Assembly (NCBI RefSeq): GCF_004135625.1
Contig: NZ_SDPV01000001.1
Coordinates: forward strand, 494,501 to 558,500
Source: Pelagerythrobacter rhizovicinus
Lineage (GTDB): Bacteria > Pseudomonadota > Alphaproteobacteria > Sphingomonadales > Sphingomonadaceae
Length of the DNA stretch: 64,000 nt
Direction of reading: 5' to 3'
In this document: piece by piece, positions 1 through 64,000 of the stretch
Layout of the letters: every line of letters begins with the position of its first letter
Numbering within the stretch: position 1 is the stretch's first letter
The notes under the pieces: model-generated
What the model saw: the letters and a program-made list of their open reading frames with translations, nothing else
Told to the model about the DNA's origin: nothing
The model's database searches: none
Program-made: the position numbers and the translations under genes

Positions 1-338
1 AGCCGCAGCGTGCGGTTGGCGAACATGCGCCCGAGCGAACCTTCGTGGGGCTCGGGCTGAAAGTCGATCCGCCCGGGCCTGAGCTGGTCGGTTACCGCGA
101 TCGATTCGATCGGGCACCCGTGCGGTTCGAGCGCGGTCGCGAGCCCGATGTTGGTGAAAAGGTTCCAGCTCGCCGTGGAGATCGCGCTCGCTCGGCCGTC
201 AAACCCCTCCGCCGTAAGGTCCGCCGGATCGGCCCGGTCGACGACGTGGCTCGACAGCCCCTTGCGCGCAGCGGCGAGCGCCAGCGTCATTCCCACCAGG
301 CCACCGCCCAGGATCAGCAGATCGCGCTTGTCGTCCAT
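1..338 (-). CDS. UbiH/UbiF-type FAD-dependent hydroxylase, N-terminal part
   Basis: This gene runs off the left edge of the window, and only its first 112 residues are visible. An ATG start begins MDDKRDLLILGGGLVG, with the dinucleotide-binding glycine motif at residues 11-16. DGRASAIS at residues 47-54 followed by SWNLFTNIG matches the conserved stretch of UbiH/UbiF/UbiI-type aromatic hydroxylases. Family members hydroxylate the ring of ubiquinone precursors at the inner membrane. Which ring position is modified cannot be judged from this fragment. It is divergent from the DsbD-type gene, with about 65 bases between the two starts. Confidence 0.8.
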   Translation of the reverse strand, partial: MDDKRDLLILGGGLVGMTLALAAARKGLSSHVVDRADPADLTAEGFDGRASAISTASWNLFTNIGLATALEPHGCPIESIAVTDQLRPGRIDFQPEPHEGSLGRMFANRTLR

Positions 339-402
339 CGCCTTCTCATTGCAGGAATCTCCGCGCCGTCCTAGGACGGCCGCCGTGACCGAGGCAAGGA
401 CA

Positions 403-2565
403 ATGGGCGGAGCGCGAACCTGGCTCGCATCCATCGCGCTGGCGCTCGTTGCCGCCTTCGCGCTTCTCGCGTCCGGTCGGACGGAAGCTCAGCCGCGGAT
501 AACCGATGACAATATCGCGGCGCGGGTAACAGATGACAACATTGCCGCGGAGATCTTCGCCGACGGTCCGCCGAAGGCCGGTAGCGAATGGCTCGTCGCG
601 CTGCGTTTCACGCCCCGGTCGGACGAATGGCACGGCTACTGGTCGAATCCCGGTGATGCCGGGCTGGGGATGGAACTTGCCTGGGAACTGCCGCGCGGAT
701 GGTCGCCGGGCGAGCCGCTCTATCCGGTGCCCCGCCGGCTCGTGGTCGGCGGGCTGATGAACCACGTCTACGAGGGGCAATATACCGTTCTCGTCCCGAT
801 CCGCATCCCGCGTGGAGCGAATCTCGAGGACCTCGAACCGATTTCGGTCACGGCCGACTACCTCGCATGCACCGACAAGATCTGCGTTCCGCAGCAGGCG
901 ATACTGGAACTTGACCCCGCCACTGCGGAGGGAGACCCCCGCTTCGTCCGCTGGCGTGCGCAAATCGCGCCGATGCTCGATAGCCGGGCGAACTTCGCGA
1001 TCGAGGATGAACGCCTGCGTGTCGGAATTCCGCTGCCCGCCGACATGGAGCTTTCCGACCCGCACCTCTTCGTGGAGGAGCGGGAGCTGGGCAAGGGCAG
1101 GCGGCCGGCATACGCCGACGAGCAGACCTTCTTCCGCGAGGGCGATCTGCTCGTCGCCGAAATGCCGCTCGACCAGCTCAATCTGCCGTCGGAGATCGTC
1201 CGCGAACCCGCACCCCAGCGGATCGAAGGCATTCTTGCCTTCTCGCGCGATGTCGGGGTGCGCTTCGTCGCGGTGCCCGGCGCGGTGCCGAGCGCGGGCC
1301 AGCCCGTCGCGGTTCCGGAGATGCCGTCATTGTGGCTGCTCGTCCTGGGTGCCCTGGCAGGCGGGCTGCTCCTCAACGTGATGCCGTGCGTGTTTCCGAT
1401 CCTCAGCCTCAAGGCGCTGAGCCTGGCCCGCGCCGGTGAAAGCCAGGCCGAGGCCCGGCGCGAAGGGTTCGCTTACACGGCCGGCGTTCTTATCGCCTGC
1501 GTCGGGCTTGGCGCGCTGCTCCTGACGCTTCGTTCGGCGGGCGAGGCGGTCGGCTGGGCCTTCCAGTTGCAGGAGCCGGCCGTGGTGATCGGCCTGCTCG
1601 TGCTCGCGACGGCAATCACCGCCAATCTCGCCGGATTGTTCGAACTTCCCTCAATCGCGCTGACGCGGGGCGGCGAGCCGGCGGGGGCATTCGCGACCGG
1701 TCTCCTAGCGGCTTTCGTCGCGACGCCGTGCACGGGCCCGTTCATGGCCGCGGCACTGGGCGCGGCGCTGATCCTGCCGCCGCTGGAGGCGTTACTGCTT
1801 TTTGCCGCGCTCGGCCTGGGCCTGGCGCTCCCGTTCCTGGCGATCGGCGTCATTCCCGCGCTGCGGCGGATGCTGCCCCAACCCGGCCCGTGGATGGCGA
1901 CTTTCCGCAAAGTCATGGCCGTGCCGATGGGGCTGACCGCGCTCGCCTTGCTGTGGCTCTGCTTCCGTCTCGGCGGCACCGGGCTCGGCTGGGGTGCCGT
2001 TAGTCTGGTTGTTGTCATCCTCGGTGCCCTGCTGCTCGTCGGAGGACGCGCGGGTGCTAGACGCCAGGCGGGCTTCGTCGCCGTGCTGTTCGTCACCACG
2101 CTCGGCGTCGGATTTCTGCCGAATTTTGCCAGCGAGGATATCGAAGTTGCGGAGAGCCTTCTCGATCCGGTCGAGTTCAGCGAAAGCGCACTGGCCGACG
2201 CGCGCGCCAGCGGCAGACCGGTTTTCGTCTGGTTCACCGCCGACTGGTGTGTGAGCTGCAAGGTGAACGAGCGCGTGGCGATAGAGCGGGAAGCCACGCG
2301 CGACGCGTTTGCCGAAGCGGGGGTAGTGACGTTGCGTGGCGACTGGACGCGCCGCGATCCGGCGATCACCCAATTCCTCGCCGATCACGGTGCGGCGGGT
2401 GTTCCGCTCTATCTCTGGTATGCGCCGGGAGAGGACGGACGGCAGCTTCCGCAGGTCCTCGGACCTGATGCGCTCGTCACTCTGGCTCGGGCGGTACCGG
2501 CTCGTCCAGCGGGCGTTCTCCACGACACATCTCAATCAGGTGCCGCGGGCGCTCGCTCGGATTGA
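403..2565 (+). CDS. DsbD/ScsB-type protein-disulfide reductase
   Basis: A 720-residue inner-membrane protein that should carry electrons from cytoplasmic thioredoxin to periplasmic thiol proteins. After a signal-like segment (residues 7-25) comes a periplasmic domain with paired cysteines in ACTDKICVP (C156, C161). A polytopic core follows, with the NVMPCVFPILSLK motif (C329) and a second ATPCTGPF motif (C443). The C-terminal thioredoxin-like domain has the WCVSCK active site (C616, C619). These three cysteine pairs are the classic DsbD electron relay. ATG 403 is preceded by AAGGA at only about 2 bases. An in-frame GTG at 385 with AGGA 8 bases upstream is a real alternative. The last 89 bases overlap the convergent lipoprotein gene. 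Confidence 0.88.
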   Translation: MGGARTWLASIALALVAAFALLASGRTEAQPRITDDNIAARVTDDNIAAEIFADGPPKAGSEWLVALRFTPRSDEWHGYWSNPGDAGLGMELAWELPRGWSPGEPLYPVPRRLVVGGLMNHVYEGQYTVLVPIRIPRGANLEDLEPISVTADYLACTDKICVPQQAILELDPATAEGDPRFVRWRAQIAPMLDSRANFAIEDERLRVGIPLPADMELSDPHLFVEERELGKGRRPAYADEQTFFREGDLLVAEMPLDQLNLPSEIVREPAPQRIEGILAFSRDVGVRFVAVPGAVPSAGQPVAVPEMPSLWLLVLGALAGGLLLNVMPCVFPILSLKALSLARAGESQAEARREGFAYTAGVLIACVGLGALLLTLRSAGEAVGWAFQLQEPAVVIGLLVLATAITANLAGLFELPSIALTRGGEPAGAFATGLLAAFVATPCTGPFMAAALGAALILPPLEALLLFAALGLGLALPFLAIGVIPALRRMLPQPGPWMATFRKVMAVPMGLTALALLWLCFRLGGTGLGWGAVSLVVVILGALLLVGGRAGARRQAGFVAVLFVTTLGVGFLPNFASEDIEVAESLLDPVEFSESALADARASGRPVFVWFTADWCVSCKVNERVAIEREATRDAFAEAGVVTLRGDWTRRDPAITQFLADHGAAGVPLYLWYAPGEDGRQLPQVLGPDALVTLARAVPARPAGVLHDTSQSGAAGARSD
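496..549 (+). repeat. 27-bp imperfect tandem duplication in the DsbD-type gene
   Basis: Two adjacent 27-base units encode RITDDNIAA and RVTDDNIAA just after the predicted signal peptide. The reading frame is kept. Confidence 0.85.
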
Positions 2566-3034
2566 GCTCGACAGATCCCGCACCGGGAACGGTTGCCTCT
2601 ATCCGGCGTGGGCCCGTCAGCACCTCAAGATTGGGGTCGTCCGCCGCAGCGTAGCCTTCCCACAACCACGCCCGCCCATTCCATGTCGCATCGACGTAAA
2701 GCCGCGCGACGTGTCCGTTGCCGATCAGCGCGAGGACCGCTTTGGCCTTCGGATCGGCCGCAGCGAAGCGCGTGATGTGGATGCGCTTGCCATTGTCCGC
2801 ATCCTCGCAGGCGAGCGACATCAGCGGTGCCTCTCCGGGCTTGCCGTAGAGGATGCGGCCCGGACGATCGCTCTCCGCCCAAAGCGCTCCGCCGGTGTCC
2901 GGGGAGGGAAGGGGCTCGCTGGCATAAGTGCGCGCCTCATCGAGCGCCACGCGGGCCACATAGTCATCACTTGCCGGCGGCTTGCATCCCGCCAGCGCGA
3001 CCAGCGCAACAGCGATGGTTAACCGTCCGCCCAA
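2477..3034 (-). CDS. putative lipoprotein of unknown function
   Basis: This 185-residue protein has a short hydrophobic N-terminus ending in the lipobox LAGC (C17), so it is probably anchored in the envelope. The remainder is hydrophilic with no domain I recognise. It contains a YGKPGEAPLMSLACED stretch and a proline- and glutamate-rich tail. The only suitable start is TTG at 3034, four bases after the stop of the upstream S10-like peptidase gene, so the two are probably co-transcribed. Its 3' end overlaps the convergent DsbD-type gene by 89 bases. Confidence 0.65.
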   Translation of the reverse strand: MGGRLTIAVALVALAGCKPPASDDYVARVALDEARTYASEPLPSPDTGGALWAESDRPGRILYGKPGEAPLMSLACEDADNGKRIHITRFAAADPKAKAVLALIGNGHVARLYVDATWNGRAWLWEGYAAADDPNLEVLTGPRRIEATVPGAGSVELNPSERPRHLIEMCRGERPLDEPVPPEPE

Positions 3035-3038
3035 CGGG

Positions 3039-4535
3039 TCAACGTGCGCGGATGAAGGCGCGTACGTCTTCCGACAGCTTGTGCCGGTCCTCGTCGCGCA
3101 CGTACATCATGTGGCCGGCGTCGTAGTAGCGCCACTCGATCCGGTCCTGCGGGAAACCGGTACGGGTCAGTGCATATTCGGCGGCGAAGAAGGGCGTGGC
3201 GAAGTCGTACCATCCCTGGCCGACGAAGATGCGCATGCCGGAGTTCTCACGCAGCGCCTTCCCCAGGTAAGGGGCCACATTGAGATAGGCGTTGGTGTCC
3301 CGTCCCCCTTCCAGCCGCCAGTCCCAAGGCTGCACGGAACCGATCGTCACGTAGTTGCGCTCGGTCTCATAGCCGAGTGTGTCGCGCATGAAGTGATTGA
3401 TTGCTGCGGTATAGCCGCCGTCGATGCCGTAGAAGCTCGGGTCGTTGTCCGGATATTCGCCGGCGCTGTCGTAGTCGGTACCGGTGTAGCGGCTGTCGAG
3501 CCGACCGACGGTCAGGCCGCGGTCGCGCAACAGCTCCTTGTAGAAGCGGCCCGAGGAAACCCGCAGGTCGGCGCGATCGAGGAACTCTTCGGACAGGCCG
3601 GTGAAGCGCGCAAGCTCGGCCCTGACTGCGGCGCGTTCCTGCGTGCTCGCATTCTGGCCTTTGAGCAGGAAGGCGGCGTAGGGGCCGATTGCAAACTGAC
3701 GTGCTTCTTCGACGAACTGCTCGACCGATGGCGCAGTGGCCTTGCCGTGATAGAGCGCGGTCGCGGCCATTGACGGGAGCGTGGTGATGTAGCCGAGCTC
3801 TGCGCCTTCGGTTTCGGCTCCCGCCCCGAAGTCGAGTACGGTGGAAATCAGAATCACGCCGTTGAGCGAGACATCGTTGTAGCCGCCTTCGAGCTCGTGG
3901 ACGACCGCGGCAGATCGCGTCGTGCCGTAGCTCTCGCCGCCGAGGAACTTGGGGCTGTTCCAGCGGCCGTTCTCGCTGAGCCAGATCCGGATAACCTCGG
4001 CGACCGACTTGGCGTCTTTCGTGACGCCCCAGTATTCCTCGCCCTTGGTGTCGCCGATCGTGTGGCTGAAGCCGGTGCCGACCGGATCGATGAAGACCAG
4101 ATCGGTCACGTCGAGCAGCGAGTCCGGATTGTCGAGGATCGGGTAGGGCGGCGCACCGTCGTCGCGCGCGTCGGAAGGGATGGCGACCCGTTTGGGTCCG
4201 AATGCGCCCATCTGCAGCCAGACCGAGCCGGAGCCGGGCCCGCCGTTGAACAGGAACGTCACCGGCCGCGAAGGATCGCGTGGTTCGGCGACATAAGAAG
4301 TCGTGACGATCGCCGCCTTGGGCGTGCCGTCTTCCCCCTTGAGAACCTGCTCCTCGACCGTCGCGGTATAGCGGATCGAGCGCCCGCCGAAGGTGCCGCT
4401 GAGCGCCTTGGAAGCGGAATTCGCCTCATACGCCGTTTCTGCCTTGGCGGCCGGCTTGGCTTCGTCCGTCTGGGCGACGAGGGGAGAGGAAAGGGCGAGA
4501 ACGGCAGTTGCCGCAAGCAAGGTCCGGAAAATCAT
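3039..4535 (-). CDS. S10 family serine carboxypeptidase-like protein
   Basis: A 498-residue secreted alpha/beta-hydrolase peptidase. It has an N-terminal signal peptide (cleavage probably after LVAQ, near residue 22). The oxyanion-hole motif NGGPGSGS lies at residues 97-104, the nucleophile elbow GGESYGT has Ser202, and the rest of a carboxypeptidase triad is visible as Asp444 (YDFATP) and His475 (DAGHMMY). The family removes C-terminal residues from peptides, but bacterial substrates are mostly unknown. The ATG start is clear. A small lipoprotein gene follows closely on the same strand. Confidence 0.88.
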   Translation of the reverse strand: MIFRTLLAATAVLALSSPLVAQTDEAKPAAKAETAYEANSASKALSGTFGGRSIRYTATVEEQVLKGEDGTPKAAIVTTSYVAEPRDPSRPVTFLFNGGPGSGSVWLQMGAFGPKRVAIPSDARDDGAPPYPILDNPDSLLDVTDLVFIDPVGTGFSHTIGDTKGEEYWGVTKDAKSVAEVIRIWLSENGRWNSPKFLGGESYGTTRSAAVVHELEGGYNDVSLNGVILISTVLDFGAGAETEGAELGYITTLPSMAATALYHGKATAPSVEQFVEEARQFAIGPYAAFLLKGQNASTQERAAVRAELARFTGLSEEFLDRADLRVSSGRFYKELLRDRGLTVGRLDSRYTGTDYDSAGEYPDNDPSFYGIDGGYTAAINHFMRDTLGYETERNYVTIGSVQPWDWRLEGGRDTNAYLNVAPYLGKALRENSGMRIFVGQGWYDFATPFFAAEYALTRTGFPQDRIEWRYYDAGHMMYVRDEDRHKLSEDVRAFIRAR

Positions 4536-4647
4536 GCGGGGCTACTAGGGCAGCAGGCCCGCAAGATGCAATAAATCGCGATCGATCATCGACAGGGTTC
4601 GACGAACAACCCGCTTGTTCTTGCGCAGCGGATCTCGGACGAGCCTG

Positions 4648-6834
<2,187 letters not shown>

Positions 6835-6934
6835 CGCCCGGATATGGGCGAGCGCGCGGCGCACGGCAAGCGCTTGGCAGGCATGACCCCGCTTGTTAGC
6901 TAGTGCATAGCGATTGGCAGGGAGGAACGGTCGA

Positions 6935-7477
6935 ATGCGAGCGATGATCATGGTTGCCGGCGGTGCGCTGGCGCTTGCCGCATGCGGCAGTGAGCCCGAT
7001 CAACCGAAGACTGCAGAGGAAGTCGTCGCGGCGGCCGACAAGCTGGTGAAGCCTCGTCCGGGGCTGTACCGAAACAGTGCGGAGATCGTCGAGTTCGAGA
7101 TTCCCGGGATTCCGCCCGAACAGGCCGCGCGGATGCGCGACATGGCGGCCGGCCTGCAAGGGGAGCAAACGACCCAATGTCTGACGCAAGCCGAGGCGGA
7201 CGAGGGCTTCAGGCGAGTTGTCAAGGAACTGGGAGAGGGGCAGAACGGCATAACCTGCAGTTTCTCCCGCTTCAACGCATCCGGGAACGATCTGGATGCG
7301 GCGCTCGCCTGCTCCGCCCCTGGAGGGGACGACGCGGAGATGACGATCGAGGGCACGGTGGAGGAAGAACGAAGCCGTATGCAAATGGAAATGAACCAGC
7401 AGTCCGATGCGATTCCCGGCGGCGAGATGCGTATGACGATGGAGGTCGTCTCGGAACGCATCGGCGACTGTCCCTGA
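6935..7477 (+). CDS. DUF3617-type lipoprotein
   Basis: A 180-residue envelope protein with signal peptide and lipobox ALAAC (C17). The mature part resembles DUF3617 proteins: a PGLY-type strand near the start ([10 protein letters not shown]), a conserved CLT motif (QCLTQAEAD), a later Cys-Ser strand (ITCSFSRF) and a terminal GDC (ERIGDCP). Function is unknown. The start is fixed by GGAGGAA seven bases upstream of ATG 6935, and an upstream in-frame TTG is less likely. It is divergent from uvrB. Confidence 0.78.
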
Positions 7478-7529
7478 GGAAAGGCATTGCCGGCTAGAGG
7501 AACGCAGCCGTTCAGCCAGCGTTAGCCAA

Positions 7530-8324
7530 ATGAGCATAAGTTACATTTCGATGGCAACGCTACCCGCCCCTTCCTCGTTCGCACAGCTCCCCACCACACG
7601 GGAAGAGTTGGTCCTGCGCTGGGAACTCGCGCGCGAGCCGGATCCCGAGGCGAACGGTGGACCCAAGCTCCGTTATCTGGTGGGCGAGCTGTCGCACCTC
7701 GCCGAACCGGTCGTACGCCCGTTCCGGCGCATCGATATCGCCGCTGCATCCGCTTGCCGTACAGTGATGCTGCTGCCCGGCTTCGCCACGCATCCTGTCC
7801 GCATGCGCTATATGGCGCGGCTGCTCGAGCGGGCCGGCCACAAGGTCAAACGCTGGGGCCTGGGCTTCAACTTCGGGCCGACCGAGGAGAACGTGCAGTA
7901 TCTCGAGCGGCGGCTGATCGAGGTGCACGAGCGCTATGGTCGCGAAGTCTATCTCGTCGGCTGGAGTCTGGGCGGGCTCTTCGCGCGCGAGATCGCCAAG
8001 CGCCATCCCCAGCGGGTGGCGAAAGTGATCACCATGGGTTCTCCCTTTTCGGGCAATCCGCGCGCCAACAATGCGTGGCGTGCGTACCAGTTCGTGACTG
8101 GTCACCGGGTCGACCAGCCGCCGATCGAGGCCAACCTGCGCGAGAAGCCGCCCGTGCCCACGATCGCGCTGTGGAGTCCCCGCGACGGCATCGTCAGTCC
8201 GCGCAGTGCGCGCGGGCGCGCAAGCGAGCGTGATCGGGCCGTCGCGCTGCGCTGTACGCATCTCGGCTTCACTTCCTCGGCCGAGGCGATCGGCGCCGTC
8301 CTGCGGGAACTCGAAGGCGATTGA
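7530..8324 (+). CDS. alpha/beta-hydrolase fold protein
   Basis: 264 residues with the nucleophile elbow GWSLGG (Ser146), preceded by an oxyanion-type strand MLLPGFATHP and followed by an acid-loop candidate WSPRDGIVS and a histidine candidate CTHLGF. This suggests a cytoplasmic esterase or lipase-like enzyme, although the substrate is not predictable. No signal peptide is seen. Neither ATG 7530 nor ATG 7551 has a good ribosome-binding site, so the start is uncertain. It lies 70 bases upstream of the Anbu operon on the same strand and could be expressed with it. Confidence 0.8.
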   Translation: MSISYISMATLPAPSSFAQLPTTREELVLRWELAREPDPEANGGPKLRYLVGELSHLAEPVVRPFRRIDIAAASACRTVMLLPGFATHPVRMRYMARLLERAGHKVKRWGLGFNFGPTEENVQYLERRLIEVHERYGREVYLVGWSLGGLFAREIAKRHPQRVAKVITMGSPFSGNPRANNAWRAYQFVTGHRVDQPPIEANLREKPPVPTIALWSPRDGIVSPRSARGRASERDRAVALRCTHLGFTSSAEAIGAVLRELEGD

Positions 8325-8394
8325 ACCTTTTCCTAGGCGACGGGCCGGCCTTCCTGGACGTGAACCGTGTCATCGGTAGCGGCCCTGGAGGTTC

Positions 8395-9825
8395 ATGTAC
8401 GAGGCGGACGGCAAATTCGATGAGATGCGGACCGTGGATGGATCGGTCCGCCCGGCTTACAGAGATTACCGACACTGGTACGATCAGCAGGAGTCCGCGT
8501 TTCTCTCGCGCAAGCACCGAGAGGCCGAGATCGCGTTCCGTCGCACGGGCATCACGTTCAATGTTTACGGCGAGCAGGAGGCGGAGGAGCGGCTGATCCC
8601 GTTCGACATGGTACCGCGCATCATCACGGCGGCAGAATGGCGCCGGCTGACTCGCGGGATCGAACAACGCGTACGCGCGACCAACGCATTCATCCACGAT
8701 CTTTATCACCGCCAGGAGATCGTCCGCGCGGGACGCTTGCCCGCGAGACTGCTGCACGACAACGACGCGTGGTTGCAGCACATGGTCGGCTTCACACCTC
8801 CGGGCGAGATCTACACACACGTCGTGGGGATCGATCTCGTACGCACCGGCCCGGACGAGTTTCTCGTACTAGAGGACAATGCGCGCACCCCTTCGGGTGT
8901 CAGCTACATGCTGCAGAACCGCGAAACGATGATGGCGATGTTTCCGGAGCTCTTCACGCGCGTGCCCGTCGAGACCGTCTCGGACTACCCGCGACGGCTG
9001 GCGAAAAGCCTCGCGGCCTGTGCGCCGGTTGCGGCGGCAGGATGCAAGCCAACCGTTGCGGTCCTGACTCCAGGCATTCACAACAGTGCTTACTTCGAAC
9101 ACGCCTTTCTCGCCGATCAGATGGGCGCGGAGCTGGTCGAGGGAAGCGACCTTCGCGTGGTCAACGGCCGCGTGGCCATGCGCACCACCCGCGGATACGA
9201 GCCGATCGACGTGCTCTATCGCCGGGTGGATGACGAATTCCTCGATCCGCTGACTTTCAATCCCGACAGCGTGCTCGGGGTGCCAGGCATCATGGACGTC
9301 TATCGCGCGGGCGGGATCACTATCGCCAACGCCCCGGGCACCGGCGTGGCGGACGACAAGGCGATCTACAGCTTCATGCCCGAGATCGTAGAGTTCTACA
9401 CCGGGGAGAAGCCGCTGCTGCCCAACGTCGAGACCTGGCGCTGTGCCGACCGCGACAGCCTCGCCTACGTGCTCGACCACCTCGAGGATCTCGTGATCAA
9501 GGAGGTCCATGGATCGGGCGGTTATGGCATGCTCGTCGGCCCGGCGGCCTCGAAGCGCGATCTGGCGGCGTTCCGGCGCAAGCTGAAGGCCAAACCGCAG
9601 AACTACATCGCGCAGCCGACGCTCTCGCTTTCGACCTGCCCGATTTTCACCCGGCGCGGGCTCGCCCCGCGGCACGTGGACCTGCGGCCCTTCGTGCTTG
9701 TCTCGCCGGAAGGGATCGACATCGTGCCCGGCGGGCTGAGCCGCGTGGCCATGCGCAAGGGCTCGCTGGTGGTCAACTCGAGCCAGGGCGGCGGTACCAA
9801 AGATACCTGGGTGCTGAAGGACTGA
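8395..9825 (+). CDS. circularly permuted ATP-grasp protein (Anbu operon)
   Basis: A 476-residue protein of the circularly permuted ATP-grasp type (CP_ATPgrasp). Visible blocks are FLVLEDNARTPSGVSYML near residues 160-180, VADDKAIYSFMPEIV around 320, the ATP-grasp-like VIKEVHGSGGYGMLVGP around 370, and PRHVDLRPFVLV towards the C-terminus. ATP-grasp enzymes make amide-type bonds through acyl-phosphate intermediates. Here the substrate is unknown and peptide-bond formation is inferred from the family. GGAGG lies only three bases from ATG 8395, so ATG 8425 is an alternative. It is the first gene of a four-gene run with gaps of 2-16 bases. Confidence 0.88.
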   Translation: MYEADGKFDEMRTVDGSVRPAYRDYRHWYDQQESAFLSRKHREAEIAFRRTGITFNVYGEQEAEERLIPFDMVPRIITAAEWRRLTRGIEQRVRATNAFIHDLYHRQEIVRAGRLPARLLHDNDAWLQHMVGFTPPGEIYTHVVGIDLVRTGPDEFLVLEDNARTPSGVSYMLQNRETMMAMFPELFTRVPVETVSDYPRRLAKSLAACAPVAAAGCKPTVAVLTPGIHNSAYFEHAFLADQMGAELVEGSDLRVVNGRVAMRTTRGYEPIDVLYRRVDDEFLDPLTFNPDSVLGVPGIMDVYRAGGITIANAPGTGVADDKAIYSFMPEIVEFYTGEKPLLPNVETWRCADRDSLAYVLDHLEDLVIKEVHGSGGYGMLVGPAASKRDLAAFRRKLKAKPQNYIAQPTLSLSTCPIFTRRGLAPRHVDLRPFVLVSPEGIDIVPGGLSRVAMRKGSLVVNSSQGGGTKDTWVLKD

Positions 9826-9841
9826 TGCGCAGGAGCCTGCC

Positions 9842-10786
9842 TTGCTAGGGCGAACGGCACACGGCCTGTTCTGGATGTTCCGGTATCTGGAGCGGGCGGA
9901 GAACACCGCGCGCCTGCTCGAGGCGGGCTTTCACATGGCGCTGACCCGCGATGTAGCCACGGCGGAGGAGGAATGGCGGTCGGCGATCGAAGCCTTCGGG
10001 CTGCGCGCGGGCTACGAGGCGAAGCACGGGACGTATACCGGGCATCAGGCGTGGAATTATCTCCTGCGTGATCCGGAGAACCAGGCCAGCGTGCTCGCGA
10101 TGATCGGTGCCGTACGAACGAATGCGCGAGCGGCGCGCAACGCGATCAGCGGCGAGTTGTGGGAGGCAATCAACGAAAGTTGGATGGAGATTTCCGGGCT
10201 TCTCGCGCGTCCGGTGGCGCAGGGCAGCGTAGGCGAGGCGGTGCAGATCATCCGCCGCGCCGGGACTGCGGTCCACGGCGCGATGAACGGATCCATGTTG
10301 CGCAACGAAGGCTTTCACTTTGCCCGTGCGGGCACGTTCGTCGAGCGCGCGGATTGCGTCGCGCGCATCCTGGACATGAAGTACTACCTGCTGCTGCCAT
10401 CGCTGTCGTACGTCGGGTCGAGCCTCGACACCGGTCAGTGGGATCAGGTGCTTCGTTCGGTGTCCGGGGACCGCGCGTTCCGCTGGCTCAACGCCGGACA
10501 GATCGACGCCCGTGGGATCGTGGAATTCCTCGTGCTCGACGACCGTTTCCCGCGCAGCATCGCCTTCTGCCATTCGGCGCTGCGCGACGAACTGGCGGCG
10601 CTGGCGCGGATTCATGGCACCGAAGGGACGAGCAATGCGTTGATGCGCGAGAGCGCCACGCGCATTGCGGACCTCACGATCGACGGAATCTTCGAAATGG
10701 GCCTGCACAACTTCCTGCTCGAGTTCACAGCGGCCAACGGTGCGATCGCCGATGCAATTGCCGAAGACTATCGGTTCCAGAGCTGA
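9842..10786 (+). CDS. alpha-E domain protein (Anbu operon)
   Basis: A 314-residue mostly helical protein that begins LGRTAHGLFWMFRYLERAENTARLLE, the characteristic opening of alpha-E domain proteins. It also has an internal FVERADCVARILDMKYY repeat of the same pattern. The function of the domain is unknown, and it almost always accompanies permuted ATP-grasp and transglutaminase-like genes. The start is TTG 9842 with GGAG about 9 bases upstream. It sits 16 bases after the ATP-grasp gene and ends 3 bases before the transglutaminase gene. Confidence 0.87.
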   Translation: MLGRTAHGLFWMFRYLERAENTARLLEAGFHMALTRDVATAEEEWRSAIEAFGLRAGYEAKHGTYTGHQAWNYLLRDPENQASVLAMIGAVRTNARAARNAISGELWEAINESWMEISGLLARPVAQGSVGEAVQIIRRAGTAVHGAMNGSMLRNEGFHFARAGTFVERADCVARILDMKYYLLLPSLSYVGSSLDTGQWDQVLRSVSGDRAFRWLNAGQIDARGIVEFLVLDDRFPRSIAFCHSALRDELAALARIHGTEGTSNALMRESATRIADLTIDGIFEMGLHNFLLEFTAANGAIADAIAEDYRFQS

Positions 10787-10789
10787 GCC

Positions 10790-11605
10790 ATGCGCCTCTC
10801 GGTCCGCCACAGAACACGTTACAGGTTCGCCGAGCCGGTGGTCCACGCGCTCCAGCGCCTGCGCCTGACGCCCAAGGCGACGCAGGAGCAGGAGGTCCTC
10901 TCATGGGACGTGGAGTACGAGAACGCCCGTCCGGAGCTCTCGTACGAGGATCAGCACTGCAACGCCGTGACTCTTGTTTCGGTCGAGCAGGACGCGCGGG
11001 AGGTGGTCGTCAGTTGCCGGGGGCTGGTCGACACGAGGGATAATGCAGGCGTCATGGGCCATCACTCGGGGCATCTGCCTCTGTGGAGCTTTCTCGCGCA
11101 GACCCGCCTCACGCGGCCGGGGCCGAAAGTGCGGGCCCTGCTCCGCGACCTCGATTGTCCGCCCGACGGAAAGCTCGAGTTCCTCCACGCGCTCTCGGAC
11201 CGGATCCGCGAGGAGGTCGAGTATCGTGCCGGATCGACAGAGGTAACGACGGCCGCGGAAGAGGCGGCAGATGCCGGATGCGGGGTGTGCCAGGACCACG
11301 CGCACATCTTCATCGGTGCCGCACGCGCGCTCGATATACCGGCGCGCTACGTCAGCGGCTATCTCATGATGAACGATCGCGTGGAGCAGGATGCGACGCA
11401 CGCGTGGGCGGAAGCACACGTCGACGGGCTCGGCTGGGTGGGGTTCGATATCTCCAATGGGATCAGCCCCGATGCGCGTTACGTTCGGGTCGCCACTGGT
11501 CGCGACTACCGCGACGCCGCACCCGTGACAGGGATCAGCTTCGGGGTTGCCAGCGAGGATCTCCACGTCGATGTGGCGGTCGAACAGCAGCAGATGGATC
11601 AGTAG
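10790..11605 (+). CDS. transglutaminase-like cysteine peptidase family protein (Anbu operon)
   Basis: 271 residues. The N-terminal part (about 1-85) resembles the bacterial transglutaminase N-terminal region (MRLSVRHRTRYRF). The core has the papain-like triad: Cys in GCGVCQDHAH (near residue 165), His in THAWAEAHV (near 204) and Asp in GFDISNG. Members can hydrolyse or transfer peptide or amide bonds. No signal peptide is visible, so action in the cytoplasm is likely. It is translationally close to both neighbours, with gaps of 3 and 2 bases. Confidence 0.88.
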   Translation: MRLSVRHRTRYRFAEPVVHALQRLRLTPKATQEQEVLSWDVEYENARPELSYEDQHCNAVTLVSVEQDAREVVVSCRGLVDTRDNAGVMGHHSGHLPLWSFLAQTRLTRPGPKVRALLRDLDCPPDGKLEFLHALSDRIREEVEYRAGSTEVTTAAEEAADAGCGVCQDHAHIFIGAARALDIPARYVSGYLMMNDRVEQDATHAWAEAHVDGLGWVGFDISNGISPDARYVRVATGRDYRDAAPVTGISFGVASEDLHVDVAVEQQQMDQ

Positions 11606-11607
11606 TA

Positions 11608-12357
11608 ATGACCTATTGCGTCGGAATGGTGCTCGACAAGGGGCTCGTCCTGATGAGCGACACGCGCACCAACTCCGGTGTCGACAACATTTCCGTGTTT
11701 CGAAAGATGTTTCAGTGGCAGACGCCGGGCGAGCGGATGCTCGCTGTCATGACCGCCGGCAACCTCGCCACCACGCAGGCGGTAGTCAGTTATCTCGAGG
11801 AACGCACGAACGTTCCGGGTGAGCGGCACAACTCACTTCTCGAGGCGCCCACGATGTTCCAGGTGGCGACCGAGATCGGTCGGCTGCTGCGTGCGACGAT
11901 CGAGGAACGGCAGGAAGCGAACGGCGATCGCGGACGGGGCCGCTTTACCGCCTCGATCATTCTTGCGGGACAGATCAAGGGCATGGAACCGCGCCTGTTC
12001 CTGATCTACCCTGAGGGTAACTTCATCGAAGCGAGCTTCGACACGCCCTTCTTCCAGATCGGCGAAACGAAGTACGGCCGCCCGATCCTGATCCGCGGCT
12101 ACGATCGGGGGATGAGCTTCGAGGACGCGGTCAAGCTGCTGATGGTTTCGTTCGATTCGACGCTCAAGGCCAATCTCTCGGTAGGCTTGCCGCTCGACCT
12201 GCTGGTGATCGCGCGCGACCAGTTCGAGCCGACGCACGCGCGCCGCATTACGCACGACGATCCTTATTTCGACGCAATCTCCTCGAGCTGGGGCGACGAA
12301 CTGCGAAAGGCGTTCCACGCCCTGCCCGACTACAGCTTCCATCCCGGCGGCGAGTAG
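11608..12357 (+). CDS. Anbu-type proteasome-like peptidase
   Basis: A 249-residue homologue of 20S proteasome beta subunits and HslV. It begins MTYCVGMVLDKGLVLMSDTR. If the initiator Met is removed, Thr1 becomes the N-terminal nucleophile, with Asp17 (SDTR) and Lys32 (FRKM) in the positions expected for the proteasome catalytic set. This agrees with the Anbu (ancestral beta subunit) family, which lacks a dedicated unfoldase partner and is linked to ATP-grasp, alpha-E and transglutaminase genes. It is the last gene of that operon. Its substrate is unknown. Confidence 0.9.
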   Translation: MTYCVGMVLDKGLVLMSDTRTNSGVDNISVFRKMFQWQTPGERMLAVMTAGNLATTQAVVSYLEERTNVPGERHNSLLEAPTMFQVATEIGRLLRATIEERQEANGDRGRGRFTASIILAGQIKGMEPRLFLIYPEGNFIEASFDTPFFQIGETKYGRPILIRGYDRGMSFEDAVKLLMVSFDSTLKANLSVGLPLDLLVIARDQFEPTHARRITHDDPYFDAISSSWGDELRKAFHALPDYSFHPGGE

Positions 12358-12534
12358 GCGCTCTTGCGGACGCGTGCCGGCACGAGAGCGATACATCCAT
12401 TCCGGATGGAAGCACGCGGCACCGCATGGCGCGGGGCGGCGAAGCGGCATAGGTGATCGCACTTAGCCAAAACCTTGGAATCAGAGCGGCTGCAATGCCG
12501 TACAGGGTTGCGCTTCGTTGCATTGCTTCGCCGC

Positions 12535-13134
12535 ATGGGCGGGCAGGTTATCCACATCGTCGAACCGCAGGGGGATCAGCGGGCGCATCTGGCACAGCTC
12601 GTTGTTGCGCTGGGCCATAGCGCGGAGGCCTACCCGACGGTCGACGAGGTGATCGATTCCCAGCCGCAGGACGGGATTCTGCTGCTCCGCGATTGCGAGC
12701 TGTGGGGCGGCATCCCGGAGGTCATTCGGCGACTCACCCGCCGGTCGGTCTGGCTTCCGGTCGTGGTGACGGCAGCCGAACCGAAAGCCCCACGGATCGT
12801 TGCCGCCGTTCGGGGCGGCGCATTCGATTATCTGGAGCTGCCTCTGACGGGGGAGGTGCTGGGGGCCGCGATCAACCGAGCGACGGCCGAGGCTGCCGGC
12901 TATGCGGCGAGGCAGCGGCGGCTCGCGGAAGCGCGCCGACATGTCGGCGCACTGACCCGGCGCGAGCGCCAGGTGCTCGACCTGCTGACCGAAGGGCTAA
13001 GCAACAAGGCTATCGCCCGCGCGCTTGCGATCAGTCCGCGCACGGTCGAGATCCATCGCGCGAACATGATGGCCAAACTTGGCGCGAAACATCCCGCTGA
13101 TGCAGTGCGAATACGGCTGGACGCCGCGAAGTGA
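12535..13134 (+). CDS. LuxR/FixJ-type regulator with degenerate receiver domain
   Basis: 199 residues: an N-terminal receiver-like fold (about 1-115) and a C-terminal LuxR-type helix-turn-helix (LTRRERQVLDLLTEGLSNKAIARAL, then RTVEIHRANMMAKL). Aligned by eye to FixJ, the acidic pair is VEPQ, the phosphoacceptor stretch reads LLLRDCELWGG with Arg at or beside the Asp site, and the conserved Lys is lost (YLELPL for EKPF). The domain probably does not use normal phosphorylation. No histidine kinase is adjacent. It follows the Anbu operon after 177 bases. ATG 12535 is preferred, though the frame is open to 12475. Confidence 0.8.
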   Translation: MGGQVIHIVEPQGDQRAHLAQLVVALGHSAEAYPTVDEVIDSQPQDGILLLRDCELWGGIPEVIRRLTRRSVWLPVVVTAAEPKAPRIVAAVRGGAFDYLELPLTGEVLGAAINRATAEAAGYAARQRRLAEARRHVGALTRRERQVLDLLTEGLSNKAIARALAISPRTVEIHRANMMAKLGAKHPADAVRIRLDAAK

Positions 13135-13144
13135 TCGCGCGTGC

Positions 13145-13813
13145 TTATCGGCAGAAGCCGCCATCCCCGCCGCGCTCAAGATGAAAATGGTTGCGGTGCG
13201 CAGCGTTGTATTCGGGGCCGAGCACTGTTTCGAACCGCTTGCATGCGCTGCGCTGGACAATGCGCAGGAACTCCCGTTCGGCCGAGGTCCCGCCGTCCCA
13301 GTCGTCGAGCACGCTTACCCTGCGCCCGTCGGCAAGCACAAAGGCGGCGACGTCGATTGCCTGCGCTTGGGAATGTGCGGACCGGCGTGAGCTGCCCGCG
13401 ACATTGCGGCAGGCGTAGCTCCCCATGGTTTCGACCTGCACGATCGGGCTGCCGAGATAGATACGCGCGGCGCGATCAACGCCGTAACGCACCCAGCCTG
13501 TGAAGGCGGTGGCGGTCGGACAGGCCACCGGGCCGAGATTGGTGACCGTGAAAGTGCCACGGTCGCCTGGAAGGCGGGAAAGTTTCACGGTGTTGAGCAG
13601 AGAGCATCCCTGCCCGGCGTAGCGGTCGGGCAATGGGCTGAAGCTCGCGCCGGTGGCGCCAAGATCGGCCAGGCATTGCCGCGCTGCGGGGCTGGTCGAT
13701 ATGGTCCCGCCGCTGGACGGTCCGCGCGGCCGCTCCGGGCTCTTGCTTTCCGGCAGGATCTGGCAAGCGCCGAGAGCCAGTAAAGTGAGGCAGGAAACGA
13801 TCGCGCGCCGCAT
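13145..13813 (-). CDS. extensin-like C-terminal domain lipoprotein
   Basis: A 222-residue lipoprotein with lipobox ALGAC (C17). The mature domain carries the hallmarks of the bacterial extensin-like family, which shares a fold with M15 peptidases: SAHSQAQAIDVAAF (His and Asp) and HRNHFHLE near the C-terminus, together with several conserved cysteines (SACKRF, FCR). A role in cell-wall cleavage is plausible but not shown. It is convergent with the LuxR-type regulator, with 10 bases between stops. Confidence 0.83.
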   Translation of the reverse strand: MRRAIVSCLTLLALGACQILPESKSPERPRGPSSGGTISTSPAARQCLADLGATGASFSPLPDRYAGQGCSLLNTVKLSRLPGDRGTFTVTNLGPVACPTATAFTGWVRYGVDRAARIYLGSPIVQVETMGSYACRNVAGSSRRSAHSQAQAIDVAAFVLADGRRVSVLDDWDGGTSAEREFLRIVQRSACKRFETVLGPEYNAAHRNHFHLERGGDGGFCR

Positions 13814-13873
13814 GCCGGGCTCTATGTCCCCGCGATAGTTAATCCAGCCTTGCCCGCACGATGCGCCGCCCCC

Positions 13874-15352
13874 TCAGTTCGCCGGGACTGCTCGGGGCGT
13901 GGGCGCCGCCGTGCCGAGGCTCACACCCCAGATCGCGAGCCAGGACGCAATGAAGCCCGGGATGATCTCGTAAACACCTTCACCGCCGAGGAAGCTGGCA
14001 TTCCACCCGAGGGCGATCCAGGCGATCACCACCGCCGCACCGGTCACCAGCCCCGCGGCAGCCCCCGCGCCGGTCATGCGGTTCCAGGTCAGCGAAAGGA
14101 TGATCAGCGGGCCGAAAGCGGCGCCGAATCCCGCCCAGGCATTGGCCACCAGCCCCAGCACCCTACTCTCCGGATCGGATGCGATCACGATGGCGGCCAG
14201 GGCGACCAACAGTACGGCGAGCCGGCCGACGTTCACGATTTCGCGCTCGCTCGCGTCCTTACGCAGGAACAGGCGGTAGAAGTCTTCGGTCAGTGAACTC
14301 GACGACACGAGCAGCTGCGAACTGATCGTACTCATGATCGCCGCCAGCAGCGCCGCCAACAGGAAGCCCGTGATCAGCGGGTGAAACAGCAGGTTGGCAA
14401 GAACGATGAAGATCGTTTCCGGATCGTCGATCGCGAGGCCGTTGCGCGCGATGTATGCCCGGCCGGCGAGACCCACGCCCAGCGCCCCGATCAGACAGAC
14501 GAACATCCATGTCATACCGATATTGCGCGCGACGGAGACATCCTTCTCGTCGCGGATGGCCATAAAGCGGACGATGATGTGCGGCTGCCCGAAATAGCCG
14601 AGACCCCAGGTCACCGCGGACAGGAACCCGATGAAGGTAAGGCCGTATCCGATATCGAGAAAGCCCGGTTGCACCTGCGTCAGCGATTCGCCGGCACTCC
14701 CGCCAGGTCCGAACATCACCACGAGCGGCATGAGCACCAAGGCAACAACCATGATGCAGCCCTGCACGAAGTCGGTGAGGCTGACGGCCAGAAAGCCGCC
14801 GATCATGGTATAGGCGAGCACGACGCCCGCGGTCAGCCAGATGCCGAACATGTAATCGCTCATGCCGACGTCGCCGAACGCGCCGGCGAAGCTGGTCATG
14901 AACAGCTTGCCACCGCCCACCAGCCCGGCCGCTGTGTAGACGGTGAAGAACACGACGATGATGATCGCCGAGATGACCCGTAGCGTCGTCGCCTTGTCGG
15001 GAAAGCGATTGGCGAGGAATTCGGGGATCGTCAGTGCATTGCCATAAGCGATGGTCTGTTGCCTCAGCCGCGGGGCGACCACGATCCAGTTGATCAGCGC
15101 ACCGACGAACAGGCCAATACCGATCCAGGCTTCGACGAGGCCTGTCACGTAAAGCGCACCGGGCAATCCGAGCAGCAGCCAGCCCGACATATCGGATGCG
15201 CCCGCGCTGAGCGCTGCAACCGCCGGATGAAGCTGCCGCCCTCCGAGAAGATAGCCTTCGGAAGTGTCGGTCGACTTCTTCCAGGCATAGAGCCCGATGG
15301 CGAGCATCAGAATGAAATAGAGTGCGAGTGAAATGAGTGTTCCCGTCTGCAT
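13874..15352 (-). CDS. putP: sodium/proline-type symporter (SSS family, PutP-like)
   Basis: A 492-residue polytopic inner-membrane protein of the sodium:solute symporter family. SAGASDMSGWLLLGLPG at about residues 49-65 matches the PutP sodium- and substrate-binding region of helix 2, and GGFLAVSLTDFVQG fits the family signature further on. The overall length equals that of PutP. Proline is the likely substrate, although other SSS family substrates are possible. No putA lies nearby. It is divergent from the ZIP-like membrane gene across a 345-base gap. Confidence 0.86.
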   Translation of the reverse strand: MQTGTLISLALYFILMLAIGLYAWKKSTDTSEGYLLGGRQLHPAVAALSAGASDMSGWLLLGLPGALYVTGLVEAWIGIGLFVGALINWIVVAPRLRQQTIAYGNALTIPEFLANRFPDKATTLRVISAIIIVVFFTVYTAAGLVGGGKLFMTSFAGAFGDVGMSDYMFGIWLTAGVVLAYTMIGGFLAVSLTDFVQGCIMVVALVLMPLVVMFGPGGSAGESLTQVQPGFLDIGYGLTFIGFLSAVTWGLGYFGQPHIIVRFMAIRDEKDVSVARNIGMTWMFVCLIGALGVGLAGRAYIARNGLAIDDPETIFIVLANLLFHPLITGFLLAALLAAIMSTISSQLLVSSSSLTEDFYRLFLRKDASEREIVNVGRLAVLLVALAAIVIASDPESRVLGLVANAWAGFGAAFGPLIILSLTWNRMTGAGAAAGLVTGAAVVIAWIALGWNASFLGGEGVYEIIPGFIASWLAIWGVSLGTAAPTPRAVPAN

Positions 15353-15697
15353 GTGCAGCGACGTAACAACGTTGCAGGCGGATTGCTACCGGCGGGCGGA
15401 AATTTGCAAGGAAGCCGGTGCTTGGAGGGTGCGGAACGAGCATTGTTTTCGTTGCCGTGCGAGAGACTGAAAGAATGCTATGGGGGTGCTGGCGATTCAC
15501 TGTGTCACGAAGATTTGGCGCGGCTTTAGTTTACCAGACACGTGCTGAGGAATGCGCACTAGGGGCAATTCATGGAACGCCTCCGGGGCAGGCCGACAGA
15601 GCGGGGAGTCTGCCGCTGAAATGCTGGAATGTGACGGTTGGACAGCGTGTCGGAAACCGGGGCACCCATGCGGTCGTATCCGGTGGGGAGGTGATCG
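15353..15697 (+). other. 345-bp divergent intergenic region
   Basis: This gap separates the divergent putP-like and ZIP-like genes and must hold both promoters. I see no convincing gene. The palindrome CAACGTTG (15367-15374) lies near the putP start, and GGGGAGG just before 15698 is the ribosome-binding site of the rightward gene. No clear -35/-10 pair stands out. Confidence 0.5.
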
Positions 15698-16453
15698 ATG
15701 ACCGGCCCGGTTGCTGCGACCCTTGCAATGGCACTCGGCTTCGTGGCGGTGCATGTGTTCGTCGGTCGCCTGACCTTCCTCGACGTTGTGCCACGCAGTC
15801 GCTGGCTCAGCTTCGCAGGCGGCGTCGCGGTCGGATATGTATTCCTCCACATCATGCCCGAACTGGGCGCGCATGCCGCCGCCTTCAGCGCCGGGACCGG
15901 CTATGCAACACCGGTGGCCGAAGCGGCGGTCTACACGCTCGCGCTGGCCGGCCTCGTGCTGTTCTACGGGGCGGAACGCGCCATCATCGTCTCGCGCGGC
16001 ATGCGGCGCGCGAAGGAGGGCCGCGATCGGCCGGAGCGCGGAATGTTTCGGCTCCACATTGGCGCCAGCGCCCTGTTGATCTTCGTCATCGCCTACCTGC
16101 TCAACCACCGCGAGGATGCGACCGTGCCGGGCCTCGCGCTCTATTTCGTGGCGATGGCGCTGCACTTCATAACCGCTGACTATGGTGTACGCTGCCACCA
16201 TCCCGAGCTCTACGACCGACAGGGCCGCTGGATCCTCGCCGCGGCCACCCTTGCCGGCTGGGGCGCAGGCGTGGCGGTCGCCCTGCCGCAGGTCGCCATC
16301 GGGGGGCTGTTCGCCTTCATCGGCGGCGCGATCGTGCTCGTCGTGCTCAAGGAAGAGCTGCCAGAGGAGCGGAAAAGCTATTTCCTGCCCTTCGTCGGCG
16401 GCGCAGTGCTCTATGCCATCTTGGCCGCGGGCGAGCTATACCTCGTGGCCTGA
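15698..16453 (+). CDS. eight-helix membrane protein, ZIP-like, function unknown
   Basis: 251 residues with about eight hydrophobic segments. Features recall ZIP metal transporters: FLHIMPELGAH at the end of helix 2, HFITADYGVRCHHPELYD in the middle, and KEELPEE beyond helix 7. The helix number and the His/Glu-rich membrane edges fit a metal transporter, but the canonical HNxxD and HExxHE motifs are not seen, so this is only a suggestion. The start has GGGGAGG about seven bases upstream. It is convergent with typA with a 19-base gap. Confidence 0.6.
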   Translation: MTGPVAATLAMALGFVAVHVFVGRLTFLDVVPRSRWLSFAGGVAVGYVFLHIMPELGAHAAAFSAGTGYATPVAEAAVYTLALAGLVLFYGAERAIIVSRGMRRAKEGRDRPERGMFRLHIGASALLIFVIAYLLNHREDATVPGLALYFVAMALHFITADYGVRCHHPELYDRQGRWILAAATLAGWGAGVAVALPQVAIGGLFAFIGGAIVLVVLKEELPEERKSYFLPFVGGAVLYAILAAGELYLVA

Positions 16454-16472
16454 CGGAGGGAAGCAGGCTGCC

Positions 16473-18293
16473 TCAGCTCTCCGCTTTGCGCTTCGCCTTC
16501 TTGCGTTCGTGCGGGTCGAGGATGGCCTTGCGGAAGCGGATGCTCGTCGGCGTCACCTCGACCATTTCGTCGTCGTCGATATAGGCGATCGCCTGTTCCA
16601 GGCTCATCCGGCGCGGCGGGGTGAGGCGGATCGCGTCGTCCTTGCCGCTCGAGCGGAAGTTGGTGAGCTGCTTGGACTTGAGCGGATTGACCTCCAGATC
16701 GTCGGGCTTGGCGTTCTCACCGATGATCATGCCTTCGTAAACTTTGGCCTGGGGCGAGATGAACAGTTCGCCGCGCTCCTCCAGCGCATTGAGCGCATAG
16801 CCGACCGCCTCACCCGCGCAGTTGGAGATCAGCACACCGTTGATCCGGCCCTCGATCGGACCCTTGTAGGCGTCGTACTTCTCGAACAGGCGGTTCATGA
16901 TGCCGGTGCCGCGCGTGTCGGAGAGGAATTCGCCGTGATAGCCGATCAGGCCGCGGCTCGGCGCGGAGAAAGTAATGCGCGTCTTGCCCGAGCCTGAGGG
17001 GCGCATCTCGGTGAGGTCGGCCTTGCGGCGCTGCATCTTCTCCACGACCGTGCCCGAGTGCTCGTCGTCGACGTCGATCACCACGGTCTCGTACGGCTCT
17101 TGCCGCTGCCCGTTCTCCTCGCGGAACAGCACGCGCGGGCGGCTGATGCCGAGCTCGAAACCTTCGCGCCGCATCGTCTCGATCAGCACACCGAGCTGCA
17201 ACTCGCCGCGCCCGGCGACTTCGAAGCTGTCCTTGTCGGCGCTTTCGGTCACGCGGATCGCGACGTTGCTTTCCGCTTCGCGCAGCAGGCGGTCGCGGAT
17301 CATGCGGCTGGTGACCTTGCTCCCCTCGCGCCCTGCCATGGGGCTGTCGTTGACCGAGAAGCGCATCGCCAGCGTCGGCGGGTCGATCGGCTGCGCGGCG
17401 ATCGGCTCCTTCACCGCCGGGTCGGCGATAGTGTTGGCGACGGTCGCCTTCTCGAGTCCGGCGAGCGCGATGATGTCCCCGGCGCGCGCACTGTCGACCG
17501 GTACGCGTTCGAGTCCGCGGAAGGCGAGCAGCTTCGTCGCGCGGCCCGTCTCGATCACCGTGCCGTTCATGTCGAGCGCGTGGATCGGGTCGTTGACGTT
17601 GACCGTGCCCGACTGGACGCGGCCGGTGAGCACGCGGCCCATGAAGTTGTCGCGGTCGAGGAGAGTGGCGAGGAAGGTGAACGGGCCGTTCTCGTCCAGG
17701 CCGGGGGCTGGGACATGGTTGACGATCCGCTCGAACAGCGGATCGAGCGTGCCTTCGCGCGCTTCCTGGTCTCCGCTGGCATAACCGTCACGGCCGCTGG
17801 CGTAGAGCACGGGGAAATCGAGCTGCTCGTCGTTCGCGTCGAGGCTGACGAACAGGTCGAACACTTCGTCGAGCACTTCCTGCGGGCGCCCGTCCGGCCG
17901 GTCGATCTTGTTGACGACGACAATGGGACGCAGGCCGAGTGCGAGCGCCTTGCCGGTGACGAACTTGGTCTGCGGCATCGCCCCCTCGGCACTGTCGACC
18001 AGCAGGATCACCCCGTCGACCATGCTCAGGATGCGCTCAACCTCGGCGCCGAAGTCGGCGTGGCCCGGTGTGTCAACAATGTTGATGCGCGTGCCGTTCC
18101 ATTCGACGCTGGTGCACTTGGCGAGAATGGTGATCCCGCGCTCCTTCTCCAGGTCGTTCGAATCCATGGCGCGTTCTTCCACGCGCTGGTTCTCGCGGAA
18201 GGTACCCGACTGGCGGAAGAGCTGATCGACCAGTGTGGTCTTGCCATGGTCGACGTGGGCGATGATCGCCACGTTGCGAAGGGCGTCTGACAT
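16473..18293 (-). CDS. typA: translational GTPase TypA/BipA
   Basis: A 606-residue ribosome-binding GTPase, related to EF-G and LepA, involved in stress adaptation and ribosome assembly. The G1 motif AHVDHGKTT is at residues 12-20, a switch region follows (EKERGITI), DTPGH is at 74-78 and [10 protein letters not shown] forms the NKxD motif. The C-terminal part has the TypA-specific [16 protein letters not shown]. Length and start agree with the family. It stands alone, with 376 bases to the divergent TonB-dependent receptor gene. Confidence 0.97.
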
Positions 18294-18669
18294 GTCTCGG
18301 GGCTTTCGGTTTTCTGCATGGCGCCGCGATTGTGCAGCGCAATAATCGCGCGCGCCCTAGACGAGGTGCGCCGACGGGGCAAGCGCGGGCTGAACCACAA
18401 TAGGGACTCGCCTGCCGATTTTTCCTGCCGCTCACAGGCCCCTGACACGGATTGCCTCGCCGAAAAATACCCCGATCAGCGTGTGGTTGCGCGGCTATGG
18501 CGGCCTTGCCGTTACGTCACCTGTGACTCGAAGGGCACAGCTCTCGCGTGTGAATGAATCCGAATTGTCACAAGAACTTGAGAGGTTTCTGATGGGGACC
18601 TATTCGCCTCGGGGAACCGATGGCCGAATCCAAAGCGGCTGCACGTTCGACACTAGGAGAGGAACTTCA
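18294..18669 (+). other. 376-bp divergent intergenic region
   Basis: This region separates typA from the TonB-dependent receptor gene. No gene is supported. The receptor frame stays open to 18481 but lacks family character before 18670. A weak promoter candidate for the receptor is TTGTCA at 18565-18570, with a poor -10 region (TCTGAT, 18588-18593). AGGAGAGGA at 18655-18663 is a strong ribosome-binding site for the start at 18670. Confidence 0.4.
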
Positions 18670-21291
18670 ATGCGATTCACTGCTTCCGTTCGCACCCTAC
18701 TGCTCGCAGGCGTGGCCGGCGTTGCATTTCCGGCGTCTGCCTTCGCCCAGGATGCCGCCGATCCCGCGGATCCGGCAAGCGCACAGGCCGAAGCGGCGCG
18801 GCAGATCGAGACCGGCGGCGAGATCATCGTGACCGCGACCAAGCGTGAACAGACCTTGCAGGAAACGCCGGTGTCGGTGAGCGTGACCAGCGGCGAGACG
18901 CTCGAACGTGCCGAGATCCGCGACCTGATCGACCTGCAGACGGTCGCGCCTTCGTTGCGGGTCAGCCAGTTGCAGAGTTCGGCCAACACGACGTTCATCA
19001 TCCGTGGTTTCGGCAACGGTGCGAACAATGCCGGCATCGAACCTTCGGTGGGCGTGTTCATCGACGGCGTGTTCCGCTCGCGCTCGGCCGGTCAGATCGC
19101 CGACATCGCCAACGTCTCACGCGTGGAAGTGCTGCGCGGCCCGCAATCGACGCTGTTCGGCAAGAACGCATCGGCCGGCGTCATCTCGGTCGTCACCCGC
19201 GAGCCGCAGTTCGACTTCGGTGGCTCCGTCAGCGCGACCTACGGCAATTTCGACCAGATGGTGCTGAAGGGCGATGTAACAGGTCCGCTCACCGACAGCC
19301 TCGCGTTCTCGCTCGACGGCAGCTACAACAAGCGCGACGGCTACGTCGAAGTGGTCAATCTCGACGAGCGGATCAACGAGCGCGATCGCTACTCCGTCCG
19401 GGGGCAGTTGCTGTTCGAGAACGGCGGCCCACTTCGCGTTCGTGCGATTGCCGACTATTCCAAGATCGACGAACTATGCTGTTTCGCCGGCAACGTCATG
19501 GCGGGGCCGACCGTGCCGCTGATCTTCGCCGTCGGCGGTGAAATCGTGCCGGAGGATCTCTTCTCCGACCGGACCTATCTCGATACGCTGCCGGTCAACG
19601 AGATCGAGAACTATGGCGGCTCGATTCAGGCCGACCTCGAACTGGGCGCCCTGACGCTGACCTCGATCACCGCCTATCGCGAGCTGCGGTCGCTCAGCCA
19701 GCAGGACGTCGACTTCTCGAGTGCCGACGTCGTCAGCGAGCTGCGCGACCAGGCCTACGACACTTTCACGCAGGAAGTGCGGATCGCGTCGGACTTCGAC
19801 GGACCGTTCAACTTCCTGCTCGGTGGGTTCTATTTCAACGAGAAGGTCGACCAGACCAGCGGGCTCACGAATGGCGAGGATGCTCGCCTGTTCTTCGACC
19901 TGCTGGCAGGCGGCGGCGTGCCGGGCACGCTGAGCACGGTGGAGGCGGCGCTCGGGTTCGAGCCGAATTCCATCTTTGCCGAGGGGCCCACGACGAGCGA
20001 ACATTTCACACTCGACAATGAAGCCTACTCGATCTTCGGGACGCTCGACTTCCAGCCGATCGACGGACTGACGCTGACTGCCGGCTTCAACTACACCAAG
20101 GACAAGAAGGATTTCACCCTCGAACAGACCTCGTTCGACCCGCTTGCCAACGTGAACCTGGTCGACGCGGTGATCGTGGGACAGATCGCCGGCGCGCTCG
20201 GCATTCCGCCCAGCAGTGTCGATGCGGCGACGATCGCGGCTTTCCAGCAGGCGAACCCGGCCGCGTTCCAGATGATCGCCGCCGCGGCGACCGATCCCGA
20301 CACGAATCCGTTGCTCGCCCTGCAGCCGCTGCAGTTCCTGCCGCCGTTCCTCGGCGTTCCCAACGCGGTGGAGCCAGGCCGCACGCGCGACGACGACTTC
20401 AGCTATACGCTGCGTGCCGCCTTCGACGTGACCGATCGGTTGAACGCCTACGTGACCTATGCGACCGGCTTCAAGGCGTCGTCGGTCAACCTCTCGCGCG
20501 ACAGCCGTCCGCTGCCAGAGGATTACACGCCGGGTCCATACGGCAGCACGATCCTCGCACCGTCCTCGCCGATCCGCGACGCTGGACTCGCCGTGCCGAA
20601 CCTGACGACGGGCACGCGCTTCGCGGGGCCGGAGGAGGCCGAGGTCTATGAAGTGGGCCTCAAGGGCGATTTCCCGGGCGTGAGGTTCAATCTGGCGCTG
20701 TTCGATCAGACGCTCGAAGGCTTCCAGTCGAACGTCTTCACGGGCACCGGGTTTGCGCTTGCCAACGCGGGCGAACAGTCGACGCGCGGCTTCGAATTCG
20801 ACACGGTAGTCCAGCCGGTCGATCCGCTCGTCCTGACATTCGCGCTGACCCACCTCGACCCGAAGTACGACAGCTTCCCGAACTCGACCCTGGGTGATTT
20901 GTCGGGGCGGCGCCCCGCCGGCATTCCCGCGTGGACGATCGCGACTTCGGCGACCTACACGCACGAGTTCGGGATGAGCGGCAACGCGTTGATCGGTCGT
21001 CTCGACTACTACCACGAGAGCAACACGCAAATCACCGATGGCCTGACCGGGTTCGACACGGATGCCGAAGGCATGGCGATCGCGCGCCTGTTCCGCCGCG
21101 AGGTGAACCAGGTCAACGCATCGCTGACTCTTGCGCTCGACATGGGGCTGGAACTCAGCGCGTTCGTTCGCAACCTGACCAACGATCGCTACATGACGCA
21201 GATCTTCGACGGTGTGGCGCAGGCAGGCACGGTCTCGGGCTATCCGAACCAGCCGCGCACCTATGGTGGCACGGTTCGCTTCAAGTTCTGA
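18670..21291 (+). CDS. TonB-dependent outer-membrane receptor
   Basis: An 873-residue receptor. A signal peptide ends at ASAFAQ. A TonB-box-like IIVTATKRE precedes the plug domain (LQTVAPSLRVSQ, IRGFGN, VGVFIDGVF, VEVLRGPQSTLFGKNASAGVI). A 22-strand-type barrel follows and ends in YGGTVRFKF with the terminal Phe typical of outer-membrane proteins. The ligand is unknown, because no transport, iron or carbohydrate genes adjoin it. An unusual stretch rich in Ala, Pro and Gln (nucleotides about 20150-20390) probably forms an extracellular loop. The start is set by the signal peptide and an AGGAGAGGA ribosome-binding site. Confidence 0.93.
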   Translation: MRFTASVRTLLLAGVAGVAFPASAFAQDAADPADPASAQAEAARQIETGGEIIVTATKREQTLQETPVSVSVTSGETLERAEIRDLIDLQTVAPSLRVSQLQSSANTTFIIRGFGNGANNAGIEPSVGVFIDGVFRSRSAGQIADIANVSRVEVLRGPQSTLFGKNASAGVISVVTREPQFDFGGSVSATYGNFDQMVLKGDVTGPLTDSLAFSLDGSYNKRDGYVEVVNLDERINERDRYSVRGQLLFENGGPLRVRAIADYSKIDELCCFAGNVMAGPTVPLIFAVGGEIVPEDLFSDRTYLDTLPVNEIENYGGSIQADLELGALTLTSITAYRELRSLSQQDVDFSSADVVSELRDQAYDTFTQEVRIASDFDGPFNFLLGGFYFNEKVDQTSGLTNGEDARLFFDLLAGGGVPGTLSTVEAALGFEPNSIFAEGPTTSEHFTLDNEAYSIFGTLDFQPIDGLTLTAGFNYTKDKKDFTLEQTSFDPLANVNLVDAVIVGQIAGALGIPPSSVDAATIAAFQQANPAAFQMIAAAATDPDTNPLLALQPLQFLPPFLGVPNAVEPGRTRDDDFSYTLRAAFDVTDRLNAYVTYATGFKASSVNLSRDSRPLPEDYTPGPYGSTILAPSSPIRDAGLAVPNLTTGTRFAGPEEAEVYEVGLKGDFPGVRFNLALFDQTLEGFQSNVFTGTGFALANAGEQSTRGFEFDTVVQPVDPLVLTFALTHLDPKYDSFPNSTLGDLSGRRPAGIPAWTIATSATYTHEFGMSGNALIGRLDYYHESNTQITDGLTGFDTDAEGMAIARLFRREVNQVNASLTLALDMGLELSAFVRNLTNDRYMTQIFDGVAQAGTVSGYPNQPRTYGGTVRFKF

Positions 21292-21316
21292 GCCTACGAT
21301 CGCATTGCAACGGGAA

Positions 21317-21346
21317 GGGGCCGCCTTGCGCGGCCCCTTTTCTTTT
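21317..21346 (+). terminator. Rho-independent terminator of the TonB-dependent receptor gene
   Basis: An eight-base-pair stem GGGGCCGC/GCGGCCCC with a five-base loop is followed by TTTTCTTTT. It begins 25 bases after the receptor stop codon. Confidence 0.9.
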
Positions 21347-21355
21347 GCGCAGTAT

Positions 21356-23863
21356 TCAGAGCGTTCTGAGCGCCTGAGCCGGCTTGGCTCTCAGCAGCGG
21401 CAGCGAGCCCGCCAACGCGAAGATCAGTACGACGGCAAGCCCGGCGCCGAGCACCGCAAGCATCGCAGCCCAATCGGGTAGCCAGTCGAACTCGAAAAGC
21501 TGGGTGATCACCGCCCAGGCGAGCGCGCTGCCAAGCGCGAAGGCGACCACGGCGAGGGCCGAGGCGAGCAGGCCGTACTCGACCAGTTGCATCACCAGTA
21601 TCTGCCGGCGGCTCGCGCCGAGCACGCGCAGGACCACGGTGTCGTAAGTCCGCGCCGCGCGCGCAGCGGCGATCGCACCGATCAGTACGGCGAGCCCCGC
21701 GAGCACCGCGACCGAGGCGGCGGCGAAAGTCGCCAGCCCCACCTGGCCGAGGATCGTGCGCGCTTCAGTCAGGATCTGCCCGACCTCGATCACCGAGCTC
21801 GAGGGAAACTCCCGCACCAGCTGGCGCAGCAGCGGCCCCGTGGGCGCGCCCGCGGGAAGGTCGATCGTCGCGGCGAGGTTGTGCGGCGCGTCGGCGAGCA
21901 CGTTGGGGCTGAACACGAAGACGTAGTTGAAGCCCATGCTCTCCCAGTCGATCCGCCGCAGGTTGGCGACCCGCGCTGTGCGCTCGATGCCGAGCACACC
22001 GACGGTGACGTAGTCGCCCACCTCGATGCCGGCGGCCTTCGCGAGCTCCTCGTCGACCGAGACCAGCGGCTCCCCGGTCCACATCGGGCCCCACCACTCG
22101 CCCTCGACGATCGCGTTGCCCGGCGGCACGGTATCGGCATAAGTCAGCCCCCGCTCGCCGCGCAGGCCCCAGGCGCCGTCGGGAATCTCCTCCAGGTCAG
22201 CGACGCGCGTCATGGCGTCTCTCGGCCCATAGGCGAGGACGGCACCGCGGAGCGCGGGTACTGTGCGGATCTCCGCCTCCGGCTGATCGTCGCGGATCAG
22301 CGCCTCGAACGCCGCCACGCGATCGCGGGGAATGTCGAGCACGAAGTAGTCGGGTGCCTGCTGCGGCACGCGCCGCTCGATATTGCCGCCGATCGCGGTC
22401 TGGATACCGGCCAGGAGCACAAAGGCCGAGAGGCCGAAACCGAGTGCCGTCACCAAGGCGCCGGTAGAGGAACCGGGGCGGTGGAGATTGGCAATCGCAT
22501 TGCGCAGCAGCGGGCTCGCCGGGCGGGGCAGCCGCGCCGCCACGTAGCGGATGCCGTACCCGAGCAGGGCCAGCAGCCCCAGTGTTGCCCCCGCGCCGAG
22601 CAGGAACAGTGCCGCCAGATCGGGCTGGCGCGAAGTCAGCAGAACGAGCGCGACGATCCCCGCCAGTCCGCCGAGCACCCAGCCGAGTGCGGTGCGGTCG
22701 CGCATCAGCGGCGCCACCCGGGCGCGCATCAGCGCCATGGCCGGAAAGCGGCGCGCGCGCAGCAGCGGCGTCGCGGCGAAGACCAGCGCCACCAGCAGGC
22801 CGTAACCGGCCGCGAGCAGCAGCGCGCCCGGCGCGAAGACGAACCCGCCTTCGACCGGCAGCAGGTCTTGCAATGCGGCGGAGAGCAGGGGCGTGACCAG
22901 CAGCCCTGCGGCAAGCCCGAGTACGCTGCCGACGACCGCCGCTGCCGCGATCTGCAGCGCGTAGATGCGCGCGATGTCGCCGCTCGTGGCGCCGAGCACC
23001 TTGAGCGTCGCGATGCTGGTCCGCCGCGCTTCCAGGTAGGACGTTACGCCGCCACCGATGCCGATTCCGGCGATGACCAGCGCGGCGAGGCCGACCAGCG
23101 TGAGGAACTCGCCCATGCGACCGACGAAGCGGTCCGCGCCCGGCGAGGCGCGGTCGCGCGTGCGGAAGTCGAAGCCCGCTTCGGGGAAGCGCTCCGCCAG
23201 TGCCTCTTCCACCACTTCGGGATCGCGGTCGGGTTCGAAAGCGACGCGGTACTTGCTCTGGTACATTGCACCCGGCGCGATCAGGCCCGCGCGGTGGGGT
23301 AGGGCGACGTCGACGATCACCGTCGGGCCGAGCTGGAAGCCTTCGGAGAGCCGATCGGGCTCGTCGGCGATCACGCCGGCGGCGGTCAGCTCCTGCGTGC
23401 CGATGCGGAAGCGCTCGCCGACTTCGATCCCGAGCCGGTCGATCGCACCCTGCGCCAGCCATGCCTCGCCGGGCGCGGGAGCACCTGCGGTGTGGCCGCC
23501 GGCCAGAGTCAGCGTGCCGTAGAGCGGCCAAGCGGCGTCGACCGCCTTGAGCTCGACCGGCGCGGCGTTGTCGCCCGTGGTCGCCATGGCCTGCAGCCGC
23601 GTGCCGCCCGATATGCGGCCGTACTCCGCGAGCGCCGCTTTTTCCTCCGGTCGCAGGTCACGCTGCCAGACCTCGATCTCGAGATCGCCGCCGAGCAGTA
23701 CTTGCCCCCGGTCGGCCAACTCCCCCTCGATCGCCCCCGTCAGCGTTCCGATCGCGGCCAGCGCGCCGGTGCCGAGGAACAGGCATACGAGCAGCAACCG
23801 CAGCCCCTTGAACCGCGCATTGAGATCGCGCTGCGCGATCCGCCAGGCTGTGGACCAGGTCAT
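21356..23863 (-). CDS. ABC transporter permease, FtsX/MacB type (YbbP-like)
   Basis: An 835-residue membrane protein with the layout of YbbP-type permeases: one N-terminal helix (residues 20-40), a large periplasmic domain, two FtsX-type blocks separated by an extra helical region, and a C-terminal hydrophobic block ending RAKPAQALRTL. The first FtsX block carries ARRTSIATLKVLGATSGDIA and the second RTYDTVVLRVLGASRRQI. Such proteins are thought to work in mechanotransmission or lipoprotein and envelope processes rather than import. The gene follows the ATPase gene by 24 bases, and tesA is divergent from the pair, as in E. coli ybbA-ybbP/tesA. Confidence 0.9.
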   Translation of the reverse strand: MTWSTAWRIAQRDLNARFKGLRLLLVCLFLGTGALAAIGTLTGAIEGELADRGQVLLGGDLEIEVWQRDLRPEEKAALAEYGRISGGTRLQAMATTGDNAAPVELKAVDAAWPLYGTLTLAGGHTAGAPAPGEAWLAQGAIDRLGIEVGERFRIGTQELTAAGVIADEPDRLSEGFQLGPTVIVDVALPHRAGLIAPGAMYQSKYRVAFEPDRDPEVVEEALAERFPEAGFDFRTRDRASPGADRFVGRMGEFLTLVGLAALVIAGIGIGGGVTSYLEARRTSIATLKVLGATSGDIARIYALQIAAAAVVGSVLGLAAGLLVTPLLSAALQDLLPVEGGFVFAPGALLLAAGYGLLVALVFAATPLLRARRFPAMALMRARVAPLMRDRTALGWVLGGLAGIVALVLLTSRQPDLAALFLLGAGATLGLLALLGYGIRYVAARLPRPASPLLRNAIANLHRPGSSTGALVTALGFGLSAFVLLAGIQTAIGGNIERRVPQQAPDYFVLDIPRDRVAAFEALIRDDQPEAEIRTVPALRGAVLAYGPRDAMTRVADLEEIPDGAWGLRGERGLTYADTVPPGNAIVEGEWWGPMWTGEPLVSVDEELAKAAGIEVGDYVTVGVLGIERTARVANLRRIDWESMGFNYVFVFSPNVLADAPHNLAATIDLPAGAPTGPLLRQLVREFPSSSVIEVGQILTEARTILGQVGLATFAAASVAVLAGLAVLIGAIAAARAARTYDTVVLRVLGASRRQILVMQLVEYGLLASALAVVAFALGSALAWAVITQLFEFDWLPDWAAMLAVLGAGLAVVLIFALAGSLPLLRAKPAQALRTL

Positions 23864-23887
23864 ACGGCGCCTTCGCGTGAACCAGGC

Positions 23888-24577
23888 TCACCCACGGCGG
23901 TCGCTCGCGATACGGCCGTCTTCGATCGTCACCACCCGGTCGCAGCGCTCCGCCAGCTCCGGATCATGCGTGATGACGAGCAGCGTCGCCCCGGTTTGGG
24001 CTCGACGGGCGAAGAGAAGGTCGATGATCCCGTGCCCGGTCGCGACGTCGAGATTGCCGGTCGGCTCGTCGGCGAAGATGAGGCTCGGGCGAGAGGCCGT
24101 CGCGCGGGCGATAGCGACGCGCTGCTGCTCGCCGCCCGAAAGCTGCTGCGGGTAATGGTCGAGCCGGTGGCCGAGACCGACCGCTTCGAGCTCGGCGCGC
24201 GCACGGGCCTGCACATCGCTGTCGCCGGCGAGCTCCATCGGCGTCGCCACGTTTTCGAGCGCGGTCATGGTGGGGAGAAGGTGAAAGGCCTGGAGCACGA
24301 TCCCGATGTGCCCGCGCCGGGCAAGGGCCAGCGCGTCCTCGTCCATCGCTGCGAAATCCTGCCCGGCCACCATCAGGCTGCCGCCGCTCGCCCGCTCCAA
24401 CCCCGAGAGGACCGCCATGAGGGAACTCTTGCCCGAGCCGGATGGGCCGAGGAGCGCGAGCACCTCTCCCTGCGCCACGTCGAGGTCGACGCCGCGCAGG
24501 ATCTGGACCGGAGCGCCGGTCTGGCCGAGGGTGAGGGTGAGGTTGCGCGCGGAAATCGCGAGAGAGGGGTTTGTCAC
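23888..24577 (-). CDS. ABC transporter ATPase (YbbA-like)
   Basis: A 229-residue ATPase of the LolD/MacB class. Walker A GPSGSGKSS lies near residues 44-52, the Q-loop is IVLQAFHLLPTM, the signature is LSGGEQQR, Walker B is LIFADEPTGNLD, and the switch His is in VITHDPE. It energises the permease encoded 24 bases downstream. The start is GTG 24577, which faces the divergent tesA gene, so the two units share a short promoter region. Confidence 0.94.
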   Translation of the reverse strand: MTNPSLAISARNLTLTLGQTGAPVQILRGVDLDVAQGEVLALLGPSGSGKSSLMAVLSGLERASGGSLMVAGQDFAAMDEDALALARRGHIGIVLQAFHLLPTMTALENVATPMELAGDSDVQARARAELEAVGLGHRLDHYPQQLSGGEQQRVAIARATASRPSLIFADEPTGNLDVATGHGIIDLLFARRAQTGATLLVITHDPELAERCDRVVTIEDGRIASDRRG

Positions 24578-24624
24578 AGCGCGGCGATGGCATAGGCAGG
24601 CGCGACGAACAAGGAGCCTCGCCG

Positions 24625-25338
24625 ATGCATCTCAGCCGTCTGTCGATCCTGGCCGCTCTGGCGCTGGCCGCCTGTGGGGGCGAAGCGCCGCAGCGCGAGC
24701 CCACGCCCGCAACGGAGCGGCCGGCCGATGCCGTGCCCGCGATGGGACCGGAGCGCCACATCCTGGCGTTCGGCGACAGTCTCTTCGCCGGGTATAACCT
24801 GGCGAAAGAGGAGAGCTACCCTGCGCGCCTGGAGGCGGCGCTGCGGGCGCAGGGGATTGACGCGCAGGTCGCCAATGCAGGCGTTTCGGGGGACACGACG
24901 GCAGCTGGACTTCAGCGGCTCGCCTTCACGCTCGACTCCCAGGAGGAAACGCCCGATCTCGTGATCCTCGAGCTTGGCGGGAACGACCTGCTGCGCGGCC
25001 TGTCGCCCGAGGAGACGAAGGCCAACCTCGCAAGCATGCTCGACATCCTGGAGCAGCGCGAGATCCCGGCCCTGCTGATGGGCATGCGCGCGCCGCCGAA
25101 TTACGGACCGGAATTCCAGCAGGCGTTCGACGCGCTCTACCCCGCGCTGGCCGAGGAGTATGGGGTGGCGTTGGTGCCCTTCTTCCTGGAGGAGGTCTAC
25201 GACCAGCCACGACTGATCCAGCCGGACCGGATTCATCCGACGGCCGAAGGCATCGAGACGCTCGTTGGTGCGACGGTGGACGTGGTCGCGGAGGCGCTGC
25301 CGGAAGAGGTTGGCAACGAAGATACTGCCGAAAACTAG
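24625..25338 (+). CDS. tesA: TesA-type arylesterase/lysophospholipase (SGNH hydrolase), lipoprotein form
   Basis: 237 residues. The lipobox ALAAC (C17) suggests anchoring in the envelope, unlike the soluble periplasmic E. coli TesA. SGNH blocks are complete: AFGDSL with nucleophile Ser52, the Gly block VANAGVSGDT, the Asn block LGGNDLL, and DRIHPTAEG with catalytic Asp and His. Such enzymes cleave acyl-thioesters, lysophospholipids and aryl esters. Its place divergent from the ybbA-ybbP pair is conserved in many proteobacteria. The start follows an AAGGAG ribosome-binding site. Confidence 0.93.
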   Translation: MHLSRLSILAALALAACGGEAPQREPTPATERPADAVPAMGPERHILAFGDSLFAGYNLAKEESYPARLEAALRAQGIDAQVANAGVSGDTTAAGLQRLAFTLDSQEETPDLVILELGGNDLLRGLSPEETKANLASMLDILEQREIPALLMGMRAPPNYGPEFQQAFDALYPALAEEYGVALVPFFLEEVYDQPRLIQPDRIHPTAEGIETLVGATVDVVAEALPEEVGNEDTAEN

Positions 25339-25363
25339 CACGAGCTCCTGCCTGCGCGGGGGC

Positions 25364-26446
25364 TCACGCCCGAACCACCGCTCCCCCCGCAACCTCCCAC
25401 ATTGCCGCTTCCCCTTGGATATCCGCGAATGGCGCTCGCTCGGTGCCCGTGAGCCACACTTGTGCGCCCCCTGTGCGCAGCCGCGCGAACAGGGCTTCGC
25501 GTCGCAGAGGGTCGAGATGCGCGGCTACCTCATCGAGCAGCAGGAGGCCCGGCCGGCCCTTGGCGGCCAGTTCGGCATGCGCGAGCGTGATCGCGATCAG
25601 CATCGCCTTCTGCTCGCCGGTCGAGCAGATCGCGGCAGGAGCGCCTTTGCCGGCCATGGTGACTTCGAGATCGTCGCGATGGGGGCCGGTGAGCGTACGC
25701 GCGGCTTGGCGATCGCGGCGGCGGCTCTCGCGCAGGGCGGCGGCGAGGTCCGCCGGATCAGCCGGGCCGCCCGCGGCATAGGCGAGGGCGGGGCGGGCAA
25801 ACGGCTCCTCCGGCAGCTCAGCCAGCGCCCCGGCGAGCGCGACAATCGTGCGCGCGCGCGCCTTGGCCAGTGCACTGCCGTGCTCGGCGAGGTGACGCTC
25901 GACCCCGTCCAGCCAGACCGGATCCGGCGGAGCGTCGTCGGACAACAGGCGGTTGCGCTCGCGCAAGGCGGCCTCGTAGCGCGTCGCGTGGCGGGCATGG
26001 GCCGGATCGAGGGCGAGCGTCATGCGGTCGACGAAGCGCCGCCGCCCGCCCGCGCTGTCGGTGAACAGGCGGTCCATAGCTGGGGTCAGCCAGCTTATCG
26101 CCAGCCATTCGCCGAGGCTGGCCGCGCTCGCTTCCGCGCCGTTGACCTGCACCAGGCGCCGGTTTGGGCGATCGGGCCGGGCAAAGGTGCCGAGCCGCAC
26201 CGGCTCGCCGCCGCCGGCCGCAAGCGACGCGCCGATGGCGAAGCCGCCTGCGCCGCCGCCGCGTGCCATCTCCGCAAGCGGCGCACGGCGCAGGCCGCGG
26301 CCCGGAGCCAGGAGCGAAAGCGCCTCCAGCACGTTGGTCTTGCCGGCGCCGTTCTCCCCCGTGAGCAGATTGAACTGCGCGGTTCCCGACAGCTCGCTGC
26401 GCGCGTGATTGCGGAAGTCGGAGAGGGAGATCAGGTCGAGCGCCAT
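25364..26446 (-). CDS. recF: DNA replication and repair protein RecF
   Basis: A 360-residue SMC-like ATPase that loads RecA at gaps with RecO and RecR. Walker A GENGAGKT is at residues 30-37, directly after the typical opening LISLSDFRNHARSEL. The ABC-type signature region appears as CSTGEQKAML and Walker B as LLLLDEVAAHLD. It is not next to dnaA, dnaN or gyrB here, a separation common in alphaproteobacteria. It is divergent from a 39-residue membrane peptide gene. Confidence 0.95.
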   Translation of the reverse strand: MALDLISLSDFRNHARSELSGTAQFNLLTGENGAGKTNVLEALSLLAPGRGLRRAPLAEMARGGGAGGFAIGASLAAGGGEPVRLGTFARPDRPNRRLVQVNGAEASAASLGEWLAISWLTPAMDRLFTDSAGGRRRFVDRMTLALDPAHARHATRYEAALRERNRLLSDDAPPDPVWLDGVERHLAEHGSALAKARARTIVALAGALAELPEEPFARPALAYAAGGPADPADLAAALRESRRRDRQAARTLTGPHRDDLEVTMAGKGAPAAICSTGEQKAMLIAITLAHAELAAKGRPGLLLLDEVAAHLDPLRREALFARLRTGGAQVWLTGTERAPFADIQGEAAMWEVAGGAVVRA

Positions 26447-26671
26447 CGAAGCGGGGGCGATAGCCGGGCGGTCTCGCCAAGACTATCGGTTTCTCCGATC
26501 CCGACATGTGGTGAAATTTCCCAACCCTCGGCGACTAACGACTGGTGAACTCTCCATGCGGGTTCCAAAAGTGGCAGAATTCCGCCGTTTTCATGAATTG
26601 GCACGCGCCGTGCAAAGCAGGGAGCGTTCGCGGGATCGGCCCTCGAACAGCACAAGGAAGGGAAAGTTTCG

Positions 26672-26791
26672 ATGCAGTCGTTCAATCAGATGAGCAACCG
26701 GGTCCTCGCCGCGGTTTCCGCTTTCGCCGTGTCGGCCGTGTTCTTCGCCGCCGCGATCGTCCCCGCCAGCCCGGCCGGTATCCTGGTATGA
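26672..26791 (+). CDS. 39-residue putative membrane peptide
   Basis: A short frame starting MQSFNQMSNRVLAAVSAF with one hydrophobic segment (about residues 11-30) and ending PAGILV. It has a plausible upstream ribosome-binding site (AAGGAAGGGAAAG) and is coupled by ATGA overlap to the PspC-domain gene. The tight coupling and membrane-helix composition argue that it is real. Function is unknown. Confidence 0.6.
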   Translation: MQSFNQMSNRVLAAVSAFAVSAVFFAAAIVPASPAGILV

Positions 26792-27003
26792 ACCGGCCCG
26801 AGCGTAACCGCCCCGCCGTGGCGCCGGAGCGTAGCTTTCATCTCGACAAGCGGAATGGCAAGCTCTTCGGCGTCTGCAGCGGGATCGCCGACTACTTCGG
26901 GGTCAACGCCACCTGGGTCCGCATCGGCTTCGTCGCCGGCACGCTGATCGGGTTCGGATCGCTGATCCTGGTCTACCTCGCGATCGCACTGATCGCCGAT
27001 TGA
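26788..27003 (+). CDS. PspC-domain membrane protein
   Basis: 71 residues made of little more than a PspC domain: FHLDKRNGKLFGVCSGIADYFGVNATWVRIGF, followed by one hydrophobic helix (about residues 47-68). PspC in E. coli is an inner-membrane sensor of the phage-shock response. This short stand-alone form lacks the rest of that protein, and no other psp gene is nearby. The start overlaps the stop of the 39-residue peptide gene (ATGA). It is convergent with the SDR gene. Confidence 0.85.
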   Translation: MNRPERNRPAVAPERSFHLDKRNGKLFGVCSGIADYFGVNATWVRIGFVAGTLIGFGSLILVYLAIALIAD

Positions 27004-27024
27004 CTGGTCCCCGGCGGGGGCCCG

Positions 27025-27807
27025 TCACATCGCCGAGATACCGCCGTCGAGCTTGAGCTCCGCCCCGGTCATGAAGCGGCTTTCGTCGCTGGCCAGATAG
27101 ACCACGGCGTTGGCGATATCGTCCGGCTCTCCCACGAATTTCAGCGGAATCTGCCGCGCCAGCTTCTCCAGCAACACGCCCTTGTCGAGATTGTGATGCC
27201 GCGCCGTCCCGTCGAGGATCGGCGTGTCGACGAATGTCGGGTGCACCGAGTTGCAGCGGATGCCCATGTTGTTTTTCGCGCAGTGCAACGCGATCGACTT
27301 GGTCAGCATCCATACCGCGGCCTTGCTCGCATTGTAGGCGGGCATCGTGTCGCTCGCGATAAGTCCGGCGATGCTCGAGATGTTGACGATCGATCCCGGC
27401 GCATGCTCGCGCATCAGCGGCAGAGCCTTCTGGCAGCCGTGGAAGATCGAATCGACATTCACCGCGAAGCAGCGCTTCCAGTCCTCGAAATCGCAAGCCT
27501 CGATATTGCCGCCGACGCCGATCCCGGCGTTGTTGACCAGCACGTTGAGGCCCCCGAGCTGTTCGCGCGCAGCTTCGACCGCGGCGCTCCAATGATCCGG
27601 ATCGGTCACATCGTGCGCGACCGAGAAGGCCGAGCCGCTGCCGTAGCTTTCGTTGATCGCGACTGCGGTTTCCGCCGCGCCATCGCCGTTGATATCCGTG
27701 CACAGCACCCGGGCGCCTTCTTCCGCCAGCCGCCGCGCGTGCGCCGCGCCGAGGCCCTGTGCCGCGCCCGTCACCAGCGCCAGCTTGCCCGCGCACCTGC
27801 CCGCCAT
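27025..27807 (-). CDS. short-chain dehydrogenase/reductase
   Basis: 260 residues of classical SDR type: the cofactor glycine motif TGAAQGLG (residues 14-21), an acidic residue after strand 2 (CTDIN) that favours NAD(H), LVNNAGIG, the catalytic Ser in VNISSIAG and Tyr-Lys in YNASK, and a C-terminal GAELKLDGG. The substrate is unknown. The start lies one base after the NUDIX gene stop, so it is the last gene of the lemA-TPM-TPM-NUDIX-SDR run. Confidence 0.9.
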   Translation of the reverse strand: MAGRCAGKLALVTGAAQGLGAAHARRLAEEGARVLCTDINGDGAAETAVAINESYGSGSAFSVAHDVTDPDHWSAAVEAAREQLGGLNVLVNNAGIGVGGNIEACDFEDWKRCFAVNVDSIFHGCQKALPLMREHAPGSIVNISSIAGLIASDTMPAYNASKAAVWMLTKSIALHCAKNNMGIRCNSVHPTFVDTPILDGTARHHNLDKGVLLEKLARQIPLKFVGEPDDIANAVVYLASDESRFMTGAELKLDGGISAM

Positions 27808-27808
27808 A

Positions 27809-28348
27809 TCAATCCTCTCCGATGAAGCCGCCAGCCAGCAGCATGGCAATCCGTACGTCGACGCCGTGCCCCAGCGCGCGCCGCTGGGCAACGAATTGCG
27901 GCAGGTCGGCGAGGGGGACGCGATGAACGGTGATGTCCTCGCTGTCGGTGCCGCCGCCGTCGCCCACTTTGGTCAGCCCGCGGGCGCGCATCAGCGTGAA
28001 GCTCTCGCTGACCATGCCGGGGGAGGAGAAGAACTCGCCGCAGCTCTCCATCCGCGCGGCACGGTAGCCGGTTTCCTCCTCGAGCTCGCGCGTGGCGGCC
28101 GCTTCGGCTTCCTCGCCCTCGAGGCTCTCGTCGTCCCCGATCAGTCCGGCGGGCAGCTCGAGGCAGACCTTTCCCAGCGGCACCCTGTACTGCTCGACCA
28201 GCAGCACGTGCCCGTCTTCGACCGCGAGGATCGCCGCCGCGCGAATGCCGCGTGCACGGCCGACGTATTCCCAGCGGCCGCGCTTCTTGGTGGTGAGATA
28301 CTTGCCCTGCCAGACGATCTGCTCGGGCGCGTCGTGATCGGCCGCCAT
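27809..28348 (-). CDS. NUDIX hydrolase, ADP-ribose pyrophosphatase-like
   Basis: 179 residues. The NUDIX helix is seen as EEAEAAATRELEEETGY, preceded by LELPAGLIGDDESLEG. Compared with the consensus, the first glycine sits two residues further upstream, which is an extended loop. The LELPAGL strand and VEQYRVPLGK are typical of ADP-ribose and nucleoside-diphosphate-sugar pyrophosphatases, so a house-cleaning role is likely. The start codon overlaps the stop of the TPM gene by one base (TGATG). Confidence 0.88.
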   Translation of the reverse strand: MAADHDAPEQIVWQGKYLTTKKRGRWEYVGRARGIRAAAILAVEDGHVLLVEQYRVPLGKVCLELPAGLIGDDESLEGEEAEAAATRELEEETGYRAARMESCGEFFSSPGMVSESFTLMRARGLTKVGDGGGTDSEDITVHRVPLADLPQFVAQRRALGHGVDVRIAMLLAGGFIGED

Positions 28349-29022
28349 CAGACTTCGATCAGCCGGTCGGGCAATTCGTTGGTGTCGTCGTCCGCGCGCG
28401 GAAAGTGGCCGGCGAGGACCTTGCCCACATCGCGCACGCCGGCGGCCATGCCTTCGGCCAGGCGGCTCTGTTTGATTTCCACCAGCATGTCGGCCATCGC
28501 CTCGCCCCAGACCTCGGCCGGGACTTTCTCGGCGATCGGCTGGTCGGCGACGATCTCCGCACGATGCTCGCGTATCGAGAGATAGATCAGCACGCCCGTG
28601 CGTCCATGCGTGCGCCGCTCGGCCCCGACCTTGAACAGCTTCACGGCCTTGGCATGCACGCGCGCGTCCTTCACCGGGCCGGGCACGAGCCAGAACTTGA
28701 GCGGCTGCCAGAGCTGGATCGCCCAGACGGCGGCGAACTTGATGAGGCCGAGCGCGGTGAGCATGCCGAACAGCTCGCCGGCGGTCCATTCGTGTGTCCA
28801 GCCGCCCATCAGCCAGTCGACCTTGTCGAGGAAGAAGTCCGGGAACAGCGCCACGACGCTCATGGCGGTAAACGCCGCGGCAATCGCCCAGAGAAGGGCC
28901 ATGTCGTTGTACTCGTCGGACCGGTCGGCGAGCACGGTGACGATCTCGCCCGACGTTTCGAGCTCGGCTGCGGAGACCGCTTCGGTGACGATCCGGTGCT
29001 GGTCGGCTGTCAGATACTGCAT
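28348..29022 (-). CDS. TPM-domain membrane protein
   Basis: 224 residues. The N-terminus (LTADQHRIVTEAVSAAELETSGEIVTVLAD) matches the start of TPM domains, which is then interrupted by two hydrophobic segments (about residues 42-62 and 83-105). The domain resumes with RTHGRTGVLIYLSIREHRAEIVADQPIAEKV. A topology with the domain split by a hairpin of helices is inferred. TPM proteins have been linked to membrane-complex maintenance, but this one has no known role. It is tightly coupled to the second TPM gene and the NUDIX gene. Confidence 0.82.
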   Translation of the reverse strand: MQYLTADQHRIVTEAVSAAELETSGEIVTVLADRSDEYNDMALLWAIAAAFTAMSVVALFPDFFLDKVDWLMGGWTHEWTAGELFGMLTALGLIKFAAVWAIQLWQPLKFWLVPGPVKDARVHAKAVKLFKVGAERRTHGRTGVLIYLSIREHRAEIVADQPIAEKVPAEVWGEAMADMLVEIKQSRLAEGMAAGVRDVGKVLAGHFPRADDDTNELPDRLIEV

Positions 29023-29025
29023 CGC

Positions 29026-29850
29026 CTACCACCCCCCGGAGGCGCCGCCGCCCCCGAAACTGCCGCCGCCGCCGGAGAAGCCGCCGAAACCGCCGCCTCC
29101 GCTGCCGAACCCTCCAAAGCCGCCACCGCCGCCCCAGTCGTCGTCGGTGAGCCCACGGGCAACAGCCTTCCCGGCTTCCCAGAGGATGATGTCGCCGACG
29201 AGACCACCCATGCCGCTGCGATAACGTCGTTTGCGGCCACGCCCGAGCATCGGGAGGACGAAGAAGAAGAACAGGAAGGCGAGCCAGATCAACGCACCAA
29301 ACGGAAAGCCGCCGTCGCTCTCACGCGCCTGCTCTGCCTGTGCGGCGACTTGCGCCGCTTCCTCGGGGGGCAGTTCGAGCTGGTTGATGATCCTGTCCGC
29401 GGCCATCGCAATGCCGCCCGAATAGTCGCCCTCGCGGAAATAGGGCTTCATCGCCTCGATATATTCGAACGCCAGCCCATCGGGGATCACCCCTTCGAGG
29501 CCGTATCCGACCTCGATCCGCATCCGCCGTTCGTTGGGCGCAACGATCAGGATGATGCCGTCGTTGTTCTCCGCATCCCCCAGCCCCCAGGCGCGGCCGA
29601 GACGGTAGCCGTAGTCGGCGATGTCGTAGCCCTGCAGATCGGGGATCGTCGCAATCACGAACTGCCGCTGGCTACGCTCTTCGAAAGCGTCGAGCTTCTG
29701 CGTCAGCGCCGCTTCGGTGGCCTCGTCGATGATGTTCGCGCCATCGACGACCGGCGCCGTCCCGCGTTCGGGGAACTCCTGCGCCGCGGCGGGCAAGGCG
29801 AGGCCCACCGCCGCAGCGAGGATCAGGAGCAGGCGAACCAGCTCGCGCAT
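29026..29850 (-). CDS. TPM-domain protein with signal peptide and Gly-rich tail
   Basis: 274 residues: a signal peptide (cleavage near AAAQ, residue 24), a periplasmic TPM domain (about 30-155: VVDGANIIDEATEAALTQKLDAFEE, then DGIILIVAPNERRMRIEVGYGLEGV), a membrane helix (about 182-202), an Arg-rich cytoplasmic stretch (GRGRKRRYRSG) and a low-complexity Gly/Phe tail ending SGGW. This layout is that of YgcG-type proteins encoded beside lemA. The molecular function is unresolved. Confidence 0.9.
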   Translation of the reverse strand: MRELVRLLLILAAAVGLALPAAAQEFPERGTAPVVDGANIIDEATEAALTQKLDAFEERSQRQFVIATIPDLQGYDIADYGYRLGRAWGLGDAENNDGIILIVAPNERRMRIEVGYGLEGVIPDGLAFEYIEAMKPYFREGDYSGGIAMAADRIINQLELPPEEAAQVAAQAEQARESDGGFPFGALIWLAFLFFFFVLPMLGRGRKRRYRSGMGGLVGDIILWEAGKAVARGLTDDDWGGGGGFGGFGSGGGGFGGFSGGGGSFGGGGASGGW

Positions 29851-29870
29851 CGCGCCTGTCCGGCAGGCGA

Positions 29871-30554
29871 TCAATTGTTCGCCGCGGCGGGCTGTTCGGC
29901 GGTATTGTCGTTGTCGTTGGCGCCGGCATCGGCCCCGGACGCGCTGCCGCCGACGCCCATGTCGAGCGTAGGGGCGACTTCGGCGCCGGGCGTCACCGAC
30001 TCGTACGGCACCATCGGTTCGGCACCGTGGATGATGTTCGCGCCGATCGTGTCGGGGAATGTGCGGATCGTGGTGTTATACTGGCGCACCGCCTCGTTGT
30101 AGTCGCGGATGGCGACGCGGATGCGGTTCTCCTGCCCTTCGATCTGGGTCATGAAGCGGCCGAAGTTCTCCTGGCTGCGGAGTTCGGGGTAGCGCTCGAC
30201 CGAGACGAGCAGGCGGCTCAGTGCGCTGCCGAGCGAGTTCTGCGCCTGCTGGTACTGCGCCATGGCGGCGGGATCGGAGAGGTCTTCCCCGTCCACCTGG
30301 ATTTCTGGCCGGGTGGCCGAGGCGCGGGCCTCGATCACCTGGTTGAGCGTCTCACGCTCCTGCTCGGCGGACGAGAGAACGATCTGCTGCAGGTTCGGGA
30401 TGAGATTCGCGCGCTCCTGGAACGCGGCCTGGACGTCGGCCCACTTGGCCTTGGCGTTCTCTTCCGCCGCGGGGACCGAGTTGATCCCGCATGCGGCCAG
30501 GCCCAGCGACGCGAGCGCAACGAGCGAAAAACGGCGGATGGACTTCCAGTTCAT
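29871..30554 (-). CDS. lemA: LemA family lipoprotein
   Basis: 227 residues with a basic N-terminus and lipobox GLAAC (C22). The body is the helical LemA domain: [49 protein letters not shown], and [20 protein letters not shown]. The C-terminal 40 residues are low-complexity (Ala, Asp, Asn). LemA is nearly always paired with TPM-domain proteins, as here. It heads the leftward operon and is divergent from mscL. Confidence 0.92.
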
Positions 30555-30714
30555 CGAAACAAGCTCCCGTTGTGCGAGCACGTCATGCCGCAACAATCTG
30601 TGTTGTGCAGATAGCACACCGCGCTTCCATTTCAAGGAAGTCGGTGGCTCTTGGCACCGCCGTATCATGCTGGCAGAAGATGGTGGCGGGACAACTTCGA
30701 AGGGGACCCACGCG

Positions 30715-31152
30715 ATGCTTTCGGATTTCAAGGCCTTCATTGCCAAGGGAAACGTGATGGAGCTGGCGGTCGCGGTGATCATCGGCGCGGCCTTCGCCAA
30801 GATCGTCACTTCGCTGACGGAGGACGTGATCATGCCGGTGGTGGGCTGGATATTCGGAGGGGTCGACTTCTCCAACTATTTCATCCTGCTGAGCACGCCG
30901 GAGGGTTACCAGGGTGCGCCGGACGACTACCTTGCGCTGAAGGAAGCGGGCGCAGCGATGATCGGCTACGGGTCGTTCATCACCGCGGCGATCAATTTCC
31001 TGATCCTGGCCTTCATCATCTTCCTGCTCGTGCGATACGCGAAGAAGGTGATCGAGGAGTTCGAGAAGAAGCCGCCGGAGGAAAAGCCAGCGGGCCCGAC
31101 CGAGCTCGATCTGCTCAAGGAAATACGCGACGAGTTGAGGAGGCGGGGTTGA
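30715..31152 (+). CDS. mscL: large-conductance mechanosensitive channel MscL
   Basis: A 145-residue inner-membrane channel that opens on hypo-osmotic shock. The N-terminal amphipathic helix and TM1 ([23 protein letters not shown]) are almost canonical, followed by a periplasmic loop (residues 50-75), TM2 ([19 protein letters not shown]) and a cytoplasmic helical bundle rich in Lys and Glu ([13 protein letters not shown]-type end). The Gly-rich TM1 and the length match the family. The tmRNA gene follows. Confidence 0.96.
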
Positions 31153-31158
31153 GACTTC

Positions 31159-31187
31159 CGCCGCCGCCCCGGGGGCGGGAGGCGGCG
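31159..31187 (+). other. GC-rich inverted repeat after mscL
   Basis: A GCCGCCGCCCC / GGGGGCGGGAGGCGGC inverted repeat begins about seven bases after the mscL stop. It can form a strong hairpin but has no U-run, so it may be a 3'-end stabiliser or a Rho-assisted stop rather than a classical terminator. Confidence 0.5.
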
Positions 31188-31196
31188 CCTGGTCAC

Positions 31197-31224
31197 TTCA
31201 CATTAAGCTGCGGGTCCCTATATA
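31197..31224 (+). promoter_or_regulatory. candidate promoter of the tmRNA gene
   Basis: TTCACA (31197-31202) and TATATA (31219-31224) are separated by 16 bases and lie just upstream of the first tmRNA hairpin. Transcription would start near 31231. Confidence 0.55.
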
Positions 31225-31230
31225 GGTCTC

Positions 31231-31573
31231 GCCGGTTTCGGCCGGCTATGGCGATAAACTGCGGTGTGCAATAGGCACAACGGACCCGGGGGCAGTACCC
31301 GGCGGCTCCACCACCAGCGGCGCGTCACCGCCGTTGATGACGGGGCCGAACCAGGATCGACGTGTGTTGAAAAGCACTGTTTTCGCCCGGGCTGAGTAAC
31401 CCGTTAAAGGCTCAAAACTCACAAGTGCCAACGACAACGAAGCACTTGCTCTCGCTGCGTAATGTGACGGCCTAACGGCCTGAATTTACAAAGCTAAGAG
31501 CACGGTTCGGACCGAACCGGGTAACAGAATCGGAAACCGGGGGCCCGGGGGAGCCTAGCAACAGAATCCCCCA
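31231..31573 (+). ncRNA. ssrA: two-piece, circularly permuted tmRNA (ssrA)
   Basis: The acceptor piece comes first, from about 31231, and ends in GGCTCC-A-CCA with the CCA encoded at 31311-31313. A 28-base spacer (31314-31341) is removed. The coding piece starts at 31342 with GGGGCCGAACCAGGATCGACG. GGGGCCG (31342-31348) pairs with CGGCTCC (31303-31309), leaving a G3-U pair as needed by alanyl-tRNA synthetase. The tag frame at 31427-31459 encodes ANDNEALALAA, then TAA. Hairpins follow (GGCC/GGCC at 31469-31480, CGGTTCG/CGAACCG at 31503-31519). A GGGGGA/TCCCCC stem at 31547-31572 marks the approximate 3' end. The RNA rescues stalled ribosomes and tags proteins for proteolysis. Outer ends are approximate. 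Confidence 0.95.
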
Positions 31574-31604
31574 CTCATTCTTCCAGTTCAGCTTGCCGGA
31601 TGGC

Positions 31605-31859
31605 TCAGCGCGTGGGGCCGTTGGAGGCGGACGCCGTTGCCGCCCGCTCCCGCTCGTAGCGCAAGGCATCCAGGATTTTCGCCCCGGCGAGGAACACTGC
31701 GCCAGTGCAGGCGAGGAACAGCAGCTTGCCGCCCCAGCCGGGGAACTGCTCGATATAGGCCGAGCCGCGCGCCGTCGCGCCCAAGGCGAGCGCGTAGATG
31801 ATCAGATAGGCCTCGGCGCGCGTCTTGATGACGAACAGCCGGCCGATCTTCCTGAACAT
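31605..31859 (-). CDS. 84-residue membrane protein of unknown function
   Basis: A short protein with two hydrophobic segments (about residues 17-32 and 42-62), a basic N-terminus (MFRKIGRLFVIKTRAEAYL) and a charged C-terminus. The IKTRAEAYLIIYALALGA motif looks conserved in character. It probably sits in the inner membrane, and I do not recognise a function. GAAGGGG lies upstream of the ATG. It sits between tmRNA and the ast operon on the same strand as the latter. Confidence 0.68.
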   Translation of the reverse strand: MFRKIGRLFVIKTRAEAYLIIYALALGATARGSAYIEQFPGWGGKLLFLACTGAVFLAGAKILDALRYERERAATASASNGPTR

Positions 31860-31977
31860 TCGCACCCCTTCGTTACCGTCGCAGCGCGCACGCGCCCCGC
31901 TGTGAGCGACGTTCCGCGCTCCATCGCGGTTAACAGGTCTGCGAGAGTAGGGGTTCCCTGCGCGCCGTCCAAGCGCC

Positions 31978-33228
31978 CTAGAGGTCCGATAATCCGAGTG
32001 TTTCAAGAAGGGACGCGCGTGCCGAACGCACGTCGCGGGCCAGTGCCACGTTGCCGAGATCGGCGGGGTCGATCTGTTCCGGCCAGGCGCCGGCGATCAC
32101 GCGCTCGATCTGCTCTGCCTTCGCTTCGTCGAGCAGGAACCGCGGGTCGATGGTCGCGGGGTCGGCGACCACCCGCAACCGCAGGCAAGCCGGACCGCCT
32201 CCATTAGCCATCGACTGTCGCACATCGACCGGAATGACCTGCCGGATAGGGCCGTTGCTTGCGAGCATCGTCTCGCACCAGCCCCACACTGCTGCGCTTT
32301 CGCGGCATTCCTCCGGCACGATCAGCGCCATCTCGCCGGTGGGAAGCGTGAGGAGCTGTGCGTTGAACAAGTAGGTGCGAATGGCTTCCTCGAGGCTGAC
32401 CGCGCTTGCCGGGACTTCGACCACCTCGAGCGCGGGGAATCTCGCCCGAATCGACTCGCAGGCGCGGGCCTGGTCGGCGAAGGCCTGTTCATGCGTGAAC
32501 AGCACCCGCTCGTTCGCGACTGCGACCACGTCGTTATGAAACGCGCCCGCTTCTATCGCCGCCGGGTTCTGCTCGATGAACACGGTGCGCTCGGGATCGA
32601 GACCGTGAAGACGCGCCACCGCGCGGCTCGCCTGCTCGTGCTGGCGTGCGGGGAATTTGCCGCCCGGGCGGCCGTAGACGAACACTTCGACGCCGGACGC
32701 GCCGTGTCCCTCGCAGAACCGCATGTGATTGGCCGCGCCCTCGTCGCCGAGACTCGGCGGGATAGTGTCGTGAATCGCGAAATGCGCCGTATCGGCGAAG
32801 GCAACGTCCAATTGGCGCTTGGTGTCGGGCCATTCCTGCGCGCGGTGCAGCATGGCCGAAAGGTTGGCCGGCGTCAGATGGCAGCGCCCATCCGCCGTGT
32901 CGGGCGCGGGGCTGACGGTCGCCGCATTGGCGGTCCACATCGAGCTTGCCGACCACGCTGCGGCGAGCAGCGCACGGTCTGCCGTCTCGTCGACTGCCAG
33001 TCGCGCCAGCAGGGCATGGTTCGGGCGCGGCAGGGGGAGGAGGAAGCCCTGCGGCAGCCCGCGCGCCATGTTGCCGCGCATCTTCGCCAGTCCCTGCAGC
33101 GCCGCGGCACGCGGGTACGAGGGGCTACCCCTGTGACTTGCGCTGGCGATATTGCCGAGGCTGAGGCCCGCGTAGTTGTGGCTCGGGCCGACGATGCCGT
33201 CGAAGTTGATTTCCTGAAGCAAAGGCAT
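31978..33228 (-). CDS. astB: N-succinylarginine dihydrolase
   Basis: 416 residues. AstB converts N2-succinylarginine to N2-succinylornithine, releasing ammonia and CO2, as step two of the arginine succinyltransferase pathway. The start MPLLQEINFDGIVGPSHNYAGLS is the family opening. HNDVVAVANERVLFTHEQ carries a catalytic His, and the nucleophile Cys sits in NGGGPACLRLR near the C-terminus. Start choice: the ATG at 33228 has GGAGA immediately upstream at the edge of a palindromic repeat, while the in-frame extension beyond it translates repeat sequence. Downstream in the operon of the M20 gene and astA. Confidence 0.95.
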   Translation of the reverse strand: MPLLQEINFDGIVGPSHNYAGLSLGNIASASHRGSPSYPRAAALQGLAKMRGNMARGLPQGFLLPLPRPNHALLARLAVDETADRALLAAAWSASSMWTANAATVSPAPDTADGRCHLTPANLSAMLHRAQEWPDTKRQLDVAFADTAHFAIHDTIPPSLGDEGAANHMRFCEGHGASGVEVFVYGRPGGKFPARQHEQASRAVARLHGLDPERTVFIEQNPAAIEAGAFHNDVVAVANERVLFTHEQAFADQARACESIRARFPALEVVEVPASAVSLEEAIRTYLFNAQLLTLPTGEMALIVPEECRESAAVWGWCETMLASNGPIRQVIPVDVRQSMANGGGPACLRLRVVADPATIDPRFLLDEAKAEQIERVIAGAWPEQIDPADLGNVALARDVRSARASLLETLGLSDL

Positions 33229-33231
33229 TCT

Positions 33232-33321
33232 CCGTTCGCCCTGAGCCTGTCGAAGGGCCGCTCTTGCTTTGGTCCGTTGCACGCAGAAAGTGCGGGGCTT
33301 CGACAAGCTCAGCCCGAACGG
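33232..33321 (+). repeat. inverted pair of REP-like palindromes between astA and astB
   Basis: Two 30-base arms (33232-33261 and 33292-33321) face each other across 30 bases. Arm 1 holds CCTGAGCCTGTCGAAGGGC, and the second, read on the minus strand, holds GGGCTGAGCTTGTCGAAG. Each arm can also fold on itself. This is the REPIN-like arrangement and it fills nearly all of the astA-astB gap. A single related arm is at 39828-39854. Confidence 0.85.
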
Positions 33322-33329
33322 GTTTGAGG

Positions 33330-34346
33330 TTACCGCGCCACGCTCCACACCTCGTCGCCGGGCCCGACGCGCAGCGCCCTGGCGGCCGTCTCGTCGACGG
33401 CGAGCGTGCCCTCGGGCGTGACTTCGCGCATGCCGTAGGCCGAGCGAAAACTGTCCAGCCTGCCAGCCGCGATGATCGCGCGCTCGCCGTACTCGAGATC
33501 GCACCGCTCGATTTGATGCGCGCGCGCCTCGGTAACACTCTTCACCTGATCGGTCCGGGCGGTCATCGTCGGTCCACCGTCGAAGATGTCGACGTAGCCT
33601 TCATAGGCGAAGCCCTCGTTCTCCAGCATCTTCATCGCCGCACGGCCCGAGGGGTGCGGCAAGCCGATCACGCTGCGCGCGTCGTCGTCGAGCATCGCGA
33701 TATAGACCGGATGCTTCGGCATCAGGTCGGCGATGAACTGGTTGCCGTTGATCGCATTGAAATAGTCGGCTTCCTGGAAGCTCATTCCGAAGAAGCGTCC
33801 CGCGACCCCGTCCCAGAAGGGCGATCCGCCGCGCTCGTCGATGATCCCGCGCAGCTCTGCCAGCACGCGGTCGGCGAAGCGCAGGCGGTGCATTGCGATG
33901 AAGAGGTAGCGGCTGCGCGCCAGCAGCAGGCCCAGGCCGCCCGCGCGCTCCCCCGGATGGAGGAACAGTCCGCCGACCTCGCTGCATCCCTCCAGATCCG
34001 TCACGAGGCTGAGCAGTTCCGCGCGCACCGTGCGGTTCAGTTCCTGCGAGTGCTGCGTCAGGGTCGTCAGGCGGTAGGAGTAGAACGGCCATTGCTGACC
34101 GACCTGGGTGAAAAGCTGGCACGTGCCGCGCACCTCGCCGGTCGCGGTGTTTTCGAGCACGAGCACGAACTGATCGTCGCCGAGCGTGTCGTCGGTGCGC
34201 GCGAAGGCCTTGGCTGCGCGGTCCAGCTTGGCGGAGAGCGCATCGCGATCGGGCGGCAGGTTGGTGAACCCGCCGCCGGTGAGTTTCGCCATTTCGTAGA
34301 TCGGTTCGAGGTCGTCGGTGCGCGCGGCGCGCAGGGCGAAGGTCAA
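33330..34346 (-). CDS. astA: arginine N-succinyltransferase
   Basis: 338 residues. AstA transfers succinyl from succinyl-CoA to the alpha-amino group of arginine, the committed step of the succinyltransferase catabolic pathway. It belongs to the GNAT-like AstA family. Recognisable parts are LRAARTDDLEPIYEMAKLTGGGFTNLP at the N-terminus, RGTCQLFTQVGQQWPFYSYRL, LFLHPGERAGGLGLLLARSRYLF and FDGGPTMTA. The start is taken as TTG 34346, which overlaps the stop of the M20 hydrolase gene (TTGA), and the length then matches the family. Confidence 0.95.
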   Translation of the reverse strand: MTFALRAARTDDLEPIYEMAKLTGGGFTNLPPDRDALSAKLDRAAKAFARTDDTLGDDQFVLVLENTATGEVRGTCQLFTQVGQQWPFYSYRLTTLTQHSQELNRTVRAELLSLVTDLEGCSEVGGLFLHPGERAGGLGLLLARSRYLFIAMHRLRFADRVLAELRGIIDERGGSPFWDGVAGRFFGMSFQEADYFNAINGNQFIADLMPKHPVYIAMLDDDARSVIGLPHPSGRAAMKMLENEGFAYEGYVDIFDGGPTMTARTDQVKSVTEARAHQIERCDLEYGERAIIAAGRLDSFRSAYGMREVTPEGTLAVDETAARALRVGPGDEVWSVAR

Positions 34347-35551
34347 ATGGGGTCTCCGTTGGCGAGATGGCGCAGCACGAGCGCGCTTAGGGCGGCGCGT
34401 TCGGCGAGCGAGGATACGATTAGGAACTCGTCCGGCGAATGGATCGCGCCGCCGCGCACGCCCATGGTGTCGACCACGGGCACGCCGGTGGCGGCGATAT
34501 TGTTGCCGTCGCACACCCCGCCGGTCGATTTCCAGCCGATCTCCTGGCCGAGCGAGGCGCCGCAGTCGCGCACGAGGTCGAACAGCTTCTGCGCTCGGCG
34601 GTCGACCGGCTTGGGCGGGCGGGTGATGCCGCCGTGGCGGTGGATCGCGACTTCGTGGGCTTGCTGCACATCGCCGATCAACGCGGCGAGACCGGCTTCG
34701 AAGCCTTGCGCCGCATCGGGGCTCTTGGGCCGGATGTTGAACCGCAGCACGGCGTGGTCAGGCACGACGTTGTTGGCCGATCCGCCTTCGATCTTCGCTG
34801 GATTGACCGGGCACTCAGAATTCTGGAGCCGCTTGAGGCCCAGCACCAGCGCCGCCGCGGCGACGATCGCGTTGCGCCCGTCCTCCGGATTGCGCCCGGC
34901 ATGGGCCGAGCGGCCGGTAATGGTGAGCGAATAGTTGCCGCTACCGCCGCGGGCGTGCGCCAGCGTACCGTCGGGCAGGGCGGAGGGTTCGTAAGTCAGC
35001 GCCGCATACTTGCCGCGGGCGAGCTCCTCGATCAGCGGCGCTGAGGCGAGCGAACCGGTCTCCTCGTCCGAATTGATCATCACGTCGTAGCCGAGCTTGT
35101 GCGCATCGCCGCTCGCCTCGAACGCCGTGAGCGCGTGGAGGATCACCGCGATCCCACCCTTCATGTCGGCGAGGCCTGGGCCGTTGAGCGTGTCGTCGTC
35201 GATCCAGCGCTGTTCTTGGAACGGATGGTCGGCGGGGAAGACGGTGTCCATGTGGCCGGTCAGCAGCAACCGCCGCTCGGCCTCGGGCCGGACGCGGAGC
35301 ACGAGGTGCTGCCCGAACCGCCGTTCGACCTCGCGCCCGTCGGCGGCGATCGCGGTGACGGGGGCGGGATCGACCAGCGCGATCTTGCCAGGCAACGCGG
35401 AGAACGCCTCCGCCAGCGCATCGGCCTGCCGCGCCAGCCCATCGAGATTGTCGGTGCCGGTGTTGATGGCGCTCCAGGCCTGCACCTGCTCCAGCATCGC
35501 CTGCCGGTCGATCGCCTCGAGAATGGCTGCGCTGTCGTTATCCGGTTTCAT
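34343..35551 (-). CDS. M20 family metallohydrolase (carboxypeptidase G2-like) in the ast operon
   Basis: A 402-residue two-zinc hydrolase. Metal-site motifs are GHMDTVFPADHPF, GLADMKGG, NSDEETGS, the later YEPS and GAIHSPDEFL near the C-terminus. The GHMDTVFP form is closest to carboxypeptidase G2-like members, which cleave the bond between an acyl group and glutamate. It overlaps astA by four bases and precedes it, so arginine catabolism is its likely setting, perhaps the final desuccinylation of succinylglutamate. That role is inference. ATG 35551 is preferred over TTG 35557, with GAGG about 10 bases upstream. Confidence 0.88.
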   Translation of the reverse strand: MKPDNDSAAILEAIDRQAMLEQVQAWSAINTGTDNLDGLARQADALAEAFSALPGKIALVDPAPVTAIAADGREVERRFGQHLVLRVRPEAERRLLLTGHMDTVFPADHPFQEQRWIDDDTLNGPGLADMKGGIAVILHALTAFEASGDAHKLGYDVMINSDEETGSLASAPLIEELARGKYAALTYEPSALPDGTLAHARGGSGNYSLTITGRSAHAGRNPEDGRNAIVAAAALVLGLKRLQNSECPVNPAKIEGGSANNVVPDHAVLRFNIRPKSPDAAQGFEAGLAALIGDVQQAHEVAIHRHGGITRPPKPVDRRAQKLFDLVRDCGASLGQEIGWKSTGGVCDGNNIAATGVPVVDTMGVRGGAIHSPDEFLIVSSLAERAALSALVLRHLANGDPI

Positions 35552-35698
35552 CCGCAACTGCCTCTAGCTTGGGCGCGCAGTCAGTCCAACCCCGTTGCAA
35601 TCCGTGGCGCGCTTGGCCATAGCCCGTCTCGTCCTCCTCCCCGGGATGTTGTCAGGAATGCGCGGATTTGTCGCGCGCCACGCATTGTGTGAGGACGA

Positions 35699-37798
35699 AT
35701 GACCGAGACGATCGAACGGGCCGGGTTGGAGGTTCATGCCGCGTTGGCGGACTTGCTGGAGCGCGAGGTTCTGCCCGTGCTCGGGCGCGATGTGGAGGCG
35801 TTCTGGCGCGGGTTCGCCGCGCTGCTGGCCGACCTCGCGCCGCGCAATCGCGCGCTGCTGGCCAAGCGCGAGGACCTGCAGGCGAAGATCGACGCCTGGC
35901 ACCGCGAGCGGCGGGGGCAGCCGCACGACGCGGCCGCTTATCGCGCGTTCCTCGAGGAGATCGGCTATCTCGTTCCCGAGCCGGAACCGTTCACGATAGG
36001 CACCCGCGACGTGGATGCCGAGATCGCGACGATGGCCGGCCCGCAACTCGTGGTGCCGGTGCTCAACGCGCGCTTCCTGCTCAACGCCGCGAACGCGCGC
36101 TGGGGGAGCCTCTACGACGCGTTCTATGGCACCGACGCGCTCGATGCGCCACCGCCGAAGCCGGGCGGATACGATCCGGAGCGCGGCGCTGCGGTGGTCG
36201 CGCGGGTGCGGGCGTTTCTCGACGAGGCGGTGCCGCTGGCGGAGGGTAGCTGGGCGAACCTGACCGACCTGTCGGGCGAAATCCCGCTCGCTGATCAGTC
36301 GCAGCTCGCAGGCCGGACCGAGCGCGGGCCGCTGCTGGTCAACAACGGGCTGCATATCGAGATCGTCGTCGATCGCGAGCATCCGGTGGGCAAGGACGAT
36401 CCGGTCGGGATCGCCGACGTCGTGCTCGAATCCGCGCTGACGACGATCTGCGACTGCGAGGATTCCGTCGCGGCGGTCGACGGCGAGGACAAGGCGCTGG
36501 CCTACCGTAACTGGCTCGGCGTGATCCGCGGCGATCTGGAGGAGAGCTTCGAGAAGGGCGGACGGCGCCTCACCCGCAAGCTGGCGCCCGACAAGCGCTA
36601 CACCGCGCCCGACGGCAGCGACCGGAGTCTGCCGGGCCGCAGCCTGCTGTTCGTGCGCAACGTCGGCCATCTGATGACCACTCCGGCGGTCCGGCTCGCG
36701 AGCGGCGCGGAGGCGCCGGAGGGGGTGACCGACGCGGTGTTCACCTCGGCGATCGGCGCGCTCGACGTCGAAGGCCATGCGACCTGCCGCAACAGTCGCA
36801 CGGGCAGCATCTACATCGTGAAGCCGAAGATGCACGGGCCAGAGGAGTGCGCCTTCACCAACGACTTGTTCGACCGGGTCGAGGACCTGCTCGCCCTTCC
36901 GCGCCACACGATCAAGGTCGGGGTGATGGACGAAGAGCGCCGCACCAGTGCCAATCTCGCCGCCTGCATCCGCGCGGTGAAAGACCGGATCGTGTTCATC
37001 AACACCGGCTTCCTCGACCGCACCGGGGACGAGATCCACACCTCGATGCAGGCCGGGCCGATGATCCGCAAAGGGGCGATGAAATCGAGTGCCTGGCTCG
37101 ATGCCTACGAGAAGCGCAACGTCGCCATCGGGCTCGCCTGCGGCCTCTCGGGCAAGGCGCAGATCGGCAAGGGCATGTGGGCGGCGCCCGATATGATGCG
37201 CGATATGCTGGAGCAGAAGATCGGTCACCTGAAAGCCGGCGCGAACACCGCCTGGGTGCCGAGCCCGACCGCGGCAACGCTCCACGCCCTGCATTACCAC
37301 CAATTCGATGTCTTCGCGGCGCAGCGGGAGCTGGGCGAAGCGTCGGGGCTGGACGCCCTGCTGACGATCCCGCTCGCGGACGGGACGAACTGGTCCGAAG
37401 GCGAGGTGCGCGAGGAGCTCGACAACAATGCGCAAGGGCTGCTCGGCTATGTCGTGCGCTGGATCGACCAGGGCGTCGGCTGCTCGAAGGTACCCGACAT
37501 CCACGACGTCGGCCTGATGGAGGACCGCGCGACGCTGCGCATCTCCAGCCAGCACATGGCCAACTGGCTACTCCACGGCGTTTGCACGCGGGAGCAGGTC
37601 ATGGACAGCCTGCGCCGGATGGCCGCCAAGGTCGACGCGCAGAACGCGGGCGATCCGGCCTACACACCGCTCGCCGGCAACGAGGACGGACCTGCCTTCC
37701 GCGCCGCCTGCGATCTCGTGTTCAAAGGCGTCGAGCAGCCGAGCGGCTATACCGAACCGCTGCTCCACGAATGGCGTGCCGTGGCCAAGCGCGGGTAG
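35699..37798 (+). CDS. glcB: malate synthase G
   Basis: A 699-residue enzyme that condenses glyoxylate with acetyl-CoA to malate in the glyoxylate bypass or glycolate use. The length is that of the monomeric G isoform rather than A. Visible family stretches are [23 protein letters not shown], the acidic metal site [49 protein letters not shown] and the C-terminal [11 protein letters not shown]. The start has GAGGA upstream. Isocitrate lyase is not in the window. Confidence 0.97.
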
Positions 37799-37911
37799 GC
37801 TTGTACGAAGCGGAGCCGGCTGAGGGGCGCTGTTCCAGGATTCGGATGTCGCCCCTGATCATGGTGACGCAGTTTCGCAGGCATCAGAGTGCATGTCCGC
37901 CGGCTACCTGA

Positions 37912-38949
37912 TCATTTGATCTCTTCAGCCAGTGTCGCCACGAGTTCGGCAGCCGGCAGGGCGCGCGCGAGCGGTGCTCCCTGGCCGGCCCACTGCGCCC
38001 CGAATCCGTACTCGCCCGCGGATCTCGCAGCGGCGTTAAGCGCCTTTCCGGCATCGTATGCGACCGGATAATCCGGCGGCGCGAGCTCGGTGCGGCATTC
38101 CCAGTCCGTGAAGGCGTTTCGCAGGCAGCGTGCCGGGCGGCCCGAGATGGCGCTGGTCATGATCGTGTGCCGGGCGGCCGGGCTGAACAGGGCCCGCCGG
38201 TAAGCCGCATCTGCGCTGCTCTCCGGGCAGGCGAGGAAGGCGGTGCCGAGTTGAGCGGCAGCAGCGCCCAGGTCAAGAGCGGCCCTGATGCCCGATCCGT
38301 CCATAATACCGCCAGCGGCGATCACGGGCAGACCGGACTGTTGGACGAGGATCCGCGTGAGCGCGAAGGTGCCGAGGCAATCGTCGGTTGCGTCGGGATC
38401 GAACATGCCGCGATGACCGCCGGCCTCGAACCCTTGGGCGACGACCGCGTCCATGCCCGCCTCCCTTGCCGCCGTCGCCTCCCGCAGGTTCGTTGCGGTC
38501 CCGATGAGAAAGCAACCGGCGTCCCGCAAAGCCCTTACGCGGGCCTCGTCAGGCAGGCCAAAGTGGAAGCTGACCACCGCCGGGCGCAGTTCCACCAGCG
38601 TTCGCATCATCTCTTCGTCTTCGGCGAAGCTGCGATAGATTTCGCGCATCGCGGCGGGTGGCTCCGCACCGAACGCCTCGAACAAGGGGGCGAGTGCGGA
38701 CAACCATGCAGCCTCCTTCTCAGCATCGCGTTGCGGCGGCGCGTGGACGAAGACGTTTACATTGAACGATCTTCCTGTTCGTGCACGGACCTCCCGGATC
38801 ATGGCTCCGGCGCCCGCGGCATCGGTGGCACCCACGCCAATGGACCCCAGGGCGCCTGCCTCGGAAACCGCGGCGGCGAGGTCGGGTGTGGAGACCCCGG
38901 CCATGGGTGCCTGGACGATCGGAAAGCGCATGCGAAGGCGTTCGAGCAT
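37912..38949 (-). CDS. nitronate monooxygenase-like FMN enzyme
   Basis: 345 residues with a TIM-barrel FMN fold of the nitronate monooxygenase / 2-nitropropane dioxygenase family. [31 protein letters not shown] opens the barrel, [13 protein letters not shown] carries the catalytic His, and [10 protein letters not shown] plus [12 protein letters not shown] form the phosphate-binding end. It probably detoxifies propionate 3-nitronate, or another flavin reaction. ATG 38949 is chosen. A GTG at 38994 overlapping the ksgA stop is an in-frame alternative that would couple the two genes. Confidence 0.87.
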
Positions 38950-38990
38950 GGATATCTCGTGCGGCCCGGTGGAGGTGTTCACAACCGACG

Positions 38991-39809
38991 TCACGACAGT
39001 TCGCGCGCCACCGCCACGAACTCCGCGACGCTCAACGTCTCGGCCCGTCGCTGCGGGTCGATGGCAAGCGCTTCCAGCGTCCCCAGCGCACCGGGTATGC
39101 CCTTGAGGCTCTGGCGGAGCATCTTGCGGCGTTGGCCGAAGGCGGCTTCGGTCACGCGCTCCAGAACGCGTGGGGAGACACCGTCGGGCATAGCGGCGGG
39201 TTCGAGATGGACGATGGCGCTCATCACCTTGGGCGACGGGGTGAATGCGCTGCGGTGGACCTTCATCGCGAGGCGCGCAGTAGACCGCCACTGGGTGAGT
39301 ACCGCCAGGCGGCCGTAAGCGTCGGTACCCGGCTGCGCGACGATCCGCTGTGCGACCTCCTGCTGGAACATCAGCGTCAGGCTGGTCCAGCGCGGTGGCC
39401 ATTCCTCGGCCGAGAGCCACCCGGTGAACAGCGCGGTGCCGACGTTGTAGGGCAGGTTGGCGACGGCCGCATAGGGTTCGCCCATGATCGCATCATGGTC
39501 GAGCTTCATCGCATCGCCCTCGATCACTCGCAGCCGGCCCGGGAAGGCGATCTCGAGTTCGGCCAGGGCTGGGAGACAACGGCGGTCCATCTCGATCGCC
39601 GTGACCCGCGCGCCGGCCTTGAGCAGCGCGCGTGTGAGGCCGCCGGGGCCGGGTCCGATCTCGAGCACGGCTCTGTCGTGCAGATCGCCTGGAACGGCGG
39701 TGATCCGGTCGAGCAGTTGCGCGTCGAGCAGGAAATTCTGCCCCAGTGCCTTGGACGCGCTGAGGCCGTGCCTTGCGATCACTTCGCGTAAGGGGGGGAG
39801 GTCGGCCAT
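38991..39809 (-). CDS. rsmA: 16S rRNA (adenine1518/1519-N6) dimethyltransferase
   Basis: A 272-residue KsgA homologue that dimethylates two adjacent adenines near the 3' end of 16S rRNA in late 30S assembly. LGQNFL (residues 22-27), SAM motif GPGPGGLT (52-59), acidic motif EMD (73-75) and the catalytic NLPYN (118-122) are all present. It follows lptD, surA and pdxA in the conserved order, although a 157-base gap with palindromic repeats separates it from pdxA. Confidence 0.97.
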
Positions 39810-39827
39810 CTTCCGCGTTCCCTAGCT

Positions 39828-39953
39828 CGTTCGGCCGGAGCTTGTCGAAGGGGTTTCGATGCGAATGTTCATGTCGCCATCCCGGCAAAGCCGGATCGCT
39901 GGCCGCCAGGTCGTACGTTGCTGCACCCGATCCCGGCGTTCACTGGGATGACC
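39828..39953 (+). repeat. palindromic repeats between pdxA and ksgA
   Basis: One arm of the GAGCTTGTCGAAG family lies at about 39828-39854. A decayed inverted pair of the GTCATCCCGGCGAAAGCCGGGATC family follows at 39873-39897 and 39929-39953. Together they fill most of the pdxA-ksgA gap. Confidence 0.75.
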
Positions 39954-39966
39954 GAGATGTCAGCGC

Positions 39967-40980
39967 TTACAGGTTCCGACCGGCCGTCCGCCGCGCGGCG
40001 CATTCGCCGGCCATGCGGATTGCCGCGATCGTGGCGCCCGGATCGGCGAGGCCCTTGCCCGCGATGTCGAAAGCTGTGCCGTGGTCGGGGCTGGTGCGGA
40101 CGATCGGCAGCCCGAGTGTGACGTTGACGCCTTCATCGAAATCGAGCGCCTTGAGCGGAATCAGCGCCTGATCGTGGTACATCGCCAGCGCCACGTCGAA
40201 GCGGGCCCGACCGCGTGGTGTGAACAGCGCGTCGGCCGGATGTGGACCCGTGGCTTCGATCCCTTCTGCCTGGAGCATCGCGACGGCAGGGGCGATCACC
40301 CGCGCTTCCTCGTCGCCGAACTTGCCATCCTCCCCGGCATGGGGATTGAGGCCGGCAACGGCCAGCCGCGGCCGCAGTAGCCCGAAATCGCGTTCAAGCG
40401 CGGCGGCGACAATGCGGGCGCGGCGGACGATCAGCTCGGGGGTGAGCAGGCGCGGCACCTCGGCCAGCGCGACGTGGACGGTCAGCGGAACGGCACGCAG
40501 TTGCGGCCCGGCGAGCATCATCACGGCGTCCTGCGCCTCCACGCCGCAGGCGGCCGCGACATATTCGGTTTGCCCCGGATGCGTGAAGCCCGTCTCTGCG
40601 AGCCGCCCTTTCGCAATCGGCCCGGTGACGACGGCAGCGGCGGAACCCGAAACCGCGAGCCGCGTCGCCGCCTCCAGCGAGGCGAGGGCGAGTCGTGCGC
40701 CATCTTTCCCCGGCGCACCGGGCGCCCATTCGCCGTCTTCGGTACCAAGCACCGGCAGAGCGCGGGCGAATACCGCGGCAGCCTCCTGCGGGTCGGCGAT
40801 GGTCTCCACCGGCAGATCGATCCCGCGCGACGCAGCGGCGGTGCGCAGCAAGCTCGCGCCGCCGGTCACCAGGAATACCGGAAGCTGCTCCTCTTCGCGT
40901 CGCGCCCACGCCTCGGCGATCGTTTCGGGTCCGATGCCCGCGGGATCGCCGAGCGACAGCGCGAGAGGCGTACCGGTCAA
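39967..40980 (-). CDS. pdxA: 4-hydroxythreonine-4-phosphate dehydrogenase
   Basis: A 337-residue enzyme of the DXP-dependent pyridoxal 5'-phosphate pathway. It starts LALSLGDPAGIGPE, the family hallmark. Metal and substrate residues are in GFTHPGQTEYV, AGLNPHAGEDG, MYHDQALIPLK and RTSPDHGTAFD. The start is TTG 40980, overlapping the surA stop as TTGA, so translation is probably coupled. The order surA-pdxA-ksgA is conserved across proteobacteria. Confidence 0.97.
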   Translation of the reverse strand: MTGTPLALSLGDPAGIGPETIAEAWARREEEQLPVFLVTGGASLLRTAAASRGIDLPVETIADPQEAAAVFARALPVLGTEDGEWAPGAPGKDGARLALASLEAATRLAVSGSAAAVVTGPIAKGRLAETGFTHPGQTEYVAAACGVEAQDAVMMLAGPQLRAVPLTVHVALAEVPRLLTPELIVRRARIVAAALERDFGLLRPRLAVAGLNPHAGEDGKFGDEEARVIAPAVAMLQAEGIEATGPHPADALFTPRGRARFDVALAMYHDQALIPLKALDFDEGVNVTLGLPIVRTSPDHGTAFDIAGKGLADPGATIAAIRMAGECAARRTAGRNL

Positions 40981-42305
40981 TTGTACTCGATGAAGGCGTC
41001 GTTGCGCAGGTCGCGCAGATAGCTCTGGGCCCGCTTGGCGATACGGTCGTCCTCGATCTGACTCATGATCCGGTCGAAGCTCGGGCTGCCTTCGGTCTGC
41101 GGATCGTCGCGTCCGCAGAGCAGGAGCACGCGTACACCATCATCGATGGACCCGAAGGGCGGTGTTGACTGACCGACCTGCAGGTTGAGGATCGTCTGCT
41201 GCAATTGCTGGGGCAGCTGTGCCACGCGCATGCCGTTGTTCGTTACCACCTCTGCGCCAATTTCGGAGGCGACGCGTTCGGCGTCGCCGCATCCGCGCAT
41301 GCCGGCGATCGCGGTGTTGAACTGCTCGACCCGGGCGGCGGCTTGCGCTTCGGTCGTATCCGCCGGGAACGCGATCGAGATCTGCTTCAGGCTCAGGACG
41401 GCATTGCGCGGATCGGCCATGCCAACCTGGCGCCTGTCGATGAGGTAGAGAATCTCGAAGCCGCCCGGAATCTCGAACGGACCGACGAGCTGGCCGGGCT
41501 CCATCTCGCGCGCGACCGCAGCCATCTCGTCGGGCAGCGTCTCCAGTCGGACGAAACCGAGATCGCCGCCCGCCGCCGCCGTCGATGCGTCGGAAAACTG
41601 CCGCGCATAGACGGAGAAGTCCGCCCCGCGCTGGAGCTGCTCGACGATGCGGGTGGCGTTCTGGAGCACAGCTTCACGGTTTTCAGGCGTCGCCTCGAGA
41701 TATATCTCGCCAATCCTGTATTCCATCGTTCCACGGTCGGCTTCCATGCGCGCGAGCACGTCGGTCACTTCTTCGTGCGATACGTTGATGAACGGGGCGA
41801 CATTGCGGCTGAGGAGACGCTGCCAGGCGATCTCCGCCCGGAGCTGGCGCTTGAGCGAGGCAGGCGAGGAGCCCATCGCGACCAGCGCCTGGTTCATCCC
41901 CTCGACGCTCTGACCGTTGCGTTGGGCGATTTCGGCATACTGCGCCTCGACCTCCTGATCGGTGACCGGCATTTCCTGCGCGGTCGCGGCCTGAATCTGC
42001 AGCGTTTCGTCGATCAGGTTGCGCAGGATCTGCATGCGCGCAGCCTGGAGCTGCTCCGGCGAAAGCTCGTTCCCGCTGGCGCCGAGAAGCAGGGCTACCC
42101 GCTGTTCGATGTCGGTCCCGGTGATCACCGAGCCGTTCACCACTGCCGTCGCCGTGCGCACATTGGGATCGCCTTCGCCCAGGAAGGCGGCATCCTCAGG
42201 AATGTTGAGCGGGTTGGCAGCCTGCGCCTGGAGCGCGACCGGCCCCGCAGCGAGACCCAGTGCGGCAATGCCCGCGAGCAGCTTGGAAAACTTGTATTCG
42301 ATCAC
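40977..42305 (-). CDS. surA: SurA-type periplasmic chaperone/peptidyl-prolyl isomerase
   Basis: A 442-residue periplasmic chaperone for outer-membrane proteins such as LptD. A signal peptide (LLAGIAALGLAAGPVALQAQA) is followed by the N-terminal helical chaperone module (NGSVITGTDIEQRVALLL, LRNLIDETLQIQAA). One clear parvulin domain (about residues 195-295: YRIGEIYLE, GADFSVYARQFSD, GGDLGFV) and a diverged second region follow. The start is GTG 42305, chosen to include the signal peptide. Gene order with lptD and pdxA is conserved. Confidence 0.92.
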   Translation of the reverse strand: MIEYKFSKLLAGIAALGLAAGPVALQAQAANPLNIPEDAAFLGEGDPNVRTATAVVNGSVITGTDIEQRVALLLGASGNELSPEQLQAARMQILRNLIDETLQIQAATAQEMPVTDQEVEAQYAEIAQRNGQSVEGMNQALVAMGSSPASLKRQLRAEIAWQRLLSRNVAPFINVSHEEVTDVLARMEADRGTMEYRIGEIYLEATPENREAVLQNATRIVEQLQRGADFSVYARQFSDASTAAAGGDLGFVRLETLPDEMAAVAREMEPGQLVGPFEIPGGFEILYLIDRRQVGMADPRNAVLSLKQISIAFPADTTEAQAAARVEQFNTAIAGMRGCGDAERVASEIGAEVVTNNGMRVAQLPQQLQQTILNLQVGQSTPPFGSIDDGVRVLLLCGRDDPQTEGSPSFDRIMSQIEDDRIAKRAQSYLRDLRNDAFIEYN

Positions 42306-42452
42306 CTGCAAATCCCATTTTCGGCGCCATCCACGGCACCCGCGGTCGCTTGCGGCACATGGCCGGCGACGGCTTAACCAAAGCTGAGTGATCGCGCGGA
42401 TAGCGCACTTGCGTCGCGCTGCCAATCGCGATGGTTCTCTCGCGCGGTTGCC

Positions 42453-44804
42453 TCAGCGGAAACCGAGGTTGCGCAGCGCGAAGTAGAGCTGGAACGTGTC
42501 GCCGCGCTGCGCGTCGCCGGCATCGGTATAGTCGCGCCGCCAGGTGAGACCGAGCTCGAGACAATCGTCCTGGTAGGCCACGCCCAGGCGCGTGCGGACC
42601 GGGTCGAACCCGTCGGAGGTCAGCGTCGGATCCTCCTCCCGGTCGGTGAGGTTGAACACGCCGGAGCCGAAGACCGACCAGTAGCGGGCGAAAGCGACGC
42701 GGGTGGCGAGGCGCAGTTCCTCACGGTCCTGAAGGTCCTCGATCCCTTCGGCGATGTCGCGATCGAACCTGAGGTAGCCGATTTCGGCATAGGTCCGCCT
42801 GCTGCCGACCGTCGCATCGAGTTCGTTGCGGCGCATCGCGAAGCTGTCCTTGTCGAGCCGGAAGCGGTGCGTGAACTTGACGAAGTCGCGGTAACGCACC
42901 TCGGTGCGGCCGACGAAGTCCGATACTCGTTCGCTAAGGCCGGTGCCATCGATGAGCACGCCAGGATCCTTGTCGAAGCGGTAGCTCTGGCCCACCGTCG
43001 TCTTCACTCGCCAGTCGGGCACCTGCAGTTCCCAGTCGAAGCCGTAGGTCACGCGAGCGCCGTCTTCCACGCGGTCGTAGCCGGGGAAGCGGTTGAGTGC
43101 GAAAAGGTTGGAATCTTCCAGGTCGATGGCCCGCGCGTCCTCGTTGGGCACGGCGAGGTTGCGGATCGGCGGGCTGGCGGCGAACTGGACCCGCGGAGTG
43201 AAGACCTGCGTTCCGCCGAAGGCTTTGCCGACGAACGGCCATTCGACGTCGATCGCGGCCACCGCGATGCCGCGCGTCTCCCAGCCGGGATTGCCCCGAT
43301 AGATGGCGGTTTCCGTAAGCCCGTTCTCGTCGCTGTGGTAGACGTCACCGCGCACGAGACCGGTCAGCGTCACGACCTGACCAAGTGCGGTGATACGCTT
43401 CAGGTCCCACCGCGCGCCGGCGAAGGCGCGTTGCGTGTCCTGCCCCTCGTCGCGGGCAATCGCGAGCGAATTGAGCTGCAGCTCGAGCTTGCCGCCTATG
43501 CCCAGGGGATCGGAAAAGCGCCGCCGGTAATCGATCACCGGCAGCGCCACCGGCACCTGGCCCTGCGGCTCGCCGAGGCGCAGCGTCTGCGTCGCCCAGC
43601 CGGCGATGGAGAGGTAGGAATCGTCGTCGATCCGCTCGAGATTGACGGTCGAGCGCAGCCGGTCGTCGCGGCTGATGTCGTAGCGGCGCAGGAATGTGCG
43701 GTCGCTCGCAAGCCGGATCGAGCCGGTCAGGCTCCAATGCGGGTCGAACTGGAACTTGCCGTTGGCGAACAGGTAGCCGCGCGGGTCCTTTTCCGTGATC
43801 GGGTCGCCGGTGATGTCCGAGATGCGGCTGCTGTGGGTGGCATAGCCGGTGATCTGGTAGGCGCCCTTGCCCGTCAGATGGCGCCATTGTGCGGAGACCA
43901 TGGGAGGGGCCTCGGTGAAGACGTGGGCGCCGAGCGTCAGATCCTTGTTGTCGGCGATGCGCCAAAGGTAGCTGCCGCTGATCTCGACGCCGTTCGATTC
44001 CGAAAAGCGCAGGTCCGGCACGAGGAAGCCCGAAACCGCCTTGCCGTCGGTACGTACCGCGAGCCCCGGGAGAGGCAGCAGGCGAGCGCCGAAGATTTCG
44101 AGGAAAGCGCCGGAGAAGCGGACGCGATTCTCGTCCGGATCATAGACCACCCGGTCGGCGGTGATGCGCCAGCTCGGGTTCTTCGGGCAGCCCTCGGCAT
44201 CGGTGATCGCGCAGGCGGTATAGGCTGCGCTGGAGAGGATGACGGTGCCGTCCTCGCCCCGCTGCCCTTCGCGCGCCGCGAGCCGGCCGCCCTCGCGCAG
44301 AGCGAGCAGCAGGTCCTCCATCGCGCCGGCCTCGAACTCGTCAGTCAGCTCGATCCGCTCCGTGTAGAGCTGGTTTCCTTCCTCGTCGACGAAGCGGACG
44401 TTGCCCGCGCCGACGATCTGCCCGGTGGCACTGTTCCAGGTGACCTGGTCTGCCCGCACGGACCTGTCGGCATTGCGCAACACCACATTGCCGGTGGCGG
44501 TGACCGTATCGCCGTTCGAATCGTAGGACAGCGTGTCCGCTTCGAACGCGATCTCGTCCTCACTTGCAGGCGCCTCGGGATCGCCGCTGGTGTCGAGCGG
44601 CGGCAGAGGCGTGGAAAGATCCGGCGGCTGACGCTCCTCGGGCTGTTCCAGATCCGCATCGATCACCGCGTCACCGTCCTGCGCCGCGGCGTAGGACGGC
44701 GCCAGCGCGATCAACCACGCAAGACCGGCAGCGCCGGCCCTCCAGGCCGCCCGGTCCAAACGGCGTTGATCGGCCTGCAGCGCGTTCGACGGGGCGGGGA
44801 GCAT
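42453..44804 (-). CDS. lptD: LPS-assembly outer-membrane protein LptD
   Basis: A 783-residue beta-barrel that inserts lipopolysaccharide into the outer leaflet with LptE. A signal peptide (WLIALAPSYAAA) precedes an OstA-like N-terminal domain (IAFEADTLSYDSNGDTVTATGNVVLRN). The barrel starts with SGSYLWRIADNKDLTLGAHVFTE and ends in ALRNLGFR. Three mature cysteines are visible (ACAITDAEGC and DDCLELG), which may form the disulfides LptD needs. The start is set at MLPAPSN, with an in-frame ATG at 44846 as alternative. It heads the lptD-surA-pdxA-ksgA operon. Confidence 0.94.
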   Translation of the reverse strand: MLPAPSNALQADQRRLDRAAWRAGAAGLAWLIALAPSYAAAQDGDAVIDADLEQPEERQPPDLSTPLPPLDTSGDPEAPASEDEIAFEADTLSYDSNGDTVTATGNVVLRNADRSVRADQVTWNSATGQIVGAGNVRFVDEEGNQLYTERIELTDEFEAGAMEDLLLALREGGRLAAREGQRGEDGTVILSSAAYTACAITDAEGCPKNPSWRITADRVVYDPDENRVRFSGAFLEIFGARLLPLPGLAVRTDGKAVSGFLVPDLRFSESNGVEISGSYLWRIADNKDLTLGAHVFTEAPPMVSAQWRHLTGKGAYQITGYATHSSRISDITGDPITEKDPRGYLFANGKFQFDPHWSLTGSIRLASDRTFLRRYDISRDDRLRSTVNLERIDDDSYLSIAGWATQTLRLGEPQGQVPVALPVIDYRRRFSDPLGIGGKLELQLNSLAIARDEGQDTQRAFAGARWDLKRITALGQVVTLTGLVRGDVYHSDENGLTETAIYRGNPGWETRGIAVAAIDVEWPFVGKAFGGTQVFTPRVQFAASPPIRNLAVPNEDARAIDLEDSNLFALNRFPGYDRVEDGARVTYGFDWELQVPDWRVKTTVGQSYRFDKDPGVLIDGTGLSERVSDFVGRTEVRYRDFVKFTHRFRLDKDSFAMRRNELDATVGSRRTYAEIGYLRFDRDIAEGIEDLQDREELRLATRVAFARYWSVFGSGVFNLTDREEDPTLTSDGFDPVRTRLGVAYQDDCLELGLTWRRDYTDAGDAQRGDTFQLYFALRNLGFR

Positions 44805-44908
44805 GGGTTGCCTATCGCATCGGTCGAGCCTAATCGCAATCGCCATCGAACGGCCCGGCGCAGCCACGCGCCCGAGCGCCCCGTCTGAGCAAATTCCGCG
44901 GAGTTTCC
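44805..44908. promoter_or_regulatory. divergent promoter region between lptD and pepA
   Basis: About 104 bases separate the two divergent starts, so both promoters must lie here. I cannot assign individual -35/-10 elements. Confidence 0.5.
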
Positions 44909-46366
44909 ATGAAGATCGAATTTTCCCCCGCTCTCCCCGAAGGAACGCGGCTTGTCGCGTATGTCGCCGACCAGGATAAACTCCCCGGCGGGATCGAGCC
45001 CGCACTGGCCGAAGGCGCGAAGGCGGCGCGGTTCAAGGGACGCGCGGGAGAGCTGTTCGAAGGGTTCGTGGAACGCGGCGGCGCCGTGGTTCGCGTCGCG
45101 ATCGTCGGTGCGGGGGAAAGCGGCGCCGAGGCGCGCCCGGGCAATCTCGAGAAAGCCGGCGCAGCGCTTGCAGCCAAGTACCTGACTTCGGGCGAGAAAA
45201 GTTTGGCGGTCGACTTCACCGACAGCGAGCTTTCGGCCGAACAGGCGGCGGCTGTGCTGCTCGGCCTGCGCCTGCGCGCGTGGCGTCACGACGCCTATCG
45301 CACGAAGCTGAAGGACGAGCAGAAGCGCTCGCTGGAGACCGTCGTCGCCGTTGGCGCGCCGGAGGGGACGGAGACGGCCTGGGGCGTCGAGGCGGCCCTG
45401 GCCGAGGGCGTCGAGTTCACTCGTCAGCTCGTGACCGAGCCGCCGAACAAGGTCTATCCGGTCAGCTTCGTCGAGAAGTGCAGAGAAGCCTTCAAGGGCA
45501 CCGGCGCGGAGCTGACGGTGCTCGACGAGGACGAAATGGCCCGGCTCGGCATGGGCGCGCTGCTCGGCGTCGGGCAGGGCTCGGCCCAGCCTTCGCGCCT
45601 GCTCGCGATCAAGTGGAACGGGGGCGGCAGCGAGGCCCCGACCGTGTTCGTCGGCAAGGGCGTCACGTTCGACACCGGCGGCATCTCGCTCAAGCCCGGC
45701 GCGGGCATGGAAGACATGAAGTGGGACATGGGCGGCGCGGGTGCGGTCGCCGGGGCGATGCTCGCGGTCGTGAAGCGCAAGGCCAGGGCCAACGTGGTCG
45801 GCGTCGTCGGCCTGGTCGAGAACATGCCCGACGGCAACGCCATCCGCCCGAGCGACATTCTCACCTCGATGTCGGGCCAGACGATCGAAGTGCTCAATAC
45901 CGACGCCGAAGGGCGGCTGGTGCTGTGCGATGCGCTCCACTGGGCGCAGAAGGAGTTCTCGCCCAAGCGGATCGTCGACTTCGCCACGCTGACCGGCGCA
46001 ATGGTGATCACGCTCGGCAGCGAGTACGGAGGGGTCTTCGCCAACGACGATGCGCTCGCCGATGATCTGCTCACCGCGGGCAAGGCGAGCGGCGACCGCC
46101 TGTGGCGCCTGCCGCTCGATCCGGCGTACGACAAGCTGATCGACAGCCAGATCGCCGACATGAAGAACGTCGGCCCGCGGCCCGCGGGTTCGATCACCGC
46201 GGCGCAGTTCCTCCAGCGCTTCATCGAGAAGGGCACCGCCTGGGCCCACTGCGACATCGCGGGCATGGTCTGGGCCGACAAGCCCGGCGCGACCTGGGAC
46301 AAGGGCGCAACCGGATATGGCGCGCGCCTGATCGACCGCTTCGTGCGCGACACGTTGGAAGGCTGA
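44909..46366 (+). CDS. pepA: leucyl aminopeptidase (M17)
   Basis: A 485-residue two-metal aminopeptidase. The N-terminal domain covers about residues 1-165. The catalytic domain carries the metal-binding VGKGVTFDTGGISLKP, the family signature NTDAEGRL (residues 330-337), KWDMGGAGAV and the late DIAGMVW. Such enzymes remove N-terminal residues from peptides. It is followed 13 bases later by holC, a gene pair conserved in many proteobacteria. Confidence 0.96.
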   Translation: MKIEFSPALPEGTRLVAYVADQDKLPGGIEPALAEGAKAARFKGRAGELFEGFVERGGAVVRVAIVGAGESGAEARPGNLEKAGAALAAKYLTSGEKSLAVDFTDSELSAEQAAAVLLGLRLRAWRHDAYRTKLKDEQKRSLETVVAVGAPEGTETAWGVEAALAEGVEFTRQLVTEPPNKVYPVSFVEKCREAFKGTGAELTVLDEDEMARLGMGALLGVGQGSAQPSRLLAIKWNGGGSEAPTVFVGKGVTFDTGGISLKPGAGMEDMKWDMGGAGAVAGAMLAVVKRKARANVVGVVGLVENMPDGNAIRPSDILTSMSGQTIEVLNTDAEGRLVLCDALHWAQKEFSPKRIVDFATLTGAMVITLGSEYGGVFANDDALADDLLTAGKASGDRLWRLPLDPAYDKLIDSQIADMKNVGPRPAGSITAAQFLQRFIEKGTAWAHCDIAGMVWADKPGATWDKGATGYGARLIDRFVRDTLEG

Positions 46367-46379
46367 GGCGGGGCGGGCC

Positions 46380-46817
46380 GTGCGCGTCGGGTTCTACCTC
46401 GCGCCGGGCCAGCCCGTCGAACGCGTCCTGCCGCTGATCGCGCGAGCGGCGGCGAAAGCGGGACAGCGCATGCTGGTGGTCGCCAAGAGCGATGATCTCC
46501 TCGACCGGATCGGCAGCGCGCTGTGGGAATTTGCGCCGGCCGAGTTCCTGGCCCACGGCCGCGCGGGCGATCCGCACGCGGCGCATCAGCCGGTGCTCCT
46601 CTCCCGCACGTGCGCCGCGGAGAACGATGCGAAGCTGGTGGCGGTGGCCGATGGCGCTTGGCGCGACGAAGCCGAAGGCTTTGAGCGAGCGTTGCTGTTC
46701 TTCGACGAAAGCGGCCGCGAGGCGGCGCGCGATGTCTGGCGCAAGTTCGACGGCCGCAAGGACGTCGAGCGCGAGTTCTACGAGCTCGACGGCGGCAAAT
46801 GGCAACGCAGGCGCTGA
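46380..46817 (+). CDS. holC: DNA polymerase III chi subunit
   Basis: A 145-residue chi subunit. It links the clamp-loader complex to single-stranded DNA-binding protein. The fold is visible in VGFYLAPGQPVERVLPLIARAAAKAGQRMLVVA, the middle GRAGDPHAAHQPVLLS and the terminal RDVWRKFDGRKDVEREFYELDGGKW. The start is GTG 46380 behind a GAGGCGGGG stretch. Its position after pepA supports the call. Confidence 0.93.
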   Translation: MRVGFYLAPGQPVERVLPLIARAAAKAGQRMLVVAKSDDLLDRIGSALWEFAPAEFLAHGRAGDPHAAHQPVLLSRTCAAENDAKLVAVADGAWRDEAEGFERALLFFDESGREAARDVWRKFDGRKDVEREFYELDGGKWQRRR

Positions 46818-46828
46818 AGGAGAGGACG

Positions 46829-47329
46829 ATGGCGGTTCGGCTGGCGATGGTAGGCATGGCGGCACTGCTGCTGGCCGGATGCGGTTCCGAAGGATCGGGC
46901 ACGGTCGAGGGCGAGGACGGCACGGTCGCGCATTACAAGGTCGACGAGGCGAGCGGCGAGGTGAACGCGACGCTCGAAACGGCGGACGGCACGGCGACGA
47001 TGCGCTCGGGCGCGGACGTGCCGGTCGAGCTGCCGCGCGGGTTCACGATCTATCCCGGCGCCAAGGTCACGACCAACACGGTGTTCGAGCAGGCGGACGC
47101 GAACGGCGCGCTTGTGACGATGGAGTCCGACGCCTCGCCCGAGGAGATGGTCGCCTTCTACCGCAAGCAGGCCGAGGCGGCGGGCGTCGAGATCGGCCTG
47201 AACATGAACACCGACACGATGCAGATGATCGGCGGCGATGCGCCCGACGGAGCGACCTTCAGCTTCACCGCGACCCGGAAGGATGGCGGAACGACGGCGC
47301 AACTCATGGTGGGTGAGGCTTTCCGGTAA
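46829..47329 (+). CDS. putative lipoprotein of unknown function
   Basis: 166 residues. A signal with lipobox LLAGC (C18) is followed by a domain ending in repeated short strands (GALVTMESDASPEEMVAFYRKQAEAAGVE, FSFTATRKDGGTTAQLMVGE). The SPEEVVAFYRKQ-like pattern is common to several small envelope proteins of unknown role. GGAGAGGA lies upstream of ATG 46829, 11 bases after the holC stop, so it may be co-transcribed with holC. Confidence 0.75.
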   Translation: MAVRLAMVGMAALLLAGCGSEGSGTVEGEDGTVAHYKVDEASGEVNATLETADGTATMRSGADVPVELPRGFTIYPGAKVTTNTVFEQADANGALVTMESDASPEEMVAFYRKQAEAAGVEIGLNMNTDTMQMIGGDAPDGATFSFTATRKDGGTTAQLMVGEAFR

Positions 47330-47330
47330 T

Positions 47331-47408
47331 CGCCATCCCAGCAAAAGCCGGGATCGCATGCAGCGCGCTCCGACCTCGCGGAGAGCGATCCAGCTTCCGC
47401 TGGGATGG
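47331..47408 (+). repeat. GTCATCCC-family inverted repeat before ndk
   Basis: Decayed arms at 47331-47357 (holding CCATCCCAGCAAAAGCCGGG) and 47385-47408 (ending GCTGGGATGG) face each other, as in the 62351-62420 element. Confidence 0.7.
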
Positions 47409-47533
47409 TCGGTTGCGCCGGAAGGTCGGGACTGCACCAGACGAAAGAGAGCAGGGCTTGCGGCCCGCGCGGCGCGGCGCTAGTTGCGCGCCGCATTCTC
47501 CCACGCACTTTCACGACTTCGAAGGAACACCTG

Positions 47534-47956
47534 ATGGCGGTCACCCGCACCTTTTCGATCATCAAGCCCGACGCCACCCGCCGCAACCTGACCGGCGCGG
47601 TCACCAAGATGCTCGAGGAAGCCGGCCTGCGCGTCGTCGCCTCCAGGCGCATCCGCATGACCCGCGAGCAGGCCGAGGGCTTCTACGCGGTTCACAAGGA
47701 ACGCCCCTTCTTCGGTGAACTGGTCGAGTTCATGACCAGCGGCCCGGTGGTCGTGCAGGTGCTCGAGGGCGTCGACGCCGTAAAGCGCAATCGCGACGTG
47801 ATGGGCGCGACCAACCCGGCCGACGCCGCCGAAGGCACCATCCGCAAGACCTTCGCGGAAAGCATCGAGGCCAACACGGTCCACGGTTCGGACAGCGAAG
47901 AGAACGCCAGGATCGAGATCGATTTCTTCTTCGACGAGGACGAGATCGTCGGCTGA
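47534..47956 (+). CDS. ndk: nucleoside diphosphate kinase
   Basis: A 140-residue enzyme that transfers the gamma phosphate from ATP to nucleoside diphosphates through a phosphohistidine. [16 protein letters not shown] at the N-terminus is the family opening, and the active His117 is in NTVHGSDS. Length matches. AAGGAACACCTG precedes the ATG. A SnoaL-like gene follows directly. Confidence 0.97.
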
Positions 47957-48004
47957 TTGCCGACGGCGCAGTTCACGAAAATTAACATTGTGCGCGAATC
48001 GGGG

Positions 48005-48511
48005 ATGGGTGATATGCTCGCCTTCGTGCCGCCGCAGGACCGTGCGCAATTGTGCGCGTACGGGATCCGGTCCGAACCGGGCGGCGCAGAAAGCGTGACG
48101 ATGTTCGACTGGCCTACGCCCGAACCGATCAAGATCGTGAGGCAGTACCTCGCGGCAATGAACGCGCGCGATGCGGAGCAAGTCGAGGCGCTGCTCGACG
48201 AGCGCATCCGCTTCGTCGACAGTCGGGGCGAATGGATCGAGGGGCGCGAGAACGTCGCCACCGCGACCCGCAGGTTCTTCGATCTGGAGCCCGACTACAA
48301 GCTGCACGATATGAAGATCGTCATGCACCAGGGCGACGTGCTGCTCAAAGGGCGTGCCTCCGCTCGCGAGGAGCGGCTGGCGCACGACACCCTCTGGCGT
48401 GCGCGGACACGGCGCGGGAAGCTCGTTCACTGGCAGAGCTATGGTGAGGATTCGCCGGCGCTTGCCCGGATTCTCATGCCCGAGGCGGTGCAAGGCATCG
48501 AGCCGAACTAA
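48005..48511 (+). CDS. SnoaL-like/NTF2-fold protein
   Basis: 168 residues. After a diverged N-terminal segment (about 1-35) comes an NTF2-like stretch: PEPIKIVRQYLAAMNARDAEQVEALLDERIRFVDSRGEWIEGRENV, then RRFFDLEPDYKLHDMKIVMHQGDVLLKG. Such cone-shaped folds include limonene epoxide hydrolase, polyketide cyclases and steroid isomerase relatives, and function cannot be assigned here. The frame extends to the ndk stop. ATG 48005 is preferred over an in-frame TTG at 47957 next to that stop. Confidence 0.75.
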   Translation: MGDMLAFVPPQDRAQLCAYGIRSEPGGAESVTMFDWPTPEPIKIVRQYLAAMNARDAEQVEALLDERIRFVDSRGEWIEGRENVATATRRFFDLEPDYKLHDMKIVMHQGDVLLKGRASAREERLAHDTLWRARTRRGKLVHWQSYGEDSPALARILMPEAVQGIEPN

Positions 48512-48531
48512 CCGCGCTCCCCCGCAGGTGG

Positions 48532-49482
48532 TCAGAACTGATCCGCTGCGTCCATCAATGCAGTGAGCCGCTTCGGCGCGACCGCACGCCAGCTACGCGA
48601 GAGCCAGCTCTCTATCGCGTCCCAGTCGGTGTCGCCCAGATCGAGGCGGATGCCGATCCATCCATCGCCGAAATAGGGCGGGCGGTAATAGCGCGCGGGA
48701 TCCGTCTCGATCAGGTGCGCCTGTTCGTCCGCACCGCTGATCTTGGCGAGCAGCGCGGTGACACCGTCGCCATGATGATCGACGCTGACCCAGGCGAATT
48801 TCTTGCCCTTGACGATGCCGAAGCAGGGCATGCCGTGGCTGAGCGTCTCCTCCGCCTCGGGCAGCGCCATCGCGCGTTCGCGCACGCGGGCGATGAGCCA
48901 GTCCGGGTCGAACGGGCGGGCGGCATACTCGGACAGGACACGCGGGTAGAGCTGATGTTCGGCGAGCTTCACCCGTTCGGCGAGCGTTTCCGGAGTGTCG
49001 CCCGGCAGGATAGCGACTTCCGCCCGGCCGAGCACTTCGCCCATGTCGAGGTCGTCGGTGACGAGATGGACCGAGGCGCCCGCGTGGGTGTCGCCCGCCT
49101 CGATCGCGCGCGCATGGGTATCCAGTCCCGGATATTTCGGCAGCAGCGAGGGATGGATGTTGAGCATCCGGCCCTCCCAGCGGGAGACGAAGTCCGTGCC
49201 GAGAATGCGCATGTAGCCGGCCAGCGCGATATACTCGGCGCCCGCTTCGCGCACCGCACGGTCCATAGCTGCGTCGTGATCGGCGCGCGCCATGCCGCGG
49301 TGGCTCAGCGCGAAGGTCGCCAGACCTTCCGCCTCGGCCAACCTCAGCCCCTCCGCTTCGGGATCGTTGCTGGCGACGAGGACGATCTCGTAGGCCGCGC
49401 CGGCCTGCCGGCTGGCGTAGAGCAGGGCGGCCATATTGGTGCCCTTGCCCGAGATGAGCACCGCGACCTTGGCGCGCTTCAC
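48532..49482 (-). CDS. purN: phosphoribosylglycinamide formyltransferase fused to an MmcQ/YjbR domain
   Basis: 316 residues. The first about 195 are a complete PurN, which transfers formyl from 10-formyltetrahydrofolate to GAR in purine synthesis. SGKGTNMAAL binds the phosphate, and the catalytic set is Asn108, His110 (NIHPSLLP) and Asp146 (DDLDMGEV). From about residue 196 an MmcQ/YjbR-like domain follows (RERAMALPEAEETLSHGMPCFGI, KKFAWVSV, FGDGWIGIRL, WLSRSWRAVAPKRL). MmcQ/YjbR has a CyaY-like fold with DNA-binding relatives and no defined role here. GTG 49482 is used, with its GGGAGGGG ribosome-binding site inside a palindromic repeat. Confidence 0.93.
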   Translation of the reverse strand: MKRAKVAVLISGKGTNMAALLYASRQAGAAYEIVLVASNDPEAEGLRLAEAEGLATFALSHRGMARADHDAAMDRAVREAGAEYIALAGYMRILGTDFVSRWEGRMLNIHPSLLPKYPGLDTHARAIEAGDTHAGASVHLVTDDLDMGEVLGRAEVAILPGDTPETLAERVKLAEHQLYPRVLSEYAARPFDPDWLIARVRERAMALPEAEETLSHGMPCFGIVKGKKFAWVSVDHHGDGVTALLAKISGADEQAHLIETDPARYYRPPYFGDGWIGIRLDLGDTDWDAIESWLSRSWRAVAPKRLTALMDAADQF

Positions 49483-49486
49483 GCAA

Positions 49487-49602
49487 CCCCTCCCGCTTGC
49501 GGGAGGGGCGCGAGACTTGGCGGCGCGCAGCGACGCCTAGTCGCAGCGGGGTGGGAATGTCTCGCCGTGCCCACCCCCGGCCCCTCCCGCAAGCGGGAGG
49601 GG
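49487..49602 (+). repeat. palindrome doublet in the purM-purN gap
   Basis: Two nearly identical 22-base palindromes, CCCCTCCCGC-NN-GCGGGAGGGG, lie at 49487-49508 and 49581-49602. Between them GGGGTGGG and CCCACCCC can pair. The element fills nearly all of the 126-base gap between purM and purN. Confidence 0.88.
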
Positions 49603-49608
49603 AGAGGG

Positions 49609-50715
49609 TCAGGAGACATGCCGTGCCTCCCAGTCCTCCTTCGCCGACCACACACCCGCCGAGCCGCGGACGGTGCAGCCGCGCGCGCCGGCTTCGATCC
49701 GGCCGACGCGCAGCACGGTCTCGCCGGCCGCCGTCAGGTCGTGGGCGAGCGAATCGGCTTCGCCTTCGTCGACCGCCAGGACCATGCCGACGCCGCAGTT
49801 GAAGGTGCGCGCCATCTCGCCCGGCTCGATATTGCCCTGCGCCTCAAGGAACGCCATGAGCCGCGGCTGCTCCCATGCATCGGCATCGACCACCGCGTGC
49901 GCATCCTCGGGTAGAACGCGGGGGATATTCTCGAGCAGGCCGCCCCCGGTGATATGCGCGAGGGCGGCGATGCGCCCTGCGCGAATCTCGGGCAGCAGGC
50001 TCTTCACGTAGATGCGGGTCGGCTCGATCAGCGCTTCGATCAGCAGCCGGTCCTGATCGAACAGGGCGGGGCGGTTCAGCCGCCAGCCCATATCCTCGGC
50101 CAGCCGGCGCACGAGCGAATAGCCGTTCGAGTGGACGCCCGAACTCGCGAGGCCGAGCAGGACCTGCCCGGGCCGGACGCGCTCGCCGGTGAGCTGCTCA
50201 CCGCGCTCCACGGCGCCGACGCAGAAGCCCGCGAGGTCGTAGTCGCCCGCGGCATACATGCCCGGCATCTCGGCCGTCTCGCCGCCGATCAGCGCACAAC
50301 CCGCCTGCTTGCAGCCCTCGGCAATGCCGGCGATCACGCGCTCGGCGACTCCTGTCTCGAGCTTGCCGGTGGCGAAATAGTCGAGGAAGAACAGCGGCTC
50401 GGCGCCCTGCACGATCAGGTCGTTGACACACATTGCGACGAGGTCGATACCGACGGTGTCGTGCCGGTCGTGATCGATCGCGAGCTTGAGCTTGGTCCCC
50501 ACGCCGTCGTTCGCCGCAACCAGCAGCGGGTCCGCATAGCCGGCGGCCTTCGGATCGAAGAATCCGCCGAATCCGCCGATCTCCCCATCCGCGCCGGGGC
50601 GCGCGGTTGCCCTGACCAGCGGTCCGATGGCCCTGACCAGCGCGTTGCCGGCGTCGATCGAGACCCCGGCCTGTTCGTAGGTGTAGCGCCCTGAAGGCGG
50701 GTTGTTTCCGGACAT
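49609..50715 (-). CDS. purM: phosphoribosylformylglycinamidine cyclo-ligase (AIR synthetase)
   Basis: A 368-residue enzyme of purine synthesis that closes the imidazole ring of AIR with ATP. Recognisable family parts are [69 protein letters not shown] and [19 protein letters not shown] 50715 is preferred over an in-frame GTG two codons upstream. It is divergent from the DUF2066 gene and precedes purN on the same strand. Confidence 0.96.
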
Positions 50716-50785
50716 GGGCACTCGCTTTAGTCATTCGCGCTTGGAATTCCACGCCCCTTTCGGCAAAAGGCCGCGAGTTTTCCCC

Positions 50786-52051
50786 ATGCTCCAGACGCTT
50801 TCGCTCCCCCGCCTGTCCCGCAAGGCCGTCATCGCCGCCGCGACCATGCTCGCGCTGCTTGCAGCCGCGGCGGCGCTGTGGGCGCAGGTGGAGGGTGACC
50901 GCGGCATCGCGCCGGTTGCAAGCAGCGGCGACATAGAGGTCGGCGGGGTCGAGGTCGACGTGCGCGGGGAGAATGCCGAGGATGCGCGCGAGAAGGGCTG
51001 GCGCGAAGCGCAGCGCAAGGCGTGGGAAAAGCTCGGCGGGCCGGACATTCCCGACAGCCAGTTGCAAGGTCTCGTCGCGGCGGTCGTGATCGAGCAAGAG
51101 AACATCGGCCCCCGCCGCTACGTTGCGCGCCTGGGCGTCACCTTCGACCGCGGGCGGGCGGGCGCACTGCTGGGCGCGAGCGGGCGCGGGCCCGGCTCGG
51201 CGCCGATGCTGCTCGTGCCGGTGACCCGCTCCGCGGGTACATACATGGTCTACGAAGCGCGCAATCCCTGGCAACGCGCGTGGGCCGAGTACCAGGCGGG
51301 ATCGAGCAGGATCAATTATGTCCGCCCCTCGGGCGCAGGCGGCGATTCGCTGCTCATCACCTACGGCCAGACGGACCGCCGGAGCCGCACCTGGTGGCGC
51401 AACGTGCTCGATCAGTTCAGCGCGGCGGATGTGCTCGTGCCGGTCGCCCATCTCGACTACAAATGGCCCGGCGGGCCGATCGAGGGGCGCTTCACTGCGC
51501 GCTACGGCCCGGACAACGCCTATCTCGACAGTTTCACGCTGACTGCCGAGAGCCCCGAGCAGTTGCAACCGATGCTCGACCAGGCGGTGCTGCGGTTCAA
51601 TGCGATCTTCGAGCGCGCGCTGGCGGAGGGCAAGCTGCGGCCCGACCCGACGCTCGACCTGGGCACGGTGGAGGCCGACCGCGCGATTCAGCGGCTGATC
51701 GAGCTCGGCCGCGCAGCGCTCGCGCGCGACCGGTCGGACGCCGCAGCGCGCGAGGCGGAGCTGATCGGAGAGACCGCGCCCGGCGAAGCGGCCACACCGC
51801 CTGCCGCCGCGCAGGTCGCCACCTATCTCGTCCAGTTCGCTACACCCGACGCGGGCGCCTTCGACGCATCGATTGCCGCCGTTCGCGCTGCCCCCGGTGT
51901 TCGCAGCGCCGCCGTCACGAGCACCGCGATCGGCGGCCACTCGGTCATGTCGGTCGGTTACGCGGGGAGCATGGATCAACTGGCGGAAGCCTTGCGCGCG
52001 CGCGGGTTCACCGTGCGGCAATCGGGTAACGTCATTTCCATCAGCCGCTGA
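50786..52051 (+). CDS. DUF2066-type protein, probably membrane-anchored or exported
   Basis: 421 residues with one N-terminal hydrophobic segment (about residues 15-32), either a signal peptide or an anchor. The middle follows DUF2066: VDVRGENAEDAREKGWREAQRKAWEKLGG, then PMLLVPVTRS and TWWRNVLDQFSAADVLVPVA. The last 70 residues (VATYLVQFATPDAGAFDASIAAVRAAPGVRSAAV) form a small ferredoxin-like domain that resembles heavy-metal-associated domains but lacks the CxxC. Function is unknown. It is followed after two bases by hda, as in related genomes. Confidence 0.8.
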   Translation: MLQTLSLPRLSRKAVIAAATMLALLAAAAALWAQVEGDRGIAPVASSGDIEVGGVEVDVRGENAEDAREKGWREAQRKAWEKLGGPDIPDSQLQGLVAAVVIEQENIGPRRYVARLGVTFDRGRAGALLGASGRGPGSAPMLLVPVTRSAGTYMVYEARNPWQRAWAEYQAGSSRINYVRPSGAGGDSLLITYGQTDRRSRTWWRNVLDQFSAADVLVPVAHLDYKWPGGPIEGRFTARYGPDNAYLDSFTLTAESPEQLQPMLDQAVLRFNAIFERALAEGKLRPDPTLDLGTVEADRAIQRLIELGRAALARDRSDAAAREAELIGETAPGEAATPPAAAQVATYLVQFATPDAGAFDASIAAVRAAPGVRSAAVTSTAIGGHSVMSVGYAGSMDQLAEALRARGFTVRQSGNVISISR

Positions 52052-52053
52052 CG

Positions 52054-52680
52054 ATGTCCCAGATCGCTCTTCCGCTGACGCCGCGGAACAAGGACGATCC
52101 GGCGCGGATCGTCCTCGGCACCGCGAATTTGCACGTCGCCGAGGCACTGCGGGATCCTGAGCGATGGCCATTCCGCACCGCCGTCCTCGCCGGCCCGCCG
52201 CGCTCCGGCAAGTCGCTGCTCGCTCGCTGGTTCGAAGGCGCCGGGAAGGGCGAGGCGATCGACCCTGCCGACACGCTCGACGAAACCGAACTGTTCCACC
52301 GCTGGAACCGGGCGCAGGAGGACGGGCGCCCGCTCCTGCTCGTCAGCGGCGCGCAGGTGTGGGAGATCGCGCTGCCCGACTTGCGCAGCCGCATCGGGGC
52401 AGCGCTTCATCTCGAGATCGGTGCGCCCGACGATGAGATGATCGCGGCGCTGATCGAAAGCCATGCGGCCCGGCGCGGCCTTGCGCTGGGCGAAGGCGCG
52501 CTTACCTACCTCGTACCGCGTGCCGAGCGCAGCTTCGCGGGCGTCGAGCGGCTGGTCGCGGCGATCGACCGGCTGAGCCTCGAGCGCAAGGCGGCGGCGA
52601 CGCTGTCGGTCTGGCGCGATGCGCTGGCGGCGGTGCAGGGGCCCGAGCAGGGAAAGCTCGGCTTGGACCCCGCGAAATAG
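52054..52680 (+). CDS. hda: DnaA regulatory inactivator Hda-like protein
   Basis: 208 residues. MSQIALPL at residues 1-8 has the form of the QL(S/P)LPL clamp-binding motif with which Hda attaches to the beta clamp. A reduced AAA+ core follows, with Walker A GPPRSGKS (47-54). It is shorter than DnaA and lacks the DNA-binding domain IV. The family stimulates ATP hydrolysis by DnaA after replication starts. Position next to DUF2066 and purM supports the call. Confidence 0.9.
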   Translation: MSQIALPLTPRNKDDPARIVLGTANLHVAEALRDPERWPFRTAVLAGPPRSGKSLLARWFEGAGKGEAIDPADTLDETELFHRWNRAQEDGRPLLLVSGAQVWEIALPDLRSRIGAALHLEIGAPDDEMIAALIESHAARRGLALGEGALTYLVPRAERSFAGVERLVAAIDRLSLERKAAATLSVWRDALAAVQGPEQGKLGLDPAK

Positions 52681-52724
52681 CATCCGGCTTGCCTGGCCGG
52701 GCGACAAGTGGGACAAATGTACGG

Positions 52725-53429
52725 ATGCTGGACAATCTCGTCGCCTATTTCGACTCGATCCGCGCCCGCGACCCCGCGCCGCGTTCGCGCTGGGAGATCC
52801 TGCTCTATCCCGGCGTCTGGGCGGTGGGCCTCCACCGCTTCGCGCACTGGCTGTTCCAGGCGCGGCTCTATTTCCTCGCCCGCTTCGTCAATCATCTGTC
52901 ACGCTGGCTGACGGCGATCGACATTCACCCGGGCGCGAAGATCGGGCGCAACCTTTTCATCGACCATGGCTTCACGGTGATCGGCGAGACTGCCGAGATT
53001 GGCGACGACGTGACGATCTACCAATGCGTCACTCTCGGCGGCACGAACCCGACCAACGGGCAGGGCGGCAAGCGCCACCCGACCGTGCGCGACGGGGTCA
53101 TCATCGGCTCGGGCGCGCAAGTCATCGGCCCGATCGTACTCGGCGAACGCGCGCGCATCGGTGCCAATGCGGTCGTCACCGACGACGTGCCCGACGGCGC
53201 GACGATGATCGGCCTCAAGGCGCGCTCCACGCTGGTTCCGGCGGAGGAATGGCTCAAGGAATTCATCCCCTACGGCACGCCTTGCGACGAGCCGTGCGAG
53301 GAAATCGCGAGCAACGGCGCGCGCCGGATCGAGGAGCTCGAGGCGCAGCTTGCCGCGATCCGCGCGGAACTGGCCGAACTCAAGGCCGCCTCGCCCGCAC
53401 CCGTCAGGCGCAACGGGACCGATAGCTGA
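52725..53429 (+). CDS. cysE: serine O-acetyltransferase (EpsC-type CysE)
   Basis: 234 residues. The N-terminal helices (VAYFDSIRARDPAPRSRWEILLYPGVWAVGLHRFAHWL) precede a left-handed beta-helix of hexapeptide repeats (DIHPGAKIGRNLFIDHGFTVIGETAEIGDD). The substrate-binding His is in IDHGFTV, and TLGGT with GGKRHPTV is typical of CysE. A C-terminal coiled extension rich in Glu and Ala (RRIEELEAQLAAIRAELAEL) may oligomerise. The product O-acetylserine feeds cysteine synthesis. Its stop overlaps the next start (TGATG). Confidence 0.92.
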   Translation: MLDNLVAYFDSIRARDPAPRSRWEILLYPGVWAVGLHRFAHWLFQARLYFLARFVNHLSRWLTAIDIHPGAKIGRNLFIDHGFTVIGETAEIGDDVTIYQCVTLGGTNPTNGQGGKRHPTVRDGVIIGSGAQVIGPIVLGERARIGANAVVTDDVPDGATMIGLKARSTLVPAEEWLKEFIPYGTPCDEPCEEIASNGARRIEELEAQLAAIRAELAELKAASPAPVRRNGTDS

Positions 53430-53794
53430 TGGCGGCCGGCGCGGGGCTCGGCGACCTTCCGAACATCGTTCCCTTTCCTGGCCGCGTGCCGGGCCAGATC
53501 GGGTTCGCACGCGAGGAACTGCAACGGATCCTCGACCTCTATGGCCGCATGGTCGCGGCGGGCGAATGGCGCGACTACGCGATGGACTTTACCCGCGATG
53601 CCGCCACCTTCGCTGCCTTCCGACGTGCCTCGGAGCGCCCGCAGGCGCGGATCGAAAAACGTCCCGCACTTCGCAACCGCCAGGGCATGTGGACCCTGTT
53701 CGGCGAGCACGGCCAGGTCCTCAAACGCGGCCACGAACTCCCCGGCGTGCTCGCCCCGATGGAGCGCAAGCTGGTGAAGGCGGTGGAGGGCTAG
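53429..53794 (+). CDS. DUF2794 protein
   Basis: 121 residues, with NIVPFPGRVPGQIGFAREELQRILDLYGRMVAAGEWRDYAMDF at the N-terminus, followed by ASERPQARIEKRP, GMWTLFGEHGQVLKRGHEL and PMERKLVKAVEG. This matches DUF2794, an alphaproteobacterial family without a known role. The start overlaps the cysE stop by one base (TGATG), so it is probably translated with it. Confidence 0.9.
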   Translation: MAAGAGLGDLPNIVPFPGRVPGQIGFAREELQRILDLYGRMVAAGEWRDYAMDFTRDAATFAAFRRASERPQARIEKRPALRNRQGMWTLFGEHGQVLKRGHELPGVLAPMERKLVKAVEG

Positions 53795-53808
53795 GCCGCC
53801 GCCATTGG

Positions 53809-54882
53809 TCAGGCGTGCGCGATCGCCCCTGCTACCGGAAGACGCGCCTGCAATGTGCCCGGGAGTTGGTGGACCACTGCATTGCGGATCGGCGTCCAGA
53901 ACGCCGAGAGGGTGAGCAGGGCGGAGCCGATTACGAGAGCGGTCAGCGCGACGTTGAGCTCCACCGCGCCGAAGCGGTCGAACAGCCAGGTCAGCGTCAC
54001 CAGCACGTAGGCAAGAGCGGATACGAGCAGCGCGCGCCTGTCGACCGCGAGCGCCACCAGACCCATCGCGACGTAGACCACGAGCACTGCAATCGCTGCA
54101 CCTGCGCCGATGTTCACTCCCTCGGTCACGCCGATCCAGTAGAACAGCGGATGCGCGATCATCGGTGCTGCGAGCAGGTGGAGCCAGAAGGCGACGTCGC
54201 TGCGGCGGGTCTGCCGCTCGCGGTCGCTGGCGTCCCAGCGCATCGCGAAGAGGAAGATGGCGAGGCCGGCGGCGAAGACCAGCGGCATGAGGGCGGTTTC
54301 GGGCTCGACATTGTCGGGGCCGATGACCGCGATGACGAGAGCGATCACGGTGCCGGCGATCGCGCCCGCACCCGCCGCGACCGTGATCGGGACCATGAAC
54401 CGGCGCCAGTGCACCCAGGCCGCGCCCGCGGTAACCAGCGCGCAGCCGGCGATCAGGACCGCGATCAGCGATTCGTTCGCGTCGTTCGCCTGGAACGCCA
54501 GGACCACGAAGCCGACCAGCGCCTCGAACACCCCGCCAACGAAAGCGAGCAGCAGCACGATGCTCGGCAGCGCCATGCGCCGCTTGCGGGTGAAGAACTC
54601 GGCCATCATCCATGCCGCACCGGCGATCAGAACGCCGGAGAAGGGTGGTGGACCATCTAGCGCTGGAGTGATCGCCTGGCCGATCCCGGCCATCGCCACC
54701 AGCAGCAGAACCGCCGCTATAGTCACGAAGATGTCGTTGAAGCTGTTGAGCAGGCGGAAGTGCTCTTCGTCGCCCTGAGGCGCGCTGCGCATGCCGCGCA
54801 CGTGATTGCGCAGGGCCTCGGCCGCGGCGGCGCTCAGCGCCCCGCTGGCAACCGCGCCCCGCAGGTCGTCTTCGGTATACAT
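53809..54882 (-). CDS. multi-pass membrane protein, DUF2157-like
   Basis: 357 residues. A cytoplasmic N-terminal helix region (YTEDDLRGAVASGALSAAAAEALRNHV) is followed by about ten hydrophobic segments from residue 52 to near the C-terminus. This resembles DUF2157-type proteins, but I make that call only from overall layout. Function is unknown. The ATG at 54882 lies about eight bases from GGGGAGGAG, and that ribosome-binding site is one arm of a small palindrome. Confidence 0.7.
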   Translation of the reverse strand: MYTEDDLRGAVASGALSAAAAEALRNHVRGMRSAPQGDEEHFRLLNSFNDIFVTIAAVLLLVAMAGIGQAITPALDGPPPFSGVLIAGAAWMMAEFFTRKRRMALPSIVLLLAFVGGVFEALVGFVVLAFQANDANESLIAVLIAGCALVTAGAAWVHWRRFMVPITVAAGAGAIAGTVIALVIAVIGPDNVEPETALMPLVFAAGLAIFLFAMRWDASDRERQTRRSDVAFWLHLLAAPMIAHPLFYWIGVTEGVNIGAGAAIAVLVVYVAMGLVALAVDRRALLVSALAYVLVTLTWLFDRFGAVELNVALTALVIGSALLTLSAFWTPIRNAVVHQLPGTLQARLPVAGAIAHA

Positions 54883-54892
54883 CGGCATACTC

Positions 54893-54910
54893 CTCCCCTG
54901 TGAAGGGGAG
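54893..54910 (+). repeat. small palindrome with the ribosome-binding site of the DUF2157-like gene
   Basis: CTCCCC (54893-54898) and GGGGAG (54905-54910) form a hairpin with a six-base loop. On the minus strand the left arm reads GGGGAGGAG, the Shine-Dalgarno sequence of the gene starting at 54882. Confidence 0.65.
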
Positions 54911-54951
54911 AAGCTATGCCTAGTGTATTACTGTGTCAATACAGCGTGGAA

Positions 54952-55887
54952 TCAGTCGCGCGCGGACGAGGGAGCCGCGCCGCTGCCGAGGACACGCTGC
55001 ATCGCCTTGAGGATCGCCGCGGACTGCTCCGCGCCGGACTGCGGGGCGTGAAGGTTGCTCATCGCGCCGATCTTGTCCCAGTTGGCGGCGAAGCCTTCGA
55101 CCGTGCGGTCTTCTTCCTTCAGCCAGACGGCGTCGTTCATCATCACCCAGGCCGAGTGGAAGCCGCCTGCGCCCGCGCCGACGATGGCGTTCGTCGGGGC
55201 ATCCTCGCTCACCAGGAAGAGCGCGGCGGGCACGACGTTGACCGGGTCGAACAGCTTGAACGCCTCTTCGGGGAAGAGGTCCTCGGTCATGCGCGTGCCG
55301 GCGACCGGGCTAAGCGTGTTGACCTTGATGTTGTACTTCGCGCCTTCGAGCTGGAGCGTCTTGGTCAGGCCCGCGAGCCCGAGCTTGGCCGCGCCGTAGT
55401 TCGCCTGGCCGAAGTTGCCGAACAGGCCGGTCGAACTCGCGGTCATCAACACACGGCCGTAAGCCTGCTCACGGAACGTTTCCCAGCAGGCCTTGGTGGC
55501 GAAGGCGGAACCGGTCAGGTGGACCTTGACCACGAATTCGAAGTCCGCCGGTTCCATCTTGGCGAAAGTCTTGTCGCGCAGCACGCCGGCGTTGTTGATC
55601 AAGATGTGCACGCCGCCCCACTTCTGCTTGGCGTCGGCGACCATCTTTTCCATCTGCTCGTATTCGGTGACCGAGGCGCCGTTGGCGATTGCCTCGCCGC
55701 CAGCCCTCTCGATCTCCTCGACCACCTGCGCCGCCGCATCGGACGAGCCGGTGCCGTCGCGCGAACCGCCGAGGTCGTTGACCACCACTTTCGCGCCGCG
55801 CCGGCCGAGCTCGAGCGCGTACTCGCGCCCCAGGCCGCCGCCGGCCCCGGTGACGATGGCAACCTTGTCCTTGAACGAAATGGTCAT
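54952..55887 (-). CDS. SDR family (3R)-hydroxyacyl-CoA dehydrogenase-like protein
   Basis: 311 residues. VAIVTGAGGGLGREYALELGRRGAKVVVNDLGGSRDG is the N-terminal signature of the dehydrogenase domain of multifunctional enzyme type 2. Catalytic residues lie in SSTGLFGNFGQANYGAAK, and INNAGVLRDKTFAKM is typical. It continues beyond a standard SDR with a C-terminal extension (HSAWVMMNDAVWLKEEDRTVEGFAANWDKI). A role in fatty-acid or bile-acid-type beta-oxidation is likely. No other oxidation gene is adjacent. Confidence 0.88.
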   Translation of the reverse strand: MTISFKDKVAIVTGAGGGLGREYALELGRRGAKVVVNDLGGSRDGTGSSDAAAQVVEEIERAGGEAIANGASVTEYEQMEKMVADAKQKWGGVHILINNAGVLRDKTFAKMEPADFEFVVKVHLTGSAFATKACWETFREQAYGRVLMTASSTGLFGNFGQANYGAAKLGLAGLTKTLQLEGAKYNIKVNTLSPVAGTRMTEDLFPEEAFKLFDPVNVVPAALFLVSEDAPTNAIVGAGAGGFHSAWVMMNDAVWLKEEDRTVEGFAANWDKIGAMSNLHAPQSGAEQSAAILKAMQRVLGSGAAPSSARD

Positions 55888-56024
55888 GGCATGTCCTCCT
55901 CGCGGCCTGCTGGGGCCTTACGTGTGCGTCAATCCGAGCGCGGGGTGACAGGTTCCGCGCGGCGATGCAACTGCGCGTGCGATCGGGCGCAATGCCGTAA
56001 GGTCAGACGCTCTATGCCCATCCC

Positions 56025-56100
56025 GAGCCCCAGCGCAGGCTGGGGCCTCAGGCCGCCGGCGATTCGGCCGATGGCACGAGGTCCCAGCCTTCTGGGACTC
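56025..56100 (+). repeat. palindrome pair before the gph 3' end
   Basis: GAGCCCCAGC...GCTGGGGCCTC (56025-56049) and GAGGTCCCAGCCTTCTGGGACTC (56078-56100) are related self-complementary units. The second runs into the gph stop codon. Confidence 0.7.
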
Positions 56101-56767
56101 AGAGCTTCTCCAGCACCGGGATCAACTCGCCCAGCGAATCGATCATCGCATCCGCGCCCAGCTCCTCGCGCGGCTTGTCGCAGTAGCCGTAGCAGGCGGC
56201 GATCACCGGCACTTCTGCCGCGCGGGCGGCGCGCACGTCGTAGGAACTGTCGCCGACATAAACCATGCGTCCGCCGCCGCAGCATTCGCGGGCGTGCAGG
56301 ATCGGGTCCGGCGCCGGCTTGGCGCGCCCTTTGCCCATGGTGTCGCCGCCGATGACGCAGTCGAACCGGTCGACCAGCTCCAGCGTGCCGAGGATGGCGC
56401 GGGCGAAATGTTCGAACTTGTTGGTCACCACGCCCACCCGCACGCCGCGTGCCGCCAGCTCGTCGAGCATTTCGACCGCGCCCGGATAGGGCTGCGTATG
56501 GACGGCATGGTTGTCGCCGTAGAACGCGAGCGTCTGCTTGTAGAGCTTGTGGAATTCGTCGTCGGGCAGGCCGCCCTGATCGTCGATCGCGCGCTTGAGC
56601 ATGATCTTGGCGCCGCCGCCGATCAGGTCCTTGGCGCTGTCGGCCGGGACGCTGGCGAAGCCGCCGAGCGCGAGCGCATGATTGACCGCGGCGCCGAGAT
56701 CGCGGTGCGTCTCCAGCAGTGTGCCGTCCAGATCGAAGCCGACCACGTCGAAGGGGAAATCCGCCAT
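56099..56767 (-). CDS. gph: phosphoglycolate phosphatase-like HAD hydrolase
   Basis: 222 residues of HAD superfamily subfamily IA. Motif I is FDLDGTLLET (nucleophile Asp12, acid Asp14), motif II VVTNK, motif III around GKGRAKPAPDP, and motif IV YVGDSSYDVRAARAA. Such enzymes dephosphorylate 2-phosphoglycolate. The CGYCDKPREELGAD region near the end agrees with Gph. It is divergent from glmU with about 60 bases between starts. Confidence 0.88.
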   Translation of the reverse strand: MADFPFDVVGFDLDGTLLETHRDLGAAVNHALALGGFASVPADSAKDLIGGGAKIMLKRAIDDQGGLPDDEFHKLYKQTLAFYGDNHAVHTQPYPGAVEMLDELAARGVRVGVVTNKFEHFARAILGTLELVDRFDCVIGGDTMGKGRAKPAPDPILHARECCGGGRMVYVGDSSYDVRAARAAEVPVIAACYGYCDKPREELGADAMIDSLGELIPVLEKL

Positions 56768-56827
56768 GCGGCACGACCTGACGGATGGTTCTTCAAACCG
56801 CAAGCGTTTGCTGGCATGGCCGCGCGC

Positions 56828-58186
56828 ATGAGAGAGTTTGCCACGATCATCCTCGCCGCGGGCAAGGGCACCCGCATGAAGTCGGACCTGCACAAGGTCC
56901 TCCACCCGATTGCCGGTCGGCCGATGCTGGAGCACTTGTTGGCGAACCTTGCGGAACTCACACCGACGCACACGGTGGTGGTCGCGGGCGACCGGCACGA
57001 GCAACTCCGGCAGGCGCTTGCGGCGCATAGTATAACCGTCGCCTTGCAGGAGCCGCAGCTTGGCACCGCGCATGCGGCGTTACAGGCGAAGACGGCGTTG
57101 GCCGATTACAGCGGGCTGATCATGGTCTGCTTCGGTGACTGCCCGATGGTCAAAGCGGAGACCGTGCGACGGCTCGCCGCAGTGCTCGAAGGCGACGCGC
57201 GTGTCGCTGTGCTGGGCTTTCGCCCGGCCGATCCGCTTTCCTACGGGCGGATTATTGCCGACGAAGCCGGCACGGTGCGCAAAATGGTCGAGTTCAAGGA
57301 TGCGACCGACGAAGAACGGGCGGTCGATCTGTGCAATTCGGGCGTCATCGTCGCCCATAGCGACGATTTGTGGCGTTTGCTCGAAAGCGTGGGCAACGAC
57401 AACGCACAAGGCGAGTACTACCTGCCCGACGTCGCGACCAATGCAATCGCCGAAGGCCTGCAAGTATCGGTGGTCGAAACCGGCGAGGCGGAGGTACAGG
57501 GCATCAACAGCCGCGCCGAGCTCGCCCAGGCCGAGGCGCAGTGGCAGGAACTGAAGCGCGAGGAGGCGATGACGAACGGCGCTTCGCTCCGCGCGCCGGA
57601 GACGGTGTTCTTCAGTTGGGACACGGAGATCGGCCGGGACGTGACGATCGAGCCCAACGTCGTCTTCGGCCCCGGCGCCAAAGTCGCCGACGGCGCCACC
57701 ATTCGGGCGTTCTCGCACATCGAGGGTGCCGAGATCGGGCCCGGCTGCGAGGTCGGCCCCTTCGCGCGCCTCCGCCCGGGCGCGGTGATGGAGAAGGGCA
57801 GCAAGGTCGGCAACTTCGTCGAGATGAAGAAGGCGGTGCTGGGCGAGGGGGCCAAGGCCAACCACCTGACCTACCTTGGGGATGCCGAAGTCGGGCCCGG
57901 CGCCAACATCGGCGCTGGCACGATCACCTGCAATTACGACGGGTACTTCAAGTACAAGACCGTGATCGGCCCGCGCGCCTTCATCGGCTCGAACAGCGCG
58001 CTGATCGCGCCGGTGAAGATCGGCGCGGATGCGATCGTGGCCGCCGGCAGCGCGGTCAGCCGCGACGTCGCCGACGGCGAGCTGCGCATGGTCCGCGGGG
58101 AGCAACTGGTGAAGCCCGGCTGGGCCGACCGGTTCCACGACGCGATGAAGAAGAAGAAAGCGGAGAAGGCCGAGAAGGGCAAGTAG
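56828..58186 (+). CDS. glmU: bifunctional GlmU: glucosamine-1-phosphate acetyltransferase / N-acetylglucosamine-1-phosphate uridyltransferase
   Basis: A 452-residue enzyme that makes UDP-GlcNAc for peptidoglycan and lipopolysaccharide. The N-terminal uridyltransferase domain starts LAAGKGTRMKSDLHKVLH (residues 9-26), with QLGTAHA and FGDCPM. The C-terminal domain is a left-handed beta-helix (GRDVTIEPNVVFGPGAKVADGATI) with FVEMKKAVLGEGAKANHLTYLGDAEVG and NYDGYFKYKT for acetyl-CoA and substrate. A Lys-rich tail ends the protein. An in-frame ATG at 56816 is an alternative start. Confidence 0.97.
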   Translation: MREFATIILAAGKGTRMKSDLHKVLHPIAGRPMLEHLLANLAELTPTHTVVVAGDRHEQLRQALAAHSITVALQEPQLGTAHAALQAKTALADYSGLIMVCFGDCPMVKAETVRRLAAVLEGDARVAVLGFRPADPLSYGRIIADEAGTVRKMVEFKDATDEERAVDLCNSGVIVAHSDDLWRLLESVGNDNAQGEYYLPDVATNAIAEGLQVSVVETGEAEVQGINSRAELAQAEAQWQELKREEAMTNGASLRAPETVFFSWDTEIGRDVTIEPNVVFGPGAKVADGATIRAFSHIEGAEIGPGCEVGPFARLRPGAVMEKGSKVGNFVEMKKAVLGEGAKANHLTYLGDAEVGPGANIGAGTITCNYDGYFKYKTVIGPRAFIGSNSALIAPVKIGADAIVAAGSAVSRDVADGELRMVRGEQLVKPGWADRFHDAMKKKKAEKAEKGK

Positions 58187-58214
58187 CGCGCTGCTCTCGA
58201 GCCGGACGGACGAG

Positions 58215-58493
58215 GTGACGGAGGAGCCCCTCACCTGCTGGCTCTGCGGCCGCCCGATCGCCAGCCGGCTCCAGTGGCACCATCCGGTGCCCAAGGCCAA
58301 GAAGGGCCGCGCCACGGTCCCGGTTCACCCGATCTGCCACCGCGCGATCCACGCCAACTTCACCAACGCCGAGCTCGCACGGATCGGAGACGATCGCGAG
58401 CGCCTGCGCGCCGATGCGGCAATCGCGAAGTTTCTCGAATGGATCGCGGACAAGCCGCCGGACTTTCACGCGCCGACGCGCGGGAAGCGCTAG
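58215..58493 (+). CDS. small HNH-like zinc-binding protein
   Basis: 92 residues with CWLCGRP at positions 8-14, WHHPVPKAKKG, PICHRAIHANF and a C-terminal helix. The CxxC...HH...CxxxH layout is that of small HNH endonuclease-like proteins in which two Cys pairs hold zinc and a His is catalytic. Nuclease activity is inference. The start is GTG 58215, 28 bases after the glmU stop. Its stop overlaps the stop of the convergent methyltransferase gene in the tetranucleotide CTAG. Confidence 0.72.
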   Translation: MTEEPLTCWLCGRPIASRLQWHHPVPKAKKGRATVPVHPICHRAIHANFTNAELARIGDDRERLRADAAIAKFLEWIADKPPDFHAPTRGKR

Positions 58494-59083
58494 TCCACGC
58501 CGCCGAAGCCGGGAATGAAGGTCTGCGGCACCGTCCACTTGTAGACCGGGCGGTTCGCGACGACACGGCGTTCCTCGGGCGTCCAGTCGCCCATGTTGAA
58601 GTCGTGGCTCACCACGCGCGCGCCGGGCTCGAGTTGCTCGAGCAGCCGCGGGCGCAGGCGCAGGTTGAGCATGTCGCCGAGGTAGAGCGTCACCACATCG
58701 GCATCGGAGAAGTCGGTCTCGAACAGGTCGGATTCGCGGAATTCGACCAGGTGCGAGACGCCCGCCTCCTCGGCATTCCGGCGCGCGATCCTGATGAGTT
58801 GCGGGTCGATCTCGATCCCCACCGCGCGGACGCCGAACCGCTTCGCAGCCGTGATCGGAATGCGCCCGTCGCCGGAGCCGAGATCGTACAGAACGTCCCC
58901 CTCCTCGATCTCGGCCATCTCCAGCATGGCCTCGACCACCGGTTCGGGCGTCGGAATGTAGTGGATGTCCACCCGCGGCCCGCATCCGGCGAGCGCAAGG
59001 AGGATTGCGGAGAGCAGAGCCAGTCGGAAGGGCAAGGTGGAAATCACGTTAATCGCATGAGCGGGCGATTGTGACGCCGGCAT
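58490..59083 (-). CDS. class I SAM-dependent methyltransferase with a lipoprotein signal
   Basis: 197 residues. A hydrophobic N-terminus with lipobox ALAGC (C34) precedes YDLGSGDGRI (SAM-binding motif I, residues 66-75), GIEIDPQLIRIARRNA (motif II) and the late VVTLYLGDMLNLRLRPRLL. The domain looks complete for SAM binding. A lipidated envelope location would be strange, because SAM is cytoplasmic. Either the lipobox is accidental or the domain has lost methylation. ATG 59083 is used. It is divergent from nothing close and ends at the HNH gene. Confidence 0.78.
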   Translation of the reverse strand: MPASQSPAHAINVISTLPFRLALLSAILLALAGCGPRVDIHYIPTPEPVVEAMLEMAEIEEGDVLYDLGSGDGRIPITAAKRFGVRAVGIEIDPQLIRIARRNAEEAGVSHLVEFRESDLFETDFSDADVVTLYLGDMLNLRLRPRLLEQLEPGARVVSHDFNMGDWTPEERRVVANRPVYKWTVPQTFIPGFGGVD

Positions 59084-59151
59084 TAACGATAGCGTGGAGC
59101 GTTTGCCGCGCGCGCCGAGAGGTATGCGCTATGGCGGCGATGCGAAGGACA

Positions 59152-59178
59152 CAAAAAGGGCGGCCTCGCAGCCGCCCC
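59152..59178 (-). terminator. Rho-independent terminator of the atp operon
   Basis: On the minus strand a seven-base-pair stem GGGCGGC/GCCGCCC with a six-base loop is followed by TTTTTGT, 26 bases after the atpC stop. Confidence 0.9.
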
Positions 59179-59203
59179 TTCGATGCCGAGCCTACGAAGG
59201 CCG

Positions 59204-59461
59204 TCAGCCTTCGACGTGCTCCGCCAGCACGGTCAGGCCGTTCTCGCCCACTTCGGCGAACCCGCCGCGAACCTGGATCTCCTCCGGCGCGGCGCCTTCG
59301 GTCTTGTAGACCTGCACCGCGCCGTCGCGGATCGTCGACATGAACGGCGCGTGGCCTTCCAGCACGCCGAATTCGCCTTCCGCGCCGGGAACGACGACCA
59401 TGTGGACGTCCTCGCTGCGGACGAGCTTTGCCGGGGTCACGAGTTCGAAATGCAGTGCCAT
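59204..59461 (-). CDS. atpC: F1 ATP synthase epsilon subunit, short form
   Basis: An 85-residue epsilon subunit made only of the N-terminal beta-sandwich ([37 protein letters not shown]). The C-terminal helical hairpin that acts as an inhibitor in E. coli epsilon is absent, so that braking mode cannot operate. Such short forms occur in alphaproteobacteria, where the zeta subunit is an alternative inhibitor. It is the last gene of the operon. Confidence 0.92.
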
Positions 59462-59474
59462 CGTCTACCTCATA

Positions 59475-59592
59475 CCTCTCTCCCCTTCAGGGGAGAGATA
59501 CGCAGACTTGCCGCGGTAGCGGCCAGTCGGAGTTGAGAGGGGGTGTAGCGCGAATCCCCCTCTCCCAACCCTCTCCCCTCAAGGGGAGAGAG
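59475..59592 (+). repeat. compound palindromic repeat in the atpD-atpC gap
   Basis: Outer palindromes CTCTCCCCTTCAGGGGAGAG (near 59478-59497) and CTCTCCCCTCAAGGGGAGAG (59571-59590) flank a third pair, GAGAGGGGGT (59535-59544) and ATCCCCCTCTC (59554-59564). The element fills most of the 139-base gap. Confidence 0.85.
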
Positions 59593-59600
59593 CCATTTCG

Positions 59601-61416
<1,816 letters not shown>

Positions 61417-61442
61417 GATAGGGGTTCCGGTAGCTTGTAACC

Positions 61443-62324
61443 TCAGAGCGCTTCCGCGCCGGCGATGATTTCGATGAGTTCGGTGGTGATCGCTGCCTGA
61501 CGGCTGCGGTTGTACTGGATGGTGAGCTTGTTGATCAGCTCGCCTGCGTTACGGGTCGCGTTGTCCATCGCGGTCATCGACGCGCCTTGCTCGGACGCCG
61601 CGATTTCCAGCAGCGCGCCGAACACCTGCGTCTTGACGTAACGCGGCAGCAGTTCCTCGAGGATCGCTTCCTCGTCGGGCTCGTATTCGACCACCGCCTC
61701 GGCAGCGGACGACTCTGCTTCCGCACGCGGGGCGGGGACGGGGATCAGCTGCTGCACGGTCGGGTCCTGCGCCAGCGCGGACTTGAACACCGGATAGACG
61801 AGGTGTGCGACGTCGAACTTGCCCGCCTCGTACATCGCGATCAGCTCGTCGGCGATCGCTTCGGCTTCCCCGAAGCCCGGATCGCGCACGGTGCTGGTGT
61901 CGAAGTTCTGCTCGATGCGGTCGGCATAGTCGCGCTTGATCGGCGCGCGGCCCTTTTTGCCCACGAGGTAGAACGTAACGTCCTTGCCCTCGGCGATCAG
62001 CGCGCGCGCCTTGACCTTCGCGGCCTTGACCACGTTGGCGTTGAGACCGCCGCACAGGCCCTTGTCGGTGTTGACCACGACCAGCAGGTGGCGCTCGTCG
62101 CTACCGGTGCCGGCCAGCAGACGAGGCGCGCTGTCGCTGCCGCCGACCTTGGCAGCGAGCGAGGCCATGACCGCGGACAGCCGCTCGGCATAAGGACGCG
62201 CAGCTTCCGCCGCGGCCTGCGCCTTGCGCAGCTTCGCCGCCGCGACCATCTGCTTGGCCTTGGTGATCTTCTGGGTCGACTTGACCGAGTTGATCCGGCC
62301 CTTGAGTTCCTTGAGTGAAGCCAC
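61443..62324 (-). CDS. atpG: F1 ATP synthase gamma subunit
   Basis: 293 residues. The rotor shaft is formed by the N-terminal helix ([33 protein letters not shown]) and the C-terminal helix ([35 protein letters not shown]). The central fold carries [10 protein letters not shown]. The start is GTG 62324 behind GGAAGA. A 121-base gap with an inverted repeat separates it from atpA. Confidence 0.97.
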
Positions 62325-62350
62325 TCTTCCGGTTCTCCGTTTCCCTGTCT

Positions 62351-62420
62351 GTCATTCCCGCGAAAGCGGGAATCCATGGTCGAAGTTTGGTCCCTGGATC
62401 CCCGCTTTCGCGGGGATGAC
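62351..62420 (+). repeat. inverted repeat in the atpA-atpG gap
   Basis: Two 26-base arms face each other: GTCATTCCCGCGAAAGCGGG at the start of 62351-62376, and its complement-bearing partner at 62395-62420 ending CGCGGGGATGAC. They differ at two positions, which are compensated inside each self-complementary arm. An 18-base loop lies between. Confidence 0.9.
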
Positions 62421-62445
62421 AAGGTGGGGTTACTCGCCTCGGTCC

Positions 62446-63999
<1,554 letters not shown>

Positions 64000-64000
64000 G

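Follow-up and report, generated by a model that had tools for sequence, protein, structure and literature searches.

Anbu has been discussed as a relative of the proteasome ancestor, and several published proposals deduce what it does from the three genes that share its operon. The Anbu operon has been treated by Fuchs et al. (2017, PMC5666114) and in PMC6376114 and, as cited in other papers, by Valas and Bourne (2008) and by Iyer et al. (2009). For relatives of Anbu, exposure of Thr1, an open-ring structure and inhibitor binding have been published, as has ATP hydrolysis by an ATP-grasp relative, and two studies report, in the portions available, no peptidase activity of Anbu relatives on standard substrates (PMC5666114, PMC6376114). 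The accessible text of three further papers describes clusters of P. putida and B. cenocepacia whose levels go up with nitrogen limitation or nitrate, or which depend on NtrC/sigma54 (PMC8050072, PMC3325844, PMC5491218); induction by nitrogen limitation is reported there for Pseudomonas putida (PMC8050072, PMC3325844).

The window analysed here, a stretch of 64,000 nucleotides from Pelagerythrobacter rhizovicinus, contains at 8395-12357 an ordinary, intact copy of the published Anbu operon (Table 1); the system is not new. All four genes are intact and lie on one strand in the order ATP-grasp, alpha-E, transglutaminase-like, Anbu, with intergenic gaps of 16, 3 and 2 bases, and both the open reading frame coordinates and the families agree with the earlier note on this DNA. 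The ATP-grasp protein matches PDB entry 3n6x (5.5e-189), while Anbu matches 5loy over residues 2-242 (1.5e-82) and the further Anbu chains 5nyj, 5nyf, 5nyw and 5lox. Judging from the short gaps, the operon would form a single transcript; a consensus search detected no sigma70-type promoter or terminator inside it, and Rfam gave no match.

Table 1. The Anbu operon of the window and the genes on either side of it.
Feature	Positions	Strand	Match
Alpha/beta hydrolase, apparent syntenic neighbour	7530-8324	+	Pfam Abhydrolase_1 1.7e-09
Circularly permuted ATP-grasp protein, 476 aa	8395-9825	+	Pfam CP_ATPgrasp_2 2.2e-162
Alpha-E protein, 314 aa, TTG start	9842-10786	+	Pfam Alpha-E 4.5e-83
Transglutaminase-like protein, 271 aa	10790-11605	+	Pfam Transglut_core 2.5e-23, Bact_transglu_N 2.9e-18
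Anbu, 249 aa, start ATG 11608	11608-12357	+	Pfam Proteasome 3.7e-11
FixJ-like regulator, degenerate receiver, apparent syntenic neighbour	12475-13134	+	Pfam GerE 1.3e-21

The catalytic residues that the earlier note had read from the letters were found in place. Anbu carries Thr1, Asp17 and Lys32 (numbered after removal of Met), with Thr1 directly behind the start Met and no propeptide, and none of the three residues varies in any of the 187 distinct sequences aligned, that of the window among them (sequences below 80% of the length were left out). Its S1 pocket (T20, F30, T48, L52, T55) is like that of the Anbu-1 type of P. aeruginosa as given in the available text of PMC5666114 (T20, F30, T48, L52, S55), except for Thr in place of Ser at position 55. 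In the transglutaminase-like protein the set Cys167-His204-Asp220 is intact, as had been claimed; His and Asp occur in 170/170 distinct sequences and Cys in 166/170. One of the four sequences lacking the Cys reads Pro there, which may be an alignment error. For the ATP-grasp motifs LEDNxRTPSG, KEVHGSGGYGM and NSSQGGGTKD, each fixed position is shared by 115-118 of the 118 sequences in the alignment, duplicates included. Pfam, PDB matches and residue alignments thus bear out that the Anbu operon is complete and its catalytic residues are preserved; such an operon is already in print. The further description of the locus as an uncharacterised system holds for its function and not otherwise, since the operon has been described already and solved or assayed relatives exist for both Anbu and the ATP-grasp protein.

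Since nitrogen or NtrC control has been reported for relatives, sigma54-type control was examined in the window and its family. The sigma54 site has the consensus TGGCACG-N4-TTGCW. On the + strand before 8395 or 7530 no match was found within 2 mismatches, and among 109 regions upstream of the ATP-grasp gene in relatives (the window itself is not one of these loci) none reaches 11 of the 12 positions and two reach 10, with mean scores near those of shuffles. NtrC-like palindromes occurred in 1/53 and 5/56 loci, counts that stand without a control set, and an RpoN gene is present in the genome. Control of the operon by sigma54/NtrC was rejected as a candidate, with consensus sites not above shuffles and no + strand site before the window genes.

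The window order of the four genes was found in 38 of 40 family loci (25/26 close, 13/14 more distant) of up to 13 kb; these were picked so as to cover the range of identity among the 248 family genomes that have Anbu. It was also found in 32 of the 35 named loci whose Anbu is below 70% identity. Judged on gene order, such conservation is far beyond chance. The earlier note had added that the hydrolase upstream and the pseudo-receiver regulator downstream may belong to the operon, and a comparison of gene order shows them beside it in close relatives only: the hydrolase lies directly upstream in 23 of 24 loci there, and 22 of 26 have the regulator immediately downstream. This runs counter to the refuting case named in the note, in which no related genome would keep these neighbours next to Anbu. 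The corresponding counts are 0/13 and 0/14 in the more distant family loci, and 0/31 and 0/30 at those positions in named loci with Anbu below 70% identity. A six-gene system, in which both neighbours work with the operon and the regulator controls it, would account for the adjacency in close relatives and for the joint absence of operon and regulator at three of four operon-free sites (L122, L124, L125). Yet the hydrolase persists at all four of these sites (they were found through a hydrolase search, so that the count is biased), the regulator occurs without the operon (L123) and is absent beside an intact operon (L040, L041, L055), and the unrelated neighbours uvrB and an extensin-like gene are conserved about equally with the hydrolase (23, 24 and 24 of 26 loci). 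Among close relatives identified by name, moreover, 14 of 41 have the operon without a hydrolase directly upstream. We regard such a system as very improbable. As the adjacency is confined to close relatives and each gene also occurs there without the operon, both look like syntenic neighbours, not parts of the operon; the hydrolase is probably not part of the system, whereas the link of the regulator to the operon is uncertain. Two of the operon-free sites, L124 and L125, lie in genomes where a diverged Anbu operon is present at another place (L064, L065).

As for the regulator itself, it probably starts at ATG 12535 rather than at TTG 12475, since the match begins at residues 23-26 in 15 of 22 loci. 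It matches FixJ (5xso, 6.8e-21) and has no match to Pfam Response_reg. In the alignment with FixJ the receiver Lys is replaced by Leu, and by eye this Lys is missing from 17 of 17 regulator rows that cover the position, two more rows falling short there. Lacking the conserved Lys, the protein would not be an intact two-component receiver.

An AlphaFold2 model of the alpha-E protein (mean pLDDT 88, pTM 0.87) is entirely helical. Against the PDB no match with E <0.001 was obtained (best 0.57), and the best VIA-align hit of the model, a designed repeat protein, had a Z of 9.7 across 102 residues. Helical bundles commonly reach such a Z, and a new fold is not claimed. Other genomes of the family encode a fused ATP-grasp/alpha-E protein in open reading frames of 827-864 aa, and the existence of this natural fusion supports the pairing of the two proteins. 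In the two fused proteins scanned, the domains are identical in kind and order to those of the window operon, but they form one polypeptide with 33-39% identity across the ATP-grasp, and by eye the KEVHGSGGYGM motif is missing from the consensus of 12. The four 13-kb loci of the fused type that were read contain transglutaminase-like genes but no Anbu. A structure model of the fused protein was of low quality (mean pLDDT 40, pTM 0.25), and no conclusion is drawn from it.

The two halves of the operon are lost reciprocally. Of 298 family genomes, 238 carry Anbu and alpha-E, 14 alpha-E only, 10 Anbu only and 36 neither; an ATP-grasp gene is present in 14/14 of the alpha-E-only genomes and in 0/10 of the Anbu-only ones, and the genomes of a second search, taken as a control for ATP-grasp, were all positive (21/21). 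The orphan sample is thus 10 genomes, including G106, where Anbu is represented by its C-terminal half alone. Five genera contain orphan-Anbu species as well as species with both halves. In G191, G268 (a genome 73% complete) and G240 the three upstream genes are absent between the hydrolase and an intact Anbu, and their genera also include four-gene species (L036, L267, L268, L130). G191 and G268 are sisters in a small tree (support 0.96), which suggests one loss predating their split; the junction measures 0 bases in one of them and 49 in the other. Two loci were kept out of the orphan counts: L203, where a deletion starts in the hydrolase, ends within the transglutaminase gene and leaves Anbu intact, and where the sole ATP-grasp match of the genome is of the fused type, and L252, in whose genome an ATP-grasp of the stand-alone type lies at another site. 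Near an arginyl/leucyl-tRNA-protein transferase gene (Pfam ATE_N/ATE_C) we found orphan Anbu (L167, L169, L170, L171), alpha-E with transglutaminase and Anbu (6 of 30 short loci, which end before the ATP-grasp), and the three-gene unit without Anbu (L254, L256, L257, L260). This adjacency was rejected as evidence for an N-end-rule tagging link, because the genes are convergent and the alpha-E/transglutaminase/Anbu loci and the three-gene unit occupy the same site. In the literature searched, no earlier report of reciprocal loss of both units within one bacterial family was found; according to the available text of PMC5666114, the remaining proteins of the operon are sparse in archaea, which have lost Anbu.

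If orphan Anbu genes were decaying remnants, functionless without their partners, fragments such as that in G106 would be expected, and dN/dS, here from pairwise counts, is somewhat raised for G229 against the other two orphans of its genus (0.29-0.30) and for G107 against its relatives (0.23-0.35, as compared with 0.07-0.25 among those relatives). Yet 9 of 10 orphans are full length, all nine retain Thr1, Asp17 and the Lys, and two orphan pairs give a dN/dS of 0.11 and 0.14 for Anbu, with bootstrap ranges that end at 0.18 and 0.21. For G191 against G268, the best-placed pair, it is 0.114 (bootstrap 0.063-0.179), and for the closest four-gene pair of that genus 0.092 (0.042-0.149). Orphan Anbu is under purifying selection in the two pairs, and general decay appears highly unlikely.

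The repeated retention of Anbu where its three partners are gone, or of the partners where Anbu is gone, suggests two separable jobs and not a single one. We therefore lean, by a little, towards reading the standard Anbu operon as two enzyme units that usually occur together and can each live alone, on the observed grounds of gene content, intact motifs, reciprocal unit loss and purifying selection in two orphan pairs. One unit, of ATP-grasp and alpha-E and usually the transglutaminase-like protein, would form a bond of the amide or peptide type. In this scheme a carboxylate would be activated by the ATP-grasp as an acyl phosphate and then joined to an amine; alpha-E would be the constant helical partner of the ATP-grasp, and a protein with the transglutaminase fold would process the product by transacylation or hydrolysis, a weak assignment given that 4 of 170 sequences lack the Cys. 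The other unit would be Anbu, an Ntn-type threonine hydrolase with Thr1 exposed by methionine aminopeptidase, which by analogy with its relatives would form an open ring and, independently of the first unit, would act on peptide or amide substrates of its own. The operon, presumably co-transcribed, may serve the amino-acid or nitrogen economy of the cell. On the other hand, both units are present together in 238 of 298 genomes, and a shared purpose is thus still the norm. A single make-and-break cycle has been put forward in proposals cited in the available text of PMC6376114 and PMC5666114: ATP-grasp and transglutaminase would attach a tag or build a peptide, which Anbu would remove or degrade in the manner of a deubiquitinase or a tag-directed protease. 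The conserved four-gene order in the chosen and the named loci and the presence of Anbu in 238 of 252 alpha-E genomes are in keeping with such a cycle, but either half persists alone, partly at the same sites, orphan Anbu is under purifying selection in both pairs, and the portions available of PMC6376114 report that specific interaction among the operon proteins was undetected. We consider one cycle unlikely. A further possibility, to which we give slightly less than an even chance, is that the operon is not one machine, with Anbu a stand-alone threonine hydrolase having its own natural substrate, the ATP-grasp/alpha-E unit (usually with the transglutaminase-like protein) making a separate amide product, and the two co-kept only by shared regulation. 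If Anbu is selected for where its partners are gone, its substrate should be sought independently of them; species with orphan Anbu or with the three genes only let each half be studied alone and, if the two-unit reading is true, would be natural test organisms for the substrate of Anbu.

Compared with known systems, the window has the same four families in the same order as the published Anbu operon, with the same Thr1, Asp17 and Lys32, while an upstream sigma54-type promoter was not found in it. PP_2685-PP_2688 of P. putida, where named in the available text of PMC8050072 and PMC3325844, include proteasome beta-like, transglutaminase-like and ATP-grasp proteins, as in the window. The B. cenocepacia cluster I35_5080-83, as listed in the accessible part of PMC5491218, likewise has DUF404/407, DUF403 and transglutaminase-like genes, but it lacks a proteasome-like gene and includes a second, large transglutaminase-like protein. 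To the published operon the close relatives of the window add the hydrolase and the pseudo-receiver regulator as neighbours, and its family adds the reciprocal loss of the two halves.

The finding is both real and well described: the locus in the window is an ordinary example of an operon that is already known. The four plus-strand genes lie exactly where the earlier note had placed them, with gaps of 16, 3 and 2 bases. Thr1, Asp17 and Lys32, which that note had read in Anbu, are indeed present and are invariant among 187 distinct Anbu sequences (a set that contains the one from the window and leaves out any below 80% of its length), and each fixed position of the ATP-grasp motifs is conserved in 115–118 of 118 sequences. 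The window genome has one Anbu match and one alpha-E match; the closest named relative, among the top 80 of at least 594 named loci, is Pelagerythrobacter aerophilus (94% in Anbu).

Genes of the Anbu operon and its neighbours in the window
Feature	Position	Strand	Basis
DUF3617 protein	6914-7477		
Alpha/beta hydrolase	7530-8324		
ATP-grasp, circularly permuted	8395-9825	+	Pfam; 3n6x match over nearly full length
Alpha-E	9842-10786	+	Pfam
Transglutaminase	10790-11605	+	Pfam
Proteasome subunit (Anbu)	11608-12357	+	Pfam; matches to solved Anbu chains
FixJ-like regulator	12475-13134		

A survey of 298 family genomes detected Anbu in 248 and alpha-E in 252: both in 238, Anbu only in 10, alpha-E only in 14 and neither in 36. 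ATP-grasp was detected in none of the 10 Anbu-only genomes and, in a second search, in all 14 alpha-E-only genomes; the 21 genomes covered by the second search were all positive, which acts as a control. These counts indicate that ATP-grasp and alpha-E are lost and retained jointly in these genomes, Anbu being the separable part. Where Anbu is missing, a transglutaminase-like gene follows the pair in 12 of 14 loci (1.7 kb off in one); one of the other two loci has no such gene and the other stops at the contig end. Conversely, three genomes (G191, G268 and G240) keep an intact Anbu and the hydrolase, the three genes upstream of Anbu being gone from between them, and in G191 the hydrolase stop codon is immediately followed by the Anbu start codon. 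In five genera (g21, g53, g66, g75 and g79), species with a full-length orphan Anbu, that is, one without ATP-grasp and alpha-E, occur alongside species with Anbu and alpha-E.

Elsewhere in the family the operon adjoins the arginyl/leucyl-tRNA-protein transferase gene (Pfam ATE_N and ATE_C). This site carries an orphan Anbu at L167, L169, L170 and L171, the three genes without Anbu in four loci, all of one genus, and alpha-E, transglutaminase and Anbu in 6 of 30 short loci, which stop short of ATP-grasp and extend only 1.5 kb beyond Anbu. Anbu and the transferase gene stand tail-to-tail at L167, L169, L170, L171, L279, L283, L286, L289, L300 and L302.

One of the 10 orphans, that of G106, is the C-terminal half only; the other nine are full length, with Thr1, Asp17 and Lys intact. 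G191 and G268 group as sisters (support 0.96 in a tree of four neighbouring proteins), which is most simply explained by a single loss in their common ancestor, yet their junctions differ (0 and 49 bases), and the genes may instead have been lost twice. Their Anbu genes give dN 0.058 and dS 0.507, a ratio of 0.114 (bootstrap 0.063–0.179), against 0.092 (0.042–0.149), 0.179 and 0.224 for four-gene pairs of the same genus; the orphan pair G053–G129 gives 0.136 (0.085–0.210). Less clean comparisons may reflect some relaxation of selection: pairs with G229 give 0.29–0.30 (0.22–0.49 in same-genus pairs of species having both genes), and G107 gives 0.23–0.35 versus its relatives, compared with 0.07–0.25 among the relatives themselves. 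In the pairs compared, orphan Anbu is thus not simply decaying.

This reciprocal loss weakens one-cycle models and supplies natural organisms in which each half can be tested. Proteins of the ATP-grasp type couple an activated carboxylate to an amine, as the one in the window would do, and alpha-E, the constant partner of ATP-grasp here and fused to it in a paralogous system, probably binds or presents a substrate. Anbu would be a threonine hydrolase able to work without all three partners. The transglutaminase-like protein keeps its Cys in 166 of 170 sequences; in three of the four exceptions, at L279, L283 and L289, where the gene sits between alpha-E and Anbu, Tyr, Ala or Thr replaces the catalytic Cys and His and Asp are retained. 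These three are probable pseudo-enzymes, and such loss of Cys suggests that this chemistry is not always needed. ATP-grasp/alpha-E fusions occur at L269, L270, L272 and L304–L312 (ORFs of 827–864 aa); the consensus of their ATP-grasp part lacks KEVHGSGGYGM, a motif of the stand-alone protein, and ATP chemistry is possibly changed or lost in them.

The earlier note had also suggested that the hydrolase and the regulator may belong to the operon. Both adjoin it in close relatives, but not in distant ones. Among 40 loci (up to 13 kb) picked across the identity range from the 248 Anbu-bearing genomes, 26 have an Anbu at or above 70% identity; 25 of these show the complete four-gene order, 23 of the 24 that could be judged have the hydrolase directly upstream, and 22 of the 26 have the regulator directly downstream. 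Of the 14 loci below 70%, 13 keep the core order, but none of 13 has the hydrolase upstream and none of 14 the regulator downstream. The top 80 named loci mentioned above behave likewise: 27 of 41 and 30 of 42, respectively, above 70%, against none of 31 and none of 30 at lower identity. The operon and regulator are both missing at L122, L124 and L125, and at L123 the operon is missing and the regulator kept. All four sites contain the hydrolase and were found by searching for it, so they show only that it can persist without the operon; two of the genomes are 85% and 66% complete, and the other two have a diverged Anbu operon elsewhere (L064 and L065). The bystanders uvrB and an extensin-like gene and the hydrolase are equally well conserved (23, 24 and 24 of 26). 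We therefore regard the two neighbours as merely syntenic, although there is still a slight chance that the regulator, whose receiver lacks its conserved Lys, is part of the operon. Several relatives carry two or three tandem copies of the DUF3617 gene that separates uvrB from the hydrolase; upstream of the operon, L233 has a second transglutaminase-like match and L246 a second ATP-grasp match.

The same operon is described in PMC5666114 and PMC6376114, the latter giving the gene order seen in the window. In P. putida, genes of PP_2685-2688 are upregulated when nitrogen is limiting or supplied as nitrate (PMC8050072, PMC3325844), and a B. cenocepacia cluster encoding DUF404/407, DUF403 and transglutaminase-like proteins is NtrC-dependent (PMC5491218), whereas no sigma54 consensus site was found upstream on the plus strand of the window or in 109 upstream regions of relatives. 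Nitrogen economy, a lead that comes from these other bacteria, is the best clue to the physiology of the operon.

Follow-up and report, generated by a model that had tools for sequence, protein, structure and literature searches.

The last step of the AST pathway is usually carried out by AstE, an enzyme of the M14-type AstE/AspA fold that is unrelated to the M20 hydrolases. Carboxypeptidase G2 (CPG2) releases glutamate from acyl-glutamates, and DapE, an M20 enzyme, removes the succinyl group from succinyl-DAP. A distant relative of DapE, BT3549, is the N-succinylcitrulline desuccinylase proposed for Bacteroides arginine biosynthesis (PMC7311316). Here, we analyze an M20 gene that is coupled to astA and astB in Pelagerythrobacter rhizovicinus. 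Comparative genomics makes it highly probable that its product carries out the last (fifth) AST step in the stead of AstE, with N2-succinyl-L-glutamate as the predicted substrate (N2-succinyl-L-glutamate + H2O -> L-glutamate + succinate). Many alphaproteobacteria without AstE would thus probably rely on another enzyme here, one that has yet to be named.

RESULTS

The M20-astA-astB operon

The window, i.e., the whole stretch of DNA analyzed, covers 64,000 nucleotides (C1:494501-558500) of a 3.0-Mb genome that is 99.98% complete. The first-pass annotation had placed an M20 gene at the head of an operon with astA and astB (Table 1), had described a four-base overlap between the M20 gene and astA, and had reported astC, astD, and astE as missing from the window. 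All of this agrees with our analysis. The M20 stop codon and the TTG start of astA at 34346 share the bases TTGA, the identities of astA (PF04958) and astB (PF04996) were confirmed, and a clear astD and an argD/astC-type transaminase gene lie elsewhere in the genome. The M20 ORF is intact on the minus strand, from an ATG at 35551 to a TGA ending at 34343, and encodes 402 aa. Among named relatives, Pelagerythrobacter and Altererythrobacter are the nearest, with 95% identity in the M20 protein.

TABLE 1 Coordinates of the ast operon features within the window
Feature	Position	Strand	Evidence
M20 dizinc hydrolase, NF005602/PRK07338 (proposed N-succinylglutamate desuccinylase)	34343..35551	-	NF005602 score, M20 domains, CPG2-type active site, fold
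astA, arginine N-succinyltransferase, TTG start	33330..34346	-	PF04958 429 bits; TIGR03243 above cut-off
astB, N-succinylarginine dihydrolase, ATG start (from sequence)	31978..33228	-	PF04996 585 bits; PRK13281 above cut-off
astA-astB spacer with facing REP-like repeat pair	33229..33329		Repeat search

REP-like repeats (TTCGGGCTGAGCTTGTCGAAG and variants; chance expectation, 0) occur at 33235-33255 (+), 33298-33318 (-), and 39830-39850 (+), and the facing pair in the astA-astB spacer is drawn from them. A malate synthase G gene (1143 bits; 35699-37798, plus strand) is transcribed divergently from the operon.

The order M20-astA-astB, with M20 first, is kept in 77 of 80 related loci. Two of the remaining three end just beyond the M20 gene, and the last (L064) reads M20-astA with astB not detected. 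An artifact or a chance neighborhood was ruled out by this conservation, which extends down to M20 identities of 42 to 50%. The usual order in more distant loci is M20-astA-astD-astB (L095, L096, L103, L104, L105, L110, and L128 to L131), and a locus from another class (L093) reads argD/astC-M20-astA-astD-astB. G035, a member of the same family as the window, carries another ast operon on contig C5, which includes a separate M20 copy in the order M20-astC-astD-astB-astA (L127). The M20 gene of G338 is unlinked from its astA-astD-astB genes (L097 and L098). Genomes of the AstE type often show the order astC-astA-astD-astB-astE (L112, L113, L114, L117, L118, and L121). The M20 gene thus occupies the position of AstE in operons that are otherwise complete, and does so in more than one gene order.

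Family, active site, and fold of the M20 protein

The protein matches the NCBIfam equivalog NF005602/PRK07338, which is named only "hydrolase," over its full length (residues 9 to 401 of a 404-aa ORF); the score of 582.6 bits exceeds the cut-off of 357. Both Pfam domains of the M20 architecture score above cut-off, the catalytic Peptidase_M20 (PF01546, 85 bits) and the lid M20_dimer (PF07687, 69 bits); only M20-type domains match, and no AstE/AspA-family catalytic domain was found in the protein. The model of the CPG2/glutamate carboxypeptidase subfamily (NF004788) gives 202.7 bits, below its cut-off of 349.

Alignment with CPG2 equates the dizinc ligands H100, D129, E164, E188, and H371 with CPG2 H112, D141, E176, E200, and H385, the catalytic E163 with E175, and the lid residues H217, N261, R274, and R311 with H229, N275, R288, and R324. 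All of these positions (zinc ligands, catalytic glutamate, and four lid residues) are invariant among 15 diverse members aligned. The K208 of CPG2 is not conserved in the same 15 members, which counts against the proposed function, and two arginines of the window protein, R201 and R220, are conserved and family specific, being T and A in CPG2. The functions assigned to these CPG2 residues are in part general background. A review describes R288, H229, and N275 of CPG2 as lid residues that make interactions, pairs R324 in its alignment with an arginine indispensable to related enzymes, and treats a glutamate at the E200 position as a mark of aminoacylases and carboxypeptidases (PMC6271292). The AlphaFold model of the M20 protein (mean pLDDT, 87.1) has CPG2 as its closest fold (Z score of 42.6, with other M20 enzymes at 34.4 or less), and the best PDB match by sequence is also CPG2.

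AstE and the remaining AST genes in the genome

A genome-wide search for astE, proposed in the first-pass annotation, was run with three AstE-family models (PF04952, PF24827, and TIGR03242), each of which matched in the Escherichia coli control. None of them found an AstE-family protein in the whole 99.98%-complete genome, and an AstE encoded elsewhere in it was thereby ruled out. The astD gene at C1:944683 scores 604 bits against a cut-off of 579 (PRK09457, 693 bits). A transaminase gene at C2:1188222 falls below the astC cut-off and above that of the argD family; transaminases of this argD/astC type commonly fill both roles. Four proteins of the genome match NF005602, one of them above cut-off, so that other M20 paralogs are present. 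With its genomic link to the AST pathway, the M20 protein would fill the only step that is otherwise missing.

Distribution within the Sphingomonadales and across the phylum

AstA was found in 153 of 196 Sphingomonadales genomes, and NF005602 scored above cut-off in 149, all of them AstA positive. True AstE (TIGR03242, E value of 1e-10) was found in none of the 196. The looser AstE_AspA domain (PF24827) matched in 91 of these genomes, with and without AstA; two of them, G071 and G152, have an AstE/AspA-domain protein without AstA and AstB. On this distribution, AspA/AstE-like paralogs were ruled out as a hidden AstE.

Four genomes of the order carry AstA without NF005602. One of these, G037, lacks the M20 gene because its contig begins inside astA, at base 2, and its congener G022 has the M20 gene directly upstream; in G001, which has the M20 gene, M20 and astA each sit at a contig end. 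The other three (G009, G016, and G033; 95, 94, and 78% complete) belong to one family and have neither NF005602 above cut-off nor AstE, with astA-astD stretches that read through. These genomes count against the replacement; they may reflect yet another solution, a gene that has moved, or a gap in the assembly. Their loci (L099, L100, and L101) contain astA-astD without an adjoining M20 gene, and astB is also present in L099 and L101.

Across 299 genomes of the phylum, AstA occurs in 66, NF005602 above cut-off in 21, and AstE in 45 at an E value of 1e-20, 35 of which exceed the curated cut-off. The 66 AstA-positive genomes divide into 21 with NF005602 only, 44 with AstE only, none with both, and 1 with neither (G257), counts for which Fisher tests ignore common descent and therefore yield p-values that overstate independence. 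The co-occurrence represents few independent events because much of it falls within one clade. NF005602 scored above cut-off in none of the 233 AstA-negative phylum genomes, and a single AstA-negative genome (G481) has an AstE-like protein.

The exception, G257, has astB and, adjoining it, a divergent ORF of 405 aa (L106:6268-7485, minus strand) with the motifs HGNE, LDIH, and GIEAG of the M14/AstE type. This ORF is not recognized by any Pfam or NCBIfam model, and its only match is a weak one to MpaA (E value, 0.019). It is a lead only and possibly a diverged AstE.

Phylogeny of AstA

In the AstA tree, the proteins whose operons include the M20 gene are united in a single group, separate from the AstE-type AstA proteins (support, 100/98), and the group also contains those of G257, G394, G009, G016, and G033. 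The tree is unrooted, so that the direction of change is an interpretation, and it suggests a single ancestral displacement that later moved with the operon to the class of G394. A second swap in G257 is possible.

DISCUSSION

Probable replacement of AstE by an M20 hydrolase

The proposal of the first-pass annotation that the M20 enzyme is a nonhomologous substitute for AstE gains support from the absence of AstE, the complementary distribution of the two families, the complete operons that carry the M20 gene, and the conserved CPG2-type active site. Taken together with the strict co-occurrence with AstA, the mutual exclusion with AstE, the fold, the AstA clade, and the precedent of DapE and BT3549, these lines of genomic evidence strongly support the putative replacement. 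Most likely, an M20 enzyme would thereby have displaced a nonorthologous enzyme of the M14 type. On a broader scale, we consider it likely that AST-using alphaproteobacteria have an M20 succinylglutamate desuccinylase instead of AstE through a class-wide displacement that became fixed in an ancestor from which one clade of AstA descends, that the complete operon then reached another class (G394), and that G257 seemingly swapped to an M14-type enzyme encoded beside astB.

The M20 enzyme could instead desuccinylate another AST intermediate, for example, converting N2-succinylornithine to ornithine in a shortcut that would spare AstC and AstD. ArgE and DapE are established M20 enzymes acting on such substrates, and in the family of the window, the operon comprises only M20, astA, and astB, with astD located elsewhere. 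However, astD shares the operon with the M20 gene in other lineages, L093 and L127 also include an astC/argD-type gene, and the full route to succinylglutamate is therefore made there; the present genome likewise encodes an AstD above cut-off. The shortcut would also leave succinylglutamate without a hydrolase, and the protein is most similar to CPG2, not to ArgE or DapE. We regard such a role as quite improbable.

Another protein, either a diverged M14/AstE-like enzyme or an M20 paralog, might carry out the last step, with the M20 enzyme serving an accessory function, e.g., on folate or peptide glutamyl bonds. The ORF of G257, in which AstE motifs are missed by all AstE models, indicates that diverged versions can escape detection, and the additional NF005602 matches in the genome could provide the paralog. 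An accessory function leaves unexplained, however, the near one-to-one occurrence with AstA, the absence from the sampled AstA-negative genomes, and the exclusion by AstE, and we assign it a very small chance. The AstE/AspA-domain protein might alternatively be the true desuccinylase in the many Sphingomonadales genomes that have it (the 91 with PF24827 matches). This is refuted for the present genome, which has no PF24827 match; elsewhere, these proteins occur with and without AstA (as in G071 and G152), and none passes TIGR03242 at an E value of 1e-10, so that the likelihood of this explanation is close to negligible. The M20 hydrolase as succinylglutamate desuccinylase is the reading that we retain.

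In the mechanism that we propose by homology, a water molecule would be activated between two zinc ions held by H100, D129, E164, E188, and H371, and E163 would act as the general base for attack on the succinyl amide. The glutamate half of the substrate would be held by the lid residues R311, N261, H217, and R274. That R201 and R220 might hold the carboxylate of the succinyl group is a guess.

The proposed function would fill a step that seems to be missing from almost every AstA-bearing Sphingomonadales genome examined and from related lineages, Caulobacter among them; models built from these genomes would score the AST pathway as incomplete. The function would also give meaning to an equivalog now named just "hydrolase" and offer a clean case of convergent replacement, in which an M20 fold stands in for one of the M14 type while the other enzymes of the operon stay the same. 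No publication that links NF005602 to succinylglutamate turned up in our literature search, which did not extend to supplements, most journals behind a subscription, or the Fitness Browser, and an earlier annotation could exist there. The available parts of PMC9007349, PMC7311316, and PMC4830024 make no claim of a succinylglutamate function for NF005602.

Comparison with known systems

The closest known system is CPG2 (glucarpidase; PDB 1cg2 and 6xj5), which shares the two-domain M20 fold over 381 aligned residues at 27 to 28% identity, together with all dizinc ligands, the catalytic glutamate, and the residues H229, N275, R288, and R324. Hydrolysis of the amide bond of an acyl-glutamate is expected of both enzymes. 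They differ at K208, which is not conserved, at family-specific residues such as R201 and R220 (T and A in CPG2), and in their NCBIfam families, the "glutamate carboxypeptidase" model NF004788 giving about 203 bits against its cut-off of 349; the substrate of CPG2 is folyl-Glu, whereas succinyl-Glu is predicted for the M20 protein. AstE (TIGR03242) acts at the same point of the AST pathway and has a complementary distribution in AstA-positive genomes, but it belongs to an unrelated protein family and is absent from this genome and from the 196 genomes of the order. DapE, likewise a dizinc enzyme of the M20 family, takes the succinyl group off an amino acid and has the same fold (Z score, 30 to 32); it differs in sequence (about 20 to 26% identity; 90 bits against a cut-off of 284), and the M20 gene is not linked to lysine synthesis. 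BT3549 of Bacteroides thetaiotaomicron is a DapE-related desuccinylase candidate in an arginine metabolism with succinylated intermediates, but for the biosynthetic direction and another substrate (PMC7311316). Desuccinylases of the M20 type are known; what would be new is an AST pathway that retains the same reactions but ends with an unrelated enzyme.
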